From the NCBI RefSeq assembly GCF_001457035.1, contig NZ_KQ758617.1, positions 310,001-374,000 on the forward strand: DNA of 64,000 nt. The letters run 5' to 3'. This document shows, piece after piece, positions 1-64,000 of the stretch. The notes beneath the pieces were generated by a model, which saw only the letters and a program-made list of their open reading frames with translations, had not been told where the DNA came from and made no database searches. Source of the stretch: Fictibacillus enclensis (GTDB taxonomy: Bacteria > Bacillota > Bacilli > Bacillales > Fictibacillaceae). Every line of letters starts with the position of its first letter. Within the stretch, counting starts at the first letter, position 1. The translations under genes and the position numbers were made by a program.

Positions 1-1
1 T

Positions 2-151
2 GTCGAATACCCGGAGGGAAATCAACCGCTTGAACATAAGGCTGGTGAGCCTGAACAAGTAGCGGATCTCGCCCTGTTTCTGGCGTCCGAACGGTCCAGC
101 CATATTTCAGGAACAGAAGTTTATATTGACGGAGCAGAAACCCTGCTGTAG
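2..151 (+). CDS. SDR-family oxidoreductase, C-terminal end (5' truncated by window edge)
   Basis: The frame is open from the window edge to a TAG at 149-151 and gives the last 49 residues of a protein. They contain ADLALFLASE, then ISGTEVYIDGAETLL, the usual end of classical short-chain dehydrogenases, where the last strand and the G-x-x-x-x-V-DGG-like tail close the Rossmann fold. The nucleotide-binding and catalytic YxxxK parts lie outside the window, so substrate and cofactor cannot be told. An intrinsic terminator follows within 20 bp, so this is the last gene of its transcript. Confidence 0.8.
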   Translation, partial: VEYPEGNQPLEHKAGEPEQVADLALFLASERSSHISGTEVYIDGAETLL

Positions 152-170
152 ACAAGAATTTTTTCTATGG

Positions 171-201
171 AAGAAAGAGCCCCTGAGGCTCTTTCTTTTT
201 T
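171..201 (+). terminator. Intrinsic terminator after SDR gene
   Basis: A 9-bp stem, GAAAGAGCC / GGCTCTTTC, with a CCTGA loop is followed by a run of T. It sits directly behind the SDR stop codon. Confidence 0.85.
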
Positions 202-231
202 GCTGAATGATGTGGAAAAAAGAGGAATTAA

Positions 232-516
232 GATGATTTTGAAGAATTAGATGGAGTAAAAAAACTTTGTAATAGGGAGACGATCAAAGCGAAGGTTTGT
301 TTTTCACCTGGGGGTCATTTAGGAGGTTCTGAATTATCCGATTGGGAAGTGTACCGCTCACGTTCTTTAATGAGCGGCCAGGGATATACTGAAGAGAAAC
401 TTAAGGAAATTTTTAATGGCTTTACCATAATAGAAATCAGAAAAATGAAGGCAGTGGAAGAAGACGAGAGATTATTTGGTCTCAGACAGCTTTGTTCAGA
501 AAAGCATAATATCTAG
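232..516 (+). pseudogene. Fragment of a class I SAM-dependent methyltransferase (C-terminal part)
   Basis: The frame runs open from 232 (just after TAA) to TAG at 514-516, with no start codon and no ribosome binding site at its head. The readable part includes CFSPGGHLGGSELSDWEVY, then GYTEEKLKEIF and IIEIRKMK. This order resembles the C-terminal strand-helix region of small Bacillus methyltransferases, where a SDWEVY-like segment precedes a YTEE-L--IF helix. The SAM-binding N-terminal half is absent; a terminator stands immediately upstream. I read it as a gene remnant left by a deletion. The family assignment comes from remembered patterns and is tentative. Confidence 0.45.
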
Positions 517-552
517 CATTCTTACATATTAAAAGACAGGAGAGATTTTGTA

Positions 553-1410
553 ATGACATATTCAATTGTAGGCTTTGATCCTATTGAAAAAGAATGGGGA
601 ATTGCGGTGCAGTCCAAATTTTTGGGGGTGGGTGCGGTAGTTCCCTGGGCAAAGGCAGGAGTAGGGGCTGTTGCCACACAGTCCTATGCCAATACCTCAT
701 ACGGGCCGCAGGCACTGAACGAGATGGAGCAAGGAAAGTCAGCAGAGACAACGCTGAAGATGTTGATCGAAAAGGACGAGCAACGGGAAATGCGCCAGGT
801 CGGCCTGATCGATGCCAACGGAAATGGTGCTACCTTTACAGGGAAAGAATGTTACGACTGGGCGGGAGGAATAACGGGTCCTTATTTTGCCGCACAGGGC
901 AATATCCTGGTTAGTTCAGCAACAGTGGAAGCCATGGGGAAGACTTTCTCTGAGGCGGAGGGAACACTTGCTGAACGGTTGCTTGCAGCCTTGCAGGCAG
1001 GACAAGAAGCGGGCGGGGACAGCAGAGGCCAGCAGTCCGCCGCTTTGCTGGTTGTGAAAGACCGGGGCGGCTATGGCGGATATAATGACCGCTATATTGA
1101 TTTGCGAGTGGAAGATCACCAAGAACCCATTAAAGAACTGAAACGAATCTATAAGCTGCACCAATTATACTTTGCTCCTTCCAAGCCGGAAAATATTATA
1201 GAGATTAGTGAAGAAGTGAAGCAGGAAATCAGCAGGGAGCTGCTCAGGTTAAACTATCTGAAAGGCGCATCGGCTGACGACAGCAAGGTGTATAAAGCAC
1301 TCACCGCCTATATCCACACAGAAAACTTTGAAGACAGGGAACAGGAGAAAGGAAAGATTGATACGGAAGTTTTGACGTCTATGAAATTAGATAAAAAGAT
1401 TAAAAAGTAG
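553..1410 (+). CDS. DUF1028 family protein
   Basis: A 285-residue protein without signal peptide or membrane segments. Residues 1 to about 190 match the DUF1028 family, which has an Ntn-hydrolase-like fold: MTYSIVGFDP at the start, then a G-IAVQSKFLGVGAVVPWA segment and TQSYAN close to the N-terminus, and a GD-RGQQSAALLV stretch near residue 160. The C-terminal 70 residues are helical and charged and correspond to the small domain, sometimes called a peptidoglycan-binding-like domain, that often follows DUF1028. An AGGAGAG site ends about 7 bp before the ATG. No biochemical function is firmly known for the family; amidohydrolase-type chemistry is only an inference from the fold. It appears to be a single-gene unit. 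Confidence 0.85.
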   Translation: MTYSIVGFDPIEKEWGIAVQSKFLGVGAVVPWAKAGVGAVATQSYANTSYGPQALNEMEQGKSAETTLKMLIEKDEQREMRQVGLIDANGNGATFTGKECYDWAGGITGPYFAAQGNILVSSATVEAMGKTFSEAEGTLAERLLAALQAGQEAGGDSRGQQSAALLVVKDRGGYGGYNDRYIDLRVEDHQEPIKELKRIYKLHQLYFAPSKPENIIEISEEVKQEISRELLRLNYLKGASADDSKVYKALTAYIHTENFEDREQEKGKIDTEVLTSMKLDKKIKK

Positions 1411-1525
1411 TACAATCTTACCAATTAACGTTATTTTGCAAAAATTTTTAAAAAACAGGTTTAAAATTCAGATTGTTTTTTGTATGATAAGACGATAAAC
1501 ATATAAGTCATTTTTTGGGGGAAAG

Positions 1526-1972
1526 ATGATGCATTCATGGAAACGGAGATTACAGAACCATAGAGGCATGGAGTTTGCTTTGTTTTACCTTGTACTGCTG
1601 TTTGGAGTAGGAGCGTATCAAACCATTAAAGTATTTATGAATATCGATTTGTATTCCGAGCAAGTGCTTTTCGGTTTGTCGTCCCATTCCTTTATTGCAG
1701 CTCTTCTTTTTTTCTGGGCGGTTGTCAGCATTTTTTGGATCACAGCTCTGCGTGTTCTTGATTGGGCACACCGCACTTCACTGACAACGACCAAAAATGC
1801 GCTTTTCGGTTCCGCTGTTTTATTTTTAGGTGTTCCAATTGGCATTTCCATTCAAATCTACAGCGCGATGGCCTTTAGTCCGCTTTTAAGCTCGATTACT
1901 GAGGCGCTGCTCATTACGACCATTATCTCTTTTGCGATTGGTATTTCAGGAAAGTACAGTAAAACAGCATAA
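1526..1972 (+). CDS. Hypothetical four-helix membrane protein
   Basis: A 148-residue protein with about four hydrophobic segments, at roughly 16-36, 52-74, 88-108 and 120-142, and basic ends. I do not recognise a family. A GGGGGAAAG site lies 5 bp before the ATG pair at 1526. A good terminator follows directly, so it is transcribed alone. Likely a small integral membrane protein of unknown role. Confidence 0.7.
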   Translation: MMHSWKRRLQNHRGMEFALFYLVLLFGVGAYQTIKVFMNIDLYSEQVLFGLSSHSFIAALLFFWAVVSIFWITALRVLDWAHRTSLTTTKNALFGSAVLFLGVPIGISIQIYSAMAFSPLLSSITEALLITTIISFAIGISGKYSKTA

Positions 1973-1977
1973 TCAAT

Positions 1978-2010
1978 AAAAAACCGGTTGACACCGGTTT
2001 TTTTTGTTTT
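1978..2010 (+). terminator. Intrinsic terminator
   Basis: AAACCGGT-tgac-ACCGGTTT is followed by eight T. It closes the membrane-protein gene and lies upstream of the acetyltransferase gene. Confidence 0.85.
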
Positions 2011-2059
2011 TATAAAGGAAGGTGCAAACCTGGTGAGCTGATTGGCAGGAGGAAACTAG

Positions 2060-2518
2060 ATGATGGAACTCAGGAAAGTCGATCGTGATAATTGGGAAGA
2101 AGCATTACGATTGAAGGTGATGAAAGAGCAGGAAAAACTGGTACCGTCAGTCGCAGTCTCTCTGGCTAAAGTGTATATCAAACCCGACGGTGATGACGTT
2201 GAATATCTGCCTTTCTCCATTTATGTTAATGACAGGATGGTCGGCTTCATTATGCATGCGTATGTGCAAAAGACAGAAAACATGTATTGGATTAATGGTT
2301 TTCTTATTGATGAACAGCAGCAGGGAAAGGGATATGGAAAGCAAGCGTTGAATGCAATGATTTCCTGGATTGAAAGGAAATTTCCACATTCTATGGAAAC
2401 ACGGTTAACCGTAAACAGGGAAAATAAACATGCCAAAGCTCTTTACGAGAAGTTGGATTATGTGCCGACAGGAGAAGAGTATGATGGAGAAATCGTTTAC
2501 AGACGAAAACGGGTATAA
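2060..2518 (+). CDS. GNAT-family N-acetyltransferase
   Basis: A 152-residue protein of typical single-domain GNAT size. The acetyl-CoA pyrophosphate loop is visible as QQGKGYGKQAL (Q/R-x-x-G-x-G/A) near residues 89-99, and the late N-ENKHAKALYEKLDY segment is motif B. The N-terminal MMELRKVDRDNWEEALRL and the length resemble the Bacillus BltD/PaiA-like polyamine acetyltransferases, so a small polyamine or amino acid substrate is possible but not shown. AGGAGGAAA lies 7 bp before the first ATG. A terminator hairpin overlaps the region just downstream. Confidence 0.85.
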   Translation: MMELRKVDRDNWEEALRLKVMKEQEKLVPSVAVSLAKVYIKPDGDDVEYLPFSIYVNDRMVGFIMHAYVQKTENMYWINGFLIDEQQQGKGYGKQALNAMISWIERKFPHSMETRLTVNRENKHAKALYEKLDYVPTGEEYDGEIVYRRKRV

Positions 2519-2525
2519 GCTTTTG

Positions 2526-2556
2526 AAATCAGTTTCGCAGGAAGCTGATTTTTTAT
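2526..2556 (+). terminator. Intrinsic terminator after GNAT gene
   Basis: AATCAGTTTC-gcag-GAAGCTGATT with following T residues. It separates the acetyltransferase from the GntR regulator. Confidence 0.75.
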
Positions 2557-2593
2557 TGAGCATTCAATTGATATGCGATATATTGGTTTTATG

Positions 2594-3238
2594 AAAAACA
2601 TTCAACGAATTAAACGACAATCATTGCGGGATGAAGTGTATCAACATTTAAAGGAAGCGATTCTCTCACTGGAGCTGGCACCAGAAGAAAGGCTCAATGA
2701 TAAGGATTTAGCCGAACAATTTGGAATCAGCCGGACACCGGTAAGAGAGGCGCTCAAACGACTGGAAGATGAGGGCCTGGTGGAAGCGATGCCAGGTTCT
2801 GCGACACGGGTAGCCCCGCTTCATAAAGAGGAGGCAAAACATGCCTTTACCGTAGTCGCAGCTTTGCATGCACTTGCAGCCAGGTTGGCCGTTCCTGTTT
2901 TCCATAACGAGGATGTTCAAAAACTGAAGGAATACAACCAAAGTCTGAAAAAAGCAATGGAAGAACAAAACGTAAGTGCTGCAATTGCAGCGGATGAACG
3001 TTTTCATGAAGTGTTTTTGGAGACCGCCGGCAATCCGGAGCTTAGAAAAGCCCTCGAGTCCAGTACGGTAAAAATCAGGCGGCTGGAGATGGCACAATTC
3101 GGTTCATTAAAGGGAATTCAATCTGTGAAGCAGCATGAGCAAATCATCTCTGCCTGCATAGAAAAAGATAGGGAGAAGACGGCACAGTTAACGGAAAAGA
3201 ACTGGCTCAGTCTTGGAGAACTGCTCATACAAGAATAA
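2594..3238 (+). CDS. GntR-family transcriptional regulator, FadR/FCD subfamily
   Basis: About 214 residues. The winged helix-turn-helix covers roughly residues 8-70 (SLRDEVYQHLKEAIL, then DLAEQFGISRTPVREALKRLEDEGLV, the GntR signature). The remaining part is an all-helical FCD effector domain with conserved D-RFHEVFLETAGN, where Asp and His usually bind a metal or a carboxylate ligand. An upstream in-frame ATG at 2573 also exists; neither start has a clear ribosome binding site, and I prefer 2594 because FCD regulators usually begin close to the SLRDEVY helix. The exporter gene starts 15 bp after it, so the two probably form an operon in which this protein regulates the transporter. Confidence 0.85.
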   Translation, partial: KNIQRIKRQSLRDEVYQHLKEAILSLELAPEERLNDKDLAEQFGISRTPVREALKRLEDEGLVEAMPGSATRVAPLHKEEAKHAFTVVAALHALAARLAVPVFHNEDVQKLKEYNQSLKKAMEEQNVSAAIAADERFHEVFLETAGNPELRKALESSTVKIRRLEMAQFGSLKGIQSVKQHEQIISACIEKDREKTAQLTEKNWLSLGELLIQE

Positions 3239-3253
3239 AACAGAGGTGTTGTC

Positions 3254-4225
3254 ATGCGTCCGGTATTGATTGGTATAGGTTCAGCGTTCTTTTTTGCCTT
3301 TACATTTATACTCAATTCATTAATGGAAGTTTCGGGAGGAAGCTGGATTTGGAGTGCTTCACTCCGGTATTTGTTCATGGTGCCGTTTCTTCTTATTATT
3401 GTGGGCATTAGAGGGAATTTACGGTCTCTTGTACAGGTGATGAAGGAAGACCCAAAAGCTTGGGGAATTTGGAGTATGGTTGGGTTTGGCCTTTTTTACG
3501 CACCCATTTGCTTTGCCGCGGCTTACGAGCCGGGATGGCTCATTGCCGGGACCTGGCAGATTACCATCATCTCCGGATCACTCTTAGTGCCTTTTTTTAA
3601 GGAACAGGTTCAAACACCAAATGGGATGGAAGCGGTACGGGGGAAGATCCCATTTAAAGGCCTTTCGATGTCGCTCATTATCCTGCTCGGTATTGTTTTA
3701 TTGCAGCTGGAGCAGGCGAGAACATTGTCGTTTAACGATGTTCTGCTTGGTGTCCTTCCTGTGATTCTGGCTTCATTTGCTTACCCGCTTGGAAACCGGA
3801 AAATGATGGAGGTCTGCAGGGGAAGGCTCGATGCATATCAGAGGGTGCTCGGTATGACACTGGCAAGCTTGCCATTATGGATCATTCTCTCTGTAATAGG
3901 GATAGCAACTGTAGGGCCGCCTGCCAAAGCACAAATCTTACAAACAGGAATTGTGGCTCTCTCTTCAGGTGTCGTCGCAACGGTGCTGTTTTTTTATGCA
4001 ACTGACCTGGTACGGGGAAGCATGCAGCAGCTTGCAGCGGTGGAAGCGACTCAGTCGGCAGAGGTTTTGTTTGCGGCAGCTGGCGAGATTTGGCTGCTGT
4101 CACTGCCGCTGCCAACTGCTTTAAGCTGGCTTGGCATGTTTTTGGTTATGCTTGGCATGGTGCTTCACAGCTATTTCTCCCGTTCTTCTGTAAAGGAGAC
4201 GCTAAGAAAGGCAAGTGCATCGTGA
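3254..4225 (+). CDS. DMT-superfamily multidrug-efflux-type transporter (EmrE-like PF13536 group)
   Basis: A 323-residue membrane protein with about ten hydrophobic helices and a tandem EamA-like organisation. It starts with MRPVLIGIGSAFFFAFTFILNSLMEVSGGSWIWSA (shown in parts: an S-AFFFAFTFILN segment followed by a GGSWIW loop), which is typical of the multidrug-resistance efflux transporter group. It is encoded 15 bp behind the GntR gene with its own AGAGGTG site, suggesting joint transcription. Export of a small toxic or metabolic compound is inferred; the substrate is unknown. Confidence 0.8.
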   Translation: MRPVLIGIGSAFFFAFTFILNSLMEVSGGSWIWSASLRYLFMVPFLLIIVGIRGNLRSLVQVMKEDPKAWGIWSMVGFGLFYAPICFAAAYEPGWLIAGTWQITIISGSLLVPFFKEQVQTPNGMEAVRGKIPFKGLSMSLIILLGIVLLQLEQARTLSFNDVLLGVLPVILASFAYPLGNRKMMEVCRGRLDAYQRVLGMTLASLPLWIILSVIGIATVGPPAKAQILQTGIVALSSGVVATVLFFYATDLVRGSMQQLAAVEATQSAEVLFAAAGEIWLLSLPLPTALSWLGMFLVMLGMVLHSYFSRSSVKETLRKASAS

Positions 4226-4303
4226 TAAAAGGAAGTTCTTTCCTTGCCTACTTTCTGGATAAATGGGGTAATATTCTGATAAAAAGGAAGGGATGACAAA
4301 ATC

Positions 4304-4723
4304 ATGGCTTGGTTGGAGAATCATCTTCTGCTTGTTATTCTGGCTGTCGTCGCCATACTTGTATTTATATTCTTGCTGAAGCTTGCTGTACGTGCTGCTA
4401 TTGTTTTTGGCATTATTGCACTCATCGCCATTGTTGTATTTGGAGTCAGCCCGGGAAAAATTGCAGATATTGGTAAAGAAGGCGCAAATTCCGCCTCGAA
4501 AGCTTATGAAAAAACGATTGAACCTGTGATTAACAAAGAGCTGGGAAATGCCAAACATGTGGAAAAGAAGGACGGAAGCTTTGTCATCGAGAGCAAAAGC
4601 GTAAAGATTACTGGCAGGGATGGGGATGACAAGGCCAGAGTGAAATACAACGGGAAGACATACAATGTGGATATGAACGTGATCAAACCGATCAGAAATC
4701 GTATAGAAACAACCAAGCAATAA
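4304..4723 (+). CDS. Hypothetical membrane-anchored protein
   Basis: A 139-residue protein with two close hydrophobic stretches (about 8-28 and 31-50) followed by a soluble domain of some 85 residues rich in Lys, Glu and Gly, probably outside the membrane. The soluble part ends with a KYNGKTYNVDMNVIKPI segment. I do not recognise a family. AAGGGATG precedes the ATG by a suitable distance. A strong terminator follows. Confidence 0.65.
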   Translation: MAWLENHLLLVILAVVAILVFIFLLKLAVRAAIVFGIIALIAIVVFGVSPGKIADIGKEGANSASKAYEKTIEPVINKELGNAKHVEKKDGSFVIESKSVKITGRDGDDKARVKYNGKTYNVDMNVIKPIRNRIETTKQ

Positions 4724-4739
4724 TAGGTTATAGCGTTCA

Positions 4740-4771
4740 GGCCCGGAACAAAGTTTGTTCCGGGCCTTTCC
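4740..4771 (+). terminator. Intrinsic terminator
   Basis: GGCCCGGAACAAA-GTTTGTTCCGGGCC forms a long GC-rich hairpin with TTTCC behind it. It ends the gene at 4304-4723. Confidence 0.85.
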
Positions 4772-4846
4772 ATGTCGCGGAATCATTCATATTTCTGGAG
4801 GGAGTGGCAATAATTTATAAGAAGGAAGAAACAAAGAGGTGTTGTT

Positions 4847-5461
4847 ATGAAACGAAAATGGGTGCTTATGCTCAGTCTGGCTTACACCGTTTTTATGGCG
4901 GTTTTGTTTTTTTACTATTTCTCAAAAGGAACAACGCACAGCTATCAGGTCGCGATTGGAGGAGTATTATGCGGCGCCATTCCGCTTGTGCTGGCGAAGT
5001 TCACGAGACTCGCGTTTAACCTTTCGATTACACTTTCCTATCTTGTGTTTCTTTTTGGCTCCCAATATTTAGGATCCATTCTTCATTTTTATGGATTGGG
5101 ATGGTGGGATACCTTTCTTCATTTGCTGAGCGGGGCGCTGCTGGCATTTGTGGCCATCGCTCTTTATGAACGACTGGTCCACAGGGAAGGAAAAACAGAA
5201 ATCTCCCCCTGGCTTCTGTTTTGGTTTGTGTTTTCTTTTGCTGTGTTAGGCGGGGTAGTGTGGGAAATGTATGAATTCAGCATGGATCAGCTGTTTCACA
5301 TGACACTGCAGGGCGGAGGCAACAGCGATACAATGGTGGATTTAATCGCGGATACGACAGGTGGTTTAGTGATTGCCGTCATTTCTCTCATCAAAACGAA
5401 ATCGAAAATAGGAAAACCAACGCTAAAAAAAGCGCCGCTGCCGCCAGAATCAATGGCATAA
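4847..5461 (+). CDS. YjdF/DUF2238-like integral membrane protein
   Basis: A 204-residue protein with about six membrane helices. Two conserved stretches place it with the YjdF (DUF2238) group: GWWDTFLHLLSGALLAF near residue 85 and GGVVWEMYEFSMDQLF near 130, then NSDTMVDLIADTTGGL. The acidic and histidine residues in these stretches (D-FLH, WE-YE, D-DLIAD) are the family's signature and could bind a metal, but the function is unknown. AAAGAGGTG lies before the ATG. It is followed at once by a terminator shared with the convergent cupin gene. Confidence 0.75.
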   Translation: MKRKWVLMLSLAYTVFMAVLFFYYFSKGTTHSYQVAIGGVLCGAIPLVLAKFTRLAFNLSITLSYLVFLFGSQYLGSILHFYGLGWWDTFLHLLSGALLAFVAIALYERLVHREGKTEISPWLLFWFVFSFAVLGGVVWEMYEFSMDQLFHMTLQGGGNSDTMVDLIADTTGGLVIAVISLIKTKSKIGKPTLKKAPLPPESMA

Positions 5462-5464
5462 GAA

Positions 5465-5500
5465 AGGCCCGAATCGCTAATGATTCGGGCGCTTTTTATT
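5465..5500. terminator. Intrinsic terminator between convergent genes
   Basis: GCCCGAATC-gctaat-GATTCGGGC with TTTTTATTTT on the plus strand and CCTTTCTT on the minus strand. It is good for the plus-strand membrane gene and weaker for the cupin gene. Confidence 0.8.
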
Positions 5501-6002
5501 TTACCTGCCAATACTGGAGCAAAGGGCCGTCTGTTCCGAATAAAGGGTCTGTTTCAGGAAGCGGAACCGCACCAATCTCCTCAAGAACACGTGGACGTTC
5601 CCCGTCAACACCCCGCATCAGGTTATAGTCCATCCCCTCTGGATAGGCACCGGCCACTTGAAAATCGGAGCTGGAATCGACATTCATATGTCCGGTTCCC
5701 GCAGGGAGAACAAGTACATCTCCGGTATGAATCTGAAGTTCCTCACCTGATTTACCACCAATTTTAACTGTGGCAAAACCCGAAACCACACCCAGGGCTT
5801 CATGAGTATTGCTGTGATAGTGGTGAAAGTCGTATACTCCTCCCTGCCAGCTGTTCAGCCAGTTGTTGGAAAGGAAAATTTCTTCTGCCTGCTGAGGTTT
5901 TTCGGATAAAACACCTTCATAAAACAAAACGGGCAGACGTGGGTTGTTGGGAATAAAGCCATCGTCCTCAAGAAAATACGTTTTAACTTCATATGTTTTC
6001 AT
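5496..6002 (-). CDS. YjlB-type cupin domain protein
   Basis: A 168-residue single-domain cupin, the length of the Bacillus YjlB family. The metal-binding motif is visible as DFHHYHSNTHEALGVVSG (H-x-H, then E) around residues 58-75, and the second motif as GDVLVLPAGTGHMN with the final His near residue 106. A metal-dependent enzyme or binding role is inferred; the substrate is unknown. GAGGAGG lies 7 bp before the ATG. It is divergent from the nitroreductase gene at 6175, with an AT-rich, dyad-rich region between the two, so they may share a regulator. Confidence 0.85.
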   Translation of the reverse strand: MKTYEVKTYFLEDDGFIPNNPRLPVLFYEGVLSEKPQQAEEIFLSNNWLNSWQGGVYDFHHYHSNTHEALGVVSGFATVKIGGKSGEELQIHTGDVLVLPAGTGHMNVDSSSDFQVAGAYPEGMDYNLMRGVDGERPRVLEEIGAVPLPETDPLFGTDGPLLQYWQVK

Positions 6003-6089
6003 GGTGAATCCTCCTCATTAGGGTTTTAAAAAGAATTCCCGCTATTGATCAGAATTAACCATGCTAATCGGCTAATTTATTTATTTCTT

Positions 6090-6150
6090 TGTACTTTACG
6101 TAATTAACTATAATAATTATAATAACTTATATAAAGTAATTAAAATTAAA
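6090..6150. promoter_or_regulatory. AT-rich dyad region between divergent cupin and nitroreductase genes
   Basis: The intergenic DNA carries paired TACTTTA and TAAAGTA arms, about 35 bp apart, around a smaller ATAATTAT-centred dyad. It lies between two divergent genes. Such nested dyads are typical binding sites of MarR or DUF24/HxlR repressors of electrophile-stress genes. The regulator cannot be named from the sequence. Confidence 0.4.
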
Positions 6151-6174
6151 AATTGTTGGAGGGAATACACCATC

Positions 6175-6774
6175 ATGGCAAAGGACTTTTTGAAATCTGT
6201 TGAAGATCGACGCACGTATTATGGAATCAGTAAAGAAACAGTGGCTTCCGATGAAAGAATTCAGGAGATTATGGAGCATGCAGTAAAGCATACGCCTTCT
6301 TCATTTAACTCTCAAAGTGCACGTGTTGTTGTGCTATTGGGTGAAAATCATGACAAGCTATGGAACATTACGAAAGAAACACTGCGCAAAATGGTGCCTG
6401 CAGACAAATTTGCTCCAACCGAGGATAAAATGAATGCTTTTGGCAGCGGATATGGTACGGTATTGTTCTTCGAAGACCAAAAAGTGATTGAAGGACTTCA
6501 GGAATCATTTGCAGCCTATGCGGACAACTTCCCAATCTGGTCTCATCATTCTTCAGGGATGCTTCAATTGGTTATCTGGACTGCTCTTGAAAACGAAGGC
6601 CTTGGGGCTTCACTTCAGAACTACAATCCACTTATCGATGAAGAGGTTAAACGGGAATGGAATGTGCCTGAAAGCTGGAACCTTATTGCACAAATGCCGT
6701 TTGGCAAACCTGCTGCAGTACCAGGAGAAAAAGAATTCCAACCGCTTGAAGACCGCGTGAAAATCTATAAATAA
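6175..6774 (+). CDS. Nitroreductase-family protein (Frm2/HBN1-like type)
   Basis: A 199-residue FMN-dependent nitroreductase-fold protein. It begins with FLKSVEDRRTYYGI, the R-R-x-Y FMN phosphate-contact region, then HTPSSFNSQSARVVVL (the PS-FN-Q signature near residue 40) and a C-terminal AQMPFGKP segment (the usual G-P loop). This is the oxidoreductase branch related to yeast Frm2/HBN1 and HypO-like proteins, distinct from the YodC-type enzyme at 21303. NAD(P)H-dependent reduction of nitro- or quinone-like electrophiles is inferred. TTGGAGGG precedes the ATG. It is transcribed alone and ends at a terminator. Confidence 0.85.
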   Translation: MAKDFLKSVEDRRTYYGISKETVASDERIQEIMEHAVKHTPSSFNSQSARVVVLLGENHDKLWNITKETLRKMVPADKFAPTEDKMNAFGSGYGTVLFFEDQKVIEGLQESFAAYADNFPIWSHHSSGMLQLVIWTALENEGLGASLQNYNPLIDEEVKREWNVPESWNLIAQMPFGKPAAVPGEKEFQPLEDRVKIYK

Positions 6775-6777
6775 TTA

Positions 6778-6807
6778 AAAAGAGACCCTAAAAAGGTCTC
6801 TTTTTTG
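6778..6807 (+). terminator. Intrinsic terminator after nitroreductase gene
   Basis: AAAGAGACC-ctaaaaa-GGTCTCTTTTTT. The convergent monooxygenase gene ends 13 bp further on. Confidence 0.85.
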
Positions 6808-6819
6808 TGCAATGAAGTA

Positions 6820-7812
6820 TTAAAGAAAAATATCTGCCAGCTTCTCATACGATTTCTTTCGTTCTTCAAAGGAATGTAGATTGGTCAGCACCATAAATTC
6901 ATTCGTTTGATAACGTTCAGCCAGGCTTTCCAGCTGGCGTTTTACCGTTTGGGATGAGCCAATTACCATTCGCTTTCTATTGATCTTGATTTTTTCCCGG
7001 TCGGCTTGTGAAAAGGAATAGGCATGCGCTTCCTCCAGGCTCGGTATTCTGCTGTCGAGCCCTTTTTCCACACGAAGAAGCCATAAATCCTGGCTTAATG
7101 CGAGCTCTGCCGCATGTTCATCACTCTCCCCGCAAATAACAAAGATGGCCGTGATCCCTGCCGGTTGTTTAAGAAGTGGGGAAGGAGCGAAGTTTGAATA
7201 GTACGCTTTGTATGCCTCCTGTCCACGGTCAGGGTGGATAAAATGCCCGAAAACATATCCAATTCCGAGTGAAGCTGCCTGCAGTGCGCTGTTTTCTCCG
7301 AGACCGAGCTCCCAAACCGGGGGAGGTGAAGGAACAGACGGGGATGCCTTTATTCCGTAATACGGATGATCAGAAGGAAGAGATCCTGATAAATAGTAAG
7401 TTAGGTCCAGAAGCTGACGGGGATATTGCGTCATGCTTTTTTTGATGCTGTCCGTCAGAGCCAGCCTCGTTTTCATCGTTCCTCCAGGTGAACGCCCCAC
7501 GCCGAGGTCAATTCGCCCGGGATACAATGCTTCAAGCTGCAAAAAGGTTTCTGCCACTTTAAAAGGGCTGTATTGTGGAAGCAGCACTCCGCCCGAACCC
7601 ACCCGGATGGTTCTTGTCCGGGCCGCGATATGTGCCATCATAATCTCAGGAGCTGTACTTGCCAGCCCTTTTGTACTGTGATGTTCAGCAAACCAGTAGC
7701 GCTTGTAGCCCCATTGTTCGGCAAGCTTTGCGAGCTCTGCACTTTGAAGCAGGGTCTCAGATGCGGTTTGCCCTTTAGGAATGGGAACTTGATCAAGTAT
7801 GCTTAAGTGCAT
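6820..7812 (-). CDS. LLM-class flavin-dependent oxidoreductase (MsnO8-type luciferase-like)
   Basis: A 330-residue single-domain luciferase-like TIM barrel, with no partner subunit. Features of the single-chain MsnO8/YvbT group are LSILDQVPIPKGQTA at the N-terminus, YWFAEHHSTKGLASTAPEIM near residue 40, GSGGVLLPQYSPFKVAETF near 75 and GRIDLGVGRSPGG near 98. It should use reduced FMN and oxygen; the substrate is unknown. TTGGAGG lies about 10 bp before the ATG at 7812. It is 51 bp behind the small ABM gene on the same strand, so the two are probably co-transcribed as an oxidative or electrophile-stress operon. Confidence 0.85.
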   Translation of the reverse strand: MHLSILDQVPIPKGQTASETLLQSAELAKLAEQWGYKRYWFAEHHSTKGLASTAPEIMMAHIAARTRTIRVGSGGVLLPQYSPFKVAETFLQLEALYPGRIDLGVGRSPGGTMKTRLALTDSIKKSMTQYPRQLLDLTYYLSGSLPSDHPYYGIKASPSVPSPPPVWELGLGENSALQAASLGIGYVFGHFIHPDRGQEAYKAYYSNFAPSPLLKQPAGITAIFVICGESDEHAAELALSQDLWLLRVEKGLDSRIPSLEEAHAYSFSQADREKIKINRKRMVIGSSQTVKRQLESLAERYQTNEFMVLTNLHSFEERKKSYEKLADIFL

Positions 7813-7863
7813 GAAGAATATGCCTCCAAGTATCGTCTTTTGTAGTCAGTCAAAAGGCTGCTT

Positions 7864-8154
7864 TCAATCGATCTGATTCCACTTATGAACCTGACGATCA
7901 TGTATAAGAGGTTCGATGTTGGTCCGATAGGCTTTGTAATGAGCGGTATCCATATGGCGGTCGATGGACTCCTGGTCGCTCCAAAGTTCGTACAGCATAA
8001 ACGTTTGTGGGTCAGCCTGTTCTTGATGCAGGTTATAGTGAAGACATCCTTCTTCATTTCTGGAATTCTTCATGACTTCGAGCAATACATCCTGTGTTTG
8101 TTGTTCTTTTCCCGATTTGGCTTTCAATGTAGCTAAAACAGCAATGGCACTCAT
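7864..8154 (-). CDS. ABM-domain (antibiotic biosynthesis monooxygenase / YgiN-like) protein
   Basis: A 96-residue dimeric alpha-beta barrel protein. It has the family pattern AVLATLKAKSGKEQQTQDVLLE, then NEEGCLHYNLHQ and FMLYELWSDQESIDRHMDTAHYKA, which line the active site of YgiN-type quinol monooxygenases and heme-degrading relatives. Asn-Glu-x-Gly-Cys and Trp are conserved. The likely role is cofactor-free oxidation or handling of quinol-like compounds. GGGAGG precedes the ATG. It is probably the first gene of a two-gene operon with the luciferase-like monooxygenase. Confidence 0.85.
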   Translation of the reverse strand: MSAIAVLATLKAKSGKEQQTQDVLLEVMKNSRNEEGCLHYNLHQEQADPQTFMLYELWSDQESIDRHMDTAHYKAYRTNIEPLIHDRQVHKWNQID

Positions 8155-8228
8155 TTTATTTATTCCTCCCGTTTTTGGTTGTTTAAGCTACTATACCGGA
8201 CACGAATTAAAAAGTCATTTGATTTGCC

Positions 8229-8270
8229 CATGAAAAAGCCAGTCTCTAAAAGGTTAGAGACTGGCCTTAA
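8229..8270 (-). terminator. Intrinsic terminator after ohrA
   Basis: On the minus strand GCCAGTCTCTAA-cctt-TTAGAGACTGGC is followed by TTTTT. The stem is 12 bp and sits just past the ohrA stop. Confidence 0.85.
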
Positions 8271-8273
8271 TTA

Positions 8274-8699
8274 TTATTCTGCTGAAACGTGGAGAGTAAC
8301 CGCAATATTTCCGCGAGTCGCTTTAGAGTATGGGCAAACCTGGTGAGCCTGTTCGATCAGTTGCTCTGCTTCCTCCTGGCTTGTTCCGTTCACTTTGGCA
8401 TGTAAAGCTACGGCAAGGCCAAAGCCCCCATCTGTATCTTTTCCGATACTGACTTCTGCTGTCACGCTGGATTCAATCCGCTTTCTTGCCTGACGGGCTA
8501 CAAGCTGAAGGGCACTGTCGAAGCATGCGGCATAACCGGCTGCGAATAATTGTTCTGGATTGGTTGCACCTGCTTCTTCTTTTCCGCCAAGAGATTTTGG
8601 CATGGACAATGAAAAGTCGATGGTGCTGTCACTGGATTTAACTTTACCCTGTCGTCCACCGTTTGCCGTTGCTTTTGCTGTATATAATGCATCTAACAT
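8274..8699 (-). CDS. ohrA: Organic hydroperoxide resistance protein OhrA
   Basis: A 141-residue Ohr/OsmC-fold peroxidase that reduces organic hydroperoxides through two cysteines, using lipoylated partners in the cytoplasm. Both catalytic cysteines are visible: AAGYAACFDSAL near residue 50 and QVCPYSKATRGN near residue 116. MLDALYTAKATANGGRQGKV is the standard start, and AAGGAGAG lies 7 bp before this ATG at 8699; an in-frame ATG 12 codons upstream lacks a binding site, so I reject the longer form. It is divergent from ohrR, with operator-like dyads between the two, the same layout as in B. subtilis. Confidence 0.95.
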   Translation of the reverse strand: MLDALYTAKATANGGRQGKVKSSDSTIDFSLSMPKSLGGKEEAGATNPEQLFAAGYAACFDSALQLVARQARKRIESSVTAEVSIGKDTDGGFGLAVALHAKVNGTSQEEAEQLIEQAHQVCPYSKATRGNIAVTLHVSAE

Positions 8700-8734
8700 A
8701 AAAGATCTCTCCTTTTTATCATTTGTATTGTGCA

Positions 8735-8809
8735 CAATTTAATTGCTTGATGCTAATCTATCACACGTTTTACTGATTGTCAAAAATTAAATTTTTCGCA
8801 ATTTAATTT
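8735..8809. promoter_or_regulatory. OhrR operator-like inverted repeats between ohrA and ohrR
   Basis: A perfect CAATT-T-AATTG dyad stands at 8735-8745, and the close copy CAATTTAATTT at 8799-8809 has one changed base. A related AAATTAAATTT stretch lies at 8785-8795. B. subtilis OhrR binds AATT-rich dyads of this kind at ohrA. The position between the divergent ohr genes supports control of both by OhrR, with derepression by organic peroxides. Confidence 0.7.
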
Positions 8810-8873
8810 GACGCATTTTTTTTTGTCATTTATAGTGTAGTAAGGAATTGGAAAGGGAAAAGAGGTGTTAGAA

Positions 8874-9308
8874 ATGGAACAGGATCCATTAAAATTGGAA
8901 AATCAAATCTGCTTTATGGTTTATGCTGCAGCAAGGGAGATAACCAAACAGTATCGTCCGCTTCTGGAGAAACTCGATGTAACCTATCCGCAGTATCTGG
9001 TATTGCTGGTGCTTTGGGAACAGAGGGAAGTGTCGGTCAAAGAACTGGGAAAGAAATTGTTCCTTGATTCGGGTACGCTGACACCGATGCTGAAGCGTAT
9101 GGAGTCTCATGAGCTGATTCTTCGGCAGCGTTCAAAACAGGATGAGCGGAGTGTAATGGTCTCTCTAACCGAAAAGGGGGAAGCCCTGCAGGAGGAGGCG
9201 GCATGCATACCAGGTGCCTTGCTCGAAAATATGAATCTTGATGACCAAGAGCTTTTCCAATTAAAGAAATCACTCGGAAAAATACTCAATAGCATACAGG
9301 AAGACTAA
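8874..9308 (+). CDS. ohrR: Organic hydroperoxide-sensing MarR-family repressor OhrR
   Basis: A 144-residue MarR winged-helix protein. The one-cysteine sensor of the Bacillus OhrR group is present near residue 15 in KLENQICFMVYAAAREITKQY. It is followed by the helix-turn-helix with VKELGKKLFLDSGTLTPMLKRM and the DERSVMVSLTEKG wing. Oxidation of this Cys by organic hydroperoxides releases DNA in the family. AGAGGTG ends 6 bp before the ATG at 8874; the upstream GTG at 8865 overlaps that site and is not the start. It is divergent from ohrA and ends at a bidirectional terminator. Confidence 0.93.
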   Translation: MEQDPLKLENQICFMVYAAAREITKQYRPLLEKLDVTYPQYLVLLVLWEQREVSVKELGKKLFLDSGTLTPMLKRMESHELILRQRSKQDERSVMVSLTEKGEALQEEAACIPGALLENMNLDDQELFQLKKSLGKILNSIQED

Positions 9309-9342
9309 AAACCTCATTCCATCTTGAATGAGGTTTTTTTAA
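9306..9342. terminator. Bidirectional intrinsic terminator between ohrR and AraC gene
   Basis: AAAAACCTCATT-ccatcttg-AATGAGGTTTTTTT has T-runs on both strands and separates two convergent genes. Confidence 0.85.
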
Positions 9343-10235
9343 TCCAAAAATACATTTGTAAATTTGCGGTGTCTGGTGCGTTCCCGAAAACTGCTCGGCG
9401 ATTCACCAGTATACCGTCTGAATACCTTGCTAAAGTAATTCGAAGTATCAAATCCGCTTTGGCGCGAGATTTCCTTTACCGGGATGGTGGAATTCGACAG
9501 CCAGGCCATCGCCTGTTCGATTCTTTTCTTTGTAACGTACTGCATGGGTGTCGTCTGGAGGTGGGATTGAAACAGTTGGATAAAGTAAAACTTAGACAAG
9601 CCGGCCACAGCAGCCAATTCCTCCAGATGAAGCGGCGAGCTCATATTTTGATGGATATGTGTAATGGCCCGCTGCAGGCTTTCCGGCATGGGGGCGGTAT
9701 CCTCGGTATACCCCTGGCCAAAACGGTGCAATGCCATGACAAACTCATAGGCGCGGCTTGAGGCCATATAGGCATCCTTGATTTCTTTGTTGGCAGCTTC
9801 CTGGTTGATTTGATGAAGAAGCTGGATCACGCGGGAAGAGTAGGGGATCTTCTGGACGGGTCCCCTTTTTTCCGTGAATGCCTCCCAGCACATTTTGGTG
9901 CTTTCGCCCACCAGAGTGATGAACATGAATTCCCATTCACTGCTCTCATCAGGCAGCCAATATTCGTGGTCACTTGGAACATCCACAAGGAACGCGTCTC
10001 CCGGTAACAGCGAATAGGTTGTTTCATTCACCCTGATCCTTCCTTCCCCCTTTGTTGTGTATTGAAAGATAAATGTGTTATCACCATCATTCCGTGTATT
10101 CCCATTCCACCGATAGACGGAAGAGGTTTGGAGCTCCCATCCTGCATACCACAGGTTGGCAGGCATGGATATATCCTTTTTGCGGTATTGAAATACGCTA
10201 TTGCCATATGGCTTCTCTAACACCTGGTTCAGCAA
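9339..10235 (-). CDS. AraC-family transcriptional regulator, probable regulator of melA
   Basis: About 298 residues. The N-terminal cupin-like AraC ligand domain covers residues 1-160 (YTTKGEGRIRVNETTYSLLPGDAFLVD). The C-terminal double helix-turn-helix is near 195-295 (LHLEELAAVAGLSKFYFIQLFQ, then IPVKEISRQSGFDTSNYFSKVFRRYTGESPSSFR in two parts). I start it at a TTG at 10235, because GGAGGG lies 7-8 bp upstream and the longer ATG frame to 10307 runs into the promoter region without a binding site. It is divergent from the GH4 alpha-galactosidase gene, so sugar-responsive activation of that gene is the likely role. Confidence 0.87.
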   Translation of the reverse strand: MLNQVLEKPYGNSVFQYRKKDISMPANLWYAGWELQTSSVYRWNGNTRNDGDNTFIFQYTTKGEGRIRVNETTYSLLPGDAFLVDVPSDHEYWLPDESSEWEFMFITLVGESTKMCWEAFTEKRGPVQKIPYSSRVIQLLHQINQEAANKEIKDAYMASSRAYEFVMALHRFGQGYTEDTAPMPESLQRAITHIHQNMSSPLHLEELAAVAGLSKFYFIQLFQSHLQTTPMQYVTKKRIEQAMAWLSNSTIPVKEISRQSGFDTSNYFSKVFRRYTGESPSSFRERTRHRKFTNVFLD

Positions 10236-10278
10236 TTTATTACCCTCCAAAAACAGTATTTTACCATTGATAATAGAA

Positions 10279-10342
10279 TGTAAGCGATTTAATATTGAGT
10301 ATAACAAATATTCTTACAAATATCTTTGGAAAAACGATAACA
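10279..10342. promoter_or_regulatory. Candidate catabolite-responsive elements upstream of melA
   Basis: TGTAAGCGATTTAA at 10279-10292 differs at one strong position from the Bacillus cre consensus TGTAANCGNWNNCW. A second weaker site, GAAAAACGATAACA, lies at 10329-10342. Both are between the divergent AraC and alpha-galactosidase genes, where CcpA control would be expected. The match is by eye only. Confidence 0.45.
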
Positions 10343-10369
10343 ATAAATTGCATGTTGGAGGAGAGCGTA

Positions 10370-11698
10370 ATGAAAAAGATTAGCTTTATCGGAGCGGGAA
10401 GCACCATTTTTGCTAAAAATGTATTGGGAGACTGCATGCTGTCACCTGCGCTGCAAAGTTTTGAATTTGCGCTGTTTGATATTGATCCTAAACGTCTCAG
10501 CGAATCAGAGGCGATGCTGAACCAGCTTAAAAAGAATCTGAAATCTGACGTTATAATTAAGTCGTATACGGAGAGAATTCCCGCTTTATCAGGTGCTTCC
10601 TATGTCATTAACGCAATTCAGGTGGGAGGCTATAAACCAAGCACAGTGATTGATTTTGAAATCCCGAAAAAATATGGCCTGGAGCAAACGATCGCAGACA
10701 CGATTGGGATCGGCGGGATATTCCGTGCCTTGAGGACAATCCCGGTTATGCTTGATCTTGCAAAAGACATGGAAAATGTATGCCCTGACGCCTGGCTTCT
10801 GAACTATACCAATCCGATGGCTTCCCTTACAGGTGTTGTTTTACGCTATACATCCATAAAGGCTGTAGGGCTATGCCACAGTGTGCAGGTATGTACAAGA
10901 GACTTACTGGAATCGCTGGATCTTCCGGCAGATGGCATAGAAGAGCGCATTGCGGGGATTAACCACATGGCTTGGCTTTTGGAGATCAAGCGCAACGGAG
11001 AAGACCTCTATCCGGAAATCAAGCGCCGTGCAAAAGAAAAGCAAAAAGAAAAGCACAATGACATGGTGCGCTTTGAGCTCATGGATAAATTCGGCTACTA
11101 TGTAACGGAATCTTCAGAACATAATGCGGAGTACCACCCTTACTTTATTAAAAGAAATTACCCTGAACTGATAGAAAAATTCAATATCCCGCTGGATGAA
11201 TATCCAAGACGATGTGAGCAGCAGATCGCAGACTGGGAAAAAATGCGCGACAGCATCGTGGATAATGAACAGCTGACCCATGTGCGTTCACATGAATATG
11301 GATCAAGGATCATCGAAGCAATAGAAACGAATCAGCCGTTTGTGTTTGGCGGAAATGTGCTGAATGAAGGAAACTTAATCTCCAATCTTCCGTCAAAAGC
11401 GGTCGTAGAAGTTCCATGTGTCGCCGACCGGAACGGAATCAAACCATGCTATATGGGTGAGCTTCCTGAACAGCTGGCCGCCCTTAACCGTACGAACATC
11501 AACACGCAGCTGCTGACGATCGAAGCAGCAGTCACAGGAAGCCGAGATAATCTGTACCAGGCAGCATTTTTGGATCCTCATACCGCTGCAGAGCTTTCAC
11601 TGGATGACATCGTTGCGCTATGTGACGATCTCATTCAAGCTCACGGTGACTGGATTCCGGATTTTCCTAAGGAAGAGGCAGAAGCCATTAATTCATAA
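10370..11698 (+). CDS. melA: Alpha-galactosidase/alpha-glucosidase, glycoside hydrolase family 4
   Basis: A 442-residue NAD- and Mn-dependent GH4 enzyme of the cytoplasm, which hydrolyses alpha-galactosides such as melibiose or raffinose by a redox-assisted mechanism. The N-terminal NAD motif is ISFIGAGSTIFAKN at residues 3-16. The metal and catalytic region is shown by NYTNPMASLTG near 148, VGLCHSVQ near 170 (metal Cys) and GINHMAWLLE near 199 (metal His). TGGAGGAGAG lies before the ATG at 10370; the longer frame from 10295 is upstream DNA. There is no transporter gene beside it. The divergent AraC gene is its likely activator. MelA is the best name, but substrate range in GH4 needs assay. 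Confidence 0.88.
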   Translation: MKKISFIGAGSTIFAKNVLGDCMLSPALQSFEFALFDIDPKRLSESEAMLNQLKKNLKSDVIIKSYTERIPALSGASYVINAIQVGGYKPSTVIDFEIPKKYGLEQTIADTIGIGGIFRALRTIPVMLDLAKDMENVCPDAWLLNYTNPMASLTGVVLRYTSIKAVGLCHSVQVCTRDLLESLDLPADGIEERIAGINHMAWLLEIKRNGEDLYPEIKRRAKEKQKEKHNDMVRFELMDKFGYYVTESSEHNAEYHPYFIKRNYPELIEKFNIPLDEYPRRCEQQIADWEKMRDSIVDNEQLTHVRSHEYGSRIIEAIETNQPFVFGGNVLNEGNLISNLPSKAVVEVPCVADRNGIKPCYMGELPEQLAALNRTNINTQLLTIEAAVTGSRDNLYQAAFLDPHTAAELSLDDIVALCDDLIQAHGDWIPDFPKEEAEAINS

Positions 11699-11745
11699 TC
11701 CGTAAAAAATTTAAAATGGGATTAAAAGCTCATAGCAGTGCAGAG

Positions 11746-11778
11746 TAAAACGGGTGGAAATCTTCCACTCGTTTTTCA
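11746..11778 (+). terminator. Intrinsic terminator after melA
   Basis: AAAACGgGTGGAA-atc-TTCCACtCGTTTTT, a stem with one mismatch, followed by T and C residues. Confidence 0.75.
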
Positions 11779-11912
11779 CCTGATCGATTTAACAATCGGT
11801 GCCCTCTTTTATGTGACGTCTTTTCTTTACTTCATTGGTGGGGTTATCCTTTGGACGAAATCAGATCTTGAAGATGGATTAAACACATGAATCAAAAAGC
11901 TGTATAAACAAC

Positions 11913-11953
11913 GAAAGGAACGAACCGATATAAACGGTTTCGTTCCTTTTTGT
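11913..11953 (-). terminator. Intrinsic terminator of metG, probably bidirectional
   Basis: AAAGGAACGAA-CCG-loop-CGG-TTTCGTTCCTTTTTG. On the minus strand it follows the MetRS stop at 11957 directly. The stem is about 14 bp with one bulge. Confidence 0.8.
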
Positions 11954-11956
11954 GTG

Positions 11957-13591
11957 TTAAAACTCTTTTCCCAATCGTTTGAACTCCTCATCAATTTGCT
12001 TAAGGTCAATTCGTTCAAACAGCGGGGATACTTCGGAAACCACAATATCTTTCGGAGTAACCATCTCCCAGGATGCACCGTCGAGCTTGAGCGTCTCACG
12101 TACTTTTTGACTGGAAAAAGGCAAAAAGGGTTCCAGGAGCTGAGTGAGATTGGCAATGATAACGACACAGGTGGCGAGTGTCCCGTTGACCCTGCTTTGA
12201 TCTTTATCTTTGATTTGTTTCCAGGGCTGCTGCTCATCAAAGTATTTATTGGCAGAACGGATGTAGGAAAAAATCTCGTCCAGTCCTTCTCTAATACAGG
12301 ACTCTTCGATGAGGGAGCCAATTCTATCATAGAGAGTAGGCAGCCCGTCTCTTGCAATGTTGGCGATTTCTCCTTCGGGAACCTGTCCATTGAACGACTT
12401 TTCGATAAACTTCAAGGTTCGGTTAACGAAATTTCCGTAGGCTCCAAGCAGTTCGCTGTTGTGGCTGTAAATAAACTCACGCCATGAAAAATCTGTGTCA
12501 CGATTCTCTGGTGCATTGATTGTCAGAAAGTAACGAATGGAATCGGGATGATAGCGTTCTAATAGATCAGGAACCCAAACCGCCCAGTTCTTGCTTGTGG
12601 ACAGCTTCTTCTTTTCCAATGTCAAATATTCATTGGAAACAATATGGCGGGGAAGGGCAGGATTCCCGATTCCATGGAGGATCGCCGGCCAGATAATGGT
12701 GTGAAAGGGAATGTTGTCTTTGCCGTGGACATAATAGGTTACGGTATCCTCCTGCCAGAACGGAGAATCATCTTTCCCTGTTAATTGCGCCCATAGCTTA
12801 CTGGCAGAGTAATATCCCGATACGGCTTCAATCCATACATAGACTTTCTTCTTTTCATAGCCTTCAATCGGAACAGAAACACCTACGGAAAGGTCACGCG
12901 AAACGGCCCGGTCGATCAGCCCTTCCCGCAAATAACGTTTGGTCAGCTGAATGGCATTAGTCCGCCAGGTGTGCTTCTTTTCCGCTTCTTCCACATCGTT
13001 TTCCAGTACCTGCTGAAAGGAGCGAAGAGCAAAGTATAAATGCTCGGTCCGCTTGAAGACGGGTGGCTTGCCGCAAAGCTTGCACGTTCTGTCAAGGAGG
13101 TCTGAAGGATCAAGAATCGTCGAGCAATTGTCACATTGGTCTCCCCGTGCATGGCTTCCGCAAACCGGACAGGTGCCTTCAACATAACGGTCAGGAAGAA
13201 ATTGTTCGTAGGTTTCGCAATACGCCTGTTCGATTTCTTTTGGATAAATGTACCCTCTCTTATAGAGAGAAAGAAAGATTTCCTGAACGATTTTGTGATG
13301 ATGAGGATGATCTGTGCGGGTATAACAGTCATACGAGAAACCAAGCGCGTTAAAGTTATTTTCAAACTCCGTGTGATAGCGGTCCGCCACTTCCTCAGGC
13401 GTTATGCCTTCCTGTCTCGCCCTGATCGTGATAGGTGTTCCGTTGCAGTCGCTGCCTGAGACATACAGCACCTTTTCACTCTTTAACCGGTAATAGCGCG
13501 CCAATATATCTCCGGGCAGCAAGCTTGCAATGTGCCCGGTGTGAAGAGATCCATTCGCATAGGGCCACGCTCCTCCAATAAAAATAGCCAT
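11957..13591 (-). CDS. metG: Methionyl-tRNA synthetase, archaeal-type short form
   Basis: 544 residues, clearly shorter than the usual 650-residue Bacillus MetG because the C-terminal tRNA-binding domain is absent. The class I signatures are [14 protein letters not shown] (HIGH motif near residue 18) and [10 protein letters not shown] (KMSKS replaced by KLSTS, near residue 335). A double zinc knuckle lies near 140-185: [16 protein letters not shown] and CKLCGKPP. The KLSTS form and the two knuckles are features of archaeal-type MetRS, the kind known as the second, inhibitor-resistant MetRS in B. anthracis and some streptococci. It charges tRNA-Met. A methionine-specific T-box leader controls it. 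A second housekeeping metG elsewhere in the genome is likely. Confidence 0.92.
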
Positions 13592-13661
13592 CAGTATTCC
13601 TCCTCATTGTTGAGCCCGGTCTCTACTACCCTTTCCCGAAACTCCTTTTATTCATACTAAA

Positions 13662-13983
13662 CAACAGAAAAACCCCGCCCATATCTAAAAAAACAGATAA
13701 GGACGGGGCCGGTCTGCCCGTGGTACCACCTTTATTCATGAGAGGCTTGCGCCTGTCATCTCAGCAAGTACGGAGTGAGTAAAAAGAACACTCTTATACT
13801 GTGGTTTTGATAACAAGTGCCACCACTCGCTGCTCCCTACTCACAAGGTTCTGAATTCAGGACAGAGCTCTGAGACCATGTTCGAATCTTCATTAGTGCT
13901 TCTTTTCAGCTGCCGAAGCTCTCTGTGTAAAAATGGTGAGATTCTACTCTTTCTCATCATCGCCTTTTCAATAAAGGAATTGT
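13662..13983 (-). promoter_or_regulatory. T-box leader of metG, methionine specifier
   Basis: Minus-strand leader. The conserved T-box GGTGGTACCACGG spans about 13719-13731. The terminator GGCCCCGTCC-loop-GGGCGGGGTTTTT lies at 13664-13710. In stem I the AGTA loop-E strand faces GAACATGG across the GAATCT/AGATTC helix, which places the specifier ATG at 13879-13877. This codon matches tRNA-Met and the downstream synthetase. Uncharged tRNA-Met should therefore allow readthrough. Stem boundaries are my reading by eye. Confidence 0.88.
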
Positions 13984-13989
13984 TTCCTT

Positions 13990-14018
13990 ATTATAGCAGG
14001 TTATTCTCTTTCAGTGAA
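13990..14018 (-). promoter_or_regulatory. Sigma-A promoter of the metG T-box transcript
   Basis: Minus strand: TTCACT (14018-14013), 17-bp spacer, TATAAT (13995-13990). It is placed just before the first bases of the T-box stem I. The -35 box is weak, the -10 box perfect. Confidence 0.6.
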
Positions 14019-14043
14019 AGCCTTTGTATATTCGGGTAAAAGA

Positions 14044-14070
14044 AGTACTTTTATATTTTTGAAAAGTACT
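14044..14070. repeat. Perfect inverted repeat upstream of M36 protease gene
   Basis: AGTACTTTT at 14044-14052 and AAAAGTACT at 14062-14070, with a 9-bp AT-rich spacer. It lies between the metG promoter and the protease promoter and could be an operator for either. No known regulator box is recognised. Confidence 0.6.
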
Positions 14071-14122
14071 TTCCCCTGATTGCTCAATATCCAAAACTTG
14101 TAAAAATAGCTCATTGTGTCTA

Positions 14123-14152
14123 TTGCCTGGTTCTATTTTCACAGCGTACAAT
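14123..14152 (+). promoter_or_regulatory. Candidate sigma-A promoter of M36 protease gene
   Basis: TTGCCT at 14123-14128, 18-bp spacer, TACAAT at 14147-14152. It lies about 40 bp before the protease start codon. One mismatch in the -10 box and two in the -35 box. Confidence 0.5.
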
Positions 14153-14193
14153 TAAGCTGTCTGAAAATTTAAAAAGAATAGGGGAAAAAAGAG

Positions 14194-15711
14194 ATGATGA
14201 GAAAGAAAATGATCTGGTCCGCTGCAGCAGCCCTCGTAATTACATTGGGAGTGCCTGTCTGCCAGCAAGGAAGTCCCATGGCTCAAAGTTCAATGGTTAA
14301 AGCAAAAGAAATCAATGCGAAAGCAAGAGCAGATGCCTATTTAAAAGAACAAGCGGGCGCATTAAAGCTTCCTCAGGATCTTTCCGGTCTTTCTTATGTC
14401 AATACTGTGCAGACACGGGCGGGGAGCTACGTGAGATACCAGCAAACGGTCAATGGGTACCAAGTATTCGGCAGACAGCTCGCAGTAACAGTGGATCCTT
14501 CAGGAGAAATTTCTCTTGTGGTCTCGGACTATATTCCCTACACATCAGTAGAACGGGTGGAGGACAAGCTTTCCAAAGGGCAGGCAGAGTCCAAAGCTCA
14601 TAAGTTGATAGGAGACAATGGAGAGGGAGATTGGGGAACGACAAAGAATACGTTTGGGTATGTGATCCAAAATAGAAAGGCCATACCAGCATACAAGGTT
14701 ATTGTGCATGCAAAAAAACCTTTTGGCGCATGGGAAACCATCGTTCACGCAGGAACAGGGAAATTGTTGAAAAAGAAAGACTTAAACCAAAAAGCGATAG
14801 GATCGGGACAAGTATTTTATCCGAACCCCGTAGAGTCAAGCGGAAGTGCCTCCAATCTTGCAGATAATAACGATGCCGATTCCCCGGAATTAACCGCACA
14901 GCTTAAACCGGTGGCGCTGCAGGGACTTGATGGATCAGGTACACTTACAGGTGATTTTGTTAATGTTTATTCCAAAGCAAAAACAAATAACAAAAGCAAT
15001 GTTTTCCGTTATACCCGTTCCGATGACCGGTTTGAAGATGTAATGGCCTACTATCATATCGACCGCCTGCAGCGTTACATTCAGTTGCTCGGCTTTACAA
15101 ACATCAATAACCGCTCCATAACAGCCAATGTGAATACATATAAAGGAGATAACTCTTTTTACAGCCCGACCAAAAAGGATCTGACCTTTGGATCAGGCGG
15201 TGTGGATGATGCGGAGGACGCAGGGGTTATTGCCCATGAATATGGTCATTCCATACAGGATAACCAGGTTCCGGGGTTTGGAGATTCCATTGAAGGAGGC
15301 TCCATGGGTGAAGGCTTTGGGGATTATCTCGGTGCTGTTTATGAAGACGCACTTTCCGGAAAATCCTTTGGCAGAGCTTGTGTAGCCGAGTGGGATGCGA
15401 CCTCGTATTCCGCAGGCGATCCCCCTTGCCTGCGCAGGCTCGATGAAAACAAAGTGTACCCGAACGATGCGATAGGTGAAGTTCATGCCGACGGGGAAAT
15501 CTGGTCTCAGCCTCTTTATGAATTGGCAAATGCAATGGGACGGGATGCTGCCACTAAAATCATTTTGCAGTCTCATTGGTCGCTGACTCCAAATGCATCC
15601 TTCAATGACGGTGCACGTGCCATTAAACAGGCAGACAAGCTCCTTAACAACGGGAAAAATGGAACGTTGATTGACCGGATCTTCAATGCCCGGGGATTAT
15701 CTACAAAATAA
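14194..15711 (+). CDS. Secreted M36 (fungalysin-like) zinc metallopeptidase
   Basis: 505 residues. A basic start and hydrophobic stretch (residues 5-22) form a signal peptide. A fungalysin/thermolysin propeptide-type domain follows (GSYVRYQQTVNGYQVFGRQL near 75, PepSY-like region near 130-190). The catalytic domain carries HEYGHS near residue 347 (zinc ligands and catalytic Glu), and GEGFGDYLG about 27 residues later supplies the third ligand Glu. The spacing fits M36 rather than M4, and the protein lacks the HELTH form seen in the protease at 30774. It is exported to digest external protein. The rap-phr pair faces it across a bidirectional terminator. M36 enzymes are less usual in Bacillaceae than M4 enzymes. 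Confidence 0.85.
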   Translation: MMRKKMIWSAAAALVITLGVPVCQQGSPMAQSSMVKAKEINAKARADAYLKEQAGALKLPQDLSGLSYVNTVQTRAGSYVRYQQTVNGYQVFGRQLAVTVDPSGEISLVVSDYIPYTSVERVEDKLSKGQAESKAHKLIGDNGEGDWGTTKNTFGYVIQNRKAIPAYKVIVHAKKPFGAWETIVHAGTGKLLKKKDLNQKAIGSGQVFYPNPVESSGSASNLADNNDADSPELTAQLKPVALQGLDGSGTLTGDFVNVYSKAKTNNKSNVFRYTRSDDRFEDVMAYYHIDRLQRYIQLLGFTNINNRSITANVNTYKGDNSFYSPTKKDLTFGSGGVDDAEDAGVIAHEYGHSIQDNQVPGFGDSIEGGSMGEGFGDYLGAVYEDALSGKSFGRACVAEWDATSYSAGDPPCLRRLDENKVYPNDAIGEVHADGEIWSQPLYELANAMGRDAATKIILQSHWSLTPNASFNDGARAIKQADKLLNNGKNGTLIDRIFNARGLSTK

Positions 15712-15721
15712 TGAATGCATC

Positions 15722-15751
15722 AAAAAAAAGAGCCAGCCGGCTCTTTTTTTG
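15722..15751. terminator. Bidirectional terminator between M36 protease and phr
   Basis: AAAAAAGAGCC-agcc-GGCTCTTTTTT, with T-runs on both strands. It ends the protease gene and the rap-phr transcript. Confidence 0.85.
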
Positions 15752-15752
15752 A

Positions 15753-15878
15753 TTAAAGATGTGTTGGAGTGTCGCGGATGACGCCGTGCTCGGCCTCTAA
15801 GCTTCCGTTACTTGCAACTGCGCCGATAAGCGCGGTCAAAACCAAAAATGTTCCCAAAAGAATTTTTGCTTTTTTCAT
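15753..15878 (-). CDS. Phr-type signal peptide precursor
   Basis: A 41-codon gene too short for most gene finders. The protein starts MKKAKILLG, has a hydrophobic run to about residue 22 with an AVA signal-cleavage-like site, and ends with a short hydrophilic tail, EAEHGVIRDTPTHL. This is the plan of Phr pre-peptides: Sec export, trimming, and reimport by Opp to inhibit the cognate Rap. The ATG overlaps the rap stop in ATGA, the normal rap-phr arrangement. The active peptide cannot be known; IRDTP has the Arg at position 2 seen in many Phr pentapeptides, or a longer C-terminal piece may act. A terminator follows at once. Confidence 0.8.
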   Translation of the reverse strand: MKKAKILLGTFLVLTALIGAVASNGSLEAEHGVIRDTPTHL

Positions 15879-16969
15879 CGTAAATACCCCATTTCTTCGA
15901 TTTTGGTTTTAGCGCGGAACGCCTGGTAAAAATAAGTACTGGCTTTTTCAAATTGTTTTTCATGATGAAGAAGGGTAGCAAGAGATTCTGTATAGTCCTG
16001 CACAAAACCCCAAAGCTGTTTTTCTTCAAAGTATTTCAAATGCTCAATAACAATCTGTTCAATTTCCCCGAAAGGAAGATCAGAGTACTGGGCATTTAAA
16101 ATTTGCAGGTGATGGAGATACTCTTCATTTTGAACGCTGCAGCACACATCCATGCCTTGATGAAGATAATAAAATCCATTTTCCTTATCATTCATCTTGA
16201 AGTATTCACGTGCAAGCAGAAAGGAAAGCTTGTGAGGGATAAACTTTTTACTGTACAGTTCGCCGAGATGCCGGATGGCGATATCGGATAAATTTTGTTC
16301 AGAATAAAGAAATCCCAGGTTATAGCGAATAAAGTTGAGCAATTCTTCGCTTTTAAATTTTTCTGCGATATCCAGTGAATCTAAAAAATGCTCTTCTGCC
16401 TGTTCATATTGTTTGAGGCTGAGGCTGCACAAGCCCAGGATGTTTTCACAATCAGCGCATCTTAAATCATTCTTTGAAACTTCTTCGAACGTCTCCCTGG
16501 CCATTTTTGCATAACTGATGGCAAGCAAAAATTTGCGGGTATGGTAGAAGGCGGCAGCCGCTTTATAATAGAATTCGGCTACTTCAATTTTATCCTCCAC
16601 ACAGCCTAAAAAACGCTCGGCGATCTGATAACTGGAAACAGCATCCACGTGCCGGTTCATGCTGGATGCAAACATGCCGTTAAAAAAGTGATAATAAAAT
16701 GCCATTTCAGGGGAAAGTTGTCCTTCAAGCAGTTCCAGTTGCTTCAAAAGGACTTCGGTGTCGTCATACCTTTTATGGATGAGTGTATACCGCGTCTCCA
16801 GCAGAGAGTGCCATAGCAGTTCCTGATGATCCAATTGGGCAGGATCAAGCAGTTCCTGTATCTCAATATTTAATTCCTCGACAACTGCCAGATTCCGATC
16901 CCTCATACTTACATTCCATCGACTGAGCAATTCAATGACTTCAGACGCCTTTTCTGTTTGTAATATCAT
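15875..16969 (-). CDS. Rap-family TPR regulator (aspartate phosphatase-type)
   Basis: 364 residues, the standard Rap length, all helical and without DNA-binding helix-turn-helix. Residues 1-70 form the three-helix bundle (VIELLSRWNVSMRDRN); from about 95 tetratricopeptide repeats follow, including VAEFYYKAAAAFYHTRKF, ENILGLCSLSLKQYEQAEEHF and FEKASTYFYQAF. Rap proteins dephosphorylate Spo0F-type regulators or sequester response regulators such as ComA, and are blocked by their Phr peptide. AAGGGGAG lies 5 bp before the ATG. The stop overlaps the phr start. The target is unknown. Confidence 0.9.
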   Translation of the reverse strand: MILQTEKASEVIELLSRWNVSMRDRNLAVVEELNIEIQELLDPAQLDHQELLWHSLLETRYTLIHKRYDDTEVLLKQLELLEGQLSPEMAFYYHFFNGMFASSMNRHVDAVSSYQIAERFLGCVEDKIEVAEFYYKAAAAFYHTRKFLLAISYAKMARETFEEVSKNDLRCADCENILGLCSLSLKQYEQAEEHFLDSLDIAEKFKSEELLNFIRYNLGFLYSEQNLSDIAIRHLGELYSKKFIPHKLSFLLAREYFKMNDKENGFYYLHQGMDVCCSVQNEEYLHHLQILNAQYSDLPFGEIEQIVIEHLKYFEEKQLWGFVQDYTESLATLLHHEKQFEKASTYFYQAFRAKTKIEEMGYLR

Positions 16970-17027
16970 GATAACTCCCCTTAAGAAGGTTATATAAAAA
17001 TAGTAGCATATAATGGAAAAAGTAAAA

Positions 17028-17088
17028 TTGGGAAAGTGAACCGGAAAATATTATAATAAGTGAGGGGTTTTTGATCTCATTTTCCCAA
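17028..17088. promoter_or_regulatory. Long-arm inverted repeat flanking the probable rap promoter
   Basis: TTGGGAAAGTGA (17028-17039) and TCATTTTCCCAA (17077-17088) form arms that match at 11 of 12 positions and lie 37 bp apart. A minus-strand TATAAT-like -10 lies between them. The arrangement suggests binding of a dimeric regulator, similar in plan to ComA sites of B. subtilis rap genes but different in sequence. Confidence 0.45.
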
Positions 17089-17177
17089 GTTTTTATAAAA
17101 TTTCGATTTATTTGTTTGGCCATTGGTGTTTATGATTGTTGCTGCCGTGGTATGTAGCTATGAGGAAGGTGTAAGTA

Positions 17178-17903
17178 ATGTATAAGTTTTTGGTGGCCAT
17201 ACCGCTTCTTCTGTTGGGGATATGGCTTGGATACGAAGGTCAGGATAAGGCGGAAACCTCCGAAAAAAAGGAAACGGCAAAGGATTCTCAGTCCATCCAC
17301 ACGCTGTCCAGTGTAATTGTTTCTACCGATCAATTACATAATACGGACCAAAGGATTTTGTTTGAGCAAGTCATTTCAACGGATCAGCTTTTTCAGAAGC
17401 AGCCGGTAAAAAGACCTGAAGGTAACCGGAAACTGACTGAAAACGTAAAGGTTGCAAAGGCTGAACCTAAATCAGCAGAATCAAAGCCAGAAAAAAAGGA
17501 GCAAAAAAATACTGGTAAAGAGAAACTAAAAGGTAAAAAACAGCTTGCTGGGAAGGTAAAAAAGGATAACGGTAAACACAAAGGTAAGCAAAAAGGTAAG
17601 CAAAAAGGTAAGCAAAAAAAACAAATCAAAAATATAAAAGAAAAAGAATCTCCACTGCCTGATAAGCACCCGTCAAAAGTAAAGCCGGAAAAAGCGGAAA
17701 AGAAACCGAAGAAACCGGAACCCCTGCAAAAGGCAAAACCAATGGATAAACCGGTTGTCGAGAAGCAGCCGGATCCGGCAGGAGATGAAGAAGCAAATGA
17801 TCCTGGTGATGAAAACGGGTCGCTGCCAGCAAGCGAAAATAATGGAAATGATCAGCAGGAAGACTCAAATCCAACAGCCATGGAAAAACAGGATACTGAA
17901 TAA
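17178..17903 (+). CDS. Lysine-rich low-complexity protein with N-terminal membrane anchor
   Basis: 241 residues. Residues 3-18 form a hydrophobic anchor or signal (YKFLVAIPLLLLGIWLG). The rest is almost only Lys, Glu, Pro, Gln and Gly, with a KGKQKGKQKGKQKK core near residues 135-150 coded by 12-bp tandem repeats, and a more acidic, Asp/Asn-rich tail. It is likely disordered and outside the membrane, perhaps contacting the anionic cell wall, but no family is recognised. AAGGTG precedes the ATG; a terminator follows directly. Confidence 0.7.
   Translation: MYKFLVAIPLLLLGIWLGYEGQDKAETSEKKETAKDSQSIHTLSSVIVSTDQLHNTDQRILFEQVISTDQLFQKQPVKRPEGNRKLTENVKVAKAEPKSAESKPEKKEQKNTGKEKLKGKKQLAGKVKKDNGKHKGKQKGKQKGKQKKQIKNIKEKESPLPDKHPSKVKPEKAEKKPKKPEPLQKAKPMDKPVVEKQPDPAGDEEANDPGDENGSLPASENNGNDQQEDSNPTAMEKQDTE
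17580..17618 (+). repeat. Three tandem copies of a 12-bp unit
   Basis: The unit AAAAAGGTAAGC occurs three times in a row and codes for repeated KGKQ in the lysine-rich protein. The copies are identical, so slippage could change the length. Confidence 0.85.
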
Positions 17904-17905
17904 AC

Positions 17906-17938
17906 AAAAAAGCCTTTATTAAAGAAAAGGCTTTTTTA
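17906..17938 (+). terminator. Intrinsic terminator after lysine-rich gene
   Basis: AAAAAAGCCTTT-attaaag-AAAAGGCTTTTTT. Confidence 0.8.
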
Positions 17939-17984
17939 ATTCCAAAAAAATCAGCTGTTTATTGAATGATTGGAGGCACTCTAT

Positions 17985-19418
17985 ATGTATATATTTACCG
18001 GAACTGAAATTAAACAAATCGATCAAGTTGCCCAAAAAAGCGGGCTTGATGTTTTCGCATTAATGGAAACCGCCGGGAGAGCCTTGTTTGAGGAAATGAA
18101 GAAGCACATCGGCAAAACAGACAGGATCCTGATCATGTCAGGGAAAGGAAACAATGGCGGTGACGGAATTGTGCTGGCCAGGTATTTGCAGCAGAATGGC
18201 TATTTGTGTGAATTGGGTTTTCCTGCAGGAAAACCCAAAAGTGAAACCGCACTGAAGCATTTTGCCCACTATACCTCTTGCGGACGTAAAGTATCGGAGA
18301 TTGAGGGGACATACGATGTAATTGTTGATGCCCTTCTAGGGGCAGGAGCGACTCCTCCTTTACAAGGTGAAATACAAAAGGTGATCCGCTGGGCCAACGA
18401 ACAGCATGCGCTTAAAATTGCAGTTGATCTTCCAACGGGTGTATCGGCAGATGAAGGAGGAGCCGACGAAGCGTTTCAGGCTCATTATACGTACTGCCTC
18501 CATGGCTATAAGCCTTCCGCTTTTTTGGAAGGCAGCACGGACTTTTATGGAGAGAAAAAGGTCCTTTCCATTGGCTTGCCTCAAGAATCGAAATGGCGGG
18601 TATGGACGGAAGAACAAATGAAACAGACCTTTCAAAAAAGAGAGCAGGGTGCTCATAAAGGAACGTTCGGGACTGGCCTGCTGCTTGCGGGTTCAGATGA
18701 AATGCCGGGAAGTGCTCTTCTTGCAGGCATTGGCGCATTGAGGAGCGGGATAGGAAAACTGATGATAGGGACAAGCCGGTTTGTGGCAGGTATTCTGGCA
18801 GGCCGTATTCCGGAAGCCATGTACGCGCACGACGGGCTTAAAAAAGTAGTGGACGGTCAGGTGCCAAAAGGAATGAAAGCATGTGCCATTGGGCCAGGGC
18901 TTCCAGATCAAAAAGCCATCGAAGGGGCATTACAGGTTTTGTTTCAAACCGATCTTCCCCTGATTATTGATGCAGGAGCACTTGGAGAACGCCAATATCC
19001 GAGCAGGAAAGCTGAGATTATCTTGACTCCCCATCCCGGGGAATTCAGCAAAATGACAGGAGTTCCGGTACCTGATATTCAAAAAAACCGTCTGCATTTT
19101 GCCCTAAAGTATGCACAGGAACAAGGAGTTATTACCGTATTAAAAGGAAGAAATACCGTCATTGCCTTTCCGGATGGAGATCTATTTGTCAATGAAACTG
19201 GAAATGCGGGTCTTGCCAAGGGAGGCACCGGCGATACATTAACGGGGATGCTGCTTGCTTTTATCTCTTCGGAAAAAGACATCAAATCGGCCGTGGCAAA
19301 TGCTGTTTATTTTCATGGCTGCTGTGCTGACCTCTGGGACAAAACAAAAGCACAGCGCGGATTATTGGCCAGTGATGTAAGTGAACTGCTTCCCGAAGTC
19401 ATGAAGAATTTTGAATAA
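17985..19418 (+). CDS. nnr: Bifunctional NAD(P)H-hydrate epimerase / ADP-dependent dehydratase
   Basis: 477 residues. The N-terminal YjeF epimerase domain (1 to about 210) has MSGKGNNGGDGIVLAR and VDALLGAGATPPL, then VDLPTGVSAD. The C-terminal ribokinase-like dehydratase domain (225-475) has HKGTFGTGLLLAGS, LTPHPGEFSKM and the ADP-binding NAGLAKGGTGDTLTGML. The enzyme repairs damaged NADHX/NADPHX in the cytoplasm. TTGGAGG ends 8 bp before the ATG at 17985; a TTG inside that site is not the start. Many Bacillus species carry the two activities this way in one chain. It is preceded by a terminator and stands alone. Confidence 0.93.
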   Translation: MYIFTGTEIKQIDQVAQKSGLDVFALMETAGRALFEEMKKHIGKTDRILIMSGKGNNGGDGIVLARYLQQNGYLCELGFPAGKPKSETALKHFAHYTSCGRKVSEIEGTYDVIVDALLGAGATPPLQGEIQKVIRWANEQHALKIAVDLPTGVSADEGGADEAFQAHYTYCLHGYKPSAFLEGSTDFYGEKKVLSIGLPQESKWRVWTEEQMKQTFQKREQGAHKGTFGTGLLLAGSDEMPGSALLAGIGALRSGIGKLMIGTSRFVAGILAGRIPEAMYAHDGLKKVVDGQVPKGMKACAIGPGLPDQKAIEGALQVLFQTDLPLIIDAGALGERQYPSRKAEIILTPHPGEFSKMTGVPVPDIQKNRLHFALKYAQEQGVITVLKGRNTVIAFPDGDLFVNETGNAGLAKGGTGDTLTGMLLAFISSEKDIKSAVANAVYFHGCCADLWDKTKAQRGLLASDVSELLPEVMKNFE

Positions 19419-19551
19419 CCAGAGCAAGAGAAAAAGAGGTTTTAAACAGGGTGCTAATGGATAACTATTGATTATGTATGTTTTGTCAGATTAAGTCGAA
19501 AAATATCGGAAGGAGGAGAAGAAGGGTAACTGAAATCACTAAGGAGGAATT

Positions 19552-21162
19552 ATGTCAGACCAAGGACCATTCAAAAAATCGATATCATTGTTAGATCTTA
19601 TACTCATTGGACTAGGAGCTATTTTTGGATCAGCCTGGCTGTTTGCTGTAAGTAATGTGGCATCAAAAGCTGGACCGATCGGCAGTTTCTCATGGATTAT
19701 CGGCGGCGTTATCGTTCTCCTCATCGGGTTTGTTTATGCCGAACTCGGCGCGGCTCTCCCGCGAACTGGAGGTATCTTGAGATATCCTGTTTATTCTCAT
19801 GGACCGCTGGTAGGCTATTTGATTTCTTTTATCACCATTGTAGCCTACACAAGTTTAATATCAATTGAGGTTACAGCAGTACGACAATATGTTGCCTATT
19901 GGTTCCCGGGCCTGACAAAGTCAGGATCGGATTCCCCCACAATCGCAGGGTGGCTGCTGCAGTTTGCTCTGCTATGCTTATTCTTTCTTTTAAATTATTG
20001 GAGCGTTAAAGCTTTTACCAAATCCAATATTATTATTTCGATCTTTAAATATTTTGTTCCGCTCACCATTATTACCGTGCTAGCGTTCCATTTTAAATCA
20101 GGGAACTTTTCGGTAGAAGGTTTTGCACCATTCGGTTTTCAGGGAGTTCAAGGAGCCATATCAACGGGCGGTGTCATGTTTGCCTATCTTGGTCTTCATC
20201 CCATCGTTTCAGTAGCTGGAGAGGTGAAAAATCCACAGCGGAATATTCCGATCGCGCTGATCGTATGTATTGTGCTCGCCGCCATCATCTATACACTTCT
20301 CCAGGTTTTGTTTATTGGAGCGATTCCAACCGATATTCTTTCAAACGGATGGCCTAAAATTGCACAAGAGTTCTCGCTTCCCTTCAAAGATATTGCAGTT
20401 GCACTTGGATTGGGCTGGCTTGCCACCATTGTCGTGCTGGACGCCATTATCTCTCCAGGTGGGAACGGAAATATTTTTATGAATACCACATCCCGCCTTG
20501 TGTACGCCTGGAGCAGGACGGGGACGCTCTTTAATGTCTTCTCAAGAGTAAATGAAAAGACAGGGATTCCACGGCCATCATTGTGGCTGTCTTTCGGAAT
20601 GGCGGTTTTTTGGACGCTTCCGTTTCCATCCTGGAATGCGCTGGTTAACGTATGTTCCGTTGCATTGATCCTTTCTTATGCGATTGCTCCGATTTCTTCG
20701 GCAGCGTTCCGCATTAACGCCAAACATCTTCATAAGCCTTTTACGTTAAAGGGAATGAATATTATTGCACCTTTATCGTTTATCTTTGCCACTTATATCG
20801 TTTACTGGTCGGGCTGGAAGACGATTTCATGGCTGATTGGCTCGCAGCTCCTCATGTTTATTATTTATTTGTTATTCTCCAAATATGTTCCGAAAAAGGA
20901 TGTCAGCCTTGCTCAGCAAATTAAGTCATCCTGGTGGCTCATTGTCTACTACGTAATGATGTTGCTAATCTCTTACATCGGATCGTTTGGAGGCGGCAAA
21001 GGAATATTGAGCAATCCATGGGATTTGATTATTATCGCCGTCGGTGCGCTAGCCATTTATTTCTGGGCGAAGCATTCAGGTCTTCCGAATGCTATCATTG
21101 ATAATGATGACGAAGATCTTGCGGGGGATGAGAATCCAGAGTTAAAAGGACCTACGGTATAG
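19552..21162 (+). CDS. yveA: APC-family amino-acid permease, YveA-like (aspartate/glutamate-proton symporter type)
   Basis: 536 residues with 12 or more membrane helices. It is very close to B. subtilis YveA: GAIFGSAWLFAVSNVASKAGP at the start (written in parts: GAIFGSAWLF and NVASKAGP), then ALPRTGGILRYPVYSHG, VRQYVAYWFPGLTKSGSDSP in part, and ILSYAIAPISSAAFRINA. YveA is described as an L-aspartate transporter. The C-terminal tail of about 30 residues is acidic (NDDEDLAGDENPE). AAGGAGG lies before the ATG. It stands alone, with no neighbour that points to another substrate. Confidence 0.85.
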   Translation: MSDQGPFKKSISLLDLILIGLGAIFGSAWLFAVSNVASKAGPIGSFSWIIGGVIVLLIGFVYAELGAALPRTGGILRYPVYSHGPLVGYLISFITIVAYTSLISIEVTAVRQYVAYWFPGLTKSGSDSPTIAGWLLQFALLCLFFLLNYWSVKAFTKSNIIISIFKYFVPLTIITVLAFHFKSGNFSVEGFAPFGFQGVQGAISTGGVMFAYLGLHPIVSVAGEVKNPQRNIPIALIVCIVLAAIIYTLLQVLFIGAIPTDILSNGWPKIAQEFSLPFKDIAVALGLGWLATIVVLDAIISPGGNGNIFMNTTSRLVYAWSRTGTLFNVFSRVNEKTGIPRPSLWLSFGMAVFWTLPFPSWNALVNVCSVALILSYAIAPISSAAFRINAKHLHKPFTLKGMNIIAPLSFIFATYIVYWSGWKTISWLIGSQLLMFIIYLLFSKYVPKKDVSLAQQIKSSWWLIVYYVMMLLISYIGSFGGGKGILSNPWDLIIIAVGALAIYFWAKHSGLPNAIIDNDDEDLAGDENPELKGPTV

Positions 21163-21232
21163 AGCTAAGTAAAGAACGGAATAGTCTTCTCTTACTATGG
21201 GGAGGCTCTTTATCCATTTAAAGCTTTTAAAG

Positions 21233-21261
21233 TTGACAAGTGTGTCGTAAAGAATTATATT
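21233..21261 (+). promoter_or_regulatory. Sigma-A promoter of yodC-like gene
   Basis: A perfect TTGACA at 21233-21238, 17-bp spacer and TATATT at 21256-21261. It lies 42 bp before the start codon. Confidence 0.75.
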
Positions 21262-21302
21262 TTTGGTTGCAAATGCAGATAGGAATACTGGAGGGAATAT
21301 AC

Positions 21303-21926
21303 ATGACATCACGAGAGTTTACAGATGTGCTAAATGAACGGCATTCCGTTAGAAAATATGATCCTGAAGCAGAACTGACAACAGAGGAGATCACAGAATT
21401 ATTAGAGGATGCGGCAAAGGCTCCATCATCATGGAACCTGCAACATTGGAAGTTTCTTGTGATTCATGACCAGAAAGCCAAGGAACAATTATTGCCGATT
21501 GCCTACAATCAGCAGCAGGTGGTAGAGGCAGCGGCTGTTGTCGTAGTTTTGGGTGACCTTGAGGCAGACCAAAATGCTGACAGGGTCTACCAGGGGGCAG
21601 TAGATGAAGGTTACATGTCAGAGGAAGTAAAATCGACTCTTGTGAGCCAGATTAAAGACGCTTATGCTACAAAACCTGATATGGCAAAGGATGAAGCCAT
21701 TCGTAATGCTTCTCTTGCATCTATGCAGCTTATGCTGGCAGCGAAAGCCAGAGAACTTGATACTTGTGCGATGGGCGGATTTAACGCCGAGGAGCTCGTC
21801 AAATCATTTGATATCCCTGAAAGGTATCATCCTGTCATGTTGATTTCCGTTGGAAAAGCGGTAAAGCCTGCTCATCAGACGGCACGCTTTCCCATTCAGG
21901 AAGCCATCGTCTGGAATAAATTTTAA
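21303..21926 (+). CDS. yodC: YodC-like NAD(P)H nitroreductase
   Basis: 207 residues. It matches B. subtilis YodC closely: DVLNERHSVRKYDP at the FMN-binding start, KAPSSWNLQHWKFLV near residue 40, AYNQQQVVEAAAVVVVLGDL near 65 and DTCAMGGFNAEEL near 158, then PVMLISVGKAVKPAHQ. The enzyme is a dimeric FMN nitroreductase, known in B. subtilis to be induced by diamide and quinones under YodB. GGAGGG lies 7 bp before the ATG at 21303; the frame to 21240 only crosses the promoter. The DoxX gene follows after a terminator. Confidence 0.9.
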   Translation: MTSREFTDVLNERHSVRKYDPEAELTTEEITELLEDAAKAPSSWNLQHWKFLVIHDQKAKEQLLPIAYNQQQVVEAAAVVVVLGDLEADQNADRVYQGAVDEGYMSEEVKSTLVSQIKDAYATKPDMAKDEAIRNASLASMQLMLAAKARELDTCAMGGFNAEELVKSFDIPERYHPVMLISVGKAVKPAHQTARFPIQEAIVWNKF

Positions 21927-21936
21927 TACGTGAGCC

Positions 21937-21973
21937 ATAAAAAACAACTTTCCTATGGGAAGTTGTTTTTTAT
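21937..21973 (+). terminator. Intrinsic terminator after yodC-like gene
   Basis: AAAAAACAACTT-tcctatggga-AGTTGTTTTTTAT. Confidence 0.85.
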
Positions 21974-21991
21974 ATATACTTTTGTATACAT

Positions 21992-22042
21992 AATTACTTG
22001 ACGTAAATTAGTTATTTATTTAAACTAGCTAACATTAAGTAA
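21992..22042. promoter_or_regulatory. Operator-like nested dyads upstream of doxX
   Basis: Perfect arms AATTACTT (about 21992) and AAGTAATT (about 22035) surround a smaller AGTT/AACT dyad. The sequence is unusually AT-rich and contains TTGACGTAA. It is similar in plan to the region before the nitroreductase at 6175. A MarR- or DUF24-type repressor site is a fair guess. Confidence 0.4.
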
Positions 22043-22085
22043 TTTAGTAAGACAAATATTAATTAGTTGGAGGTTATTTGAAACG

Positions 22086-22499
22086 ATGAGAGGGAAGGAT
22101 GCAGGAGCATTTATTTTAAGAATTTTTATCGGGATTGCTTTTTTAATTCACGGAGCTTTAAAATTTCAGGGGGGAATTGGAAATACAGCAGGCTGGTTTG
22201 AAAGTATCGGTTTACCTGGCTTTTTAGCCTATGTCGTTGCGGTTATTGAGCTGGCAGGTGGGTTCTTAATGATTCTGGGATTGGGAACCCGGTTGGTCGC
22301 CTTTTTGTTTGCCGTGGTACTGATCGGTGCGATCCTCACGGTAAAAGCACAAGCGGGCTTTACCGGAGACGGCAAGTCAGCCGGATATGAACTTGATTTA
22401 AGCTATTTGGTCATCTCTGTATTTTTGTTGTTGAATGGCAGCCGTTTGTTGTCAGTAGGTGCCTTATTCCGAAAAAATAAAACCGTTCATTACCAATAA
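22086..22499 (+). CDS. DoxX-family membrane oxidoreductase subunit
   Basis: 137 residues with four membrane helices. DoxX hallmarks are ILRIFIGIAFLIHGALKFQGG near residues 10-30 (in two parts) and AVIELAGGFLMILGLGTR near 58-75. The B. subtilis relatives (MhqP, CatD, YfiD) serve in quinone and thiol-stress responses, probably as quinol-interacting membrane proteins. TTGGAGG stands 12 bp before the ATG, a long but acceptable spacing. It is transcribed separately from the yodC-like gene, because a terminator and operator-like DNA lie between. Confidence 0.85.
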   Translation: MRGKDAGAFILRIFIGIAFLIHGALKFQGGIGNTAGWFESIGLPGFLAYVVAVIELAGGFLMILGLGTRLVAFLFAVVLIGAILTVKAQAGFTGDGKSAGYELDLSYLVISVFLLLNGSRLLSVGALFRKNKTVHYQ

Positions 22500-22535
22500 A
22501 AAAAGTACCAGCTGGATAAAAGCTGGTACTTTTCT
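22500..22535. terminator. Bidirectional terminator between doxX and VanY gene
   Basis: AAAAGTACCAGCT-ggataa-AAGCTGGTACTTTT, with A-runs before and T-runs after, between two convergent genes. Confidence 0.85.
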
Positions 22536-22539
22536 ACGT

Positions 22540-23475
22540 TCATTCGCCGTTTGTTACAGGAACAGCGTTAAAATATTCTTCGAGTGTTTCATGCTTGGCT
22601 ACAATCTTTTTGGAAACGGATGTTCCGACGTAACGTATATGCCAAGGTTCGTACTTATAGCCTGTGACGTTTTCCTTGCCTTCGGGATACCGGATAATAA
22701 AGCCGAAATCAGGAGCATTCTTTGCCAGCCACTTTGCTTCTGAGGTGCCCCCGAAACAATCCTGTGCAGGGCACTTGCCCCCATCGCCAGCTACATCAAT
22801 GGCCAATCCGGTTTCGTGCTCACTGGTGCCGGGCAATGCGCTGTATGAGCGGGCTTTTTCGTAGCCATCCCGTTTGACATAGTTGTTAAAAAGAGCCGTT
22901 TGGGTGGCATGTGAACGGTAGGCGGATACGCCGGTAAGGTTAATCCCGTCTTTTTTTGCAGCCGCAAACATGTTTTCAAGAGCCGTTGCAGCTTCTTTGC
23001 GCATCATTCGTTTTTCAATTTTCTCACTGAAAATAAAAGGAACATCTGGATACACAAGGTCTGCCGGCTTATAGTCTTCCGGAAGCTTCGAACGCTTGTT
23101 TACAAGAACCGGGATGCTTTCAGGGTGCGCAACAACAGAAACACTTTCGTCATTCTTGGCTGGAGGCTTTGGCTTTTTGTGATCCTGAGTCGGTTCGCTT
23201 GGATCGTTCTTCTTTTGCTCTTGTCCGTCCTTTGGTTCAGGATCCTGGCTTACTTTTCCTCCATTATTTTTTGAATCATCGCTTGGCTTGTTTTGATCTG
23301 CACTTTTGTGATCTTCATTTGTTTTGGACTGATCCTTATCTTTTTGTGTTTCTTTTGCATGGTCTTCAGTATGATGAGATGTGCTTTCTTTTTGGGAAGG
23401 CTCATCATTTGAGCAGCCTGTAAAAAGAACTAAACTCAAGGCTAAAGATATGCCAGACACCAATTTCACTTTCAT
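22540..23475 (-). CDS. VanY-type D-alanyl-D-alanine carboxypeptidase lipoprotein (M15B)
   Basis: 311 residues. The lipobox LFTGC puts the lipidated Cys at residue 21. A low-complexity linker of about 85 residues rich in Lys, Asp, Gln and Pro follows. The C-terminal 170 residues form the M15 domain: GVSAYRSHATQ near 180, then SEHETGLAIDVAG (zinc His and Asp) and WHIRYVG near the end (third zinc His and catalytic region). It trims the terminal D-Ala of peptidoglycan stems outside the membrane, like B. subtilis YodJ. AAGGAAG precedes the ATG. Confidence 0.9.
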   Translation of the reverse strand: MKVKLVSGISLALSLVLFTGCSNDEPSQKESTSHHTEDHAKETQKDKDQSKTNEDHKSADQNKPSDDSKNNGGKVSQDPEPKDGQEQKKNDPSEPTQDHKKPKPPAKNDESVSVVAHPESIPVLVNKRSKLPEDYKPADLVYPDVPFIFSEKIEKRMMRKEAATALENMFAAAKKDGINLTGVSAYRSHATQTALFNNYVKRDGYEKARSYSALPGTSEHETGLAIDVAGDGGKCPAQDCFGGTSEAKWLAKNAPDFGFIIRYPEGKENVTGYKYEPWHIRYVGTSVSKKIVAKHETLEEYFNAVPVTNGE

Positions 23476-23737
23476 ATGTAAAACTTCCTTTCAGATGACG
23501 TTCAAAAAAATACTTTACCATCATTTAAGATGAATGAAAAGAGGAATTTGACCTTATTATAACTTAAATTCCCACAAGACCCACGGATGAAACCGAACGT
23601 TATATGAACTTCTGATGATTCAATGAACCCATTCGTTAAACTTCCATAAAATAAATCATTAAAATGATTAATTTTTATGTTTATCCCCAGTATAGAGAGG
23701 GAATAGAGTTAGAAACTTGTTAAGGAGGGATGGACAA

Positions 23738-23887
23738 ATGGAAATCAATCAAGTTGAGCAGCCCGTTTCGAAGCAAATAACGCAGTCCGTTCCTAAGCAG
23801 CCGTTATTAAGGGCAGCGGGGACATTGGAAAAACCGGATGAAAACAGAAAACCTGAGTATGAATTGACCTTTCTAAACCCAAATTGA
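23738..23887 (+). CDS. Small 49-residue protein of unknown function
   Basis: A 50-codon frame with a strong AAGGAGGG site 7 bp before its ATG and a good intrinsic terminator 30 bp after its stop, so it looks like a complete small gene. The peptide starts MEINQVEQPVSKQ and is hydrophilic, Gln/Pro/Glu-rich, with no membrane segment and no cysteine. I do not recognise it. It may be a small regulatory or sporulation protein, but there is no evidence for either. Confidence 0.6.
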   Translation: MEINQVEQPVSKQITQSVPKQPLLRAAGTLEKPDENRKPEYELTFLNPN

Positions 23888-23916
23888 TCTTTCAGGAGAC
23901 TATGCCAAGGTTGAAT

Positions 23917-23961
23917 TAAAAGGTCTGAACTCAAGTTTCACAGGAGTTCAGGCCTTTTATT
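23917..23961 (+). terminator. Intrinsic terminator after 49-residue gene
   Basis: AAAAGGtCTGAACTC-loop-GAGTTCAGgCCTTTTATT; one mismatch in a 15-bp stem. Confidence 0.8.
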
Positions 23962-24040
23962 ATGGGTTAAAAAAGATATTCCAGCAGAGAGCACTCCGTG
24001 TTATCCTGAATATGGAAGAAAGTCCAAAAGGGGGATGGCG

Positions 24041-24676
24041 ATGGAGTTCCAGGAGGTTATTACGACCGAAGAGCAATTTGAAGAGCTGCAAGCCCAATGT
24101 GGCAGCCCCAGTATCCGCGCAGCCAATAAAGTCATTGAACGGTTGGATGCAAACTGTGTACATTTTATTTCAAAGTCTTCATTTCTTTCATTGGCCACTT
24201 ATGGTGCGGATGGGCGTTGTGATGTTTCACCCCGTGGGGATCAGCCAGGCTTTGTAACCGTATTGAATGAACAGTACTTGTTCATTCCTGAGCGCAAAGG
24301 AAATAATCGGTTGGATTCAGCAAAAAATATTATAACCAATCCTGCAGTCGGATTGCTGTTCATGATTCCGGGCATGGGAGAAACCTTGCGAATTAATGGC
24401 AAAGCGATGTTATGCCGTGATCCCAAACTGTTGGAGCAACACGCGGTTAACGGAAATCCTCCGCTTTTCGGTGTGGTTGTAAAAGCAGAGGAATGTTTTA
24501 TTCATTGCGCCAAGGCTTTTATCCGTTCGGGAATCTGGAATCCGCAAACGTGGCTTTCCAGGGAAGAACTCCCTTCTGCAGCCGAGATCATGGCAGCCCA
24601 CATGAATATACCGGCCATGGGTGAGGAGCAAGTGGCTAAAGGATTGGAAGTGAGCTATCAAACCCGTCTATATTAA
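24041..24676 (+). CDS. PPOX-type flavoprotein, pyridoxamine 5'-phosphate oxidase family (MSMEG_1061-like)
   Basis: About 211 residues. The split-barrel FMN-binding part includes SSFLSLATYGADGRCDVSPRGD near residue 55 (shown in parts SFLSLATYG and DVSPRGDQPGF), then YLFIPERKGNNRLDSAKNI and NPAVGLLFMIPGMGETLRING. These are marks of the MSMEG_1061 FMN-dependent family. AAAGGGGG ends directly before an ATG at 24035, so I take the next in-frame ATG at 24041, which has a 6-bp spacing. It is probably an F420- or FMN-linked reductase of unknown substrate. Confidence 0.85.
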   Translation: MEFQEVITTEEQFEELQAQCGSPSIRAANKVIERLDANCVHFISKSSFLSLATYGADGRCDVSPRGDQPGFVTVLNEQYLFIPERKGNNRLDSAKNIITNPAVGLLFMIPGMGETLRINGKAMLCRDPKLLEQHAVNGNPPLFGVVVKAEECFIHCAKAFIRSGIWNPQTWLSREELPSAAEIMAAHMNIPAMGEEQVAKGLEVSYQTRLY

Positions 24677-24706
24677 AAAAGAATGCCCTTTGGCATTCTT
24701 TTTTAA
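24675..24706. terminator. Intrinsic terminator, T-runs on both sides
   Basis: AAAAAAGAATGCC-cttt-GGCATTCTTTTTT. Confidence 0.85.
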
Positions 24707-24925
24707 TTGGCTATTTTTTAGGATGAATAACGTTTGAAGGCATGATTCCAGCCCTTATTTGGTAATGGAAGTAACATAGTAGCTGTACTTGTCGGCTTCC
24801 TCATCGGTAAAGGTATTTGGATCATTTTCTTTTAAAAATTTTTTTGATTTTACAAAAATAAAGGAAAATCCTAGAGTGCGGGAGAAGAAAAGTAGAACGT
24901 ATTCAGAAACGGGGAGGCGGTCCAT

Positions 24926-25420
24926 GTGACGCTTAATGAAGAAATCAGAAATGAAGTGCTGGAAACGGTAAGTAACTTAACGGACGACCAATTAAATGAG
25001 CCGGAAGAAAAGGGAAGATGGTCCATTATGCAGACTCTCCACCATCTCTACCTCATGGAACGGTCAGTGGCCATCATTGTCTCCAACCGTCTGAAAAGCA
25101 AAATAACAGCTCCTGCCGAGAGGAAGCCGATTGACAGGACGGTGGATCGCAGTGTGAAAGTAAGCGCGCCAGTTTTTGTGGTTCCCACGAAAAAGTACAT
25201 GACGCTGGAAAAAATGAAAAATAAATTGGAAGAATCGAGAAACGAGCTGAATAAGGTAGCTGCCAGCGCAAATCAGGAAGAGCTGAAACAAAAATCTTAT
25301 CCGCATCCTGTTTTCGGACCGATGCCGTTGGAGCAATGGATTCCATTTGTCGGATATCACGAAAAAAGGCACTTGGAGCAAATAAAGGAAATCAGGGACA
25401 AGGTGGTGGCCAGAACATAA
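24926..25420 (+). CDS. DinB-like four-helix protein
   Basis: 164 residues, GTG start with GGGGAGGCGG 5 bp before. The DinB/YfiT-like fold is suggested by GRWSIMQTLHHLYLMERS near residue 33 (first metal His) and PFVGYHEKRHLEQIKEI near the C-terminus (H-x3-H). These three His are the usual metal ligands. Members act in thiol (bacillithiol) transfer, but many are uncharacterised. No partner gene is near. Confidence 0.8.
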   Translation: MTLNEEIRNEVLETVSNLTDDQLNEPEEKGRWSIMQTLHHLYLMERSVAIIVSNRLKSKITAPAERKPIDRTVDRSVKVSAPVFVVPTKKYMTLEKMKNKLEESRNELNKVAASANQEELKQKSYPHPVFGPMPLEQWIPFVGYHEKRHLEQIKEIRDKVVART

Positions 25421-25631
25421 AAGAACCTAATATAAAACTAAGTTGACTTATCGGGATACCTACCTTAAAATGATACACAACAAAAACACAATATGAAAAG
25501 CTGATCAGAAAACTGAAGGCACTTCTTTGCGATGCAGGGCAGTGTCTCTTTTACTGTGCTCTGCGGAGTTGCAAAAAAAGGATTTCAGCAACTAGCTCCA
25601 GGCTTTTCTCAACTTTGGAGGAGTTTTCGAT

Positions 25632-26858
25632 ATGTCATTTAGCTTTGTAAGCCATCTTGTATGTCCAAAATGCTCTAAAACCTATGATCACAATAAGCTT
25701 CACCAGCTTTGTACCTGTGGATCGCCGCTTCTTGTGGATTATGACCTGGAGAGATTGAAAGAGGAAGACGTCATTATTGATCAAGCACGCAATGATCTTT
25801 GGCGTTATCACAAGCTGTTGCCGGTTACGAGTGAGGAACATGTTGTTTCTCTCGGTGAAGGAATGACTCCTTTATTGCCGATGCCCGAACTGGGTGCAGA
25901 ATTGGGAATCGAATCGTTATTTATGAAAGACGAAGGTCTCATACCTACGGGTTCATTCAAAGCAAGAGGAGCAGCGGTAGGTGTTTCAAAAGCAAAAGAA
26001 CTGGGAGTGGCCCAGCTCGCTATGCCCACCAATGGGAATGCGGGAGCCGCATGGTCGCTTTATTGCGCGAGAGCAGGAATTAAACCAACGATTGTAATGC
26101 CTGTCGATGCACCTGTCATCACCCGGAAAGAAACGGCAATTTCCGGAGCTGAGCTTTACCTTGTGAACGGCCTGATCAGTGATGCGGGAAAAATGGTTGC
26201 CAATCTGGTAAAAGAAGAGGGACTCTACGATGCTTCGACATTAAAGGAACCATACCGGATCGAGGGCAAGAAAACGATGGGGTATGAAATTCTTGAGCAG
26301 TCCGGAAGCGAAACGCCAGACGTCATCCTGTATCCTACCGGCGGTGGTGTTGGTCTTATTGGTATTTACAAAGCATTAAAGGAATTTAAGGAACTTGGTC
26401 TTTTTAAAGGAAACCAGTTCCCGCGCCTTGTAGCCGTTCAGGCAGAGGGATGTGCTCCCATTGTGAAAGCTTGGGAGGAGCATAAAAATGAATCTGAATT
26501 CTGGGAGGACTCCAAAACTGCAGCGTTCGGAATTAATGTACCGAAAGCCATTGGAGACTTCTTAGTTCTTGAAGCCATTTATGAAACTGAAGGATGTGCG
26601 GTAGCCGTTTCAGAAGAAGAAATTCAACAAGCGTTGGGCCATGCGGCTGAACTGGAAGGAACTTTCATTTGCCCGGAAGGAGCAGCTACATTTGCTGCAG
26701 CCAAAAAATTAAGAGACAAAGGATGGATTCAGCCAGGGGAGCGCGTACTTTGCCTGAATACCGGCCAGGGGATCAAATACCCGGATACTGTGGAAGTTGA
26801 TCCGCTTGTACTCCAGCCGGGCGAGGATCTTCAAAGAAACAAAGAGAACGTTAAATAA
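25632..26858 (+). CDS. thrC: Threonine synthase
   Basis: 408 residues, PLP-dependent fold type II. An N-terminal zinc-ribbon-like start, CPKCSKTYD and LCTCGSPLL, is followed by the PLP lysine in TGSFKARG near residue 110, MPTNGNAGAAWSLYC near 140 and the phosphate-binding loop YPTGGGVGLIG near 238. It converts O-phosphohomoserine to threonine. This long, zinc-ribbon class of threonine synthase differs from the 350-residue ThrC in the B. subtilis hom-thrC-thrB operon, so a second copy may exist. GGAGGAG precedes the ATG. A SAM-I riboswitch begins 30 bp after its stop. Confidence 0.88.
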   Translation: MSFSFVSHLVCPKCSKTYDHNKLHQLCTCGSPLLVDYDLERLKEEDVIIDQARNDLWRYHKLLPVTSEEHVVSLGEGMTPLLPMPELGAELGIESLFMKDEGLIPTGSFKARGAAVGVSKAKELGVAQLAMPTNGNAGAAWSLYCARAGIKPTIVMPVDAPVITRKETAISGAELYLVNGLISDAGKMVANLVKEEGLYDASTLKEPYRIEGKKTMGYEILEQSGSETPDVILYPTGGGVGLIGIYKALKEFKELGLFKGNQFPRLVAVQAEGCAPIVKAWEEHKNESEFWEDSKTAAFGINVPKAIGDFLVLEAIYETEGCAVAVSEEEIQQALGHAAELEGTFICPEGAATFAAAKKLRDKGWIQPGERVLCLNTGQGIKYPDTVEVDPLVLQPGEDLQRNKENVK

Positions 26859-26888
26859 TAAAAAATAAAATAAAATAACGGTTTAATG

Positions 26889-27053
26889 TTCTTATGAAGA
26901 GAGGGGGAGGGAATGGCCCGGTGAAGCCTCGGCAGCGGACTCGTTTAGAGTACTGTGCCAATTCCACAAGCGTATTGCTTGAAAGATAAGAAGAGCCTCA
27001 TACTTTGATATCCGCCTCTTCTTGCTTACTATTATGCAGGAAGAGGCTTTTCC
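26889..27053 (+). promoter_or_regulatory. SAM-I riboswitch (S-box) with terminator
   Basis: The aptamer spans about 26889-26993. P1 is TTCTTAT / ATAAGAA. The core has GGGGGAGGGAATGGCCC, then GAAGCCTCGGCAGC, TGTGCCAATTCC and CTTGAAAGATAAG, in the S-box order. The terminator GCCTCTTCTTGC / GCAGGAAGAGGC with TTTT is at 27014-27053. Some core bases differ from the consensus, for instance GGTGAAGCC. High SAM should end transcription here. The next gene is only the small FbpA-like gene at 27141, which is unusual. Confidence 0.9.
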
Positions 27054-27092
27054 ATTTTGAACACCTGCTGATTGGTCAACCAAAGGCGCCAT

Positions 27093-27111
27093 GTCAACAT
27101 ATGACATGCGT
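27093..27111. promoter_or_regulatory. Perfect dyad before the FbpA-like gene
   Basis: CATGTCA-acata-TGACATG at 27093-27111 is a perfect 7-bp inverted repeat, 30 bp before the start codon. A second short dyad, TTGGT-CA-ACCAA, lies at about 27074-27085. It does not match a Fur box. It could be an operator or a leader hairpin. Confidence 0.5.
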
Positions 27112-27140
27112 TTATTTTTTGTCCAAAAGGAGGAAAAACC

Positions 27141-27332
27141 ATGGGAAATCAATTTCGTAAAGCAGTAGAAAGCAAAAGAAACCAGCTGATGACAAGCCTC
27201 ATCGAAATGGGTGTGTACAAGAAAGAAGAACGGCATTTGTTTCAGTTGACCTTGACCGACCTGGAAGAAGAATACGGCAAAGCCGTCACCGATAAAAAAA
27301 TACGGCAAGAAAAGGATGAATTAACCTATTGA
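27141..27332 (+). CDS. FbpA-like small basic protein (Fur-regulated basic protein family)
   Basis: 63 residues, rich in Lys, Arg and Glu. The pattern FRKAVESKRNQLMTSLIEMGVYKK followed by LFQLTLTDLEEEY (each part shown short: KRNQLMTSLIEMGVYKK and LTLTDLEEEYGK) is that of the Fur_reg_FbpA family, in which B. subtilis FbpA helps the FsrA small RNA in iron sparing. AAAAGGAGG lies 7 bp before the ATG. Here the gene lies behind a SAM-I riboswitch and a dyad instead of a visible Fur box. Role in this organism is unknown. Confidence 0.75.
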   Translation: MGNQFRKAVESKRNQLMTSLIEMGVYKKEERHLFQLTLTDLEEEYGKAVTDKKIRQEKDELTY

Positions 27333-27458
27333 AGATACGTGCTTTCTTCAATCCCCGTTTTTTGTTTGCAAGGCGTATTTATGTATTCATTTGATAGTGG
27401 ACATACCAATGGGCGTTGTGGTGTACTAAGGTGAGCAGAAATATTGGAGGAAATGATA

Positions 27459-27659
27459 ATGAACGAACATTTGGCCAATGAAATTCTATCTGATTTGCGA
27501 AATGGAAATCTCAGTGAATATATTGTGATAAAAGAGGAATTTCCTTTATTTCGTGATGTTCTTGTAAAGCAGGAGGACAAAAAGGCATTTAGAGGAATTA
27601 TTGTTCCGGGCGGCGGGGGAGACATTAAATATTTTTACCAGCCAGGCTGGACAGCATAA
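27459..27659 (+). CDS. Small protein of unknown function
   Basis: 66 residues, starting MNEHLANEILSDLRNG and ending with a Gly-rich GIIVPGGGGDIKYFYQPGW segment. TTGGAGG lies 8 bp before the ATG at 27459; the TTG inside that site is not the start. It is followed by a terminator, so it is a real transcription-unit end. No family is recognised. Confidence 0.6.
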   Translation: MNEHLANEILSDLRNGNLSEYIVIKEEFPLFRDVLVKQEDKKAFRGIIVPGGGGDIKYFYQPGWTA

Positions 27660-27699
27660 AAAAATCGGCTCCTTTTTAAAGGAACCGATTTTTTTATTT
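27658..27699. terminator. Bidirectional terminator between the small gene and usp
   Basis: AAAATCGGcTCCTTT-tt-AAAGGAaCCGATTTTTTT, T-runs on both strands. Confidence 0.8.
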
Positions 27700-28113
27700 G
27701 ACGATGATGACAGGGCAGTCTGCCAATTGGGCAACACTGTGACTGACACTTCCGAGAAGTGCTTGTTTTATTAAGCCTTTTCCTGTGCTTCCGATGACGA
27801 TTGCATCATAGCCATGCTCGTTTGCATAAGAAGCAATCACATGGCCGGGATCTCCCTGGAATGTGTGAGTTTCATAATGGATTCCCGATTCGGAAAGAAA
27901 CTTCACTGCCGGAAGCAATAATTCCTTATCTTCTTCCTCAATCAGTTCATCAAGGTTTATGGTCATTACCGGCTCTTGCATGGGAAGGTTTTTATTCACA
28001 TGAACGATGGTCACCCGTCCGGATTCGAATTTTTTTGCCAGTTCTGTTCCGTGCATCAGTGCACGGGCGGAAGAAGGTGAGCCATCAAAAGCGATTAGAA
28101 TTTTATTGTACAT
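27694..28113 (-). CDS. Universal stress protein (UspA family)
   Basis: 139 residues, one Usp domain. MYNKILIAFDGSPSSARAL opens it (Asp and Ser-x-x-A nucleotide contact), and the ATP-binding loop is IVIGSTGKGLIKQALLGSVSHSVAQLADCPVIIVK (in parts GSTGKGL and GSVSHSV), the G-x2-G-x9-G-S form of ATP-binding Usp proteins. A cytoplasmic dimer for stress survival. It lies downstream of the MFS gene on the same strand, 21 bp away, so they may be co-transcribed. Confidence 0.9.
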   Translation of the reverse strand: MYNKILIAFDGSPSSARALMHGTELAKKFESGRVTIVHVNKNLPMQEPVMTINLDELIEEEDKELLLPAVKFLSESGIHYETHTFQGDPGHVIASYANEHGYDAIVIGSTGKGLIKQALLGSVSHSVAQLADCPVIIVK

Positions 28114-28134
28114 AAGTATGACCTTCCTTTTTTA

Positions 28135-29325
28135 TTAGTGAGATGCTGTATCAACGTGTGCTAAGTGTTTACGTCCAAATGCAACGACAAGCATGGCAAA
28201 CAGGACAAAGATTGCTCCGGTTACAAAAGGAACATGAGGCGAATACGTTTCTGCCAATTTGTTTGCCAGCCATGGGCCGAAGGCTCCTCCAATAAATCGG
28301 ACAAAGCTGTACGCTGCTGAAGCGGTTGCCCGTTCAACAGGTGCTACCTGCATCACAGCTGTTGTAATTAATGTGTTATTTGTACCGAGGAACAAGCCGG
28401 CCACAATAACAGCAATGATTACCACAATGGCATGATCTGTCCAAATCCCCATGGAAAGCAGGGTCAAAGCAAACAATACAAGCATGGCACACATGGATTT
28501 AACAGTACCAAATCTAGCTTGAATCTTCGGTGCTACAAATACAGAAGTAATCGCAAGGCAAAGTCCCCATCCAAGGAAAACGTAACCTAAGCCGTGTTCA
28601 TCCAAATTCATAACAAATGGAGAATAAGCCATCAAAGTGAAGAATCCGATATTATAGAGAAAAGCCGTAAGTCCTAGTCTGAACAACCCTGGATATTTTA
28701 AGGCTTTAATCGGATCAAGGATTGAACTTTTCACTTTTGGTTTCGGTACCTGAGGCATTTTAATCAGTAAAGCAAAAAAGGCGATGACCATCAAGACACT
28801 GACACCGTAGAAAGGTCCGCGCCAGGAAATGGAACCGAGTTCCCCTCCAAGAAGAGGCCCGACGGAAATTCCCAACCCAATCGCGGCTTCATAAAGAATG
28901 ATGGCTTTTGCTGTTCCGCCGATGGATAATCCAACAATGGCTGACAGGGCGGTAGCAATAAACAGGGAGTTTCCAAGGCCCCAACCGCCACGGAATCCAA
29001 CAATTTGAGAAATCGCGTTGGATGAACCTGCTAATGCTGAAAAGACAATAATAAGTAAAATACCCGTTAATAACGTCCATTTAACGCCAACCCGGCTGGA
29101 AACCACACCAGTAATCAGCATTGCAACACCGGTAATCAGGTTATAACTTGAAAATAACAACGAAACCTGGCTCGGAGTTGCGTTAAGCTGCTTGGCGATA
29201 GCAGGGAGAATCGGGTCGACCAATCCTAATCCCATAAACGAAATAATCGTGGCAAAAAAGATGACCCAGATGACCAGTGGCTGTTTGTCTGACTGATCCT
29301 GGATCTCTAGCGTTTCTTGACGCAT
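28135..29325 (-). CDS. MFS drug-efflux-type transporter
   Basis: 396 residues, 12 membrane helices. GLVDPILPAIAKQLNATPSQ near residue 35 and GVVSSRVGVKWTLLTG near 75 (the MFS motif A region) belong to the DHA1 drug:proton antiporter group; GAAF-like motif C is in IGLGISVGPLLGGELG near 150. AAGGGG stands about 9 bp before the ATG at 29325; the frame to 29400 has no site. It is divergent from a MerR regulator, the classic drug-sensing pair (as in Bmr/BmrR). The substrate is unknown. Confidence 0.88.
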   Translation of the reverse strand: MRQETLEIQDQSDKQPLVIWVIFFATIISFMGLGLVDPILPAIAKQLNATPSQVSLLFSSYNLITGVAMLITGVVSSRVGVKWTLLTGILLIIVFSALAGSSNAISQIVGFRGGWGLGNSLFIATALSAIVGLSIGGTAKAIILYEAAIGLGISVGPLLGGELGSISWRGPFYGVSVLMVIAFFALLIKMPQVPKPKVKSSILDPIKALKYPGLFRLGLTAFLYNIGFFTLMAYSPFVMNLDEHGLGYVFLGWGLCLAITSVFVAPKIQARFGTVKSMCAMLVLFALTLLSMGIWTDHAIVVIIAVIVAGLFLGTNNTLITTAVMQVAPVERATASAAYSFVRFIGGAFGPWLANKLAETYSPHVPFVTGAIFVLFAMLVVAFGRKHLAHVDTASH

Positions 29326-29519
29326 GCTGTAAAACCCCTTTTTATCAAATTTAGTTAATAAAGTTAAATGTAGTGCACGCAAAATAAAATCAATACTCAC
29401 AAATTATAATATAGGTTAACCTTTACGTCAACGTAACTATTTCCTTTTTTATATTGATTTATGTTATTTTAAATATAGAGTTTTGGAATACAACGTTTTT
29501 TTAAAGGGAGATTTTTGAA

Positions 29520-29951
29520 ATGACGGGTTTAAAAATAGATGAAGTAGCAAAACAAAGCGGGCTGACAAAACGGACCATCCGTTACTACGAACAGATCGGG
29601 CTGCTGTCTTCACCGCCCCGCAGTGAGGGAGGGTTCAGGCTATATTCACAAGACCATGTTAATTTTTTGAAGAAGATTACAAACGCCAAAGAAGTGATGG
29701 GTTTTTCTCTGGCTGAACTTCAGGAATTTATTAAGCTCAGCGACATGCTCGAACATCAGCGGCATGACTACAGACAGGTAAAGGGTACAGAATTGCAAAA
29801 AGAAAAGCTTGAAAAGGTTCTTCATACTGTAGAAGAGCAGTTAAAGCTTTTGGAGCAGAAAAAGAAGACTATCTTAAAGGTTGAAGGTGATCTGGTTTCT
29901 CTCAGGGACCGTGCAAAAGCAGCACTTATTCGTTTTGAAGAGGAAAAATAA
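29520..29951 (+). CDS. MerR-family transcriptional regulator
   Basis: 143 residues. The MerR winged helix is at residues 1-70: KIDEVAKQSGLTKRTIRYYEQIGLL, shown in short as VAKQSGLTKRTIRYYEQIG, then PPRSEGGFRLYS. A long coiled coil follows (QRHDYRQVKGTELQKEKLEK) but there is no cysteine or large effector domain, so the signal is not evident. It lies divergent from the MFS gene and should bind the long-spacer promoter between them. Confidence 0.9.
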   Translation: MTGLKIDEVAKQSGLTKRTIRYYEQIGLLSSPPRSEGGFRLYSQDHVNFLKKITNAKEVMGFSLAELQEFIKLSDMLEHQRHDYRQVKGTELQKEKLEKVLHTVEEQLKLLEQKKKTILKVEGDLVSLRDRAKAALIRFEEEK

Positions 29952-29977
29952 AAAAGCCAGCAGACAGGCCGGCTGAT
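29950..29977 (-). terminator. Intrinsic terminator of the FMN-reductase gene
   Basis: On the minus strand AGCCGGC-ctgtct-GCTGGCTTTTTT, 13 bp past the stop at 29990. Confidence 0.7.
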
Positions 29978-29989
29978 GAAACAATTCGT

Positions 29990-30625
29990 TTAATGGGTTT
30001 GTTGGATGACATTTCCCTCTGACGGAATGGGATTTTCCCTGAGTAATCGAGCAAAGTGATACAGGTTGTACCCCATAATTTCGGCATGCTGCAGGGTAAA
30101 TTCATTTTCATATCCTTTTGCTTCAATATAAGAAGGTCCAGGGCCGGCTTCTCCTACCCAATAGGTGTCAACATTCGGGGGGATAGTAAAGCCGATGTGT
30201 GAGAGTGCATAGATCACGGAGCGGCTCACATGTTTTGCCCCGTCCTCATTGCCCGTGACTACAACTCCGCCTACTTTATTATAGAAGATATATTGACCTT
30301 GGTCGTTGGTTTCGCTGCTTGCTCCGTAAAGACGTTCGATCAAAACGGTGGTCAGACTGCTTTGCTGACCAAGCCAGATCGGAGAACCAATAACCAAAAT
30401 ATCGGCTTCTTTTACTTTTTCATAAATGACAGGCCATTCATCCTGATCGCTGATCGCCTCTCCCGTAACGCCATATTCGATATTATAATCAGCAAGTGTA
30501 ACAATTTCTGTTACCATTTCTTTTTTATCAAAAATTTTCACCACTTCATCAATTAAAGCCCGGGTATTTGACGGTTGATTGCTTTTATTTAATGTACAAT
30601 TAATCACTAGTGCCTTCAAAGTCAT
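29990..30625 (-). CDS. Flavodoxin-fold NAD(P)H-dependent FMN reductase
   Basis: 211 residues. KALVINCTLNKSNQPSNTRAL at the start corresponds to the FMN phosphate loop with T-L-N-x-S. DILVIGSPIWLGQQSSLTTVLIERLYG (in parts ILVIGSPIWLGQ and LIERLYG) and GGVVVTGNEDGAKH near 125 are the flavodoxin-like reductase signature. AAGGAG precedes the ATG by 10 bp. Neighbours give no clear pathway. Electron transfer to small molecules is inferred. Confidence 0.85.
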   Translation of the reverse strand: MTLKALVINCTLNKSNQPSNTRALIDEVVKIFDKKEMVTEIVTLADYNIEYGVTGEAISDQDEWPVIYEKVKEADILVIGSPIWLGQQSSLTTVLIERLYGASSETNDQGQYIFYNKVGGVVVTGNEDGAKHVSRSVIYALSHIGFTIPPNVDTYWVGEAGPGPSYIEAKGYENEFTLQHAEIMGYNLYHFARLLRENPIPSEGNVIQQTH

Positions 30626-30723
30626 TCTGAGTTCACTCCTTGTCCTCCATTTTTACTTCTATATCTGTACCCGTTTTTGTTTTATAAAAACATCGAGCCG
30701 TTTTATACAAAACATCAACACAA

Positions 30724-30762
30724 ACAAACCGCAGGCTTCCAATAGGCCGCCTGCGATGGGAT
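30724..30762 (-). terminator. Intrinsic terminator of the neutral protease gene
   Basis: Minus strand CGCAGGC-ggcctattggaa-GCCTGCGG with TTTG TTTG after it. The T-run is broken, so strength is uncertain. Confidence 0.55.
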
Positions 30763-30773
30763 ATCATTTTTAT

Positions 30774-32417
30774 TTAATTTACGCCAACATTGTTCCAGGC
30801 TGTTTTTACTGCATTGTATTCCGTGCTGGTGCTTCCGTATAAATCCGTTGTTGCACTAAGTAATGCGGCACGTGCACTACTGAAATTGGTCGATGGTGTC
30901 ATGTAGCGGGTCAGTGCTCTGTAATAAATTTTCTCGGCTTTCGCTTTTCCAATAGCAGTAATCGTATTGTAGGCGGCTTTGTTAGGAATTCCGCTGTTCG
31001 TATGCACCCCGCCATTGTCGCTTGACGTGTTCACATAACCGCTCATGTGGTCAGGCTGTCCGTAAAGTTTTGGATTGGATAAACTGCGCAGACCGTCTCC
31101 TGCTGTGCCTGGTGTATAAACATCTTCTCCCATCAGCCAGTCGTTTGGATCAAGGAAATAGCCGAACACATCGGACATGGATTCATTCAGCGCCCCGGAC
31201 TGATAAGAGTAATTGAGTCCGGCTGTACGTTCTGTTACCGCATGCGTTAACTCATGTGCTACAACATCAAGAGCTCCTGATAGTGGACGGAAGACCTGTC
31301 CATCTCCATCCCCATAAACCATCTGTGAACCATTCCAGAACGCATTGTTATAGCCGGAGCTATAGTGAACAGTAGACCTTATGGTAGAGCCTGCATTGTC
31401 AAAGCTGTTGCGGCCATGCGTATTTTTATAATAATCATATACTTTGCCGGCATAGTAGTTGGCATCTACATCCGCGCCCTGGTTGGAGGCGGTCCAAGCG
31501 TTGTTTGTATCTGTTGAATAAACACCGGGAAGGCTTGATCCGTTTCTTGCTGTATACGTCTCAATCACACCAGACATGGCTTTAGTAGTGTCATACAAAT
31601 AGTAGGTGCCGCCAGACAGGTAGGTGTTCAGCGTTTTATTGTCGCCAAGAACACCGTAGCCTGAACCGGTCGTAGGTCCGTCACTATTCACGGCGTTAAA
31701 GCTTTTCAGGACTTTGCCGCTGTTCGCATCTACATATACCTGCCAGTTTGCAGGATAAGGATCAATGAATTGAAGCGCCACCCGGTAGGCGAGCTTGAAT
31801 TGATTTTGGTCCTTGAAGATGATCAGTTTTGACTTTTCGACCGTGTCGCTGAGCTTTGCCCCTTTAAAAGCAAGCGGTTTGTTTTTCTCTTTTTTCGGCT
31901 GTTCCCCGATATGTTTCCAGGCAGCATTTATCGCGTTGGTTTTGGTGAGTTTTTTGATTGATTCTATATTTTCAGGAAGGTTGGCATGAACATCTCCATT
32001 AATCGCCGTGATTTTTCCTTGTTGATCGGTATGGACCATGAACACTGCTCCATCAACAGGTACTCCATTGATGGATTGGTTGAACACATAATGGGTCATG
32101 CCCAGGTTGTCCTTTTCTTTCGAAATGAAATTAAGATGATGAGTTGCATTGAATTGAAATAATTGTTTATTGCTGTCAATAAAGGCGAGGACGTCTTTCT
32201 CGGTATGGTATGTACCTTTTGAAAGTTTCCCTGCAATAAAGGAAGGAATGGCTTTGTCCTTGGATGTGGTGACTTGGACTTGAGGAGTAAGGGTTTTGCT
32301 ATTCTCATGAAGAACAAGTTTTTGTGATTTTGTTCCAGGTTCGTTGGCTGCTGCTGCCTGATAGGCGGAACTGAACAACAGACCGGCAGATAGTAAAGCA
32401 ATGAAACCTTTTTTCAT
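30774..32417 (-). CDS. nprE: Thermolysin-type neutral metalloprotease (M4, bacillolysin)
   Basis: 547 residues. Signal peptide 1-24 (MKKGFIALLSAGLLFSSAYQ then AAAA). FTP and PepSY propeptide domains cover about 30-235. The catalytic domain has AHELTHAV near residue 390 with the third zinc ligand Glu in ALNESMSDVFG about 20 residues on, and the active His in DNGGVHTNSGIPN. AGGAGGG precedes the ATG. It is secreted and activated by self-cleavage, and degrades external protein in stationary phase. NprE is used as the nearest family name; it is a typical Bacillus neutral protease. Confidence 0.93.
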   Translation of the reverse strand: MKKGFIALLSAGLLFSSAYQAAAANEPGTKSQKLVLHENSKTLTPQVQVTTSKDKAIPSFIAGKLSKGTYHTEKDVLAFIDSNKQLFQFNATHHLNFISKEKDNLGMTHYVFNQSINGVPVDGAVFMVHTDQQGKITAINGDVHANLPENIESIKKLTKTNAINAAWKHIGEQPKKEKNKPLAFKGAKLSDTVEKSKLIIFKDQNQFKLAYRVALQFIDPYPANWQVYVDANSGKVLKSFNAVNSDGPTTGSGYGVLGDNKTLNTYLSGGTYYLYDTTKAMSGVIETYTARNGSSLPGVYSTDTNNAWTASNQGADVDANYYAGKVYDYYKNTHGRNSFDNAGSTIRSTVHYSSGYNNAFWNGSQMVYGDGDGQVFRPLSGALDVVAHELTHAVTERTAGLNYSYQSGALNESMSDVFGYFLDPNDWLMGEDVYTPGTAGDGLRSLSNPKLYGQPDHMSGYVNTSSDNGGVHTNSGIPNKAAYNTITAIGKAKAEKIYYRALTRYMTPSTNFSSARAALLSATTDLYGSTSTEYNAVKTAWNNVGVN

Positions 32418-32419
32418 AA

Positions 32420-32900
32420 AATACCCTCCTAATGTTCTTTATAGGGGGCGCCCTTACTCACATCATAGCACAGGTGAATATTTACGGTATTGGGAAATAA
32501 AGTACGATTTTCTATTAAATTCCTATATCTCCGGCAGGTTGTTTTCCCAAGTGTCAAGACACCAAAAATAGAGTATAATTTTTTGTCATATTTCATCATA
32601 AATATTGGTTTGTCGGAAGCCGTTGGAGGAGAATGGTAGAGCGAAGAGGATGAAGAAGATTATGCCAGGAGAGAGGAAGTTCTTCTTGGATTTTAAAAAA
32701 AGCTATTAGCCATAGATAAAGGATTTTAAGCGACAGTACGCCGTAATTGGGCAATGCTGTTTTTTTATAATCATGACTTTTTTCCTAAAAATAATATAAA
32801 GATATAATTATTCCCATAATCTCTTTAAACGAAACCCGAAATATGTTATAATTTAAATAATCAATAATAAATATTTGGGTTTTTTCGCTTTTAGCCCCTC
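32420..32900. other. Long intergenic region with promoter-like sites, a dyad and tiny reading frames
   Basis: No normal gene fits here. A palindrome GTGTC-AA-GACAC stands at 32551-32562, and TATAAT follows at 32574-32579. TTGGAGGAG precedes a 6-codon frame at 32633, whose end overlaps a 19-codon frame at 32650-32709 that starts MKKIMPGERKFF. A poor hairpin with TTTTTTT is at about 32735-32768. The layout resembles a short leader or small RNA of about 180 nt. It could equally be a gene remnant. Confidence 0.4.
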
Positions 32901-32918
32901 ATATTGGAAAGGGGATTG

Positions 32919-33158
32919 ATGACCATGAATCAATCTAAAATTCAAGAGATGTTGGTCGATTTAAAAGCAAAACAGTACATTGAATCAGAAATAACCCACA
33001 CACTAAGTCAAAATAAAATTCCTTTACTTTCAATCAGCTACAGCAAAAAAGAACATGTTTTTCAACTAAAATATACCGACAATCAAGAAATCGTTTCATT
33101 TGCAAACGTAAGTGCCGCAATGGATGCGATAACCGCAGAATTTTGCAGACATAAATGA
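32919..33158 (+). CDS. Small protein of unknown function
   Basis: About 79 residues, starting MTMNQSKIQEMLVDLKAKQY and ending with an AAMDAITAEF-like helix. AAAGGGG lies before the ATG at 32919 (4 bp) and a second ATG at 32925 (10 bp); either may be used. The TTG at 32904 is upstream of the site. A terminator follows. It is not recognised. Confidence 0.6.
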   Translation: MTMNQSKIQEMLVDLKAKQYIESEITHTLSQNKIPLLSISYSKKEHVFQLKYTDNQEIVSFANVSAAMDAITAEFCRHK

Positions 33159-33187
33159 ACACCGTGCTTTCACGGTGTTTTTTTTTG
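33158..33187 (+). terminator. Intrinsic terminator
   Basis: AACACCGTG-cttt-CACGGTGTT followed by seven T. Confidence 0.85.
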
Positions 33188-33264
33188 GATAATAGGCGGG
33201 ATTATATTACTAGTCTCGGGTTATGGTATAATCAGGCGAAATTAATTATAGAAAGAGGCAAAGC

Positions 33265-33756
33265 ATGCTATCATTCGAAGAAAAAATAGAACTTATTGAA
33301 ACCCACTTTCCACAATTGACCAGGAAAAATATTTCACTCGGACGAGTCAATTACCACTTGGAAGAAAGTAAAAGAGATAAGAAAATAGTCGTACAGCAGC
33401 TGCATCCGAACGGAAATGGCTTTGTTTATGCAGGCCATCTCGACCGCCGGCAAAAGAATGACAAGGAATTGGTTAATATTCGCGACTACAGCTCAGAGGA
33501 CCTTATTTCACTCATTTCAAATTCTATAGACTATTTAAGCAGCGAAAAACCAGTGGCTGCAACTGAACCGGAAATCCCTGTAAAAGAAACATGGACAGGC
33601 GGCGCCGACAATGAAAGGCTTCTTCTCGTACATGAGGATGAACTATGGAATATTTATGCAGGCCTGAATCTTGAAGCGGCGTTTGAATCGTATATAGAAG
33701 CACATGATTATCTTGTAGAAGAAGGATTTGAAAAAGTTTCAAGCACCTCCCGCTAG
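33265..33756 (+). CDS. Hypothetical protein upstream of the RsbR-type gene
   Basis: 163 residues, mostly charged and soluble. A first half of strands and helices (LTRKNISLGRVNYHLEESKR, GFVYAGHLDRRQ) is joined by a linker rich in Pro and Glu to a helical end (LWNIYAGLNLEAAFESYIEA). AGAGG precedes the ATG. No family is recognised. The next start codon, of an RsbR-type gene, lies 62 bp on, so the two could share a transcript. Confidence 0.65.
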   Translation: MLSFEEKIELIETHFPQLTRKNISLGRVNYHLEESKRDKKIVVQQLHPNGNGFVYAGHLDRRQKNDKELVNIRDYSSEDLISLISNSIDYLSSEKPVAATEPEIPVKETWTGGADNERLLLVHEDELWNIYAGLNLEAAFESYIEAHDYLVEEGFEKVSSTSR

Positions 33757-33817
33757 ATATCCTTTAATAGGGGAAACTTTTTATAGAGAGATATTTCATT
33801 TTACAAGGAGTAATTTA

Positions 33818-34660
33818 ATGAATAAAAATCAAGAATTACATCAATTTCTTTTAAAAAGGGCCAGGAATCTGACCGAGGAATGGTATAATTCTCTCGATAA
33901 AACCAGCACTTCCGGCGTGTATACTTCCAATGATCCAACAGTGATAGAAACGCTGAAAGAACAAAATTATGAATTTCATATTCATTTATGCGAGGTTCTT
34001 GTAAAGCCTGAGGAGATTTTCTTTAAAGAGTTTGAAGAGTGGATCATAAAAATTGCCAAGGACAATGAGCATCTGCGAACACCTATCCATTTGATCATTA
34101 AAGAGTTCATGAGGGTCCGCCAGCAATATTTTGATTATATCAGTGAGTTTGCCGCATTAAACAGGGATACATTGCATCAAGAGGAAATTGATGAATGGAA
34201 CCGTTTGATGATTAAGGTGTTTGATTCTGTCATGCTGCAATTTATCGAGGAAACCCATAAATATTCCATCGATCGGCTGCGTGCCCAGCAGGAACTGTTA
34301 AATGAATTAAGTTCTCCCGTGATTTCATTGAATAATGATACAGCATTGCTGCCTCTTGTTGGGGATGTTGACACAGCGAGAGCCAAATTTATTCTAGAAA
34401 ATACATTGAACCAGTGTGTACAAAAGCGGATCCACCATTTGTTTATCGATTTATCAGGGGTAGTCATGATCGATACGATGGTAGCTCACGAACTGTTTCA
34501 GCTGATCGATGCCCTGGATCTTGTTGGTGTAAAGACAACATTGTCCGGAATCCGACCGGAGATCGCTACAACTGCGGTTCAACTAGGACTGTCCTTTGAC
34601 CGTGTATCGGTAACCTCAACGCTGGCCCAGGCGATTGATATTAAAAACCAGGGAAAATGA
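33818..34660 (+). CDS. RsbR-type stressosome protein (RsbRD-like)
   Basis: 280 residues, the length of RsbRD (YqhA). The N-terminal half is a non-haem globin-like sensor (EELWY-like RNLTEEWYNSLDKT). The C-terminal STAS domain, about 160-275, has HHLFIDLSGVVMIDTMVAHELFQLIDAL (in parts LFIDLSGVVMIDTMVAH) with the phosphorylatable Thr in DT-VAH, and TTLSGIRPEIATTAVQLG, where the usual second Thr is Ser. It should form stressosomes with RsbS/RsbT and tune sigma-B. AAGGAG precedes the ATG; the track-level upstream extension is false. No rsbST genes are near, as is normal for paralogues. Confidence 0.87.
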   Translation: MNKNQELHQFLLKRARNLTEEWYNSLDKTSTSGVYTSNDPTVIETLKEQNYEFHIHLCEVLVKPEEIFFKEFEEWIIKIAKDNEHLRTPIHLIIKEFMRVRQQYFDYISEFAALNRDTLHQEEIDEWNRLMIKVFDSVMLQFIEETHKYSIDRLRAQQELLNELSSPVISLNNDTALLPLVGDVDTARAKFILENTLNQCVQKRIHHLFIDLSGVVMIDTMVAHELFQLIDALDLVGVKTTLSGIRPEIATTAVQLGLSFDRVSVTSTLAQAIDIKNQGK

Positions 34661-34678
34661 ATACTTAATCACATATAA

Positions 34679-34713
34679 CAACAGCATTTACATTTCGTAA
34701 TGCTGTTTTTTTG
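34679..34713 (+). terminator. Intrinsic terminator after RsbR-type gene
   Basis: AACAGCATT-tacatttcgt-AATGCTGTTTTTTT. Confidence 0.8.
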
Positions 34714-34777
34714 AATTTATAAACCAAGAGGGTATGATATACATAAAGAAAAAATTCAGGCTTTATAAGGAGGAACT

Positions 34778-35752
34778 ATGGAATTAAAAGGGATACACCA
34801 CGTTTCTGCGATTACGGCAAAGGCAGGAAAAAATTACGACTTTTACACAAAGGTACTGGGCATGCGCCTGATTAAGAAAACAGTGAACCAGGATGATACC
34901 TCTGTTTACCATTTGTTTTATGGCGATGAAAAGGGCAATGCCGGAACCGAATTAACATTCTTTGAAATTCCGATGGCAGGAAGAAACCATGATGGTGCCA
35001 ACAGCATTTCGGAAATTTCGCTTCGGGTAAAAAATGATGAAGCTTTGAACTATTGGAAGAACAGATTTGAAAAAATAAACGTGGTACATGAGGGGCCTTC
35101 AGATCGATTTGGCCGTCTCTCCCTCGCCTTTAAGGACGATGAAGGACAGCGTCTTTTACTTGTATCAGACGAAACCAATACAGGAGTTTCTGCCGGTGTG
35201 CCCTGGGACAAAAGCCCGATTCCAAATGAATACGGCATCACCGGTCTTGGACCCGTCAGGCTGACTGTACGCACGAAAGAGCTTACAGAGGAAGTCATTA
35301 CGGAACTTTTGGGATTCCGCAAAAAAGGAGAATACCAGTCGTTTCAACCCGGCCAGCCGGATGTTGTGGTATATGAAACAGGCGAAGGAGGCACAGGAGC
35401 AGAGCTTCATATCGAAGAACGGAAGGACTTGGCCCCTGAACGCCTTGGAAGAGGCGGGGTGCACCATGTTGCTTTCCGCGTCCATGATGAGGAAGAGCTA
35501 AAAAAATGGATAGAGAAAGTCCAGAATGCCAAGTTTCCAAATTCAGGATTTGTTGATCGGTTCTACTTTAAGTCGCTTTACTTCAGGGAATTAAATGGAA
35601 TTTTGTTTGAACTGGCCACAGACGGTCCTGGATTTGCGACGGATGAAGATCTGGAGCATCTTGGGGAATCACTGGCCCTGCCCCCATTTCTTGAACCCAA
35701 ACGTCAAGAGATTGAGGCCAGGTTGAAACCGCTGGATACAAAATTAACATAA
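34778..35752 (+). CDS. Ring-cleaving (extradiol-type) dioxygenase, MhqO/MhqA-like
   Basis: 324 residues, two tandem vicinal-oxygen-chelate domains (1-140 and 155-300). GIHHVSAITAKAGKNYDFY opens it with the first metal His; GRGGVHHVAFRVHDEEEL near residue 228 carries the second; LYFRELNGILFELATDGPGF near 270 holds the Glu. This is the glyoxalase-type dioxygenase group that contains B. subtilis MhqO and MhqA, which detoxify hydroquinones under MhqR. AAGGAGG lies before the ATG. It stands alone, 71 bp before the azoreductase gene on the same strand, which fits a shared quinone-stress job. Confidence 0.88.
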   Translation: MELKGIHHVSAITAKAGKNYDFYTKVLGMRLIKKTVNQDDTSVYHLFYGDEKGNAGTELTFFEIPMAGRNHDGANSISEISLRVKNDEALNYWKNRFEKINVVHEGPSDRFGRLSLAFKDDEGQRLLLVSDETNTGVSAGVPWDKSPIPNEYGITGLGPVRLTVRTKELTEEVITELLGFRKKGEYQSFQPGQPDVVVYETGEGGTGAELHIEERKDLAPERLGRGGVHHVAFRVHDEEELKKWIEKVQNAKFPNSGFVDRFYFKSLYFRELNGILFELATDGPGFATDEDLEHLGESLALPPFLEPKRQEIEARLKPLDTKLT

Positions 35753-35823
35753 ATTCACGGTATGTGTTTCCTTTCTTTGTATCATATTAACTCTATACAA
35801 ATGATAAAGGAAGGGATAACGAT

Positions 35824-36459
35824 ATGACGACTATATTATATATTACGGCACATCCCCATGATGACACACAATCCTTCAGTATGGCGGTTGGAAAAGCATT
35901 TATTGAATCTTACAAACAGGCCAATCCTTCTGATCAAGTTGTTCATCTGGATCTGTATAAAGAAAATATTCCCCACATTGATGTGGATGTGTTCAGCGGC
36001 TGGGGAAAGCTTAGAACGGGTTCTACCTTTGATCAGCTATCACAAGATGAAAAGACAAAAGTACAGCGGCTTTCCGAACTGACCGATCAGTTTGTTGCTG
36101 CAGATAAATACATTTTTGTAACGCCTCTGTGGAATTTTTCATTTCCTCCCGTTATGAAAGCCTATATTGATTCTATTTGTACGGCAGGAAAGACCTTTAG
36201 ATATACGGAACAGGGACCTGTTGGACTGCTTACAGACAAGAAGGCACTGCATATCCAAGCCCGCGGAGGCGTCTATTCGGAAGGGCCTGCGGCAGGACTC
36301 GAGATGGGCCACCGTTACATCAGTGTGATCATGAACTTTTTTGGCATTCCTTCGTTTGAAGGCTTGTTTGTGGAAGGACACAATCAATTTCCCGAACGGG
36401 CAGAAGAGATTAAGCAACAGGCCATCAATAAAGCAAAAGAAATGGCACAAACCTTTTAA
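35824..36459 (+). CDS. azoR: FMN-dependent NADH-azoreductase
   Basis: 211 residues. [23 protein letters not shown] is the FMN-binding first loop (shown short as [16 protein letters not shown]), [26 protein letters not shown] (in parts [16 protein letters not shown]) near 100, and [17 protein letters not shown] near 145 are AzoR signatures. The dimer reduces azo compounds and quinones with NADH; in B. subtilis AzoR1 and AzoR2 respond to YodB and MhqR. It is placed after the ring-cleaving dioxygenase. AAGGAAGG precedes the ATG. Confidence 0.92.
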
Positions 36460-36465
36460 CTTCAT

Positions 36466-36503
36466 CAAAAATGCGAAGGCGTATTCTGCCTTCGCTTTTT
36501 ATT
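36466..36503. terminator. Intrinsic terminator between azoR and MBL gene
   Basis: AAAAATGCGAAGGC-gtattct-GCCTTCGCTTTTT, usable on both strands. Confidence 0.85.
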
Positions 36504-37324
36504 TAGGTGGAGAACCATTCTCCTTTTAATGCTTTAATATATCTTTTGGCAGATCGTTGGACCGATTGAGAGGCATTTTCCGCCACAACTCTGTGGAACG
36601 CGTTGTATAACCGGTTAAAAGGTATGGACTGTGCAGTGCTGGCCATGCGCTCCACGGTGGAAGCCGGAAGTGGAATCAAGTTTGGATAACTGTACATGAA
36701 ACTAACCCAATTTCTGTCTGCTGCCACCTGGATGATGTCTCCGGTCAGAAGGACTCCTTTTCCTTCATTTCCTTGAGACCAGTGGACGATTGCTCCACCT
36801 TTATAATGGCCGCCCAGCCTGTACAGGGTAAGCCCATCACTCAGCTCGAGCGTTTCGCCGGACCAAAATTTTATCATTGGGCTTGAACGTGTGACCCACT
36901 CTTTGTCATCTTCATGGATATAAATGGGTGCTTCAAATGCTTCCGCCCATTCCACCTGGGTGGAATAATAATGAGGATGAGAAAGAGCGATGGCATCAAT
37001 CCCTCCTAATTGCTTGAGGTACGCTATCGTGTCGTGATCAAGATAGGTCAAACAGTCCCACAACAGGTTGAAATGATTACCCTGTATAAGGTAGGCTGTT
37101 TGCGAAATCGCATAAGCCGGTTCGGTATGTATGCTGTACAGGCGTGGTTCATCTTCTTGTATGGTATTTTTAAAATTACGCTCTCTCATCTCTTGCAACG
37201 TGATCCATGACTGCCCCTGGGGTGAAACATATTGTCGTTCCTCTGTGCAGATGGTGCAGATTTCAGGAGGGTGTTCTGTTGGCGGATATTGGACCCCGCA
37301 GGTGCTGCAAATATACGGCTTCAT
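36503..37324 (-). CDS. MBL-fold protein with N-terminal rubredoxin-like zinc ribbon
   Basis: 273 residues. The start has CSTCGVQYP and CTICTEERQY, four Cys at about 6, 9, 23 and 26, a rubredoxin-like knuckle. The MBL domain follows from about 65. The first metal motif, normally HxHxDH, reads ALSHPHYYSTQVEWAEAF, so the Asp-His pair is missing; later GGHYKGGAIV, LLTGDIIQV and NAFHRVV keep His, Asp and His. The enzyme may use one metal or act as a binding protein. Members are described only as MBL-fold hydrolases. AAGGGG precedes the ATG. Confidence 0.8.
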   Translation of the reverse strand: MKPYICSTCGVQYPPTEHPPEICTICTEERQYVSPQGQSWITLQEMRERNFKNTIQEDEPRLYSIHTEPAYAISQTAYLIQGNHFNLLWDCLTYLDHDTIAYLKQLGGIDAIALSHPHYYSTQVEWAEAFEAPIYIHEDDKEWVTRSSPMIKFWSGETLELSDGLTLYRLGGHYKGGAIVHWSQGNEGKGVLLTGDIIQVAADRNWVSFMYSYPNLIPLPASTVERMASTAQSIPFNRLYNAFHRVVAENASQSVQRSAKRYIKALKGEWFST

Positions 37325-37463
37325 TCGATCATCCCCTTTTTTTATTTCTGTCTGCTTTGATTATAAAGTAAAAAACCTGTATTGATAAGCAATTACTGGC
37401 AATGGGAGCATTACATATTCCACCCCAATATACAAAAACTAACGACAGAACAGGGGTGGTTTG

Positions 37464-38819
37464 ATGAGTCAGACAAAATGCAGCTCTCCCTCCGGCCAAA
37501 ACAGCCGAGGCGGGAATTTAACATGGTGGCAGCTGTCGTTAATGGGGATCGGATGTACCATAGGAACAGGGTATTTTTTAGGATCTTCAATCGGCATTAT
37601 GATGACCGGTCCATCCATTGTCATTTCTTTTGTCCTTGCTGCACTTGGCACGTATATTGTTTTTAATGTATTGGCAAAGATGACAGCAGAAGATCCGCAA
37701 AAAGGATCCTTTTGCGCCTATGCAAAAAAGGCATTTGGCCATTGGGCTGGGTTCAGCTGCGGCTGGAACTACTGGCTCTCCAATATCCTGGTCATGGGCA
37801 GCCAGTTGACGGCACTTTCCATCTTGTCGCGCTTTTGGTTTGAACAAGTACCTTTGTGGGTTTTTGCCTCAGGGTATGCGATTCTTGCTATCATCGTTGT
37901 ATTAACCGGGACCAATGGCTTTGACAAAGTTGAGAATATCCTTGCCGTTGTAAAAGTGGCGGCTATTTTAATGTTCATTATTATAGCAGGGGCAACGCTT
38001 CTTGGCTGGCTGGATGGCGATGTCAAAAAGCCAGGTCTTCCTGACAGCCCAAGCGATTTTTTTCATGATGGATTTCCGGGGTTTTGGTCTTCGCTGATCT
38101 ACGCATTTTATGCGTTTGGCGGCATTGAGGTCATCGGGCTGATGGCCATGCAGTTGAAAAAGAAAGAAGACGGACCCAAAGCTGGTAAAGTCATGATGTT
38201 CGTTTTGGCTGCGATTTATGTGGTGTCCATGGGGCTGGCAGTCACCATGGTTTTTCAAGGGGCGTTTGACGATAAGGAAAGTCCGTTTGTGACCGCTCTT
38301 GACGATTACCATCTTGCCTTTTTTCCGCATGTATTTAATGGAGCGATCATTATAGCAGGTTTTTCCACCATGACTGCTTCCCTTTTTGGTGTGACCAACC
38401 TTCTTTGTACAATGTCAGAAGATGGTGATGCTCCGTCACTGTTCAGCAAGAAAATTAAAAAATTGAAGGATTTGCCGTTAGCCTCTCTGGGACTTGGGGC
38501 CGCAGGTCTCCTTGCTTCCATCATCACCGCATTGTTAATGCCGGGAAAGATTTATGAATACATCACGACTGCAGCAGGAATCCTGCTTCTTTATAACTGG
38601 CTGTTCATTATTCTTTCTTCCATGAAAATGTTAAAGCAGAAGATGTGGAGCAAAGTGTTTTCTGTTGTGGGGCTTCTTTTAATTTTGGCGAGCATCAGCG
38701 GAACCCTAGCTGAAAAATCGATCCGTCCAGGGTTTTATGTCAGCATCCTGCTTGCCGGCATTATTGGAATCGTGGCTTTTTTTATGCGGAAGGTATGGAA
38801 GAGAACCGAAACAAGCTAA
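37464..38819 (+). CDS. APC-family amino-acid permease
   Basis: 451 residues, 12 membrane helices. SLMGIGCTIGTGYFLGSSIGI near residue 28 (shown short as GIGCTIGTGYFLG) is the G-x-IG-G helix-1 break of the amino-acid permease (AAT) group; YAFYAFGGIEVIGLMAMQ near 210 is the helix-6 region. It is close to YbxG/YkbA-type permeases. AGGGGTGG stands 5 bp before the ATG at 37464; the TTG at 37461 is not needed. Substrate unknown. The next gene, DUF2935, starts 65 bp on. Confidence 0.88.
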   Translation: MSQTKCSSPSGQNSRGGNLTWWQLSLMGIGCTIGTGYFLGSSIGIMMTGPSIVISFVLAALGTYIVFNVLAKMTAEDPQKGSFCAYAKKAFGHWAGFSCGWNYWLSNILVMGSQLTALSILSRFWFEQVPLWVFASGYAILAIIVVLTGTNGFDKVENILAVVKVAAILMFIIIAGATLLGWLDGDVKKPGLPDSPSDFFHDGFPGFWSSLIYAFYAFGGIEVIGLMAMQLKKKEDGPKAGKVMMFVLAAIYVVSMGLAVTMVFQGAFDDKESPFVTALDDYHLAFFPHVFNGAIIIAGFSTMTASLFGVTNLLCTMSEDGDAPSLFSKKIKKLKDLPLASLGLGAAGLLASIITALLMPGKIYEYITTAAGILLLYNWLFIILSSMKMLKQKMWSKVFSVVGLLLILASISGTLAEKSIRPGFYVSILLAGIIGIVAFFMRKVWKRTETS

Positions 38820-38884
38820 ATAATCCGGCATAACTGATCTTTTCCTTTGATACATATGAAAGAGGTGCAAAGGAGGAGATGAAG

Positions 38885-39691
38885 GTGGACCGGCAAACAT
38901 GGGAAAAAAGCGCAAGGTTTGAGCATCAGTTTTGGCTCCAGGTACTGGGGGATCATGCGCGTTTCTTTTTGGATACCCTGGCTTCGAAGGAAACAAAAGA
39001 AATTGAAGCGGCCAAACGATATAAGGAAGGTTTCGACGGACTGCTTCAGCAGGCAAGAGGAAACGCGGATCTCACAAAGCTAACTGCTGCAGCGGAAGAA
39101 ATGGCGACATCAATCAGGGATTTTAAGCTTCACATGATCAGGAGGCACCTGACAGGAAAAATAAGCATTCATCTTTCACCAACCTTTCTTAATCATATGG
39201 TGAATGAGGTGGAAGAGTATTTAGAAATCCTTAAGTATTTAAAAACGGAACAAATGCCGCCGCTCTACCATGAGCTCCATTATCATATGGTATGGCTTCC
39301 CGATGCTGCAGGACATGCAGGAGCCATATCCGATACGATGGATGCGGTAGAAAAAGATATAAAAGCGCGAAGCAAGGAATACAGCGTTCATTTTGAACAA
39401 TTTTATATCAAGGCGGTAGAACTTGCGGGCTATTTAAGGACAAACCTGAAAGAATTTCCGGCCTTGAAGCGCATGAATCAAGAAGTGAAGATGGAGATTA
39501 TGTTGTTCCGGAAATTTTTAAAAGAAATCGAGGAACTGGAACTTTCGCATGAGGTGCTCGGTACGTTTTCTGCTCTCATGGCCGATCATATGGCAAGAGA
39601 AGAATGCTATTATCTCACGAAGGTGGCCATGGCCTCGCAAACGAAAGAACCGGGCTGCAATCCTGCAAAACCAAGGGTGGAAGAAAATTGA
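38885..39691 (+). CDS. DUF2935 protein, tandem ferritin-like four-helix domains
   Basis: About 268 residues, all helical, two related halves of about 130. Metal-type residues repeat: ARFEHQFWLQVLGDHARFF at the start, then LHYHMVWLPDAAGHAG near 135, YSVHFEQFYIKAVELA, and DHMAREECYYL at the end. The paired E-H patterns suggest a di-metal site in each half, as known for DUF2935. AAGGAGG ends 8 bp before a GTG at 38885; the ATG at 38879 is only 2 bp from the site, so I take GTG. Function unknown. Confidence 0.83.
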   Translation: MDRQTWEKSARFEHQFWLQVLGDHARFFLDTLASKETKEIEAAKRYKEGFDGLLQQARGNADLTKLTAAAEEMATSIRDFKLHMIRRHLTGKISIHLSPTFLNHMVNEVEEYLEILKYLKTEQMPPLYHELHYHMVWLPDAAGHAGAISDTMDAVEKDIKARSKEYSVHFEQFYIKAVELAGYLRTNLKEFPALKRMNQEVKMEIMLFRKFLKEIEELELSHEVLGTFSALMADHMAREECYYLTKVAMASQTKEPGCNPAKPRVEEN

Positions 39692-39721
39692 AAACCTCCT
39701 AAGTGGGGGCTTTTTTTTTAT
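39692..39721 (+). terminator. Intrinsic terminator after DUF2935 gene
   Basis: ACCTCC-taagt-GGGGGC with ten T residues behind it. The stem is short but the T-run is long. Confidence 0.65.
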
Positions 39722-39797
39722 GTTCATGCTATGTTGATCGTATTGAATGTATTATTTTCGCCTAATACAAAATAAAGGAAAAGAAATTGAAATAAGA

Positions 39798-39830
39798 ATG
39801 AACTTATTTCATCATTTGGCGTCTTTTTAA
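39798..39830 (+). promoter_or_regulatory. ECF-sigma promoter of the sigma/anti-sigma operon (autoregulatory)
   Basis: ATGAAC at 39798-39803, 16-bp spacer, CGTC at 39820-39823, then TTTTTAA. It has the GAAC -35 and CGTC -10 of extracytoplasmic-function sigma promoters. The same block, ATGAACTT-N14-CGTCTTTTTAA, occurs at 41820. It lies 63 bp before the sigma start codon, the normal distance for autoregulation. Confidence 0.85.
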
Positions 39831-39882
39831 CTAGAAACCATTTTTCATTAAGGCAGTCTGTCCAGAAACGGGTGAAAAAAAT

Positions 39883-40416
39883 GTGGACCAAGAACTTCAG
39901 CAATTAATCGTAAAAGCTAAGAAGGGAGACCAGGATTCCTTTTCTGAACTTATTCAAAGATATAAAGGAAAAGTGTTCCGGCATGCTTTTGCGATGGTCC
40001 ATGATCAGATGGAAGCTGAAGATATTACTCAAGAAGCTTTCGTCAAAGCCTATTTTTCAATGGATCAATTGAAAGAAGAGTATGCCTTTTCCTCCTGGCT
40101 TACAAGAATTGTTACCAACCTTTGTTATGACCGGATAAAGAAGAGGGAGAAACGGCCACAGTTGCAAATCGATCCAGAACAAACAGAGTTAATGGCGGAT
40201 ACCCACTCGGAAGTTGAAAACCTGCAGTTGAGGATCAATTTGCAGCTTGCCATGCAGAAGCTTACACCGGAGCATCGCACAGTGATTGTTTTAAGGGACA
40301 TCCAGGGATTTTCTTATCAAGAGATTGCAGAAATACTGGAAATACCAGAGGGAACGGTTAAATCCAGAATTAATATAGCCCGCAAAGAACTGAGAAAAGA
40401 ATTGTTGAGAGGGTGA
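39883..40416 (+). CDS. ECF-family RNA polymerase sigma factor
   Basis: 177 residues. Region 2 has DQDSFSELIQRYKGKVFRHAF, AMVHDQMEAEDITQEAFVKAYF (shown short as AEDITQEAFVKAYFS), and region 4 has LTPEHRTVIVLRDIQGFSYQEIAEILEIPEGTVKSRI (in parts FSYQEIAEIL and PEGTVKSRI). GTG start; the ATG at 39881 is in another frame. It should bind core RNA polymerase and recognise the promoters at 39798 and 41820. The anti-sigma gene starts 5 bp after its stop, with translation closely coupled. Confidence 0.92.
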   Translation: MDQELQQLIVKAKKGDQDSFSELIQRYKGKVFRHAFAMVHDQMEAEDITQEAFVKAYFSMDQLKEEYAFSSWLTRIVTNLCYDRIKKREKRPQLQIDPEQTELMADTHSEVENLQLRINLQLAMQKLTPEHRTVIVLRDIQGFSYQEIAEILEIPEGTVKSRINIARKELRKELLRG

Positions 40417-40421
40417 TCGGG

Positions 40422-40925
40422 ATGCATGAAGAAATACATGAACTTCTATCCGCTTATGTCGATGATGAGTTAGGGAAGAAGCAACGACAAGAAGTGGAAA
40501 GGCATATGAGTGACTGCGGGGAATGTAGGGAAGAAGTGGCTCATCTATTGGAATTAAAGGCTTTACTGTCATCTGCTTATGAGGAGTTTGATATGAAAAA
40601 CAGCAACATGGAGCAAACGGTGATGGCCAGGATCCGTTTTGAATCTACACCTGAGACGCTTCTTTCCCGGGGAGGTATGGCTGCAGCTATTGCGGGGGCC
40701 ATTGTTATGGCCGCTTTTCTATGGTTCGCCTCATCGGTTATTACGAAAGGGATTCATGTGGGGGTTACTCTTACTTCGATTTCCTTTAGTTTAATACGTT
40801 CAGCCTTTACCGTGGCGGGGGCTTTGCCAAATCTGCTTGAAGTTTTCTTAGTGCTGGCGCTAATCGTGCTGATAGCATCAGGATGGTCTGTGCGAAGACT
40901 ACTGGATACAAAGTCAACAGGGTGA
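40422..40925 (+). CDS. Zinc-finger (ZAS) anti-sigma factor
   Basis: 167 residues. An N-terminal zinc-binding anti-sigma domain has ELLSAYVDDELGKKQRQEVERHM then SDCGEC (H-x3-C-x2-C at about residues 29-36). About two hydrophobic segments follow, near 88-108 and 140-160, with a loop between. It should hold the sigma factor at the membrane until an envelope signal triggers release, in the way of RsiW-type proteins. The start at 40422 has GAGAGGG upstream; the GTG at 40413 overlaps the sigma gene and is less likely. Overlap-type coupling with the next gene too. Confidence 0.88.
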   Translation: MHEEIHELLSAYVDDELGKKQRQEVERHMSDCGECREEVAHLLELKALLSSAYEEFDMKNSNMEQTVMARIRFESTPETLLSRGGMAAAIAGAIVMAAFLWFASSVITKGIHVGVTLTSISFSLIRSAFTVAGALPNLLEVFLVLALIVLIASGWSVRRLLDTKSTG

Positions 40926-40936
40926 GGAGGGCAGCG

Positions 40937-41770
40937 ATGAAAAAGCACCGTATTTTATTAAGCATAACGATTGTTTTCATGATGGCCCTCACACTTGCAG
41001 CTCCAACCGTTTATGGTGCTGAAAAGAATGTGATCAAACAAAAAGAAGTGATGGTGCCCGCAAAGCAAAGTGTTGAAAATGTCATTGTTTTTGGACACGA
41101 TGCGATCGTAAAGGGAAAGGTGAAAACTGCTGTCATTGTTATTAATGGAAATGTAGACATCAAGAAAAAAGCAAAAGTAAAGGAACTGGTCCTTGTCATT
41201 GGTGGACATGTCAAACAAGAAGCAGGTTCGAAGGTGACCGATAATATCATCGCCATGAATCTGAACAGTCCATCACAAAACAGCCTTTTTCTTGGGGGGC
41301 TGGTCCTGATCAGCGGCTGGCTGCTCAGGCTTATTGCAAGCATTGTGCTGGTTTTCTTAACGGTACTTGCCGGCGTGTCGCTTCACAAACGAACAAACAG
41401 CCTGGCAGAAGTAACAAAGGGACAGGCTCCACGTCTGATTTTATCAGGAGCTATTATCAGTGCCGCACTGTTGGTTGTAGGTGTATTGCTCGGTATTACG
41501 GTCATTGGAATTCCTGTCTCCATTCTGCTTTTACTTTTACCGGTACTGATATTTATTACGGGGCTGGCCGTCTATAGCCATGAAATAGCGGCCCGATTTT
41601 CCGGCTTGGAGAATAAAGCTCCATGGCTTCGATATTTGACTGGTTCTTTTTTGCTGGTGTCCTTGTTCAACTTTCCGATTATCGGCAGTATTTTCTTCTT
41701 TCTTCTCTTTTTTCTATCATTGGGAGGAGCATTTAAATTCCTGTTTGAACGCTTTCGAGCTCGTAAATAA
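40937..41770 (+). CDS. Membrane protein with exported bactofilin-like polymer-forming domain
   Basis: 277 residues. A signal peptide (residues 1-30, ILLSITIVFMMALTLA then AP) is followed by a repetitive beta-rich segment, about 40-105 (VENVIVFGHDAIVKGKVKTAVIVINGNV, in parts), in which V-V-I-x-G turns recur about every 17 residues as in bactofilins. Four membrane helices end the chain. GAGGAGGG precedes the ATG at 40937; an upstream extension overlaps the anti-sigma gene. It is the third gene of the sigma operon, 11 bp after the anti-sigma stop, so it may be the signal-sensing or effector partner. Confidence 0.8.
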   Translation: MKKHRILLSITIVFMMALTLAAPTVYGAEKNVIKQKEVMVPAKQSVENVIVFGHDAIVKGKVKTAVIVINGNVDIKKKAKVKELVLVIGGHVKQEAGSKVTDNIIAMNLNSPSQNSLFLGGLVLISGWLLRLIASIVLVFLTVLAGVSLHKRTNSLAEVTKGQAPRLILSGAIISAALLVVGVLLGITVIGIPVSILLLLLPVLIFITGLAVYSHEIAARFSGLENKAPWLRYLTGSFLLVSLFNFPIIGSIFFFLLFFLSLGGAFKFLFERFRARK

Positions 41771-41778
41771 GTAAGTTT

Positions 41779-41814
41779 AAGTCCCTGGCAGGATTTGCCG
41801 GGACTTTTTTTAAT
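41779..41814 (+). terminator. Intrinsic terminator of the sigma operon
   Basis: AAGTCCCtGGCA-gga-TTGCCgGGACTTTTTTT. It separates the two ECF-controlled operons. Confidence 0.85.
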
Positions 41815-41819
41815 TTGTA

Positions 41820-41852
41820 ATGAACTTTTTGGACGAACTTCCGTCTTTTTAA
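41820..41852 (+). promoter_or_regulatory. ECF-sigma promoter of the glycosyltransferase operon
   Basis: ATGAAC at 41820-41825, 16-bp spacer, CGTC at 41842-41845, TTTTTAA after it. Nineteen of the compared motif bases are identical to the promoter at 39798. It lies 62 bp before the start of the MGDG-type gene and behind a terminator, so this operon needs its own promoter. Confidence 0.85.
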
Positions 41853-41903
41853 GTGTACAAGATTCATTAAATGAAATTTTATTTATAAAATAGGTGATGA
41901 AGA

Positions 41904-43037
41904 ATGAGGAAAATATTATTTTTGCCGTTTTTACAGATGCCATCCGGCCATCATCAGGCCGCAGAGGCATTAATCGACATGCTGAAAATCAGAGAGAAGG
42001 ATATTGTTTTAAAAAAAGTGGACTTGTTAAGCTATATGAATGCTTCCCTTGAAAAGATGGTGACTAAGACCTACTTGAAATGGATTAAACATTTGCCAGG
42101 TACCTATGAACTTATATATAAGAACTTTACGTATTCCACTATTCGAAGAGAGTCCTTTAAAGGATACGATCTGTTGTTTTTAAAGGCTATGCACAAGCTT
42201 TTGGAGGATGAACAGCCTGATGTGATTATATGCACGCACAGCATCCCGTCCTATCTCGTGAATGAGCTAAAACGAAAAGGGAAATGCCATATCCCTGTAA
42301 TGAATGTTTATACTGATTTTTTCATTAATGACGTATGGGGAAGACAAGAGATTGATTACCACTTCGTACCCAATCAGGATATGAAAACAATGCTCATGGA
42401 TGAACACCATATCCCTCAAGATAAAATCATTGTCTCTGGGATTCCGGTTCATGAGCAGTTCAAAAGAAAAGCAACGATTTTATCAAAGGGCAGCAGGAGG
42501 AAAGTATTAATCTCCGGAGGGAGCAGCGGATTGGGTGATATTTATGAATTGATTACTGCCGCTCGTTCTTCCAACGCCTTTGATTATTATGTCTTGTGCG
42601 GAAAAAACAAAAAACTATATGAAAAGATCCGATCACTGGGTATGGCAAATATACATCCGCTGCCTTATATTTCATCAAGGAGCGAAATGAATGAATGGTA
42701 TGACAGAGTAGATGCCATCGTTACAAAGCCCGGCGGAATTACGGTGAGTGAAGCACTAAGGAAAAACTTGCCGATATTTGTACATTCCGTACTCCCGGGA
42801 CAAGAAGAAATAAATCTCGAGTACCTGGAGGAAAAGAATTTGGTCTTCCGGATCGATAAATCATTGCCGCTGGAATTTCAATTGAAACGGGTACTCCGAA
42901 ATCAACCTGCCATGAAAAATTGGCAAGCTGCCAAAAATGCTTATGAGAAAGGGCTTGAAATGTTATCGCCTGATCAAATTACAAAATTTATCCAATCTTT
43001 GCTGGAGCCGGCTTTTACCTTGAGCCGTCAGGCTTAA
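41904..43037 (+). CDS. ykoN: MGDG-synthase-type glycosyltransferase (YkoN/UgtP-like)
   Basis: 377 residues. The MGDG-synthase N-domain is shown by PFLQMPSGHHQAAEALIDML (residues 8-27, with the G-H-x-AA motif), MVTKTYLKWIKHLPGTYELIY and HSIPSYLVNEL. The GT28-type C-domain has VLISGGSSGLGDIYEL and KPGGITVSEALRKNLPI, the UDP-sugar binding loop. It should transfer a sugar to a lipid acceptor at the inner face of the membrane. It is first of a four-gene operon with YkoS- and YkoT-like genes, as in B. subtilis, plus bcrC. The promoter is ECF-type. Confidence 0.87.
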   Translation: MRKILFLPFLQMPSGHHQAAEALIDMLKIREKDIVLKKVDLLSYMNASLEKMVTKTYLKWIKHLPGTYELIYKNFTYSTIRRESFKGYDLLFLKAMHKLLEDEQPDVIICTHSIPSYLVNELKRKGKCHIPVMNVYTDFFINDVWGRQEIDYHFVPNQDMKTMLMDEHHIPQDKIIVSGIPVHEQFKRKATILSKGSRRKVLISGGSSGLGDIYELITAARSSNAFDYYVLCGKNKKLYEKIRSLGMANIHPLPYISSRSEMNEWYDRVDAIVTKPGGITVSEALRKNLPIFVHSVLPGQEEINLEYLEEKNLVFRIDKSLPLEFQLKRVLRNQPAMKNWQAAKNAYEKGLEMLSPDQITKFIQSLLEPAFTLSRQA

Positions 43038-43067
43038 AATCATTACATCAAGGCAGGAGTATATCGT

Positions 43068-44750
43068 ATGTTCAGATGGAATCAACTAAAGGAAACCCAA
43101 TATTTAACTGCGGCAGTAATTGTCCTTCTGATCTATCTTTCACCCCTGTTTATTCTTGGGGAAAATGCTCATATCCGCGTCCATGATAATATGGACTCCA
43201 ATATCACGTGGTACAAGGAACTAAAGGAGAGTGGCCAGCTGCTTGGACCTCTGAATGCTGTCATTCCACAAGTGATCAATGGTGTGCCAAGAGATGCGTT
43301 TGATTCGGAATTCAGTGGCATTGTCTGGCTTCATACCCTCTTTCCATCGATGCTCGCTTATGCTTTTTCGCAGGCTATTACGCGGGTGATCGCGTTCATT
43401 GGAATGTACTTGCTTTTAAGGAAGCATTTCATAAAGGAAGAGGGATTAGCCGTTTTACGGGTAGGTGCATCCCTGGCTTTTGCACTTACCCCGTTTTGGC
43501 CATCGGGTATGCTCAGCACTCTCGGTATGCCGCTTGCATTATGGGCGTTTTTAAATATTCGAAACCGTACCTCCGGGTCGAAAGAGTGGCTGGTTCTTTT
43601 TTGTCTTCCTTTCTATTCGAGTTTTGTATTAGGTTTTGTCTTTTTTCTGGCTTTTATGGCTCTTTTATGGATGATTGACGTATATCGCAGCCGGCAGTGG
43701 AATGGGAGATTCCTGTTAAGCATCATTTTTATGGCAGGAATGTATTTGCTCACTGAATACAGGCTTGTCTTTTCCCTGTTATTGCCTCAGCCGCCGACCA
43801 ACAGAAATGAATTTGATGAATCTGTTCTTGATGGGCCTTCATCCATGAAGCTTATGCTGAAAAATTTTCTTTTGGGCCATACCCATGTCATGACCATTCA
43901 TACGTATTTTATCCTGCCACTGTTGATCATGGTCCTATGGAATTTGATAAAAGAAAACAAGTGGCGGAATGAGAAAACATTCGTTTACCTTATGATCTTA
44001 AATGTACTGCTTTCTGTATGGTATGGTTTTTGGTTTTACAAGGGATGGGAGCCGATTAAAGCCCATATTTCGCTTCTGCGGACATTTAACTTTTCACGTT
44101 TTCACTTTTTACATCCATTACTATGGTATCTCTTGTTTGCCATAGGGCTGAGAATTTTCTGGAAGGGTGGAGGGAAAGGGAAAAAAGCTGCTGTTGTATT
44201 CCTGATCCTCCAGCTGACTCTGCTTTTTACCTTGAACGAAGAAGTGCGGTATCGTATCGCTGGATATCCCTCGTTTAAAGAATTCTACTCTGTGCAGCTG
44301 TTTAAAAAAATTGATACGTATATTGGAAAATCAAAAAGTTCCTACCGGGTGGCAAGTCTGGGGCTTCACCCCGCCATCGCGCAATACAATGGTTTTTACA
44401 CAGTGGATACGTATAACAATTTTTATCCACTTTCCTATAAACATCGGTTCCGTTCCATTATTGCTAAGGAATTGGACAAAAGTCCAAAGCTCAAAAGCTA
44501 CTTTGATCACTGGGGAGGCCGCTGTTATTTGTATTCAGCGGAACTGGGAGAACATTATGATTATGAGAAAACATCCACAAAACAAATTCATCAGCTTCAA
44601 TTAAATATCCAAGCCTTTAAGAAGCTGGGAGGCCGGTATATTTTTTCAGCTGTACCTGTTAAGAATGCCAAGCAAGATCACTTGGTATTGAAAAAAGTGT
44701 TCACCGATCCACATTCGGTATGGAAAATTTATCTTTACCAGACGAGATGA
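43068..44750 (+). CDS. ykoS: YkoS-like polytopic membrane protein, probable GT-C glycosyltransferase
   Basis: 560 residues, about 11 membrane helices plus a C-terminal extracellular domain of some 130 residues. HIRVHDNMDSNITWYKEL near residue 36 has a D-x-x-D-like pair just after the first helix, as in YfhO/GT-C proteins. B. subtilis YkoS (559 residues) sits between YkoN-type and YkoT-type genes in the same manner. With the YkoT-like enzyme it should form a lipid-linked sugar glycosylation system that modifies a wall or teichoic polymer outside the membrane, as CsbB and YfhO do; that step is inferred. Confidence 0.82.
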   Translation: MFRWNQLKETQYLTAAVIVLLIYLSPLFILGENAHIRVHDNMDSNITWYKELKESGQLLGPLNAVIPQVINGVPRDAFDSEFSGIVWLHTLFPSMLAYAFSQAITRVIAFIGMYLLLRKHFIKEEGLAVLRVGASLAFALTPFWPSGMLSTLGMPLALWAFLNIRNRTSGSKEWLVLFCLPFYSSFVLGFVFFLAFMALLWMIDVYRSRQWNGRFLLSIIFMAGMYLLTEYRLVFSLLLPQPPTNRNEFDESVLDGPSSMKLMLKNFLLGHTHVMTIHTYFILPLLIMVLWNLIKENKWRNEKTFVYLMILNVLLSVWYGFWFYKGWEPIKAHISLLRTFNFSRFHFLHPLLWYLLFAIGLRIFWKGGGKGKKAAVVFLILQLTLLFTLNEEVRYRIAGYPSFKEFYSVQLFKKIDTYIGKSKSSYRVASLGLHPAIAQYNGFYTVDTYNNFYPLSYKHRFRSIIAKELDKSPKLKSYFDHWGGRCYLYSAELGEHYDYEKTSTKQIHQLQLNIQAFKKLGGRYIFSAVPVKNAKQDHLVLKKVFTDPHSVWKIYLYQTR

Positions 44751-44780
44751 TTGCAGCACGAGCGAAAGGGAGTGGAACTG

Positions 44781-45794
44781 ATGAATCAACCGGTTGTTAC
44801 CATTGTTGTTCCCTGCTATAACGAAGAAGAAGTCCTGGGTGAAACAACAAAGCAATTAACCTATTTGCTGGAAGATCTGGAAACAGAGAAATGGATTCAT
44901 CCTCAAAGCAGAATCTTGTTTGTTGATGATGGGAGCAAAGACGGAACATGGGAATTGATTGAAAAAGAAAGTTTAGTGAATGGGTTTGTTACAGGATTGA
45001 AATTGTCCCGTAATGCCGGTCATCAGAATGCGTTGTTAGCCGGACTCATGGAGGCGAAGGAAATCTCCGACTGTGTGATATCGATTGATGCAGATTTGCA
45101 GGATGATATCCTGGTGATCCGTGATTTTATTTTAAAATATAAGGAAGGATGCGAAATTGTTTACGGCGTTCGTAAAAAACGGGACACTGATACCTTTTTC
45201 AAACGGGTAACCGCTAATGGATTTTACGGTTTCATGAATAAAATAGGCATTGATCTTATTCCCAACCATGCAGACTTCCGGCTGATGAGCAAACGGGCAC
45301 TTGACGAGCTATGCCGCTATGAAGAAAGCAACCTCTTTTTAAGAGGGATTATTCCGCTGATTGGGATGAAAACAGCCAAAGTTTATTATGACCGGAAAGA
45401 ACGCCTGGCAGGGGAGACGAAGTACCCGTTAAAAAAGATGCTGGCATTTGCTGCCGATGGAATCACCTCGTTCAGTATCACGCCCATTCGTTTTGTTACC
45501 GTGAGTGGCTTTATGGCGGTTTGTCTCAGTATGCTTACAGGAGCATACACATTGGTGCATAAAGTAATGGGGAATGCAGCAGCCGGATGGTCTTCACTAA
45601 TGATCTCCATCTGGCTCATTGGCGGTCTGCAGCTGATGGGAATTGGGGTTATCGGTGAGTATATCGGGAAAATCTTTACTGAAGTAAAAAGGCGTCCGAA
45701 ATATTCAATTGAAACAAGTCTCAATTTGAATAATGTAGGAAATCAACCGAAAGAAAGGGAAAAAAATGAACTACCAGTGGTTTCAAGATATTAA
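44781..45794 (+). CDS. ykoT: GT2 polyprenyl-phosphate glycosyltransferase (YkoT/CsbB-like)
   Basis: 337 residues, exactly the length of YkoT. An N-terminal GT2 domain has TIVVPCYNEEEVLGET, VDDGSKDGTW and IDADLQDD (the catalytic D-x-D near residue 112), then SRNAGHQNALLAGL. Two membrane helices close it (about 240-265 and 280-305). It should load a sugar on undecaprenyl phosphate inside the cell, to be flipped and used by the GT-C protein. AAAGGGAGTGG precedes the ATG at 44781; the TTG at 44751 overlaps the previous stop. The bcrC start is inside its last codons. Confidence 0.88.
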   Translation: MNQPVVTIVVPCYNEEEVLGETTKQLTYLLEDLETEKWIHPQSRILFVDDGSKDGTWELIEKESLVNGFVTGLKLSRNAGHQNALLAGLMEAKEISDCVISIDADLQDDILVIRDFILKYKEGCEIVYGVRKKRDTDTFFKRVTANGFYGFMNKIGIDLIPNHADFRLMSKRALDELCRYEESNLFLRGIIPLIGMKTAKVYYDRKERLAGETKYPLKKMLAFAADGITSFSITPIRFVTVSGFMAVCLSMLTGAYTLVHKVMGNAAAGWSSLMISIWLIGGLQLMGIGVIGEYIGKIFTEVKRRPKYSIETSLNLNNVGNQPKEREKNELPVVSRY

Positions 45795-46338
45795 TAATTT
45801 GTCCGTTTCTCATCCTGTATTGGATAGTTTTATGATTTTTTTAAGCCAAAAGGCGCTTTATCTCTATGCCCTTGTTCTTTTGGTCCTGTGGTTTACAAAT
45901 GATTCATATAAAAGATTAGCAATCTATTCAGGAATAACTGGAATTTTGGGGCTGATCGCAAACTATATCATCACACTTTTTTATTATGAACCAAGGCCAT
46001 TTGTCAGCCATCATGTGCATTTGCTGTTCAAACATGCGGCGGATGCTTCGTTTCCGAGTGACCATACCACAGGTGCGTTTGCTTTATCGTTTGCCGTATT
46101 CTTAAGCCACAAAAAGCTTGGAAGTGCAATGCTGGCGGTAGCGGCGTTAACAGGATTATCACGTGTTTGGACAGGACAGCATTATCCTTTTGATGTTGCT
46201 GGAAGTATAGTAGTCGCGGGAATCATCAGTATCCTTGTTTATCTGCTGTCCCCTGTTTTTGATCCGTTTGTAAACGTCATTCTTCGTAAATACAATCAAG
46301 TTCAATCTACAGTAAAGCAGGCCATTTGGAGCAAATAG
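45766..46338 (+). CDS. bcrC: Undecaprenyl-diphosphatase BcrC (PAP2 family)
   Basis: 190 residues, about five membrane helices. The PAP2 catalytic motifs are YYEPRPF, ADASFPSDHTTGAFA and SRVWTGQHYPFDVAGS, in the BcrC form, which it closely resembles along its whole length. It turns undecaprenyl diphosphate into the phosphate and gives resistance to bacitracin. Its start overlaps the end of the YkoT-like gene by 29 bp, so translation is coupled. In B. subtilis bcrC is ECF-controlled (SigM, SigX); here it seems to be under the local ECF promoter. Confidence 0.93.
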   Translation: MNYQWFQDINNLSVSHPVLDSFMIFLSQKALYLYALVLLVLWFTNDSYKRLAIYSGITGILGLIANYIITLFYYEPRPFVSHHVHLLFKHAADASFPSDHTTGAFALSFAVFLSHKKLGSAMLAVAALTGLSRVWTGQHYPFDVAGSIVVAGIISILVYLLSPVFDPFVNVILRKYNQVQSTVKQAIWSK

Positions 46339-46347
46339 CCTGCCGAA

Positions 46348-46402
46348 TACCCTTTCCTTCCTATGGATGAATCGCTAAAATAGGAAAGAAAGGGTTTTTT
46401 TA
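46348..46402 (+). terminator. Intrinsic terminator of the bcrC operon
   Basis: ACCCTTTCcTTCCTA, a 17-nt loop, TAGGAAaGAAAGGGT, then TTTTTTT. One mismatch in 15 bp. Confidence 0.8.
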
Positions 46403-46506
46403 GTATTCAAGAAAGGGAAATTAAGTGTAGGTAAAGATCAGAGCGGGTAGAATGAAAATGAAATCTATACATAACGCATGACACTTTTGATGAGAGAGAG
46501 GATCCA

Positions 46507-47487
46507 ATGGGAAGGTTATTCAAATTATTAAAAAACGGTAACAAATCTGCTTTTTTGGCGGCGATTGTGAACACCATTATTGCGATTATAAAAGGCGGCA
46601 CCTATATTTACACTGGGAACGTAGCCATGTTTGCTGAAACTATGCACAGCCTGGGGGATGCGGCCAATCAATTTTTTGTATTTATTGGTTCTGCATTAAG
46701 CAAAAGAGGTGCGACGAACCGCTTTCCAAATGGATTTGGCAGACTGGTTCATCTGGTTCTGCTTGGAGCCGTTATTATTGTAGGCATTATGTCTTTTGAA
46801 ACGATCAAGGAAGGTTTTTCACATATTTTTCACCCGACAGAATCCACCGGTTTTGTGATAAATGTTGCCGTACTTTGTGCTGCTGTTGTGCTTGAGGGAT
46901 TTGTTCTCTTTAAGGCCATGAGGGAGATTATGCATGACGTTGGCGACACAACAAGCGGTTTTGCGGTGTTCTTTAAAAGCTTCGGTCACCTGCCAAAAGC
47001 CAAACCGGCCACCAAGCTTGTCTTTATGGAAGATCTTGTTGCGACAGCGGGAGGGATCCTGGCAATCGTCGCCATCGTTATTTCCCATTTTACCCCCTTT
47101 CATCAGGCGGAAGGAATTGCTTCTATTATTATTGGTCTCATGATGTTCTTTGTTGTAGGCAAAGTGTTTCTCGATAATGCGGCAGGTGTCCTTGGGGAAG
47201 CCGATGAAGAGATGGAAGACAAAATCGGGGAACTCGTTTTGCGTGACCCTGAAGTAAAAGATGTGGTGGAAGTCGTAGTTATCAAAGAAGGTGAGGAACT
47301 CCACGTAGAGCTTGAAGTAGAAGTGGATCCTGCACTGACCGTTGCCCAGGCCGACGATATTAAAGATCGGCTGGAAGAAAAGATCCTGCAGGAAAAAGGC
47401 GTCACCGATGTCACCATCGAATTTGATGAAGATGACGGCGTACAGCGGTGGGAAAAGCAAAACCCTACAGAGAAATCGGAAGAATAA
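46507..47487 (+). CDS. Cation diffusion facilitator (CDF) family transporter
   Basis: 326 residues, six membrane helices and a C-terminal cytoplasmic domain. The helix 2 motif is AMFAETMHSLGDAANQ (H-x3-D) near residue 40, and helix 5 has MEDLVATAGGILA, where the usual H-x3-D is replaced by D-x2-A/T, as in manganese- or iron-type members. A C-terminal alpha-beta domain (230-300) gives the dimer. It should export a divalent metal such as Mn or Fe in exchange for protons. The end is acidic. AGAGAGAGG precedes the ATG. Metal identity is open. Confidence 0.87.
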   Translation: MGRLFKLLKNGNKSAFLAAIVNTIIAIIKGGTYIYTGNVAMFAETMHSLGDAANQFFVFIGSALSKRGATNRFPNGFGRLVHLVLLGAVIIVGIMSFETIKEGFSHIFHPTESTGFVINVAVLCAAVVLEGFVLFKAMREIMHDVGDTTSGFAVFFKSFGHLPKAKPATKLVFMEDLVATAGGILAIVAIVISHFTPFHQAEGIASIIIGLMMFFVVGKVFLDNAAGVLGEADEEMEDKIGELVLRDPEVKDVVEVVVIKEGEELHVELEVEVDPALTVAQADDIKDRLEEKILQEKGVTDVTIEFDEDDGVQRWEKQNPTEKSEE

Positions 47488-47500
47488 GCTTCATTTTATT

Positions 47501-47541
47501 AAAAACAAGGGAATTCCGCAGAGGAAATTCCCTTGTTTTAT
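47501..47541. terminator. Intrinsic terminator between CDF and repeat-protein genes
   Basis: AAAACAAGGGAATT-ccgcagagg-AAATTCCCTTGTTTTAT. Strong for the plus gene and passable for the minus gene. Confidence 0.8.
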
Positions 47542-47632
47542 ATGTTTACAGAGAAATACAGGCCATAAGCGGAAGTTACTGTCCAGAATCGTCAGGTACT
47601 GGCCGGTTTTAAACATTTACTGTCCGGCAGGC

Positions 47633-48391
47633 TTAAAACATGCCAGGCGGGTAGTAGTAAGGATAAAACACCTGTTGAGCTTGCTGTCCTTGTTGCTGTT
47701 GACCACCGGGCATACCGGGGAAAAGTCCAGGGAATTGAGGCATCTGCTGCTGTCCGCTCTGCCCCTGCTGTGATTGTCCGCCTTGCTGTCCTTGTTGCTG
47801 TTGACCACCGGGCATACCGGGGAAAAGTCCAGGGAATTGAGGCATCTGCTGCTGTCCGCTCTGCCCCTGCTGTGATTGTCCGCCTTGCTGTCCTTGTTGC
47901 TGTTGACCACCGGGCATACCGGGGAAAAGTCCAGGGAATTGAGGCATCTGCTGCTGCCCGCCCTGTCCCTGCTGTGATTGTCCGCCTTGCTGCCCCTGCT
48001 GCTGTCCCTGTTGCTGTTGACCGCCGGGCATACCGGGGAAGAGCCCAGGGAATTGAGGCATCTGTTGCTGCCCGCCCTGTCCCTGCTGTGATTGTCCGCC
48101 TTGCTGTCCCTGTTGCTGTTGACCGCCGGGCATACCGGGGAAGAGCCCAGGGAATTGAGGCATCTGCTGCTGCCCGCCCTGTCCCTGCTGTGATTGTCCG
48201 CCTTGCTGTCCCTGTTGCTGTTGACCACCAGGCATACCGGGGAAAAGCCCAGGAAGCTGAGGCATCTGCTGCTGCCCGCCCTGTCCCTGCGGGAGAAAGC
48301 CATGAAAACCAGGTGCCTGCTGGCCTCCGCCCTGGCCTGGGAGTTGAGGAAACATTCGTGGGTTCGAATGCTGCCCATAATATTCATTCAT
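47633..48391 (-). CDS. Gln/Gly/Pro-rich tandem-repeat protein, possible spore or surface protein
   Basis: 252 residues, made almost entirely of Gln, Gly, Pro, Met, Phe and Leu. A head, MNEYYGQHSNPRMFPQLPGQ, leads to six copies of a 34-residue unit with a core QQQMPQFPGLFPGMPGG; the third copy has four extra residues, and the copies near the C-terminus are almost identical. The tail is aromatic, VFYPYYYPPGMF. No signal peptide or charge clusters are seen. Such composition is known in spore-coat and exosporium-like proteins, but this is only a guess. AAGGAGG is ahead of the ATG. The opposite strand shows a long shadow frame caused by the repeats. Confidence 0.75.
   Translation of the reverse strand: MNEYYGQHSNPRMFPQLPGQGGGQQAPGFHGFLPQGQGGQQQMPQLPGLFPGMPGGQQQQGQQGGQSQQGQGGQQQMPQFPGLFPGMPGGQQQQGQQGGQSQQGQGGQQQMPQFPGLFPGMPGGQQQQGQQQGQQGGQSQQGQGGQQQMPQFPGLFPGMPGGQQQQGQQGGQSQQGQSGQQQMPQFPGLFPGMPGGQQQQGQQGGQSQQGQSGQQQMPQFPGLFPGMPGGQQQQGQQAQQVFYPYYYPPGMF
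47675..48290 (-). repeat. Six tandem 102-bp repeats (one with a 12-bp insertion)
   Basis: Six direct repeats of 102 bp code for the 34-residue unit; one unit is 114 bp. Adjacent copies differ by a few bases, most synonymous. There are no spacers, so it is not a CRISPR array. Confidence 0.85.
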
Positions 48392-48586
48392 CCAAAAACC
48401 TCCTTATTTGCATACAAAATATCCTATTCTTCCTTGTCACACTTGGACACTGATTCCAAAGGCACAGAAGAAAACAGGGCATTGGTCTCAAGAAAGAAAG
48501 GGTTCAATTTACGAAAAGGGGGAATTTTCAGAAAGAGGGGAAATTTGTAAGGGGTTTGCACTAGTTAATAAAAGGGAGATGGCATT

Positions 48587-49072
48587 GTGAAGAAAATAGT
48601 AGCCAGTATGGTAATTGTTCTTTTGGCCTGGGGAATTTCCTTTTCTACCGCATCTGCCTCAGCACCCGGGTTTCATCATCCGTCAGACTGGGATAAAAAC
48701 TCGATTTTACGTAAAGATGCCCGTGGTGTTGAAGTTAAAAACATGCAGTACATCATTAATGTTCTTCGATTTTACACTGACTCCTCCGTCATTGATTCGG
48801 ATGGAATCTTCGGTCCGAAAACCGAAGCTGCCGTAAAAAAATATCAAAAAACGCATAACTTAATGGTTGACGGCGTTGTGGGTCCTAGAACGTGGGACAG
48901 CTTCTCTCAATTTATTGAAAAAAGAGGAACCAACACGTACGGAGCAGGCGGTTATATGGCGCTAAGGATTCATTGGAAGTACGACAGCAGCAATTTCTAT
49001 GCCCCATCTAAGGCATACATTTATGGTAACGGCGATACATTAACCGATTCGTATCGCTTATATGCCAATTAA
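48587..49072 (+). CDS. Secreted peptidoglycan-binding-domain protein
   Basis: 161 residues, GTG start with AAAGGGAGATGG upstream. The signal peptide is KKIVASMVIVLLAWGISF to about residue 25 (TASASA). A PG_binding_1 domain, about 42-100, has GVEVKNMQYIINVLRF, DSDGIFGPKTEAAVKKYQKTH (shown short as DGIFGPKTEAAVKKYQ) and VDGVVGPRTWDSF. The last 60 residues (YMALRIHWKYDSSNFYAP) are unknown and may be the wall or effector part. No catalytic domain is present, so it may target or tune a wall enzyme. Confidence 0.85.
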   Translation: MKKIVASMVIVLLAWGISFSTASASAPGFHHPSDWDKNSILRKDARGVEVKNMQYIINVLRFYTDSSVIDSDGIFGPKTEAAVKKYQKTHNLMVDGVVGPRTWDSFSQFIEKRGTNTYGAGGYMALRIHWKYDSSNFYAPSKAYIYGNGDTLTDSYRLYAN

Positions 49073-49330
49073 GGGAAGGGTACATCCCCGACATATTTTC
49101 CTTCACTTTAGAGATCTATGACTCTACAAGGTGTTATCTATAAAAAGAGCTCTTCTTTCCCATTCGAAGGAATGGCTCTTATTCTTTTTTTACTAGCGTG
49201 AGGGGCTTCACAATTTTTCAAATGTTCATGTAAGGTTTGCACGTTACATACCTCCAGTAAAACAATCTGCACGGTAATTGAAAGCTATGATGTCTCTATT
49301 TGTAGAGCGCCCATTTGGTGCTTTTACAAA
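49073..49330. other. Intergenic region with a hairpin and no gene
   Basis: An imperfect hairpin built on AAAAAGAGC / GCTCTTATTCTTTTTTT lies at 49138-49192 and probably terminates the wall-protein gene. From 49193 to 49330 I see no coding frame, SD site or clear repeat. Confidence 0.5.
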
Positions 49331-49368
49331 AAATAGCCACCTCCAGCATCTCATGCTAAAGGCGGCTC
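49330..49368 (-). terminator. Intrinsic terminator of the MFS-ArsR operon
   Basis: On the minus strand AGCCgCCTttAGCA-tgaga-TGCTggAGGtGGCT followed by ATTTTTTG. It starts only 3 bp after the ArsR-type gene. Confidence 0.75.
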
Positions 49369-49371
49369 AGT

Positions 49372-50025
49372 TCATTTCTCTTCCTCGTTTTCCGTTACAA
49401 TTCCAAGTTCTTCTGCATCCTCAATCCGGTAACTGAGCAAAACGTACTGATAGGTACCAACTTTGTTCGCTTCTTCTTCAGAAGAATAAGAGCGTTCCGG
49501 CCAGTCATAGTCTTTTTTATCCTTTTTACCAAGTGCTTTCATGATGACAGGAAAGGATTCACGCCACTCTTTGGCGGTCATGCGGTCACTGGAGGAATTG
49601 ATGGTAACATGATACGGCATTTCATTGCGTACTACGCCATGTTTCTTTTCTTCCCTCAGCTTGGCAAGCGATTTTTCATATAACTTCAATGCCGGTTCGA
49701 TGAGCCGGTACGTAAGGGAAAGAGCGACTTCAGGCTGTTCAGCCTGGGCCTGCAGATCTCCACGGTATAATACATCATTCATATTGATAGTTTGATAATA
49801 TTTTTCTACCAGATTCCCCAGTTGCTTTGTTTCAGCCACTTCCAAAAGCTCGGCATCCTCAAGCTTTTTTACATGGTAATAAAGCCTTGAAGGATGTTCG
49901 TTCAACTCAGCAGCCATCTGTTTAACGGTAATCGGCTGTTCGGAAGCGAGATGAAGGATTCTCAGGCGTCTTGGATCAGAAAACATTTTCATTAAATCGA
50001 TTGACTGTGTTTTCCATTGTGCCAC
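49372..50025 (-). CDS. ArsR-like winged-helix regulator with C-terminal extension
   Basis: About 217 residues, GTG start at 50025 with AGGTGGG 7 bp before; a longer GTG at 50037 overlaps that site. Residues 5-80 form the ArsR winged helix: MKMFSDPRRLRILHLASEQ and TVKQMAAELNEHPSRLYYHVKKLEDAELL, in parts. The following 130 residues are helical and may sense a ligand or form dimers. No metal-binding Cys-x-Cys is seen, so metal sensing is unlikely. It follows the MFS gene by 63 bp on the same strand and probably controls it. Confidence 0.85.
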   Translation of the reverse strand: MAQWKTQSIDLMKMFSDPRRLRILHLASEQPITVKQMAAELNEHPSRLYYHVKKLEDAELLEVAETKQLGNLVEKYYQTINMNDVLYRGDLQAQAEQPEVALSLTYRLIEPALKLYEKSLAKLREEKKHGVVRNEMPYHVTINSSSDRMTAKEWRESFPVIMKALGKKDKKDYDWPERSYSSEEEANKVGTYQYVLLSYRIEDAEELGIVTENEEEK

Positions 50026-50088
50026 GTTGTATCCCACCTAAACATTGTGTTACTAAAAAGAATACCACAATTTAAGGGATGTACGTGA

Positions 50089-51351
50089 TTAATCGATGGT
50101 GCGGATGGTTTTGCTTCTCCAAAGAACAGTGAGGACAAACACGGTAAGGGCAATGCTTGAGTACAAAATAATCATGTCGATTGGAAGTCCGCTAGAGAGC
50201 AGAGCAGAAACAAGGGCAAAGGAAAGCGGTATAAATCCCATGGAGGCAGTTGACATCAAACTCTGAACTCTTCCCATCATCCGTTTCTCTGTCATTTCCT
50301 GAACCAGAGAAGGAGCAATAATATTGGAAGTGGACAAGCAGACGCCGGCAAGTGACAAAAGAATAATTCCATGCCAAAGGGCGGTCATCTGGCTCAGAAA
50401 GATATTTAAGAAAGAAAGGACGGCAATCAGTGAAAGGCTGATGATTGGCCGTTTTCTTTTGATATTCAAGATCCCGGTAAGAAAGGCACCAGCGACCATT
50501 CCAAGAGCGAGCGAGCTTTCCAAATAGCTGAGAGACAGAACATCCCCTTTCAAATGCTGATCCACCATCAAAGGAAGACCGATATTCAGAGGCCCGACAA
50601 GAAGCAAATTAACGAAAATGGAGGTGGCCATGGTGAGCAGCAGGTAGGGTACTGTCTTGACGTAAACAATTCCTTCCTTAAGCTGCCGGAACACCGGTTC
50701 TTTCTGCTTATTGTCAGTTGATGGATGATCAGGATAACGGATTTGTCCGATTAGAATGCTGCTGCAGAAAAGTAAAACAGAAGTACAAACAAAGACACCG
50801 AAAAACGAGCCGAACTTAATCATAAAACCTGCAATGACCGGCCCAGTCAATAATGAAAGCTGATTGGTCGTTTGCACAAGAGAGTTGGCACGGACGATCT
50901 GTTCTTTTTTTACAAGGGTGGGAAGCATAGACTGGTTAGCCGGCCAGAAAAAAGCGTCGAGAACTCCAAAAAGAAGAGCAAAAACACCAAGGAGATAGAG
51001 GTTCATACTGCTGTTCAGGATGAGCAGGGCCAATCCAAGGACCAAAAGTCCCCTGGTTGAATTTGTGATCATAATCACGTGAGAACGTTTTAATCTGTCA
51101 GCCATTACTCCTCCAACCGACATGAGCAAAACGCGGGGTATGGTGGTTAGCATCATAATAATCCCAAGCTTGGAAGGAGCTTTTAGTGCCTGAAGAACAA
51201 ACCATGTTTCTGAGATTAAGTAGATCGAGAAGGACAACCCTGTAAATGTACTGGCTATCCATAAAAATAAAAATTGCCGGTTGGAGAGAAGGCCTCCAAA
51301 TTTATGTTTTCTTAACGTCTTTGGTTCATGTGCCAAACTGGTCCCCATCAT
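50089..51351 (-). CDS. MFS transporter (MFS_3/EntS-like drug or siderophore exporter)
   Basis: 420 residues, 12 membrane helices. FLFLWIASTFTGLSFSIYLI, then WFVLQALKAPSKLGIIMMLTTIPRVLLMSVGGVMADRLKR (in parts), which is the family's helix 2 and motif A with GGVMADR, are typical of the EntS/MefA-like MFS_3 group. Another motif is DAFFWPANQSMLP. A charged N-terminus of 25 residues precedes helix 1. AAGGAGA lies before the ATG pair at 51351. Likely exports a drug or a natural product; the ArsR-type gene follows in the operon. Confidence 0.85.
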   Translation of the reverse strand: MMGTSLAHEPKTLRKHKFGGLLSNRQFLFLWIASTFTGLSFSIYLISETWFVLQALKAPSKLGIIMMLTTIPRVLLMSVGGVMADRLKRSHVIMITNSTRGLLVLGLALLILNSSMNLYLLGVFALLFGVLDAFFWPANQSMLPTLVKKEQIVRANSLVQTTNQLSLLTGPVIAGFMIKFGSFFGVFVCTSVLLFCSSILIGQIRYPDHPSTDNKQKEPVFRQLKEGIVYVKTVPYLLLTMATSIFVNLLLVGPLNIGLPLMVDQHLKGDVLSLSYLESSLALGMVAGAFLTGILNIKRKRPIISLSLIAVLSFLNIFLSQMTALWHGIILLSLAGVCLSTSNIIAPSLVQEMTEKRMMGRVQSLMSTASMGFIPLSFALVSALLSSGLPIDMIILYSSIALTVFVLTVLWRSKTIRTID

Positions 51352-51514
51352 AATTCTCCTTCCAATAAAAATAACATTTATCGTTAAAATTTATTTTAAT
51401 GGTAAAAAACATTTTAGTGAAGGAAAATCGTTCGACAAAATTTAGAAAGGAATTCAGTGAGGGAACAGAGAAGTTGCTTTTGTAATGAAATACCAGAGAA
51501 CAGAGGGAAAGCAA

Positions 51515-52375
51515 ATGAAGAACTGGAAAACAATCATGGTCCCCACAGAGCGGGGCGTATTTGAAGTGTTCAGTAAGGGGAGGGGCGCGCCGCTTTGTGT
51601 GTCCCATCTTTATTCGGAATTCAATGAAACGGGAGACCGTTTTGCGGACATGTTCACAGAGTCGCATCAGGTATTTTTGATTAACTTAAGAGAAGCGGGA
51701 AGGTCTGAAAAGGCGCACGAACCGCATCAGCTAAGCATGATCGAAACGGTGCTTGATCTTGAAGCTGTAAGAGACGAACTCGGGTATCCGACATGGCATT
51801 TTGCCGGACATTCTACAGGGGGGATGCTAGGACTCGTGTATGGGATACGACATTCCAAATCCCTTGAATCCTTGATCATAGCCAGTGCTGCAGCAAGAGA
51901 GTATGCGTCCTCCTCCCCTTTTTGCATTTATCATCCAGACCATCCGAAATTTGAAAACATGCAGTCGCTAATCGAGCAGTTAAAAACAAATCTATCTGCG
52001 GAAGAAAGAAACGATATATCCAGGGAACGGGCAAAATTATCACTACATGAGCCTGGAAGACATGATGAGTATTTTGCAGGGGAAGTCCATAAATCCATGG
52101 CCGCGCGCCGGATGGAGTTTTTCTCAAGGGAGATTCTCCTTTTTGATGTAACAAGGCAGCTGCATAAAATCAGTACCCGAACGCTTATCGCATGCGGACA
52201 GCACGATGTTCAGTGTCCGATCGGTTTTTCTGAAGAAATGGCGGAACTTATTCCCGATGTGCAGCTGGCTGCTTTTGATAACAGCAATCATTATCCTTTT
52301 TTGGAGGAGAAAAAAGCCTTCCAAAACGTGATCAGCAAGTTCTATCAACAAATGACAGTGGGGGAAGACAGATGA
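51515..52375 (+). CDS. Alpha/beta-hydrolase fold protein
   Basis: 286 residues. The nucleophile elbow is FAGHSTGGMLGLVYG (G-H-S-T-G-G) near residue 98, the Asp loop is ACGQHDVQCPIGF near 230, and the catalytic His lies in FDNSNHYPFLEE near 260. A GRGAPLCVSHLY oxyanion loop comes early. AGAGGG lies 7 bp before the ATG at 51515; the ATG at 51485 lacks a site. The stop overlaps the GNAT start in ATGA, so they form a two-gene operon. Substrate is unknown; the pair may remove and acetylate the same compound. Confidence 0.85.
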   Translation: MKNWKTIMVPTERGVFEVFSKGRGAPLCVSHLYSEFNETGDRFADMFTESHQVFLINLREAGRSEKAHEPHQLSMIETVLDLEAVRDELGYPTWHFAGHSTGGMLGLVYGIRHSKSLESLIIASAAAREYASSSPFCIYHPDHPKFENMQSLIEQLKTNLSAEERNDISRERAKLSLHEPGRHDEYFAGEVHKSMAARRMEFFSREILLFDVTRQLHKISTRTLIACGQHDVQCPIGFSEEMAELIPDVQLAAFDNSNHYPFLEEKKAFQNVISKFYQQMTVGEDR

Positions 52376-53085
52376 AAGTGATTGACGGAACCCCTGAATA
52401 TATTCTTATTGAACCGACAGAAGGGATGTTGGACATTAACGAGTGGAAAAAGGGCATCTCAACCATCATCCGAAAAGCTGAAAAAGGGAAAGTCAAAAGA
52501 GTAGGCGTAACGCTTCACCGTAACCGAGACCATTATGAATCTTGCTCCGATTACTTGATTTCTTCGGGTTTTGAGCATTATGCATCCAAAGTGAATGTAT
52601 ATCGGGACTTGAAAGAAATGGAAAGCTTTCATCCCTACACCTGGAGAACGCTTGAGGACAGGGGGACGACAGAGAAGGCGTTTATGGAGGTGTGGAGAAT
52701 GTGCAGGCAGGGATCGGATAATGCAGCATCAACCTTGTCGATGGAGCAGCATCTTCAGTCAGTTAAGCAGGAGCTTGGCAGCGGATGGAAATATTCCTGC
52801 AGGATTTTTTATAAAGACCATCAGCCAATCGGAATCGCCATTCCCCATATTGAACCGGGTACAACAAATGAAGGGCGGTTGTTTTACTTTGGGGTCTTTC
52901 CCAGTGCCCGGTCAAAAGGAACAGGAAGCACACTGCACAGGCAGGTGCTGGGATGCCTAAAAGAAATGGGTGCAGAATATTATATCGGAAGCACTCATCT
53001 CAACAATGAAAAAATGCAACGCGTGTTTGAAAAAAACGGCTGTCACATACATGCCTATACGGAAAGCTATTATAAATATTTTTAA
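52372..53085 (+). CDS. GNAT-family N-acetyltransferase
   Basis: 237 residues, longer than a single GNAT domain. The N-terminal 110 residues are a divergent GNAT-like half. The C-terminal half carries the acetyl-CoA loop FPSARSKGTGSTLHRQVL near residue 180 (R-x-x-G-x-G/S) and a final motif NNEKMQRVFEKNGC. It starts inside the hydrolase stop (ATGA), so translation is coupled. The substrate is not known. Behind it stands a hairpin with T-run only on the opposite strand. Confidence 0.83.
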   Translation: MKVIDGTPEYILIEPTEGMLDINEWKKGISTIIRKAEKGKVKRVGVTLHRNRDHYESCSDYLISSGFEHYASKVNVYRDLKEMESFHPYTWRTLEDRGTTEKAFMEVWRMCRQGSDNAASTLSMEQHLQSVKQELGSGWKYSCRIFYKDHQPIGIAIPHIEPGTTNEGRLFYFGVFPSARSKGTGSTLHRQVLGCLKEMGAEYYIGSTHLNNEKMQRVFEKNGCHIHAYTESYYKYF

Positions 53086-53115
53086 AAAACAGCCCTCCAT
53101 AAAAGGTGGGCTGCT
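53084..53115 (-). terminator. Minus-strand terminator facing the GNAT gene
   Basis: On the minus strand AGCCCaCC-ttttat-GGaGGGCTG is followed by TTTTTT. On the plus strand the T-run is missing. It implies a minus-strand transcript that ends here. Confidence 0.65.
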
Positions 53116-53116
53116 G

Positions 53117-53390
53117 TATGTTAGTCGGCAGGGTGGCTTTTTAACTGGATACCTTTGATTGTGTTCAGGGCAGCAAGGCCATTGCTTGGACAACCGCTTG
53201 ACTGTTCCATCGGCATCAGAGAAAAGAATACATAATAAAACGAGAAGTACGGGAATTGGTAAAAGAAAAGATTCGCCTCGAAGATGTCTTTCTGTAAAGC
53301 CAAACAAAGCTGCCATCTCCCTTATCATGTTACATGTTTTAACTTTTTTCCTAAAATGGTTCATAGCAAACATGTTATTTCATCCATATG
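53117..53390 (-). other. Interval with a possible small or decayed minus-strand gene
   Basis: A minus-strand frame opens with TTG at 53303 and ends at 53121; its peptide has a hydrophobic Phe/Tyr-rich start and ends with SSGCPSNGLAALNTIKGIQ. A second overlapping frame runs into the GNAT gene on the other strand. A terminator for this strand follows at 53084. Neither peptide is recognised and no strong binding site is present, so this is either a small gene or a decayed one. Confidence 0.35.
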
Positions 53391-53424
53391 AAAAAAGCCC
53401 GGCAGAACAGCTGCCGGGCTTTTG
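53391..53424 (-). terminator. Intrinsic terminator of the 92-residue membrane protein gene
   Basis: AAAAAAGCCCGGCAG-aaca-GCTGCCGGGCTTTT, strong on the minus strand and also present on the plus strand. Confidence 0.85.
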
Positions 53425-53432
53425 CACATTTA

Positions 53433-53711
53433 TTAACCTTGGAATAGTGCCGAATGAAGAACTTCATTGGCAGCCGAAATAATATTGAACATAAATGCGC
53501 CCCACCAAAGCATGCGGCCGCGGGAGGATACTTTGTTCCATCTTGCACCATTGCCATGCTCTTTAAAGTAAATAAGGGCTGCTACTGCCGTAATATTAAA
53601 GAAAATCATGCTCCACCGGGCAACAGCCATGTACGCCGGGCTGACCAATCCGCCAGCAAGAAGCAATCCGTTGATTAGAAACAGCATATAGAAAAATGGA
53701 AGACTTTTCAT
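53433..53711 (-). CDS. Hypothetical small membrane protein
   Basis: 92 residues, three hydrophobic segments (about 4-22, 28-48, 68-86) with a basic loop containing HGNGARWNKVSSRGR between the last two. The start MKSLPFFYMLFLING has GGAGAGAG upstream. The family is unknown to me. Gene order with VanW (upstream on the same strand, about 120 bp) does not tell a role. Confidence 0.65.
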   Translation of the reverse strand: MKSLPFFYMLFLINGLLLAGGLVSPAYMAVARWSMIFFNITAVAALIYFKEHGNGARWNKVSSRGRMLWWGAFMFNIISAANEVLHSALFQG

Positions 53712-53832
53712 GTCATCACTCTCTCCAATTGATGATCAAATCCTCATTTATTCTATCATCCTTACCTTCAATTTGGAACGGGTTTGTGCAATGGTTAACA
53801 ATGTTGACACAATTAATGGAGAGAGGGAGTAT

Positions 53833-54705
53833 TTACCTTTTTTTCTGAGGAAGATTGATCACATCGGAAGAGGAAACCATGACCATAATGCTTCCACCGT
53901 ATGCTTTTGCACGGATCAGGATGGGCTGATTATAACGGTTCTGAAAACGGAAGTCAGGACCGTACCAGCTTACCGTTGCATCCCGTCCTTTAGGAACATA
54001 GGGAACTCTGCGGGTATGGGAATACCGTTGAACAATGTGGAGTCCGGCACGGTCCACAGCATTAAAAAGGGTAGAAGAAACCTGGCAGATGCCGCCGCCT
54101 ACTCCTTCCGACAGTTCGCCCCGGATAATCACCGGTGCACGCATATACCCTTTTTCCTTTGTTCGGTTTCCAACAACCCTATTAAAAGAAAAGGTTTCCC
54201 CGGGAAAAACAACATGATTATCAATGGCGTTGGCGGCCAATGAAATATTATGAATCCGTGAGGTATTGGAGCGGTTAAAGTAGGTCACATACTGGCCGAG
54301 GTGATTGGTTCTTATGTTTCCGAGCAGCTCACTATCCACTCGTGGATGGACCGTCAAGCTTGGAATTTCTATCTTTGAGGGTCCTTTACTAAAGAACTTT
54401 GCATAAAATTTTTCCTTGAATGCCTCCCGATAAAGCTTCGAACCATTTTGCCCAGAAGATATTCCACCAGTATCATTGATCCGTGCATTGATAGGCGGCC
54501 GGTACACCTGTCCTTCCAGCTTGTCCGTAAAGACCTTAAGCTTTTCGGTATCAAGAACAGGGGTCCCAGGAAGCGGCACCGTGAAATCCTTGCGCTGTAT
54601 GATGGCGATTGTCTGGCCTTGCTGAACGAGTGAGATGCTGTCCGGCGTGTTGACAGGAACCGGCTGCACAAGCAGAAGCATACCCGTTAACCAAGAAAGT
54701 AACAT
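53833..54705 (-). CDS. VanW-family secreted protein
   Basis: 290 residues. A hydrophobic start (SWLTGMLLLVQPVPV) acts as signal peptide or anchor. The VanW domain covers about 130-285: GQYVTYFNRSNTSRIHNISLAANAID (in parts), FPGETFSFNRVVGNRTKEKGY, GVGGGICQVSSTLFNAVDRAG (shown short as GGGICQVSSTLFNAV) and PYVPKGRDATVSWYGPDF. The first 110 residues are a divergent N-domain. It is like Bacillus YoaR-type proteins, tied to the cell wall, with unknown function. GGGAGG lies before the ATG. Confidence 0.88.
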   Translation of the reverse strand: MLLSWLTGMLLLVQPVPVNTPDSISLVQQGQTIAIIQRKDFTVPLPGTPVLDTEKLKVFTDKLEGQVYRPPINARINDTGGISSGQNGSKLYREAFKEKFYAKFFSKGPSKIEIPSLTVHPRVDSELLGNIRTNHLGQYVTYFNRSNTSRIHNISLAANAIDNHVVFPGETFSFNRVVGNRTKEKGYMRAPVIIRGELSEGVGGGICQVSSTLFNAVDRAGLHIVQRYSHTRRVPYVPKGRDATVSWYGPDFRFQNRYNQPILIRAKAYGGSIMVMVSSSDVINLPQKKR

Positions 54706-54910
54706 AGTCGAAAACCTCCCACCAATTAGTATGATAAGGGCAACTTTTATTTATGTAAGAGATAAACAGAAGGAAGAAATTGAAAGTAGGAAAATTATCA
54801 TTTTAAAAAGTTTTAATCTGTTTTTTCAGAAAGTTGTTGACATTCAAATGCATACCTGTTTTAATTACAAGTAATCCGATAAGGATTCCCTTTTATCAAA
54901 AACTACATAC

Positions 54911-55084
54911 TCTATCTTATTAAGAGAGGTGGAGGGAATTGGCCCTATGAAACCTCGGCAGCGGACTCTTTTCAATTGAAGAGAACTGTGCCAAATCCAA
55001 CAAGCCGCAAGCTTGGATGATAAGAGAAGCATGAACCGTACTTCTTCTTTACGTCCTTCTGGCACGTTGGAAGGAGTTTTTTTA
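54911..55084 (+). promoter_or_regulatory. SAM-I riboswitch (S-box) upstream of the ssu operon
   Basis: Aptamer about 54911-55030. P1 pairs TCTTAT with ATAAGA. The core is AGAGAGGTGGAGGGAATTGGCCC, in parts, then ATGAAACCTCGGCAGC, CTGTGCCAAATCC and CTTGGATGATAAGAG. An expression-platform hairpin TCCTTC / GAAGGAG with TTTTTTT is at 55053-55084. It should stop transcription of sulfonate genes when SAM is high. Confidence 0.9.
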
Positions 55085-55135
55085 TGTTTTTTCTATAAAG
55101 GGAATTGAACTACTGTACAGATTCTCTAATAAAGT

Positions 55136-55191
55136 CGACCGGACAACCGGAGACCATTTTGTTTATTAAAATGGCTCCGGTTGTTTTTATT
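55136..55191 (+). terminator. Second intrinsic terminator between riboswitch and ssuB
   Basis: AACCGGAGaCCATTTT-gtttatt-AAAATGgCTCCGGTT followed by GTTTTTATTTTT. It is a strong hairpin, 15 bp or more, placed after the S-box terminator and only 30 bp before the ssuB binding site. There is no gene between the two terminators. Confidence 0.75.
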
Positions 55192-55227
55192 TTTAACAGC
55201 TTTATTTAAAAGAGGAGGATGGGGCGA

Positions 55228-55989
55228 GTGGCATTATTACAGGTCAATGAGGTTGAAAAAAGCTTTGAAACCGTCAATGGCAAGGTTAAAGCGCTGGAAA
55301 AAATCCAGCTTGATGTGGAGAAAGGGGAATTTATTACGGTAATCGGGCCGAGCGGGTGCGGGAAAAGCACCCTTTTAAAAATCGTGGCTGGGCTGGATAT
55401 GGCCCATGAAGGTTCAGTTTTGCTGGATAACCGGAAAGTGACTGGACCGAGCATTGAAAAGGGATTTATTTTTCAGGAACCGCGGCTGTTTCCCTGGCTC
55501 ACCGCTGAGAAAAATATAGCCGCCAATTTGCCAGTTAAGAACAAGGAGACAAAGGAAAGCGTAAAACAGCTCATCGAACTGGTCCGTTTGAAAGGGTTTG
55601 AAAACGCCTATCCAAAAGAGCTCTCCGGCGGGATGGCACAGCGGGTAGCCATTGCAAGAGCCCTTCTTCGAAATCCGAAGGTGCTACTGCTTGATGAACC
55701 GTTCGGAGCGCTTGATGCATTTACCCGCTCTCATATGCAAGAGGTCCTGCTCGATATTTGGCAGAACAACCGTACGACCATGCTTTTTGTAACCCATGAT
55801 ATTGACGAAGCGATCTACCTGGCGACCAGGGTTGTCATCATGAATCCAAGGCCGGGGACCATCCGGGAAGTGATTCCGGTTGACCTTCCATATCCGAGAA
55901 AGAAAACTGATGCGTCTTTTCAGGAAATCCGCCAGCGTGTGCTGAGTGAATTTGAAAAAGTAGAAGAACACCAGGCAGCAGCGATTTGA
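55228..55989 (+). CDS. ssuB: Aliphatic-sulfonate ABC transporter ATP-binding protein SsuB
   Basis: 253 residues. Walker A is [13 protein letters not shown] near 42, Q-loop [12 protein letters not shown] near 82, signature [16 protein letters not shown] near 130, Walker [13 protein letters not shown] near 152 and the H-loop [10 protein letters not shown]. The size and EPRL-FPWLT fit nitrate/sulfonate/taurine importers. GAGGAGG ends 9 bp before a GTG at 55228; the ATG at 55219 touches the site. With ssuC and ssuA it makes the importer. Confidence 0.9.
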
Positions 55990-56008
55990 TTTAAAAGGAG
56001 ATGAAAAA

Positions 56009-56860
56009 ATGAGCAATCAAACTGGAGTATTAACGCGATCAGGTGTTGAACACCCCCCATCGGTAAAAGAAACCACTGGTAAAAGAAATCGTAAAAAGTT
56101 ACCTTTGTTCAATTGGATGCGGGGGCTTGCACTTCCTGTTCTTGTCGTTCTGATTTGGGAAGCAGCTGGTGCCTATGGATTGATTTCGGCTACATTGCTT
56201 CCAAGGCCCAGCGAAATCCTGGTGGCATTTAAAGATTTAATCGTTTCGGGCGAATTATACGCTCACTTTAAAATCAGTCTTTTCCGGGCGATTCTGGGAT
56301 TCTTGCTCGGCGGCGGGCTGGGACTTCTTGCAGGGCTGGCTGTAGGTTTTTCAAGCAAAACCGAACTAACATTGGATCCCACGCTGCAGATGATCAGAAC
56401 CATCCCCTCCTTGGCGGTGATCCCATTGTTTATCCTTTGGTTTGGCTTTGGCGAATTATCCAAAATCCTTCTCATTTCAAAAGCTGCCTTTTTCCCTTTG
56501 TATGTTAACGCGTTTCTTGGAATTCGAGGCGTGGATTCAAAACTGTTTGATGTTGCAAAAGTGCTCGAGTTCAGTAAATGGAAGCAGATTACAACGCTTA
56601 TCCTGCCAGCCGCCTTGCCAAACATTCTTCTTGGCCTGAGGCTGTCATTAGGAGCCGCCTGGCTGGCATTGGTAGCGGCTGAGCTTATGGGTTCCAGTGA
56701 AGGGATCGGCTACTTGATCATGGATGCGCGCCAGTTTTCCCAGACGTCCATTGTTTTTGTAGGGATTATTATTTTCGCTGTATTTGGCAAAGCATCGGAT
56801 TCATTGGTGAGATATTTCGAGAAGAGACTTCTGAAATGGCGTGACAGCTTTATCGGATGA
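56009..56860 (+). CDS. ssuC: Aliphatic-sulfonate ABC transporter permease SsuC
   Basis: 283 residues with six membrane helices. LLPRPSEILVAF near residue 70, and the EAA loop TTLILPAALPNILLGLRLSLGAAW (in parts), near 195, are typical of SsuC/TauC. The N-terminal tail of 30 residues is basic (KRNRKKLPLF). AAAGGAG precedes the ATG, 20 bp after ssuB. It brings sulfonates into the cell with SsuA and SsuB. Confidence 0.9.
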   Translation: MSNQTGVLTRSGVEHPPSVKETTGKRNRKKLPLFNWMRGLALPVLVVLIWEAAGAYGLISATLLPRPSEILVAFKDLIVSGELYAHFKISLFRAILGFLLGGGLGLLAGLAVGFSSKTELTLDPTLQMIRTIPSLAVIPLFILWFGFGELSKILLISKAAFFPLYVNAFLGIRGVDSKLFDVAKVLEFSKWKQITTLILPAALPNILLGLRLSLGAAWLALVAAELMGSSEGIGYLIMDARQFSQTSIVFVGIIIFAVFGKASDSLVRYFEKRLLKWRDSFIG

Positions 56861-56890
56861 TTTGAAAAATAGTGATGGAGGTGCTTTAAC

Positions 56891-58225
56891 ATGGTTCAAA
56901 CAAAAAGACAGCTGCATCTTAATTTATTCCTGACAGGAATGGGACATCATGAGGCTTCCTGGAGACATCCCGGTTCAGAAACAGGCAATAACCTAAAGCT
57001 TTCCCATTATGTAAAATTTGCTAAAAAAGCAGAGGAAGCCAAATTCGATTCATTATTTCTGGCAGATCGATATGCGGTATCACGACAAGGCGCTAAATAC
57101 GGTCTGCAGGGAGGCATCGAACCGCTTACACTGCTGTCTGCCCTCGCCGCTGTAACAGAAAACATTGGATTAATCGCCACAGTTTCAACCAGCTTTAATG
57201 AACCTTATAACGTGGCCAGACGATTTGCTTCACTCGATCATATCAGCAATGGCAGGGCGGGATGGAATATCATCACCTCTGGAACAGATGGAGAAGCCCA
57301 GAATTTCCATTTCAAAAAGATTCCTTCCCATGGTCTCCGATATGAAAAGGCCCGTGAGTTTCTGGAAGTCACAAGCAAGTTATGGGACAGCTGGGAGGAT
57401 GACGCAATAATTGCAGATCAGGAAGCAGGAATTTTTGCGGATGATCAAAAAGTTCATGAAATCCACCATAAGGGGAAATTTTTCGCTGTTCGCGGCCCGC
57501 TGAATATCCCTCGTTCGCCACAAGGAAGGCCGGTCCTTGTCCAGGCAGGATCTTCAGCCGATGGGATTGATTTTGCAGGACAGTATGCCGAGGTAGTGTT
57601 CACAGCCCAGCAAACATTGGAGGATGCACAGCGCTTTTACCAGGAAATAAAAGCCCGTGCCACTGCATTTGGACGGTCGCCTGAATCGGTCAAGGTCCTG
57701 CCGGGAATATGCCCGATCATAGGAAAAACAGAAGAAGAGGCCAGAGAAAAAGAAGCACAGCTTCATCATTATACCAATACAGAGTTCAGTCTTCATCAAC
57801 TGTCAAACCGAGTCGGCGTGGATCTATCAGCCTATCCGCTGGATGGACCGCTGCCTCCGCTTCCTGCAACGGATGGGCATCAAAGCAGAACAAAGCTGAT
57901 TCAGGAGCTCGCACTTCGTGAAAATCTTTCGATCAAACAGCTTCTGCTTCGTCTGGCTGGTGGAAGGGGCCACTACACCATTGCGGGCACACCAACCCAA
58001 GTCGCCGATCTATTGGAGAAATGGTTCGAAAACAAAGCAGCAGACGGATTTAATATTATGCCGCAATTAATGAGAGAAGGGCTTGATGACTTTATCACCT
58101 ATGTCATTCCGATCCTTCAGGAAAGAGGTTTGTTTCGAAAAGAATACGCCGGAACACTCTTAAGGGAACACCTCGGGCTGAAACGGCCGGATACAGATAC
58201 GATCAATCTTTCGGCACATGCATGA
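56891..58225 (+). CDS. NtaA/SnaA/DszA-family FMN-dependent monooxygenase
   Basis: 444 residues, the length of the NtaA/SnaA/DszA monooxygenase group. LNLFLTGMGHHEASWRHPGS at the start, AEEAKFDSLFLADRYAV near 45, STSFNEPYNVARRFASLDHISNGRAGWNIITS (in parts), and GHQSRTKLIQE near 330 are the signature. It should use reduced FMN, likely from the SsuE in the operon, to oxidise a sulfur or nitrogen compound, for example a sulfone or sulfide. It lies between ssuC and ssuA, which is not the usual ssu composition, and its stop overlaps the following frame region. Confidence 0.88.
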   Translation: MVQTKRQLHLNLFLTGMGHHEASWRHPGSETGNNLKLSHYVKFAKKAEEAKFDSLFLADRYAVSRQGAKYGLQGGIEPLTLLSALAAVTENIGLIATVSTSFNEPYNVARRFASLDHISNGRAGWNIITSGTDGEAQNFHFKKIPSHGLRYEKAREFLEVTSKLWDSWEDDAIIADQEAGIFADDQKVHEIHHKGKFFAVRGPLNIPRSPQGRPVLVQAGSSADGIDFAGQYAEVVFTAQQTLEDAQRFYQEIKARATAFGRSPESVKVLPGICPIIGKTEEEAREKEAQLHHYTNTEFSLHQLSNRVGVDLSAYPLDGPLPPLPATDGHQSRTKLIQELALRENLSIKQLLLRLAGGRGHYTIAGTPTQVADLLEKWFENKAADGFNIMPQLMREGLDDFITYVIPILQERGLFRKEYAGTLLREHLGLKRPDTDTINLSAHA

Positions 58226-58257
58226 CAAAAAGTGGGATAGGGAGAGGAGAAAAAAGA

Positions 58258-59262
58258 ATGAAACTCAAAAAGAAAACGATAGCAGCAGGACTTATGGCGC
58301 TTTTAACGATGATGATTGTGCTTTCAGGATGCAGCAGTGAGAAAAAAACGAACGCCGAACAAAAAGGGGATGTAACGGTTAATATCGGTGTGCAGGGCAG
58401 TACGGGGGTACTGCCTTATGCAAGGGAGACCAAAGCCTTTGAGAAAGCCTTTGAAAAAGAGGGTGTGAAAGTCAAATGGAGCGAGTTTGCGAGCGGACCG
58501 CCGCACTTTGAAGCACTGGCTTCCGGACGGCTGGACTTTGGTGCCACAGGTGGAACCCCATTGATCGCCGGACAGTCGGGCAATGTGGATTTTAAAGCGA
58601 TCGCCGTAACCACGGATGGAAAAAAGGGAAATTCGATCATCATTCCTAAAGGAAGCAAAATCAAAGAGCTAAAGGATTTAAAAGGCAAGAAGATAGCCGT
58701 CGCGAAAGGAAGCAGCGCCTATAATTTCCTTTATATGGCACTCGACCAGGCGGGACTGTCCGACAAAGATATTAAAGTTGTTCAGCTGCAGCCCGATGAA
58801 GCACGACCCGCGCTTGATAATGGTTCAGTCGATGCCTGGTCCACTTGGGAACCTTATGCCACAACAGCCATTTTTCAAACGGGCGCAAAATCCCTGGCTG
58901 ACGGAGAGGACCTGAATATTAATGCGCCGAGCTTTCTTGTTGCCAGAACCCAATTTACAAAAGACCACCCGGACTTAACGGTGTTGTTTTTGAAAACCTA
59001 TGAGAGAGTTATGAAGCAATTTATTGATCATCCGGACAAAGTATCTTCCGATATTGCCAAAAAGGAAAAACTTGACCCCAAGATCGTCAGTACCGTTTTA
59101 AAGCGGTCAAACTTAATCCTTTCTCCAACAACTCCGGAGTTTGCGAAAGCCCATCAGGAACAGGCAGATTTCCTTTATAAAGCAGGAGGGATAAAGACAA
59201 AGCTTGATACTTCAAAAGTCATTGAAAACAAGTTTATTGAAAAAGCGTTAGAGAATAAATAA
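58258..59262 (+). CDS. ssuA: Sulfonate-binding lipoprotein SsuA
   Basis: 334 residues. The lipobox is IVLSGCSSE, with the lipidated Cys near residue 25. The NMT1/SsuA-type domain follows: ARETKAFEKAFEKEGVKVKW in parts, then SGPPHFEALASGRLDFGATGGTP, LKGKKIAVAKGSSAYNFLY, and DNGSVDAWSTWEPYATTA near 180, the ligand-contact region. GGGAGAGGAG precedes the ATG at 58258. It captures alkanesulfonates outside the membrane for SsuC/SsuB. Confidence 0.92.
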   Translation: MKLKKKTIAAGLMALLTMMIVLSGCSSEKKTNAEQKGDVTVNIGVQGSTGVLPYARETKAFEKAFEKEGVKVKWSEFASGPPHFEALASGRLDFGATGGTPLIAGQSGNVDFKAIAVTTDGKKGNSIIIPKGSKIKELKDLKGKKIAVAKGSSAYNFLYMALDQAGLSDKDIKVVQLQPDEARPALDNGSVDAWSTWEPYATTAIFQTGAKSLADGEDLNINAPSFLVARTQFTKDHPDLTVLFLKTYERVMKQFIDHPDKVSSDIAKKEKLDPKIVSTVLKRSNLILSPTTPEFAKAHQEQADFLYKAGGIKTKLDTSKVIENKFIEKALENK

Positions 59263-59288
59263 CCACAACAGTTATCGGAGGGATAAAA

Positions 59289-59660
59289 ATGGGTGAAGCA
59301 TCATTAAAAGAATGGCATAAACCACAAAATTTTTTAGCGTCAGCTACCAAAGAACAGCTGTATCTTGTCAATTTGACCGACCTGGAGTTCAGCGGGGTCT
59401 GCAGAGAACGGTACGGTGTGAATAAAGGGCTGTATAACACGATAGAGGACTACTTTTCAAAGCAGGGAATCCGCAATATCCTCTACAGGAGGCTGTATAT
59501 ACTGGAATTTTTAAATGATGTCCAAAGCAGGTATACCGAAGGCAAACGTTCGCATCTGACATTTGGCACAGGAGGGCTTGCCAGAGCGCTGCAAACCTTT
59601 TTTATCAACAGGCAAAGAAATGCTTCACTAAAACCACTGAAGAAAAAGGAGGAGTTGTAA
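59289..59660 (+). CDS. Unknown 123-residue protein inside the ssu operon
   Basis: 123 residues, soluble, with many aromatic and basic residues. It contains KEQLYLVNLTDLEFSGVC, then RERYGVNKGLYNTIEDYF and HLTFGTGGLARALQTFF. I do not recognise a family. CGGAGGG precedes the ATG, 26 bp after ssuA; the last bases overlap the ssuE start (TAATG). Its fixed place between ssuA and ssuE points to a role in sulfonate or FMN handling, but that is inference. Confidence 0.75.
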   Translation: MGEASLKEWHKPQNFLASATKEQLYLVNLTDLEFSGVCRERYGVNKGLYNTIEDYFSKQGIRNILYRRLYILEFLNDVQSRYTEGKRSHLTFGTGGLARALQTFFINRQRNASLKPLKKKEEL

Positions 59661-60247
59661 TGGCTGATATTGTTACGATTTCAGGAAGTCCATCGGTAAC
59701 GTCAAGGACGGGGATTGTCCTTCACCATTTAAGTGAGCTGGCGCATAATGCGGGCTTGGAAACTGAATCCTATTCAGTGCTGGATATTCCTCCGGAGGAT
59801 CTGGTGCTGGGGAACTTTAACAGCCCGGCCCTTAAGGCAATAGAAAAGAGTGTAAAGCAGGCAAAAGCGGTGATTATCGGAACACCGGTTTATAAGGCCG
59901 CCTATTCCGGAGTTCTCAAATCCCTTTTGGATTTGCTGCCGCGTGACATTCTTTCCGGCAAAAGCGTGCTGCCTATCGCCACCGGCGGGTCGGCTGCCCA
60001 TTTGCTCAGCATTGATTATGCGCTTAAACCGGTTCTGTATGCAATCGGTGCAAGAAACATATTAAACGGTGTCTATTTAATCGATCAGCAGCTGCAACAC
60101 AACATTGGGTCAGATGTCAGATTTGATCCCGAAATCGAAAACCGGCTCTTTGTGTCGCTGAATGAGCTGATTGATGAGGTCAAGAAAGACATCTATATTA
60201 GAGAATTGGAACTCGATCCCGCTAAAGGCAGGGGGACAGGTGCATGA
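59660..60247 (+). CDS. ssuE: NAD(P)H-dependent FMN reductase SsuE
   Basis: 195 residues, flavodoxin-like. [19 protein letters not shown] near residue 6 is the FMN phosphate loop, [21 protein letters not shown] near 75 is the SsuE family motif, and [19 protein letters not shown] near 105 the second flavin contact. It supplies reduced FMN to SsuD and probably to the NtaA-type enzyme. Start overlaps the previous stop as TAATG. The ssuD start overlaps its stop as ATGA. Confidence 0.93.
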
Positions 60248-61383
60248 ACGTTTACTGGTTTTTGCCCACACATGGAGACAGCAGGTATTTAGGAACATCA
60301 AAGGGAGGGAGGCCGATTACGCTTTCCTATCTCCGCCAGATTGCGCAAGCAGTGGATGGCCTGGGATTTAAGGGGGCGCTTCTTCCTACCGGACATTCAT
60401 GCGAAGATGCCTGGATCACCGCCTCTTCATTAATACAGGCAACAGATAAAATGAAGTTTCTGGTGGCTGTAAGACCAGGATTGATTTCTCCTTCATTGGC
60501 AGCCCGGATGACTTCTACGTTTGACAGATTATCAAATGGCAGACTATTGATCAACGTGGTGACAGGCGGTGATCCGGTGGAGCTTGCAGGCGACGGGCTC
60601 CATTTGTCCCATAGCGACCGCTACCGGCTGACCGATGAGTTTCTGGAGGTCTGGAGAAAAGAGCTGGCTGGTGAAAAGGTCGACTTTGAGGGGGAACATC
60701 TGAAAATTAAAGGAGCCAAGGTGTTACTGCCTTCGCAGCAAAAACCATATCCCCCGCTTTATTTTGGCGGTTCATCGGATGCGGCGCTGGAAGTAGCGGC
60801 TAAGCATATTGATGTCTATCTGACATGGGGCGAGCCTCCTGAGCAGGTGAAAGAGAAGGTTGAGAGAGTCAGAAAACTCGCAGCAGCTCAGGGCAGGACT
60901 GTCAGCTTCGGAATCCGTCTTCATGTCATTGTAAGAGAAACTGTGGAAGAAGCCTGGGCAGCTGCAGACTCATTGATTCAATATGTGGATGAGGAAACGA
61001 TTGCCGCCTCGCAAAAAATATTTTCAAGGTATGATTCCGTAGGGCAAAAGCGAATGGCATCGCTTCATAACGGAAAAATTGAATCTCTGGAGATTAGCCC
61101 CAATCTCTGGGCCGGAATCGGTCTGGTTCGGGGAGGAGCAGGTACCGCCCTTGTCGGTGATCCGGATACTGTTGCCGAACGAATGAAAGAATACCAGTCC
61201 CTTGGTATCGATCATTTCATTTTTTCCGGATACCCTCATTTGGAAGAAGCCTATCGGGTAGCGGAACTGCTGTTTCCCAGATTGCCTCTCAACCATGGAG
61301 AACAACAAGAAAACACCGCTGCTCACCCGGTTGGAGAATTTGTCGCCAACACTTATTTGCCGTTAAAAAGCAAAGCAGAATGA
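60244..61383 (+). CDS. ssuD: Alkanesulfonate monooxygenase SsuD
   Basis: 379 residues, luciferase-like TIM barrel. [20 protein letters not shown] at the start, [35 protein letters not shown] (in parts), [14 protein letters not shown]-like [15 protein letters not shown] near 170 and [12 protein letters not shown] near 220 are SsuD marks. It splits C1-C14 sulfonates to aldehyde and sulfite using reduced FMN from SsuE. It is last in the operon. Start in ATGA overlap with ssuE; a terminator follows. Confidence 0.94.
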
Positions 61384-61413
61384 CAAGTTAGATAAGCAGA
61401 AACAGAACTCAGA

Positions 61414-61443
61414 CAAAAACTCATATTCTTTATGAGTTTTTGC
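61414..61443 (+). terminator. Intrinsic terminator of the ssu operon
   Basis: AAAAACTCATA-ttct-TATGAGTTTTT, 30 bp after ssuD. Confidence 0.85.
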
Positions 61444-61479
61444 TGCTTACATAAACATGACAACGTTTTTTAATTAATA

Positions 61480-61508
61480 TTGACTTGGAAGGTCTATTTC
61501 TATATATT
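61480..61508 (+). promoter_or_regulatory. Sigma-A-type promoter with no gene behind it
   Basis: TTGACT at 61480-61485, 17-bp spacer and TATATT at 61503-61508. The first hairpin terminator lies only about 75 bp downstream. Confidence 0.6.
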
Positions 61509-61514
61509 ATTTTT

Positions 61515-61592
61515 AATCATTTAAATTTTCTGTCTCCTAAGGTATCACAACCTCTTCCTATTCGCAAAAAGCTGTAGGAAGAGGTTTTTATT
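61515..61592 (+). ncRNA. Candidate short RNA ending at a hairpin terminator
   Basis: A transcript from the promoter at 61480 would be about 78 nt. It holds a single-stranded pyrimidine-rich segment (TGTCTCCTAAGG) and ends in ACCTCTTCCTA-loop-TAGGAAGAGGT with TTTTATT. No reading frame of useful size is inside. It may be a small regulatory RNA or an attenuated leader of the DUF2325 gene. Confidence 0.45.
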
Positions 61593-61713
61593 CAAAAATA
61601 AATCCGAGTAAACCGATAAGAGATAAACAATAACGTAAACTGCCCATTGGAAAACCGAAGGCACCCTGTCCAAACCAATACATGATTGGAAATGAAGAAG
61701 GGAGTAGGTTTTG

Positions 61714-62040
61714 ATGTCAGCATTATTGATTGTAGGCGGAGATCATCTTGGCAAAATAAAAAAGAGGCTCGAGCACGAAGGTGTAGAGGAAATTATACAT
61801 GTAAGCGGGAGAAAGGCAAGAATGTCACAAAAGGAAATACCAAGCCATGTGGATCTTGTGTTGGTACTGACGGACTATATTAATCATGAATTTTCGACGG
61901 CCATCAAGAAAAAAGCGAATAAGCAAGCAATTCCGGTATGCTATTCGAAACGAGCATGGTGTTCGATCCATCAGTCTCTCGAGAAAGCCGATCTTCTTAA
62001 ACATAAAAAAAAGACTAGAATAAAAATAGCCTGCCAATAA
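61714..62040 (+). CDS. DUF2325 family protein
   Basis: 108 residues. ALLIVGGDHLGKIKKRLEHEG at the start and VDLVLVLTDYINHEFSTAIKKKA in the middle, plus PVCYSKRAWCSIHQSL near the end, are the DUF2325 pattern, a Rossmann-like small protein with GGD and a late Ser-Arg/Cys loop. The function is unknown. GAAGGGAG precedes the ATG at 61714; the TTG at 61711 belongs to the leader. Confidence 0.85.
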   Translation: MSALLIVGGDHLGKIKKRLEHEGVEEIIHVSGRKARMSQKEIPSHVDLVLVLTDYINHEFSTAIKKKANKQAIPVCYSKRAWCSIHQSLEKADLLKHKKKTRIKIACQ

Positions 62041-62054
62041 GGCAGGCTGTTAGT
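62031..62054 (-). terminator. Terminator of the 56-residue gene on the minus strand
   Basis: On the minus strand AGCCTGCC-ttatt-GGCAGGCT followed by ATTTTTATT. The plus-strand side lacks a T-run. Confidence 0.75.
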
Positions 62055-62220
62055 CAGTTGAATCTATTTTCACAATCTCAAGCTGGAAGGGGACACATTC
62101 TTCCAGCTGTTCTTTGATACGCTCTGCTTCTTCCCAGGATAAAGGCTCATCGCTGTCCGGCAGTGTATCAAGACTGAACGTCCAGCGTCCGCTGGTTTCG
62201 ATAATTTTATACTCTTTCAT
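62050..62220 (-). CDS. Small acidic protein of unknown function
   Basis: 56 residues, absent from long-frame lists because it is short. AAAGGGG lies 8 bp before the ATG at 62220. The peptide starts MKEYKIIETSGRWTFSLDTL and holds an acidic helix WEEAERIKEQLEECVPF, then LEIVKIDSTD. A terminator directly follows on the same strand. The start, binding site and terminator together make a real gene likely. No family recognised. Confidence 0.65.
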   Translation of the reverse strand: MKEYKIIETSGRWTFSLDTLPDSDEPLSWEEAERIKEQLEECVPFQLEIVKIDSTD

Positions 62221-62415
62221 TGAATTTTCCCCTTTCTATTTTATAATTCAGTCCGTAAACTAATAATGGGTCTATGTATTATTTCTACATACCCTCTTTA
62301 TTCCCCTTTTAGTATTGATTTGAAAGATTTGTCATAAGGGGATAATATTAGTTTATATTACATATACATCAATGATGCATCTCGATGGGAAACTCTGGGG
62401 ATGGGGAGGATGTAT

Positions 62416-63342
62416 ATGGCTGTCAGACCACCAATTCTGCAAAGAGGGGACACCATCGGAATTGTGACGCTTGGAAGCCCGTTGGAGCCTGCAAGAATAA
62501 ATGAAGGCATAAAAACCCTTCGGGGCCTTGGATTCAATACAGTGCTTGGCAAAAACGTGTATACGAGCACGGGCTTTTTGGCAGGAACCGACCAGCAGCG
62601 AGCTGCTGATTTGATGGCGATGTTTTCCAATAAAAACGTGAAAATGATTCTCCCTACACGTGGAGGGGTGGGAGTAGCGGGGATCCTTCCGTATTTGAAC
62701 TTTAATGTCATTCGTCAAAATCCCAAGATTGTATCTGGATACAGCGATATCACGATCCTGCTCAATGTTCTGTACCAGTACGCGGATTTGATTTCTTTCC
62801 AAAGCCTGTTGCTCCTCGACTTTAATCTGGAAACTCCGCCATATAATTATAATCAGTTTTTTTTGGCAACCTCCACCTTTCAATCTCCCCGGCAGATTAT
62901 AAATCCCCCTGGTATCCCTCAAATCAGCCGAGTGCGCGGAAATGTGACCGGAGAGGTGGTTGGGGGCAATCTGACTTCGTTTGTTGATAATTTGGGAACA
63001 CCCTTTGAGATTGATACAACAGGGAAGATTCTAATCATTGAAGAAACTCATGAGCCGATCAATACCGTTTACCGGTATTTGAACCACCTTAAAATCGCCG
63101 GTAAATTTGCAGATTGTGCGGGAATTGTGATGGGGGAATGCACCTCATGTGAACCTGCTTATGGAGTCACCTATGAGCAGTTAATCCGAGAGGTAATGAT
63201 TCCCCTTGGAAAGCCTCTCATGACTAATGTAACAACCGCCCATGGTTACTATAAAGCAGCGATTCCGATTGGTGCCAGAGCCAATCTGGATACGGTGAAC
63301 AACAGGTTTACCATTCTTGAGCCTTCAGTTGGCAATGCGTAA
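62416..63342 (+). CDS. LD-carboxypeptidase, peptidase family S66
   Basis: 308 residues. GDTIGIVTLGSPLEPARI at the start, LPTRGGVGVAGILPYL near 83, the nucleophile Ser in SGYSDITILLN near 108, the Glu in ILIIEETHEP near 210 and the His in TTAHGYYKAAIPIG near 280 are the Ser-Glu-His set of LdcA-type enzymes. They trim muropeptides (L,D-link before D-Ala) in wall recycling, in the cytoplasm. GGGGAGG ends 6 bp before the ATG at 62416; ATGs at 62401 and 62410 overlap or touch the site. Confidence 0.9.
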   Translation: MAVRPPILQRGDTIGIVTLGSPLEPARINEGIKTLRGLGFNTVLGKNVYTSTGFLAGTDQQRAADLMAMFSNKNVKMILPTRGGVGVAGILPYLNFNVIRQNPKIVSGYSDITILLNVLYQYADLISFQSLLLLDFNLETPPYNYNQFFLATSTFQSPRQIINPPGIPQISRVRGNVTGEVVGGNLTSFVDNLGTPFEIDTTGKILIIEETHEPINTVYRYLNHLKIAGKFADCAGIVMGECTSCEPAYGVTYEQLIREVMIPLGKPLMTNVTTAHGYYKAAIPIGARANLDTVNNRFTILEPSVGNA

Positions 63343-63344
63343 AG

Positions 63345-63399
63345 AAAAAACCAACCGCTGATACCGTTAAAATCAACGGTATCAGCGGTTGGTTTTTAG
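63345..63399. terminator. Very strong bidirectional terminator
   Basis: A perfect stem of about 23 bp, AAAAACCAACCGCTGATAC... with its complement ...GTATCAGCGGTTGGTTTTT, and a 6-nt loop. It separates the LD-carboxypeptidase from a convergent gene. Confidence 0.9.
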
Positions 63400-63415
63400 T
63401 TTTGGGAGCCATTCC

Positions 63416-64000
63416 TTAAGGTCCCATATGTTGAAAATCTTTTTCATGCCCGGTTGATTTGGCGATTTCATAAAGGAGGTTGTTAAATTTTTCGCAATCA
63501 AGTCCAAATAGAAAATCCTTTTCATACCCTTTAGTCGTATAAACTGCAAATTCCCATATCGCATCATAATCTCTTGGATTGGCTGATTTAGCAATCAAAT
63601 CAAGCACATTTAAAATTTGGATTCCGACAATCACGTTATCCTCGGAATAATGACGGATGTATCCAAGGCCGTTATACAGATAATAGCTAAAATCTTTTTC
63701 TTGAAGAATGACGCGTAAGTGTCCGTCCACATCCACCAGATAAGGATTCAGATTACCTACACAGGAAATGTAGGATAGCAGTTCTCCAAGTTGATTGATG
63801 GCATTAGAGGCAGTCTTTGGGTCATAATTTCCTACAGAACGGATGGCAACCTCAACCAGTTTATTAATGCTAAACTCCATGTCCTGCACTTCCGTCTGCC
63901 GTTTTCCAAAGCTGAAAAGTGCCAAATATTTGGGTATGTCAATCTCCGCATCTTCTTTCGACCAGTATGAAAGAATGGGGGTGGAGCTAAAAACATAATC
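63416..64000 (-). CDS. DUF2254 membrane protein, C-terminal part (5' truncated by window edge)
   Basis: The frame is open on the minus strand from the window edge to a stop at 63416, 194 residues. It shows SSTPILSYWSKE, then MEFSINKLVEVAIRSVGNYDPKTASNAINQLGELL (in parts), which is the conserved C-terminal cytoplasmic stretch of DUF2254 proteins (normally ...QLVDIA-RA-S...DP-TA...D-L). The membrane part is outside the window. An inner TTG near 63925 is not the true start. Function unknown. Confidence 0.8.
   Translation of the reverse strand, partial: DYVFSSTPILSYWSKEDAEIDIPKYLALFSFGKRQTEVQDMEFSINKLVEVAIRSVGNYDPKTASNAINQLGELLSYISCVGNLNPYLVDVDGHLRVILQEKDFSYYLYNGLGYIRHYSEDNVIVGIQILNVLDLIAKSANPRDYDAIWEFAVYTTKGYEKDFLFGLDCEKFNNLLYEIAKSTGHEKDFQHMGP

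Follow-up and report, generated by a model that had tools for sequence, protein, structure and literature searches.

A predicted autoregulated ECF sigma regulon combining lipid-carrier recycling and glycosyltransferase genes in Fictibacillus enclensis

How cell-wall synthesis and optional sugar decorations share a scarce carrier lipid in bacteria is under active study, as passages of two papers indicate (PMC11081497, PMC11898649). The stretch of 64,000 nucleotides of the genome of the soil bacterium Fictibacillus enclensis analysed here, referred to below as the window, holds two neighbouring operons on the forward strand, one opening with the gene of an ECF sigma factor and the other closing with that of a BcrC-like phosphatase. 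The original prediction, made from the letters of this DNA, held that both operons carry the same promoter and answer to the local sigma factor. We asked whether one sigma stands behind both operons, and what such a regulon would do.

Promoters and genes of the two operons

Promoter 1 (39798..39830, forward strand) reads ATGAACTT-N14-CGTCTTTTTAA and lies upstream of the sigma operon, and promoter 2 (41820..41852, forward strand) has the same reading, ATGAACTT-N14-CGTCTTTTTAA, upstream of the glycosyltransferase operon. The announced identity was exact, with agreement at 19 of 19 specified positions, and the distances from CGTC to the start codon were 63 bp (GTG 39883) and 62 bp (ATG 41904), also as described. 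The two spacers are alike at 5 of 14 positions. When up to three mismatches were allowed, the two promoters were the only matches in the window; 100 shuffled controls averaged 0.04 matches and never had more than 1. The terminator expected between the operons was found as a terminator-like stem (41784-41802) followed by a T-run, together spanning 41784..41812 on the forward strand.

The genome-wide search proposed with the original prediction, for TGAACTT-N14-CGTC, gave 4 matches in the 4.5 Mb genome, two of them outside the locus and both of these within ORFs. The extended motif TGAACYT-N14/15-HGTCWWTT has two matches in the genome, both at this locus, for one match of the reversed control. 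It does not match at the other two of the three DUF6044 genes of this genome, and one of their loci (L160), scanned with the promoter matrix described below, gave a low score. Since the extended motif is absent from these genes and from elsewhere in the genome, the regulon appears to be confined to the two operons. For the short core TGAAC-N16-CGTC, no genome-wide enrichment was seen (29 matches vs 34 for the reversed control), so that the case leans on the longer motif and on its conservation.

The first gene of the sigma operon (39883..40416, forward strand) starts at a GTG and encodes an ECF sigma factor of 177 aa. Its regions 2 and 4 are both recognized above the Pfam cut-offs (Sigma70_r2 1.4e-17, Sigma70_r4_2 1.4e-17). 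Among the NCBIfam models SigW scores best (149.3 bits for a cut-off of 209), followed by SigY (136.7 for 194), SigM (136 for 190) and SigV (91 for 190). All are below their cut-offs, and we rejected each of these names for the sigma. Seven relatives belonging to other genera gave the same picture: among the 25 models listed for each, none for SigW, SigM, SigY or SigV reached its cut-off. The adjoining gene (40413..40925, forward strand, likely start ATG 40422) encodes a zinc anti-sigma factor with a zf-HC2 domain above cut-off (3.3e-11) and the motif H31-x3-C35-x2-C38 (numbered from GTG 40413), followed by hydrophobic segments. H31, C35 and C38 are invariant in 6 sequences. The third gene (40937..41770, forward strand) belongs to a family of unknown function. 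Hydropathy and inspection by eye give its product an N-terminal hydrophobic signal-like segment, a beta-repeat-like region (by eye) and three long hydrophobic regions, and no Pfam match was found at E 0.001.

The composition foreseen for the first operon, namely sigma, ZAS anti-sigma and an exported membrane protein, thus holds, but the label 'bactofilin-like' given to the third protein is not established. The Pfam Bactofilin signal is weak: it appears in 8 of 15 members of the family at E values up to 5, the best E being 0.039, it stays below the PF04519 cut-off, and it is not listed for the protein of the window. A search for PDB relatives returned four weak matches, none credible and none a bactofilin, and a plasmid search gave no match to the third gene.

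The second operon has the content that was described for it, on the basis of Pfam and NCBIfam. Its first gene (41904..43037, forward strand) encodes an MGDG-synthase-type glycosyltransferase of 377 aa, which we take to be YkoN-like. The MGDG_synth domain is above cut-off (3.5e-33), and the UgtP model NF010135 gives 161.7 bits for a cut-off of 500. The 'YkoN-like protein' and the 'MGDG-type glycosyltransferase' of the original prediction are this same gene, and the set, counted there as six to seven genes, is therefore one of seven. It is followed by a YkoS-like membrane protein of the DUF6044 family (43068..44750, forward strand), a putative GT-C transferase that matches PF19510 with 8.9e-247 and 820.5 bits for a cut-off of 27; the family was also detected in B. 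subtilis, one of the named controls. The third protein of the operon (44781..45794, forward strand) is a YkoT/CsbB-like GT2 glycosyltransferase (Glycos_transf_2 1.6e-21), with a putative function assigned by analogy and a score of 226.9 bits with the PgfS model (cut-off 500). The last gene (45766..46338, forward strand) overlaps the end of ykoT and encodes a BcrC-like PAP2 phosphatase, with a PAP2 domain at 1.5e-14 and 54.3 bits (cut-off 27.2). It carries the catalytic motifs RP, PSDH and SRx5Hx3D, and reaches 84 of the 229 bits set by the BcrC equivalog model NF008813.

Conservation within Fictibacillus

The third gene was found in six of seven Fictibacillus genomes, that of the window included. 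Both promoters are present in all six genomes with the locus (the window and 5/5 congeners), with diverged spacers and conserved boxes. The constant core consists of the sigma, the anti-sigma, the third gene and the YkoN-type glycosyltransferase. The other genes vary: among these six genomes ykoS is intact at the locus in three, ykoT in four and bcrC in three. F. fluitans retains ykoS as a remnant, and in F. solisalsi ykoS is gone, as is most of ykoT. No bcrC match was found at the locus of sp. FJAT-27399 (L038), while L039 shows a weak and broken one, and in F. terranigra the YkoN-type gene is the sole downstream gene left. Of the envelope-modification set that had been predicted, the theme of lipid-carrier recycling together with glycosyltransferase genes is thus constant, while the fixed set of seven genes is not.

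Association of the motif with the sigma, anti-sigma and third gene in other families

We searched for the third gene in 397 genomes sampled from the order and found it in 12, two of which are Fictibacillus. The remaining ten belong to five genera in three families, and in them the sigma and anti-sigma genes lie upstream of the third gene (one locus is spread over two contigs). We refer to the three genes as the triple. A promoter matrix was trained on 12 Fictibacillus promoters only, the loci of other families being held out. In 10 of 11 order loci its best match fell at a gene or operon of relevance: the sigma gene, a YkoN-type or second MGDG-type glycosyltransferase gene, or a DedA-ykoS-ykoT-GtrA operon (L056, where 10444-11916 matches both BcrC and DedA references). 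The site of L064 is about 280 bp upstream of the sigma ORF, the DedA-like gene of L059 also has a site, and L066, a contig of 3 kb, has none. Spacers in these families are mostly of 15 nucleotides, and the -10 box varies at its first base. In five triple-bearing genomes of another genus (g45), the motif precedes a remote DUF6044 gene (ykoS) followed by a GT2 gene (ykoT); this GT2 gene and the subsequent GtrA-like gene were read by eye, and the GT2 gene was confirmed by tblastn for one genome (G074). At another locus (L126), the motif stands just upstream of a gene that resembles, by eye, a sulfolipid-type epimerase.

At the level of the class Bacilli, a profile built from 15 members detected the third gene in 69 of 398 genomes and 43 of 146 genera, the weakest matches being partial. 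All three genes of the triple were detected in 25 of the 27 class loci examined; of the other two, L193 reaches the end of its contig on that side and L180 seems to be broken. With a related pattern, 41 matches were obtained in 27 class genomes (in 20 of the 27) vs 7 for the control. Eighteen of the 41 are remote from the triple. Downstream of seven of these lies a DedA, PAP2/BcrC or MGDG-type gene and downstream of two an RND transporter gene (one Pfam-checked); the other nine face a contig end or have no clearly related gene after them. A PAP2/BcrC, DedA or UppP gene lies within 7 kb in 15 of 20 wider class loci, some of the PAP2 assignments being weak, down to 22-26% identity. One locus (L285) holds a VTT-PAP2 fusion (Pfam-checked) and a UppP gene with the motif upstream.

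The held-out loci were scanned with the matrix at a score of at least 11, over a stretch that begins 300 bp before each ORF and ends 40 bp within it. Sites were found at 19 of 48 target-class genes vs 1 of 104 others in the order loci (p 2.5e-10), and at 20 of 47 vs 3 of 240 in the class loci (p 4.2e-15; one of the three is UppP/BacA). These p values are descriptive, because the target classes were picked after earlier results and the genomes are related. The targets include ykoS in L056 (11.8), where the match is not the main promoter, and, at class level, an ORF of 108 aa with 22% likeness to BcrC. Of the sigma genes that belong to the triple, 5 of 10 in the order (leaving out an unrelated sigma paralogue in L063) and 10 of 19 in the class score at least 11. 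The site lies upstream of ykoN in four loci (L058, L060, L061, L062) and upstream of bcrC, further up, in two (L291, L296), so that the sigma gene may sit inside those operons. In five other loci (L292, L295, L298, L299, L300) no site scoring at least 11 was found upstream of sigma in the scanned stretch.

Over the whole of 16 triple-bearing genomes, the extended motif has 51 matches vs 18 for the reversed control. Thirty-five of the 51 were assigned to sigma, glycosyltransferase, ykoS, DedA or bcrC transcription units. One of these sites (G306) was assigned through its identity with the promoter of G243, and in another genome (G089) an ORF with no Pfam match lies between the motif and bcrC. 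The 16 matches left are at about the control level; 14 of the places were inspected by eye, and the other two are identical in sequence to sites inspected in a sister genome. By comparison, 28 genomes of the family that lack the third gene show no excess of the motif (28 matches vs 39 for the control), and the two sets of genomes differ with a Fisher p of 1.3e-4. A looser motif gave many matches in each of 17 genomes and was left out of the counts. Scores of at least 11 were reached at one of 24 DUF6044 loci in genomes with no third-gene match (L167, 15.3) and at two of six in triple-bearing genomes, the loci below being those of G044 and G089 and paralogues in G000 and G005. In G044 and G089 the triple is thus present and ykoS has no motif.

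These comparisons, namely the conservation in six of six Fictibacillus genomes, the recurrence of the motif in other families and its excess in genomes with the triple, lend good support to the proposal that one sigma stands behind both operons. Judged from them, it is quite probable that the local sigma controls the two operons, with an output directed to envelope glycans and the lipid carrier.

The nature of this output can be read in another way, which overlaps with ours: a membrane-glycolipid or general envelope stress response, of which MGDG-type glycosyltransferases would be the main output and carrier recycling a secondary one. Of the downstream genes, only the YkoN-type one is indeed retained throughout the six Fictibacillus genomes, glycosyltransferase genes are the commonest class to bear the motif at order level (11/14), and the epimerase-like gene of L126 and the two RND transporter genes would also fit. 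At class level, however, and sigma aside, the motif stands mostly at BcrC/PAP2 (6/15) and DedA (2/10) genes, and also at UppP and at one of two glycosyltransferase genes. We hold this emphasis on glycolipids to be possible but somewhat unlikely.

A different question is which sigma reads the promoters. ECF promoter cores resemble one another, which counts in favour of both promoters being read mainly by another ECF sigma, of SigM, SigW or SigX type, with the local sigma as one target among several; the genome has 16 matches over the ECF profile cut-off, the local sigma included, and some of them may be other sigma types. In B. subtilis, moreover, bcrC and uptA are reported to be under SigM control, according to passages of PMC11898649. 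Against this, the motif excess accompanies the triple in 16 genomes and is absent from the 28 family genomes that lack the third gene, and in other families the motif travels with sigmas of the local type. The SigM and SigW regulons are large, unlike the extended motif, which has no further sites in the window's genome. Control by another sigma therefore seems improbable to us. A recent local duplication or a chance likeness devoid of regulatory meaning, suggested by the presence of two sites at a single locus in this genome, is contradicted by the divergence of the spacers, the boxes kept over six species and the recurrence of the motif at matching genes in other families.

A putative lipid-carrier regulon and its relation to known systems

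The seven genes are best read as a compact, autoregulated regulon of an ECF sigma, predicted from sequence to serve undecaprenyl-phosphate (UndP) recycling and surface or lipid glycosylation and to work like part of the SigM/SigX output. ECF sigmas remain sequestered by zinc anti-sigma factors until a signal sets them free. While the cell is at rest, the zinc anti-sigma of the locus would keep the sigma at the membrane, probably together with the third membrane protein. The sigma would be released on a signal from the envelope, of which a shortage or trapping of UndP is the most likely, and would then read TGAACTT-N14-CGTC upstream of its own operon and of ykoN-ykoS-ykoT-bcrC. YkoN and YkoT would then make lipid- or carrier-linked sugars, YkoS would transfer the sugar to a surface acceptor, and BcrC would regenerate the carrier. 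DedA proteins are UndP flippases. In other Bacilli the triple accompanies these flippases, BcrC/UppP phosphatases and MGDG-type glycosyltransferases, as well as, in some lineages, a ykoS-ykoT pair elsewhere in the genome. The recurrence of carrier phosphatases, flippases and carrier- or lipid-linked glycosyltransferases as output points to a lipid-carrier economy coupled to envelope glycosylation.

More speculatively, the triple might be an undescribed, class-wide system for sensing the lipid carrier. In it the third protein, with its exported beta-repeat-like domain set on a body embedded in the membrane, would sense the level of the carrier or its pyrophosphate and gate the zinc anti-sigma, so that BcrC/UppP, DedA and carrier-using glycosyltransferases would be set together. 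A small sigma regulon joining carrier recycling to carrier-linked glycosylation would offer a minimal system for testing signal and output. It would also give the orphan YkoS-YkoT pair a regulatory context and make the third protein a candidate sensor family.

Judging by titles and the beginnings of abstracts, none of the papers found in searches on ECF sigmas with bactofilin, DedA, BcrC/PAP2, undecaprenyl phosphate or Fictibacillus gives an account of the triple. The passages covered of an ECF review (PMC8103513) do not mention bactofilin or undecaprenyl, and a search for SigY promoters brought nothing useful. The sigma was classed by NCBIfam cut-offs, and the triple may already carry an ECF group number.

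The closest parallel is the SigM system of B. subtilis, where an ECF sigma with membrane regulators has bcrC and the DedA-family flippase gene uptA in its output, according to the parts of PMC11898649 consulted. In passages of PMC11081497, trapping or shortage of UndP activates SigM, as does over-expression of YkoT without YkoS, less strongly than that of CsbB or YkcC. The local system differs from SigM in its sigma, which scores 136 bits for a SigM cut-off of 190, in the proteins that stand in for YhdL and YhdK (an anti-sigma of the ZAS type and the exported third membrane protein), and in its motif, TGAACTT-N14/15-NGTC, found in extended form at two operons only in the window's genome. The SigW and SigY models of Bacillus score best for the local sigma, yet remain below their cut-offs (209 and 194). 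The YkoS-like and YkoT-like proteins recall the csbB-yfhO and ykoS-ykoT pairs of B. subtilis, each a GT-A and a GT-C protein thought to use the lipid carrier, as stated in part of PMC5836110. There, ykoST is reported under the control of SigG, SpoVT and YkoGH, with its target unknown (PMC5836110; also PMC8035078, both as excerpted), whereas in F. enclensis the pair lies with ykoN and bcrC downstream of an ECF-type promoter.

A VTT-PAP2 protein next to a sigma factor triple

In the class-level locus L285, the gene immediately 3' of the triple of ECF sigma factor, zinc anti-sigma factor and exported membrane protein encodes one protein in which a VTT domain of the DedA type is combined with a PAP2 domain (7174-8493). 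This protein is apparently a flippase of the carrier undecaprenyl phosphate fused to a phosphatase.

Genes downstream of the promoter motif and a repeat ORF

The TGAACTT-N14/15-NGTC-type motif lies upstream of a large RND-type transporter gene in two class-level genomes (L237 and L239), and the L237 transporter matches the ACR_tran domain. Inspection by eye of matches in triple-bearing genomes placed one (L126, from 531) immediately upstream of a sulfolipid-type epimerase-like gene, which is followed by a glycosyltransferase-like gene and a GtrA-like gene. Also by eye, a RodA/FtsW-like gene was found 166 bp downstream of a match in genome G074 (L133, 621-787). The window itself carries, on the minus strand (47633-48391), an ORF that includes a Gln/Gly-rich tandem repeat of PGLFPGMPGGQQQQGQQ and variants.

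Decay of ykoS and ykoT in Fictibacillus congeners

In F. solisalsi (L037, 9953-10784), ykoS is lost and ykoT mostly lost. In F. fluitans (L036, 9794-11110), only a remnant of ykoS persists, while ykoT and bcrC are intact. In B. subtilis, YkoT without YkoS reportedly traps the carrier (PMC11081497), an effect that F. fluitans would have to tolerate.
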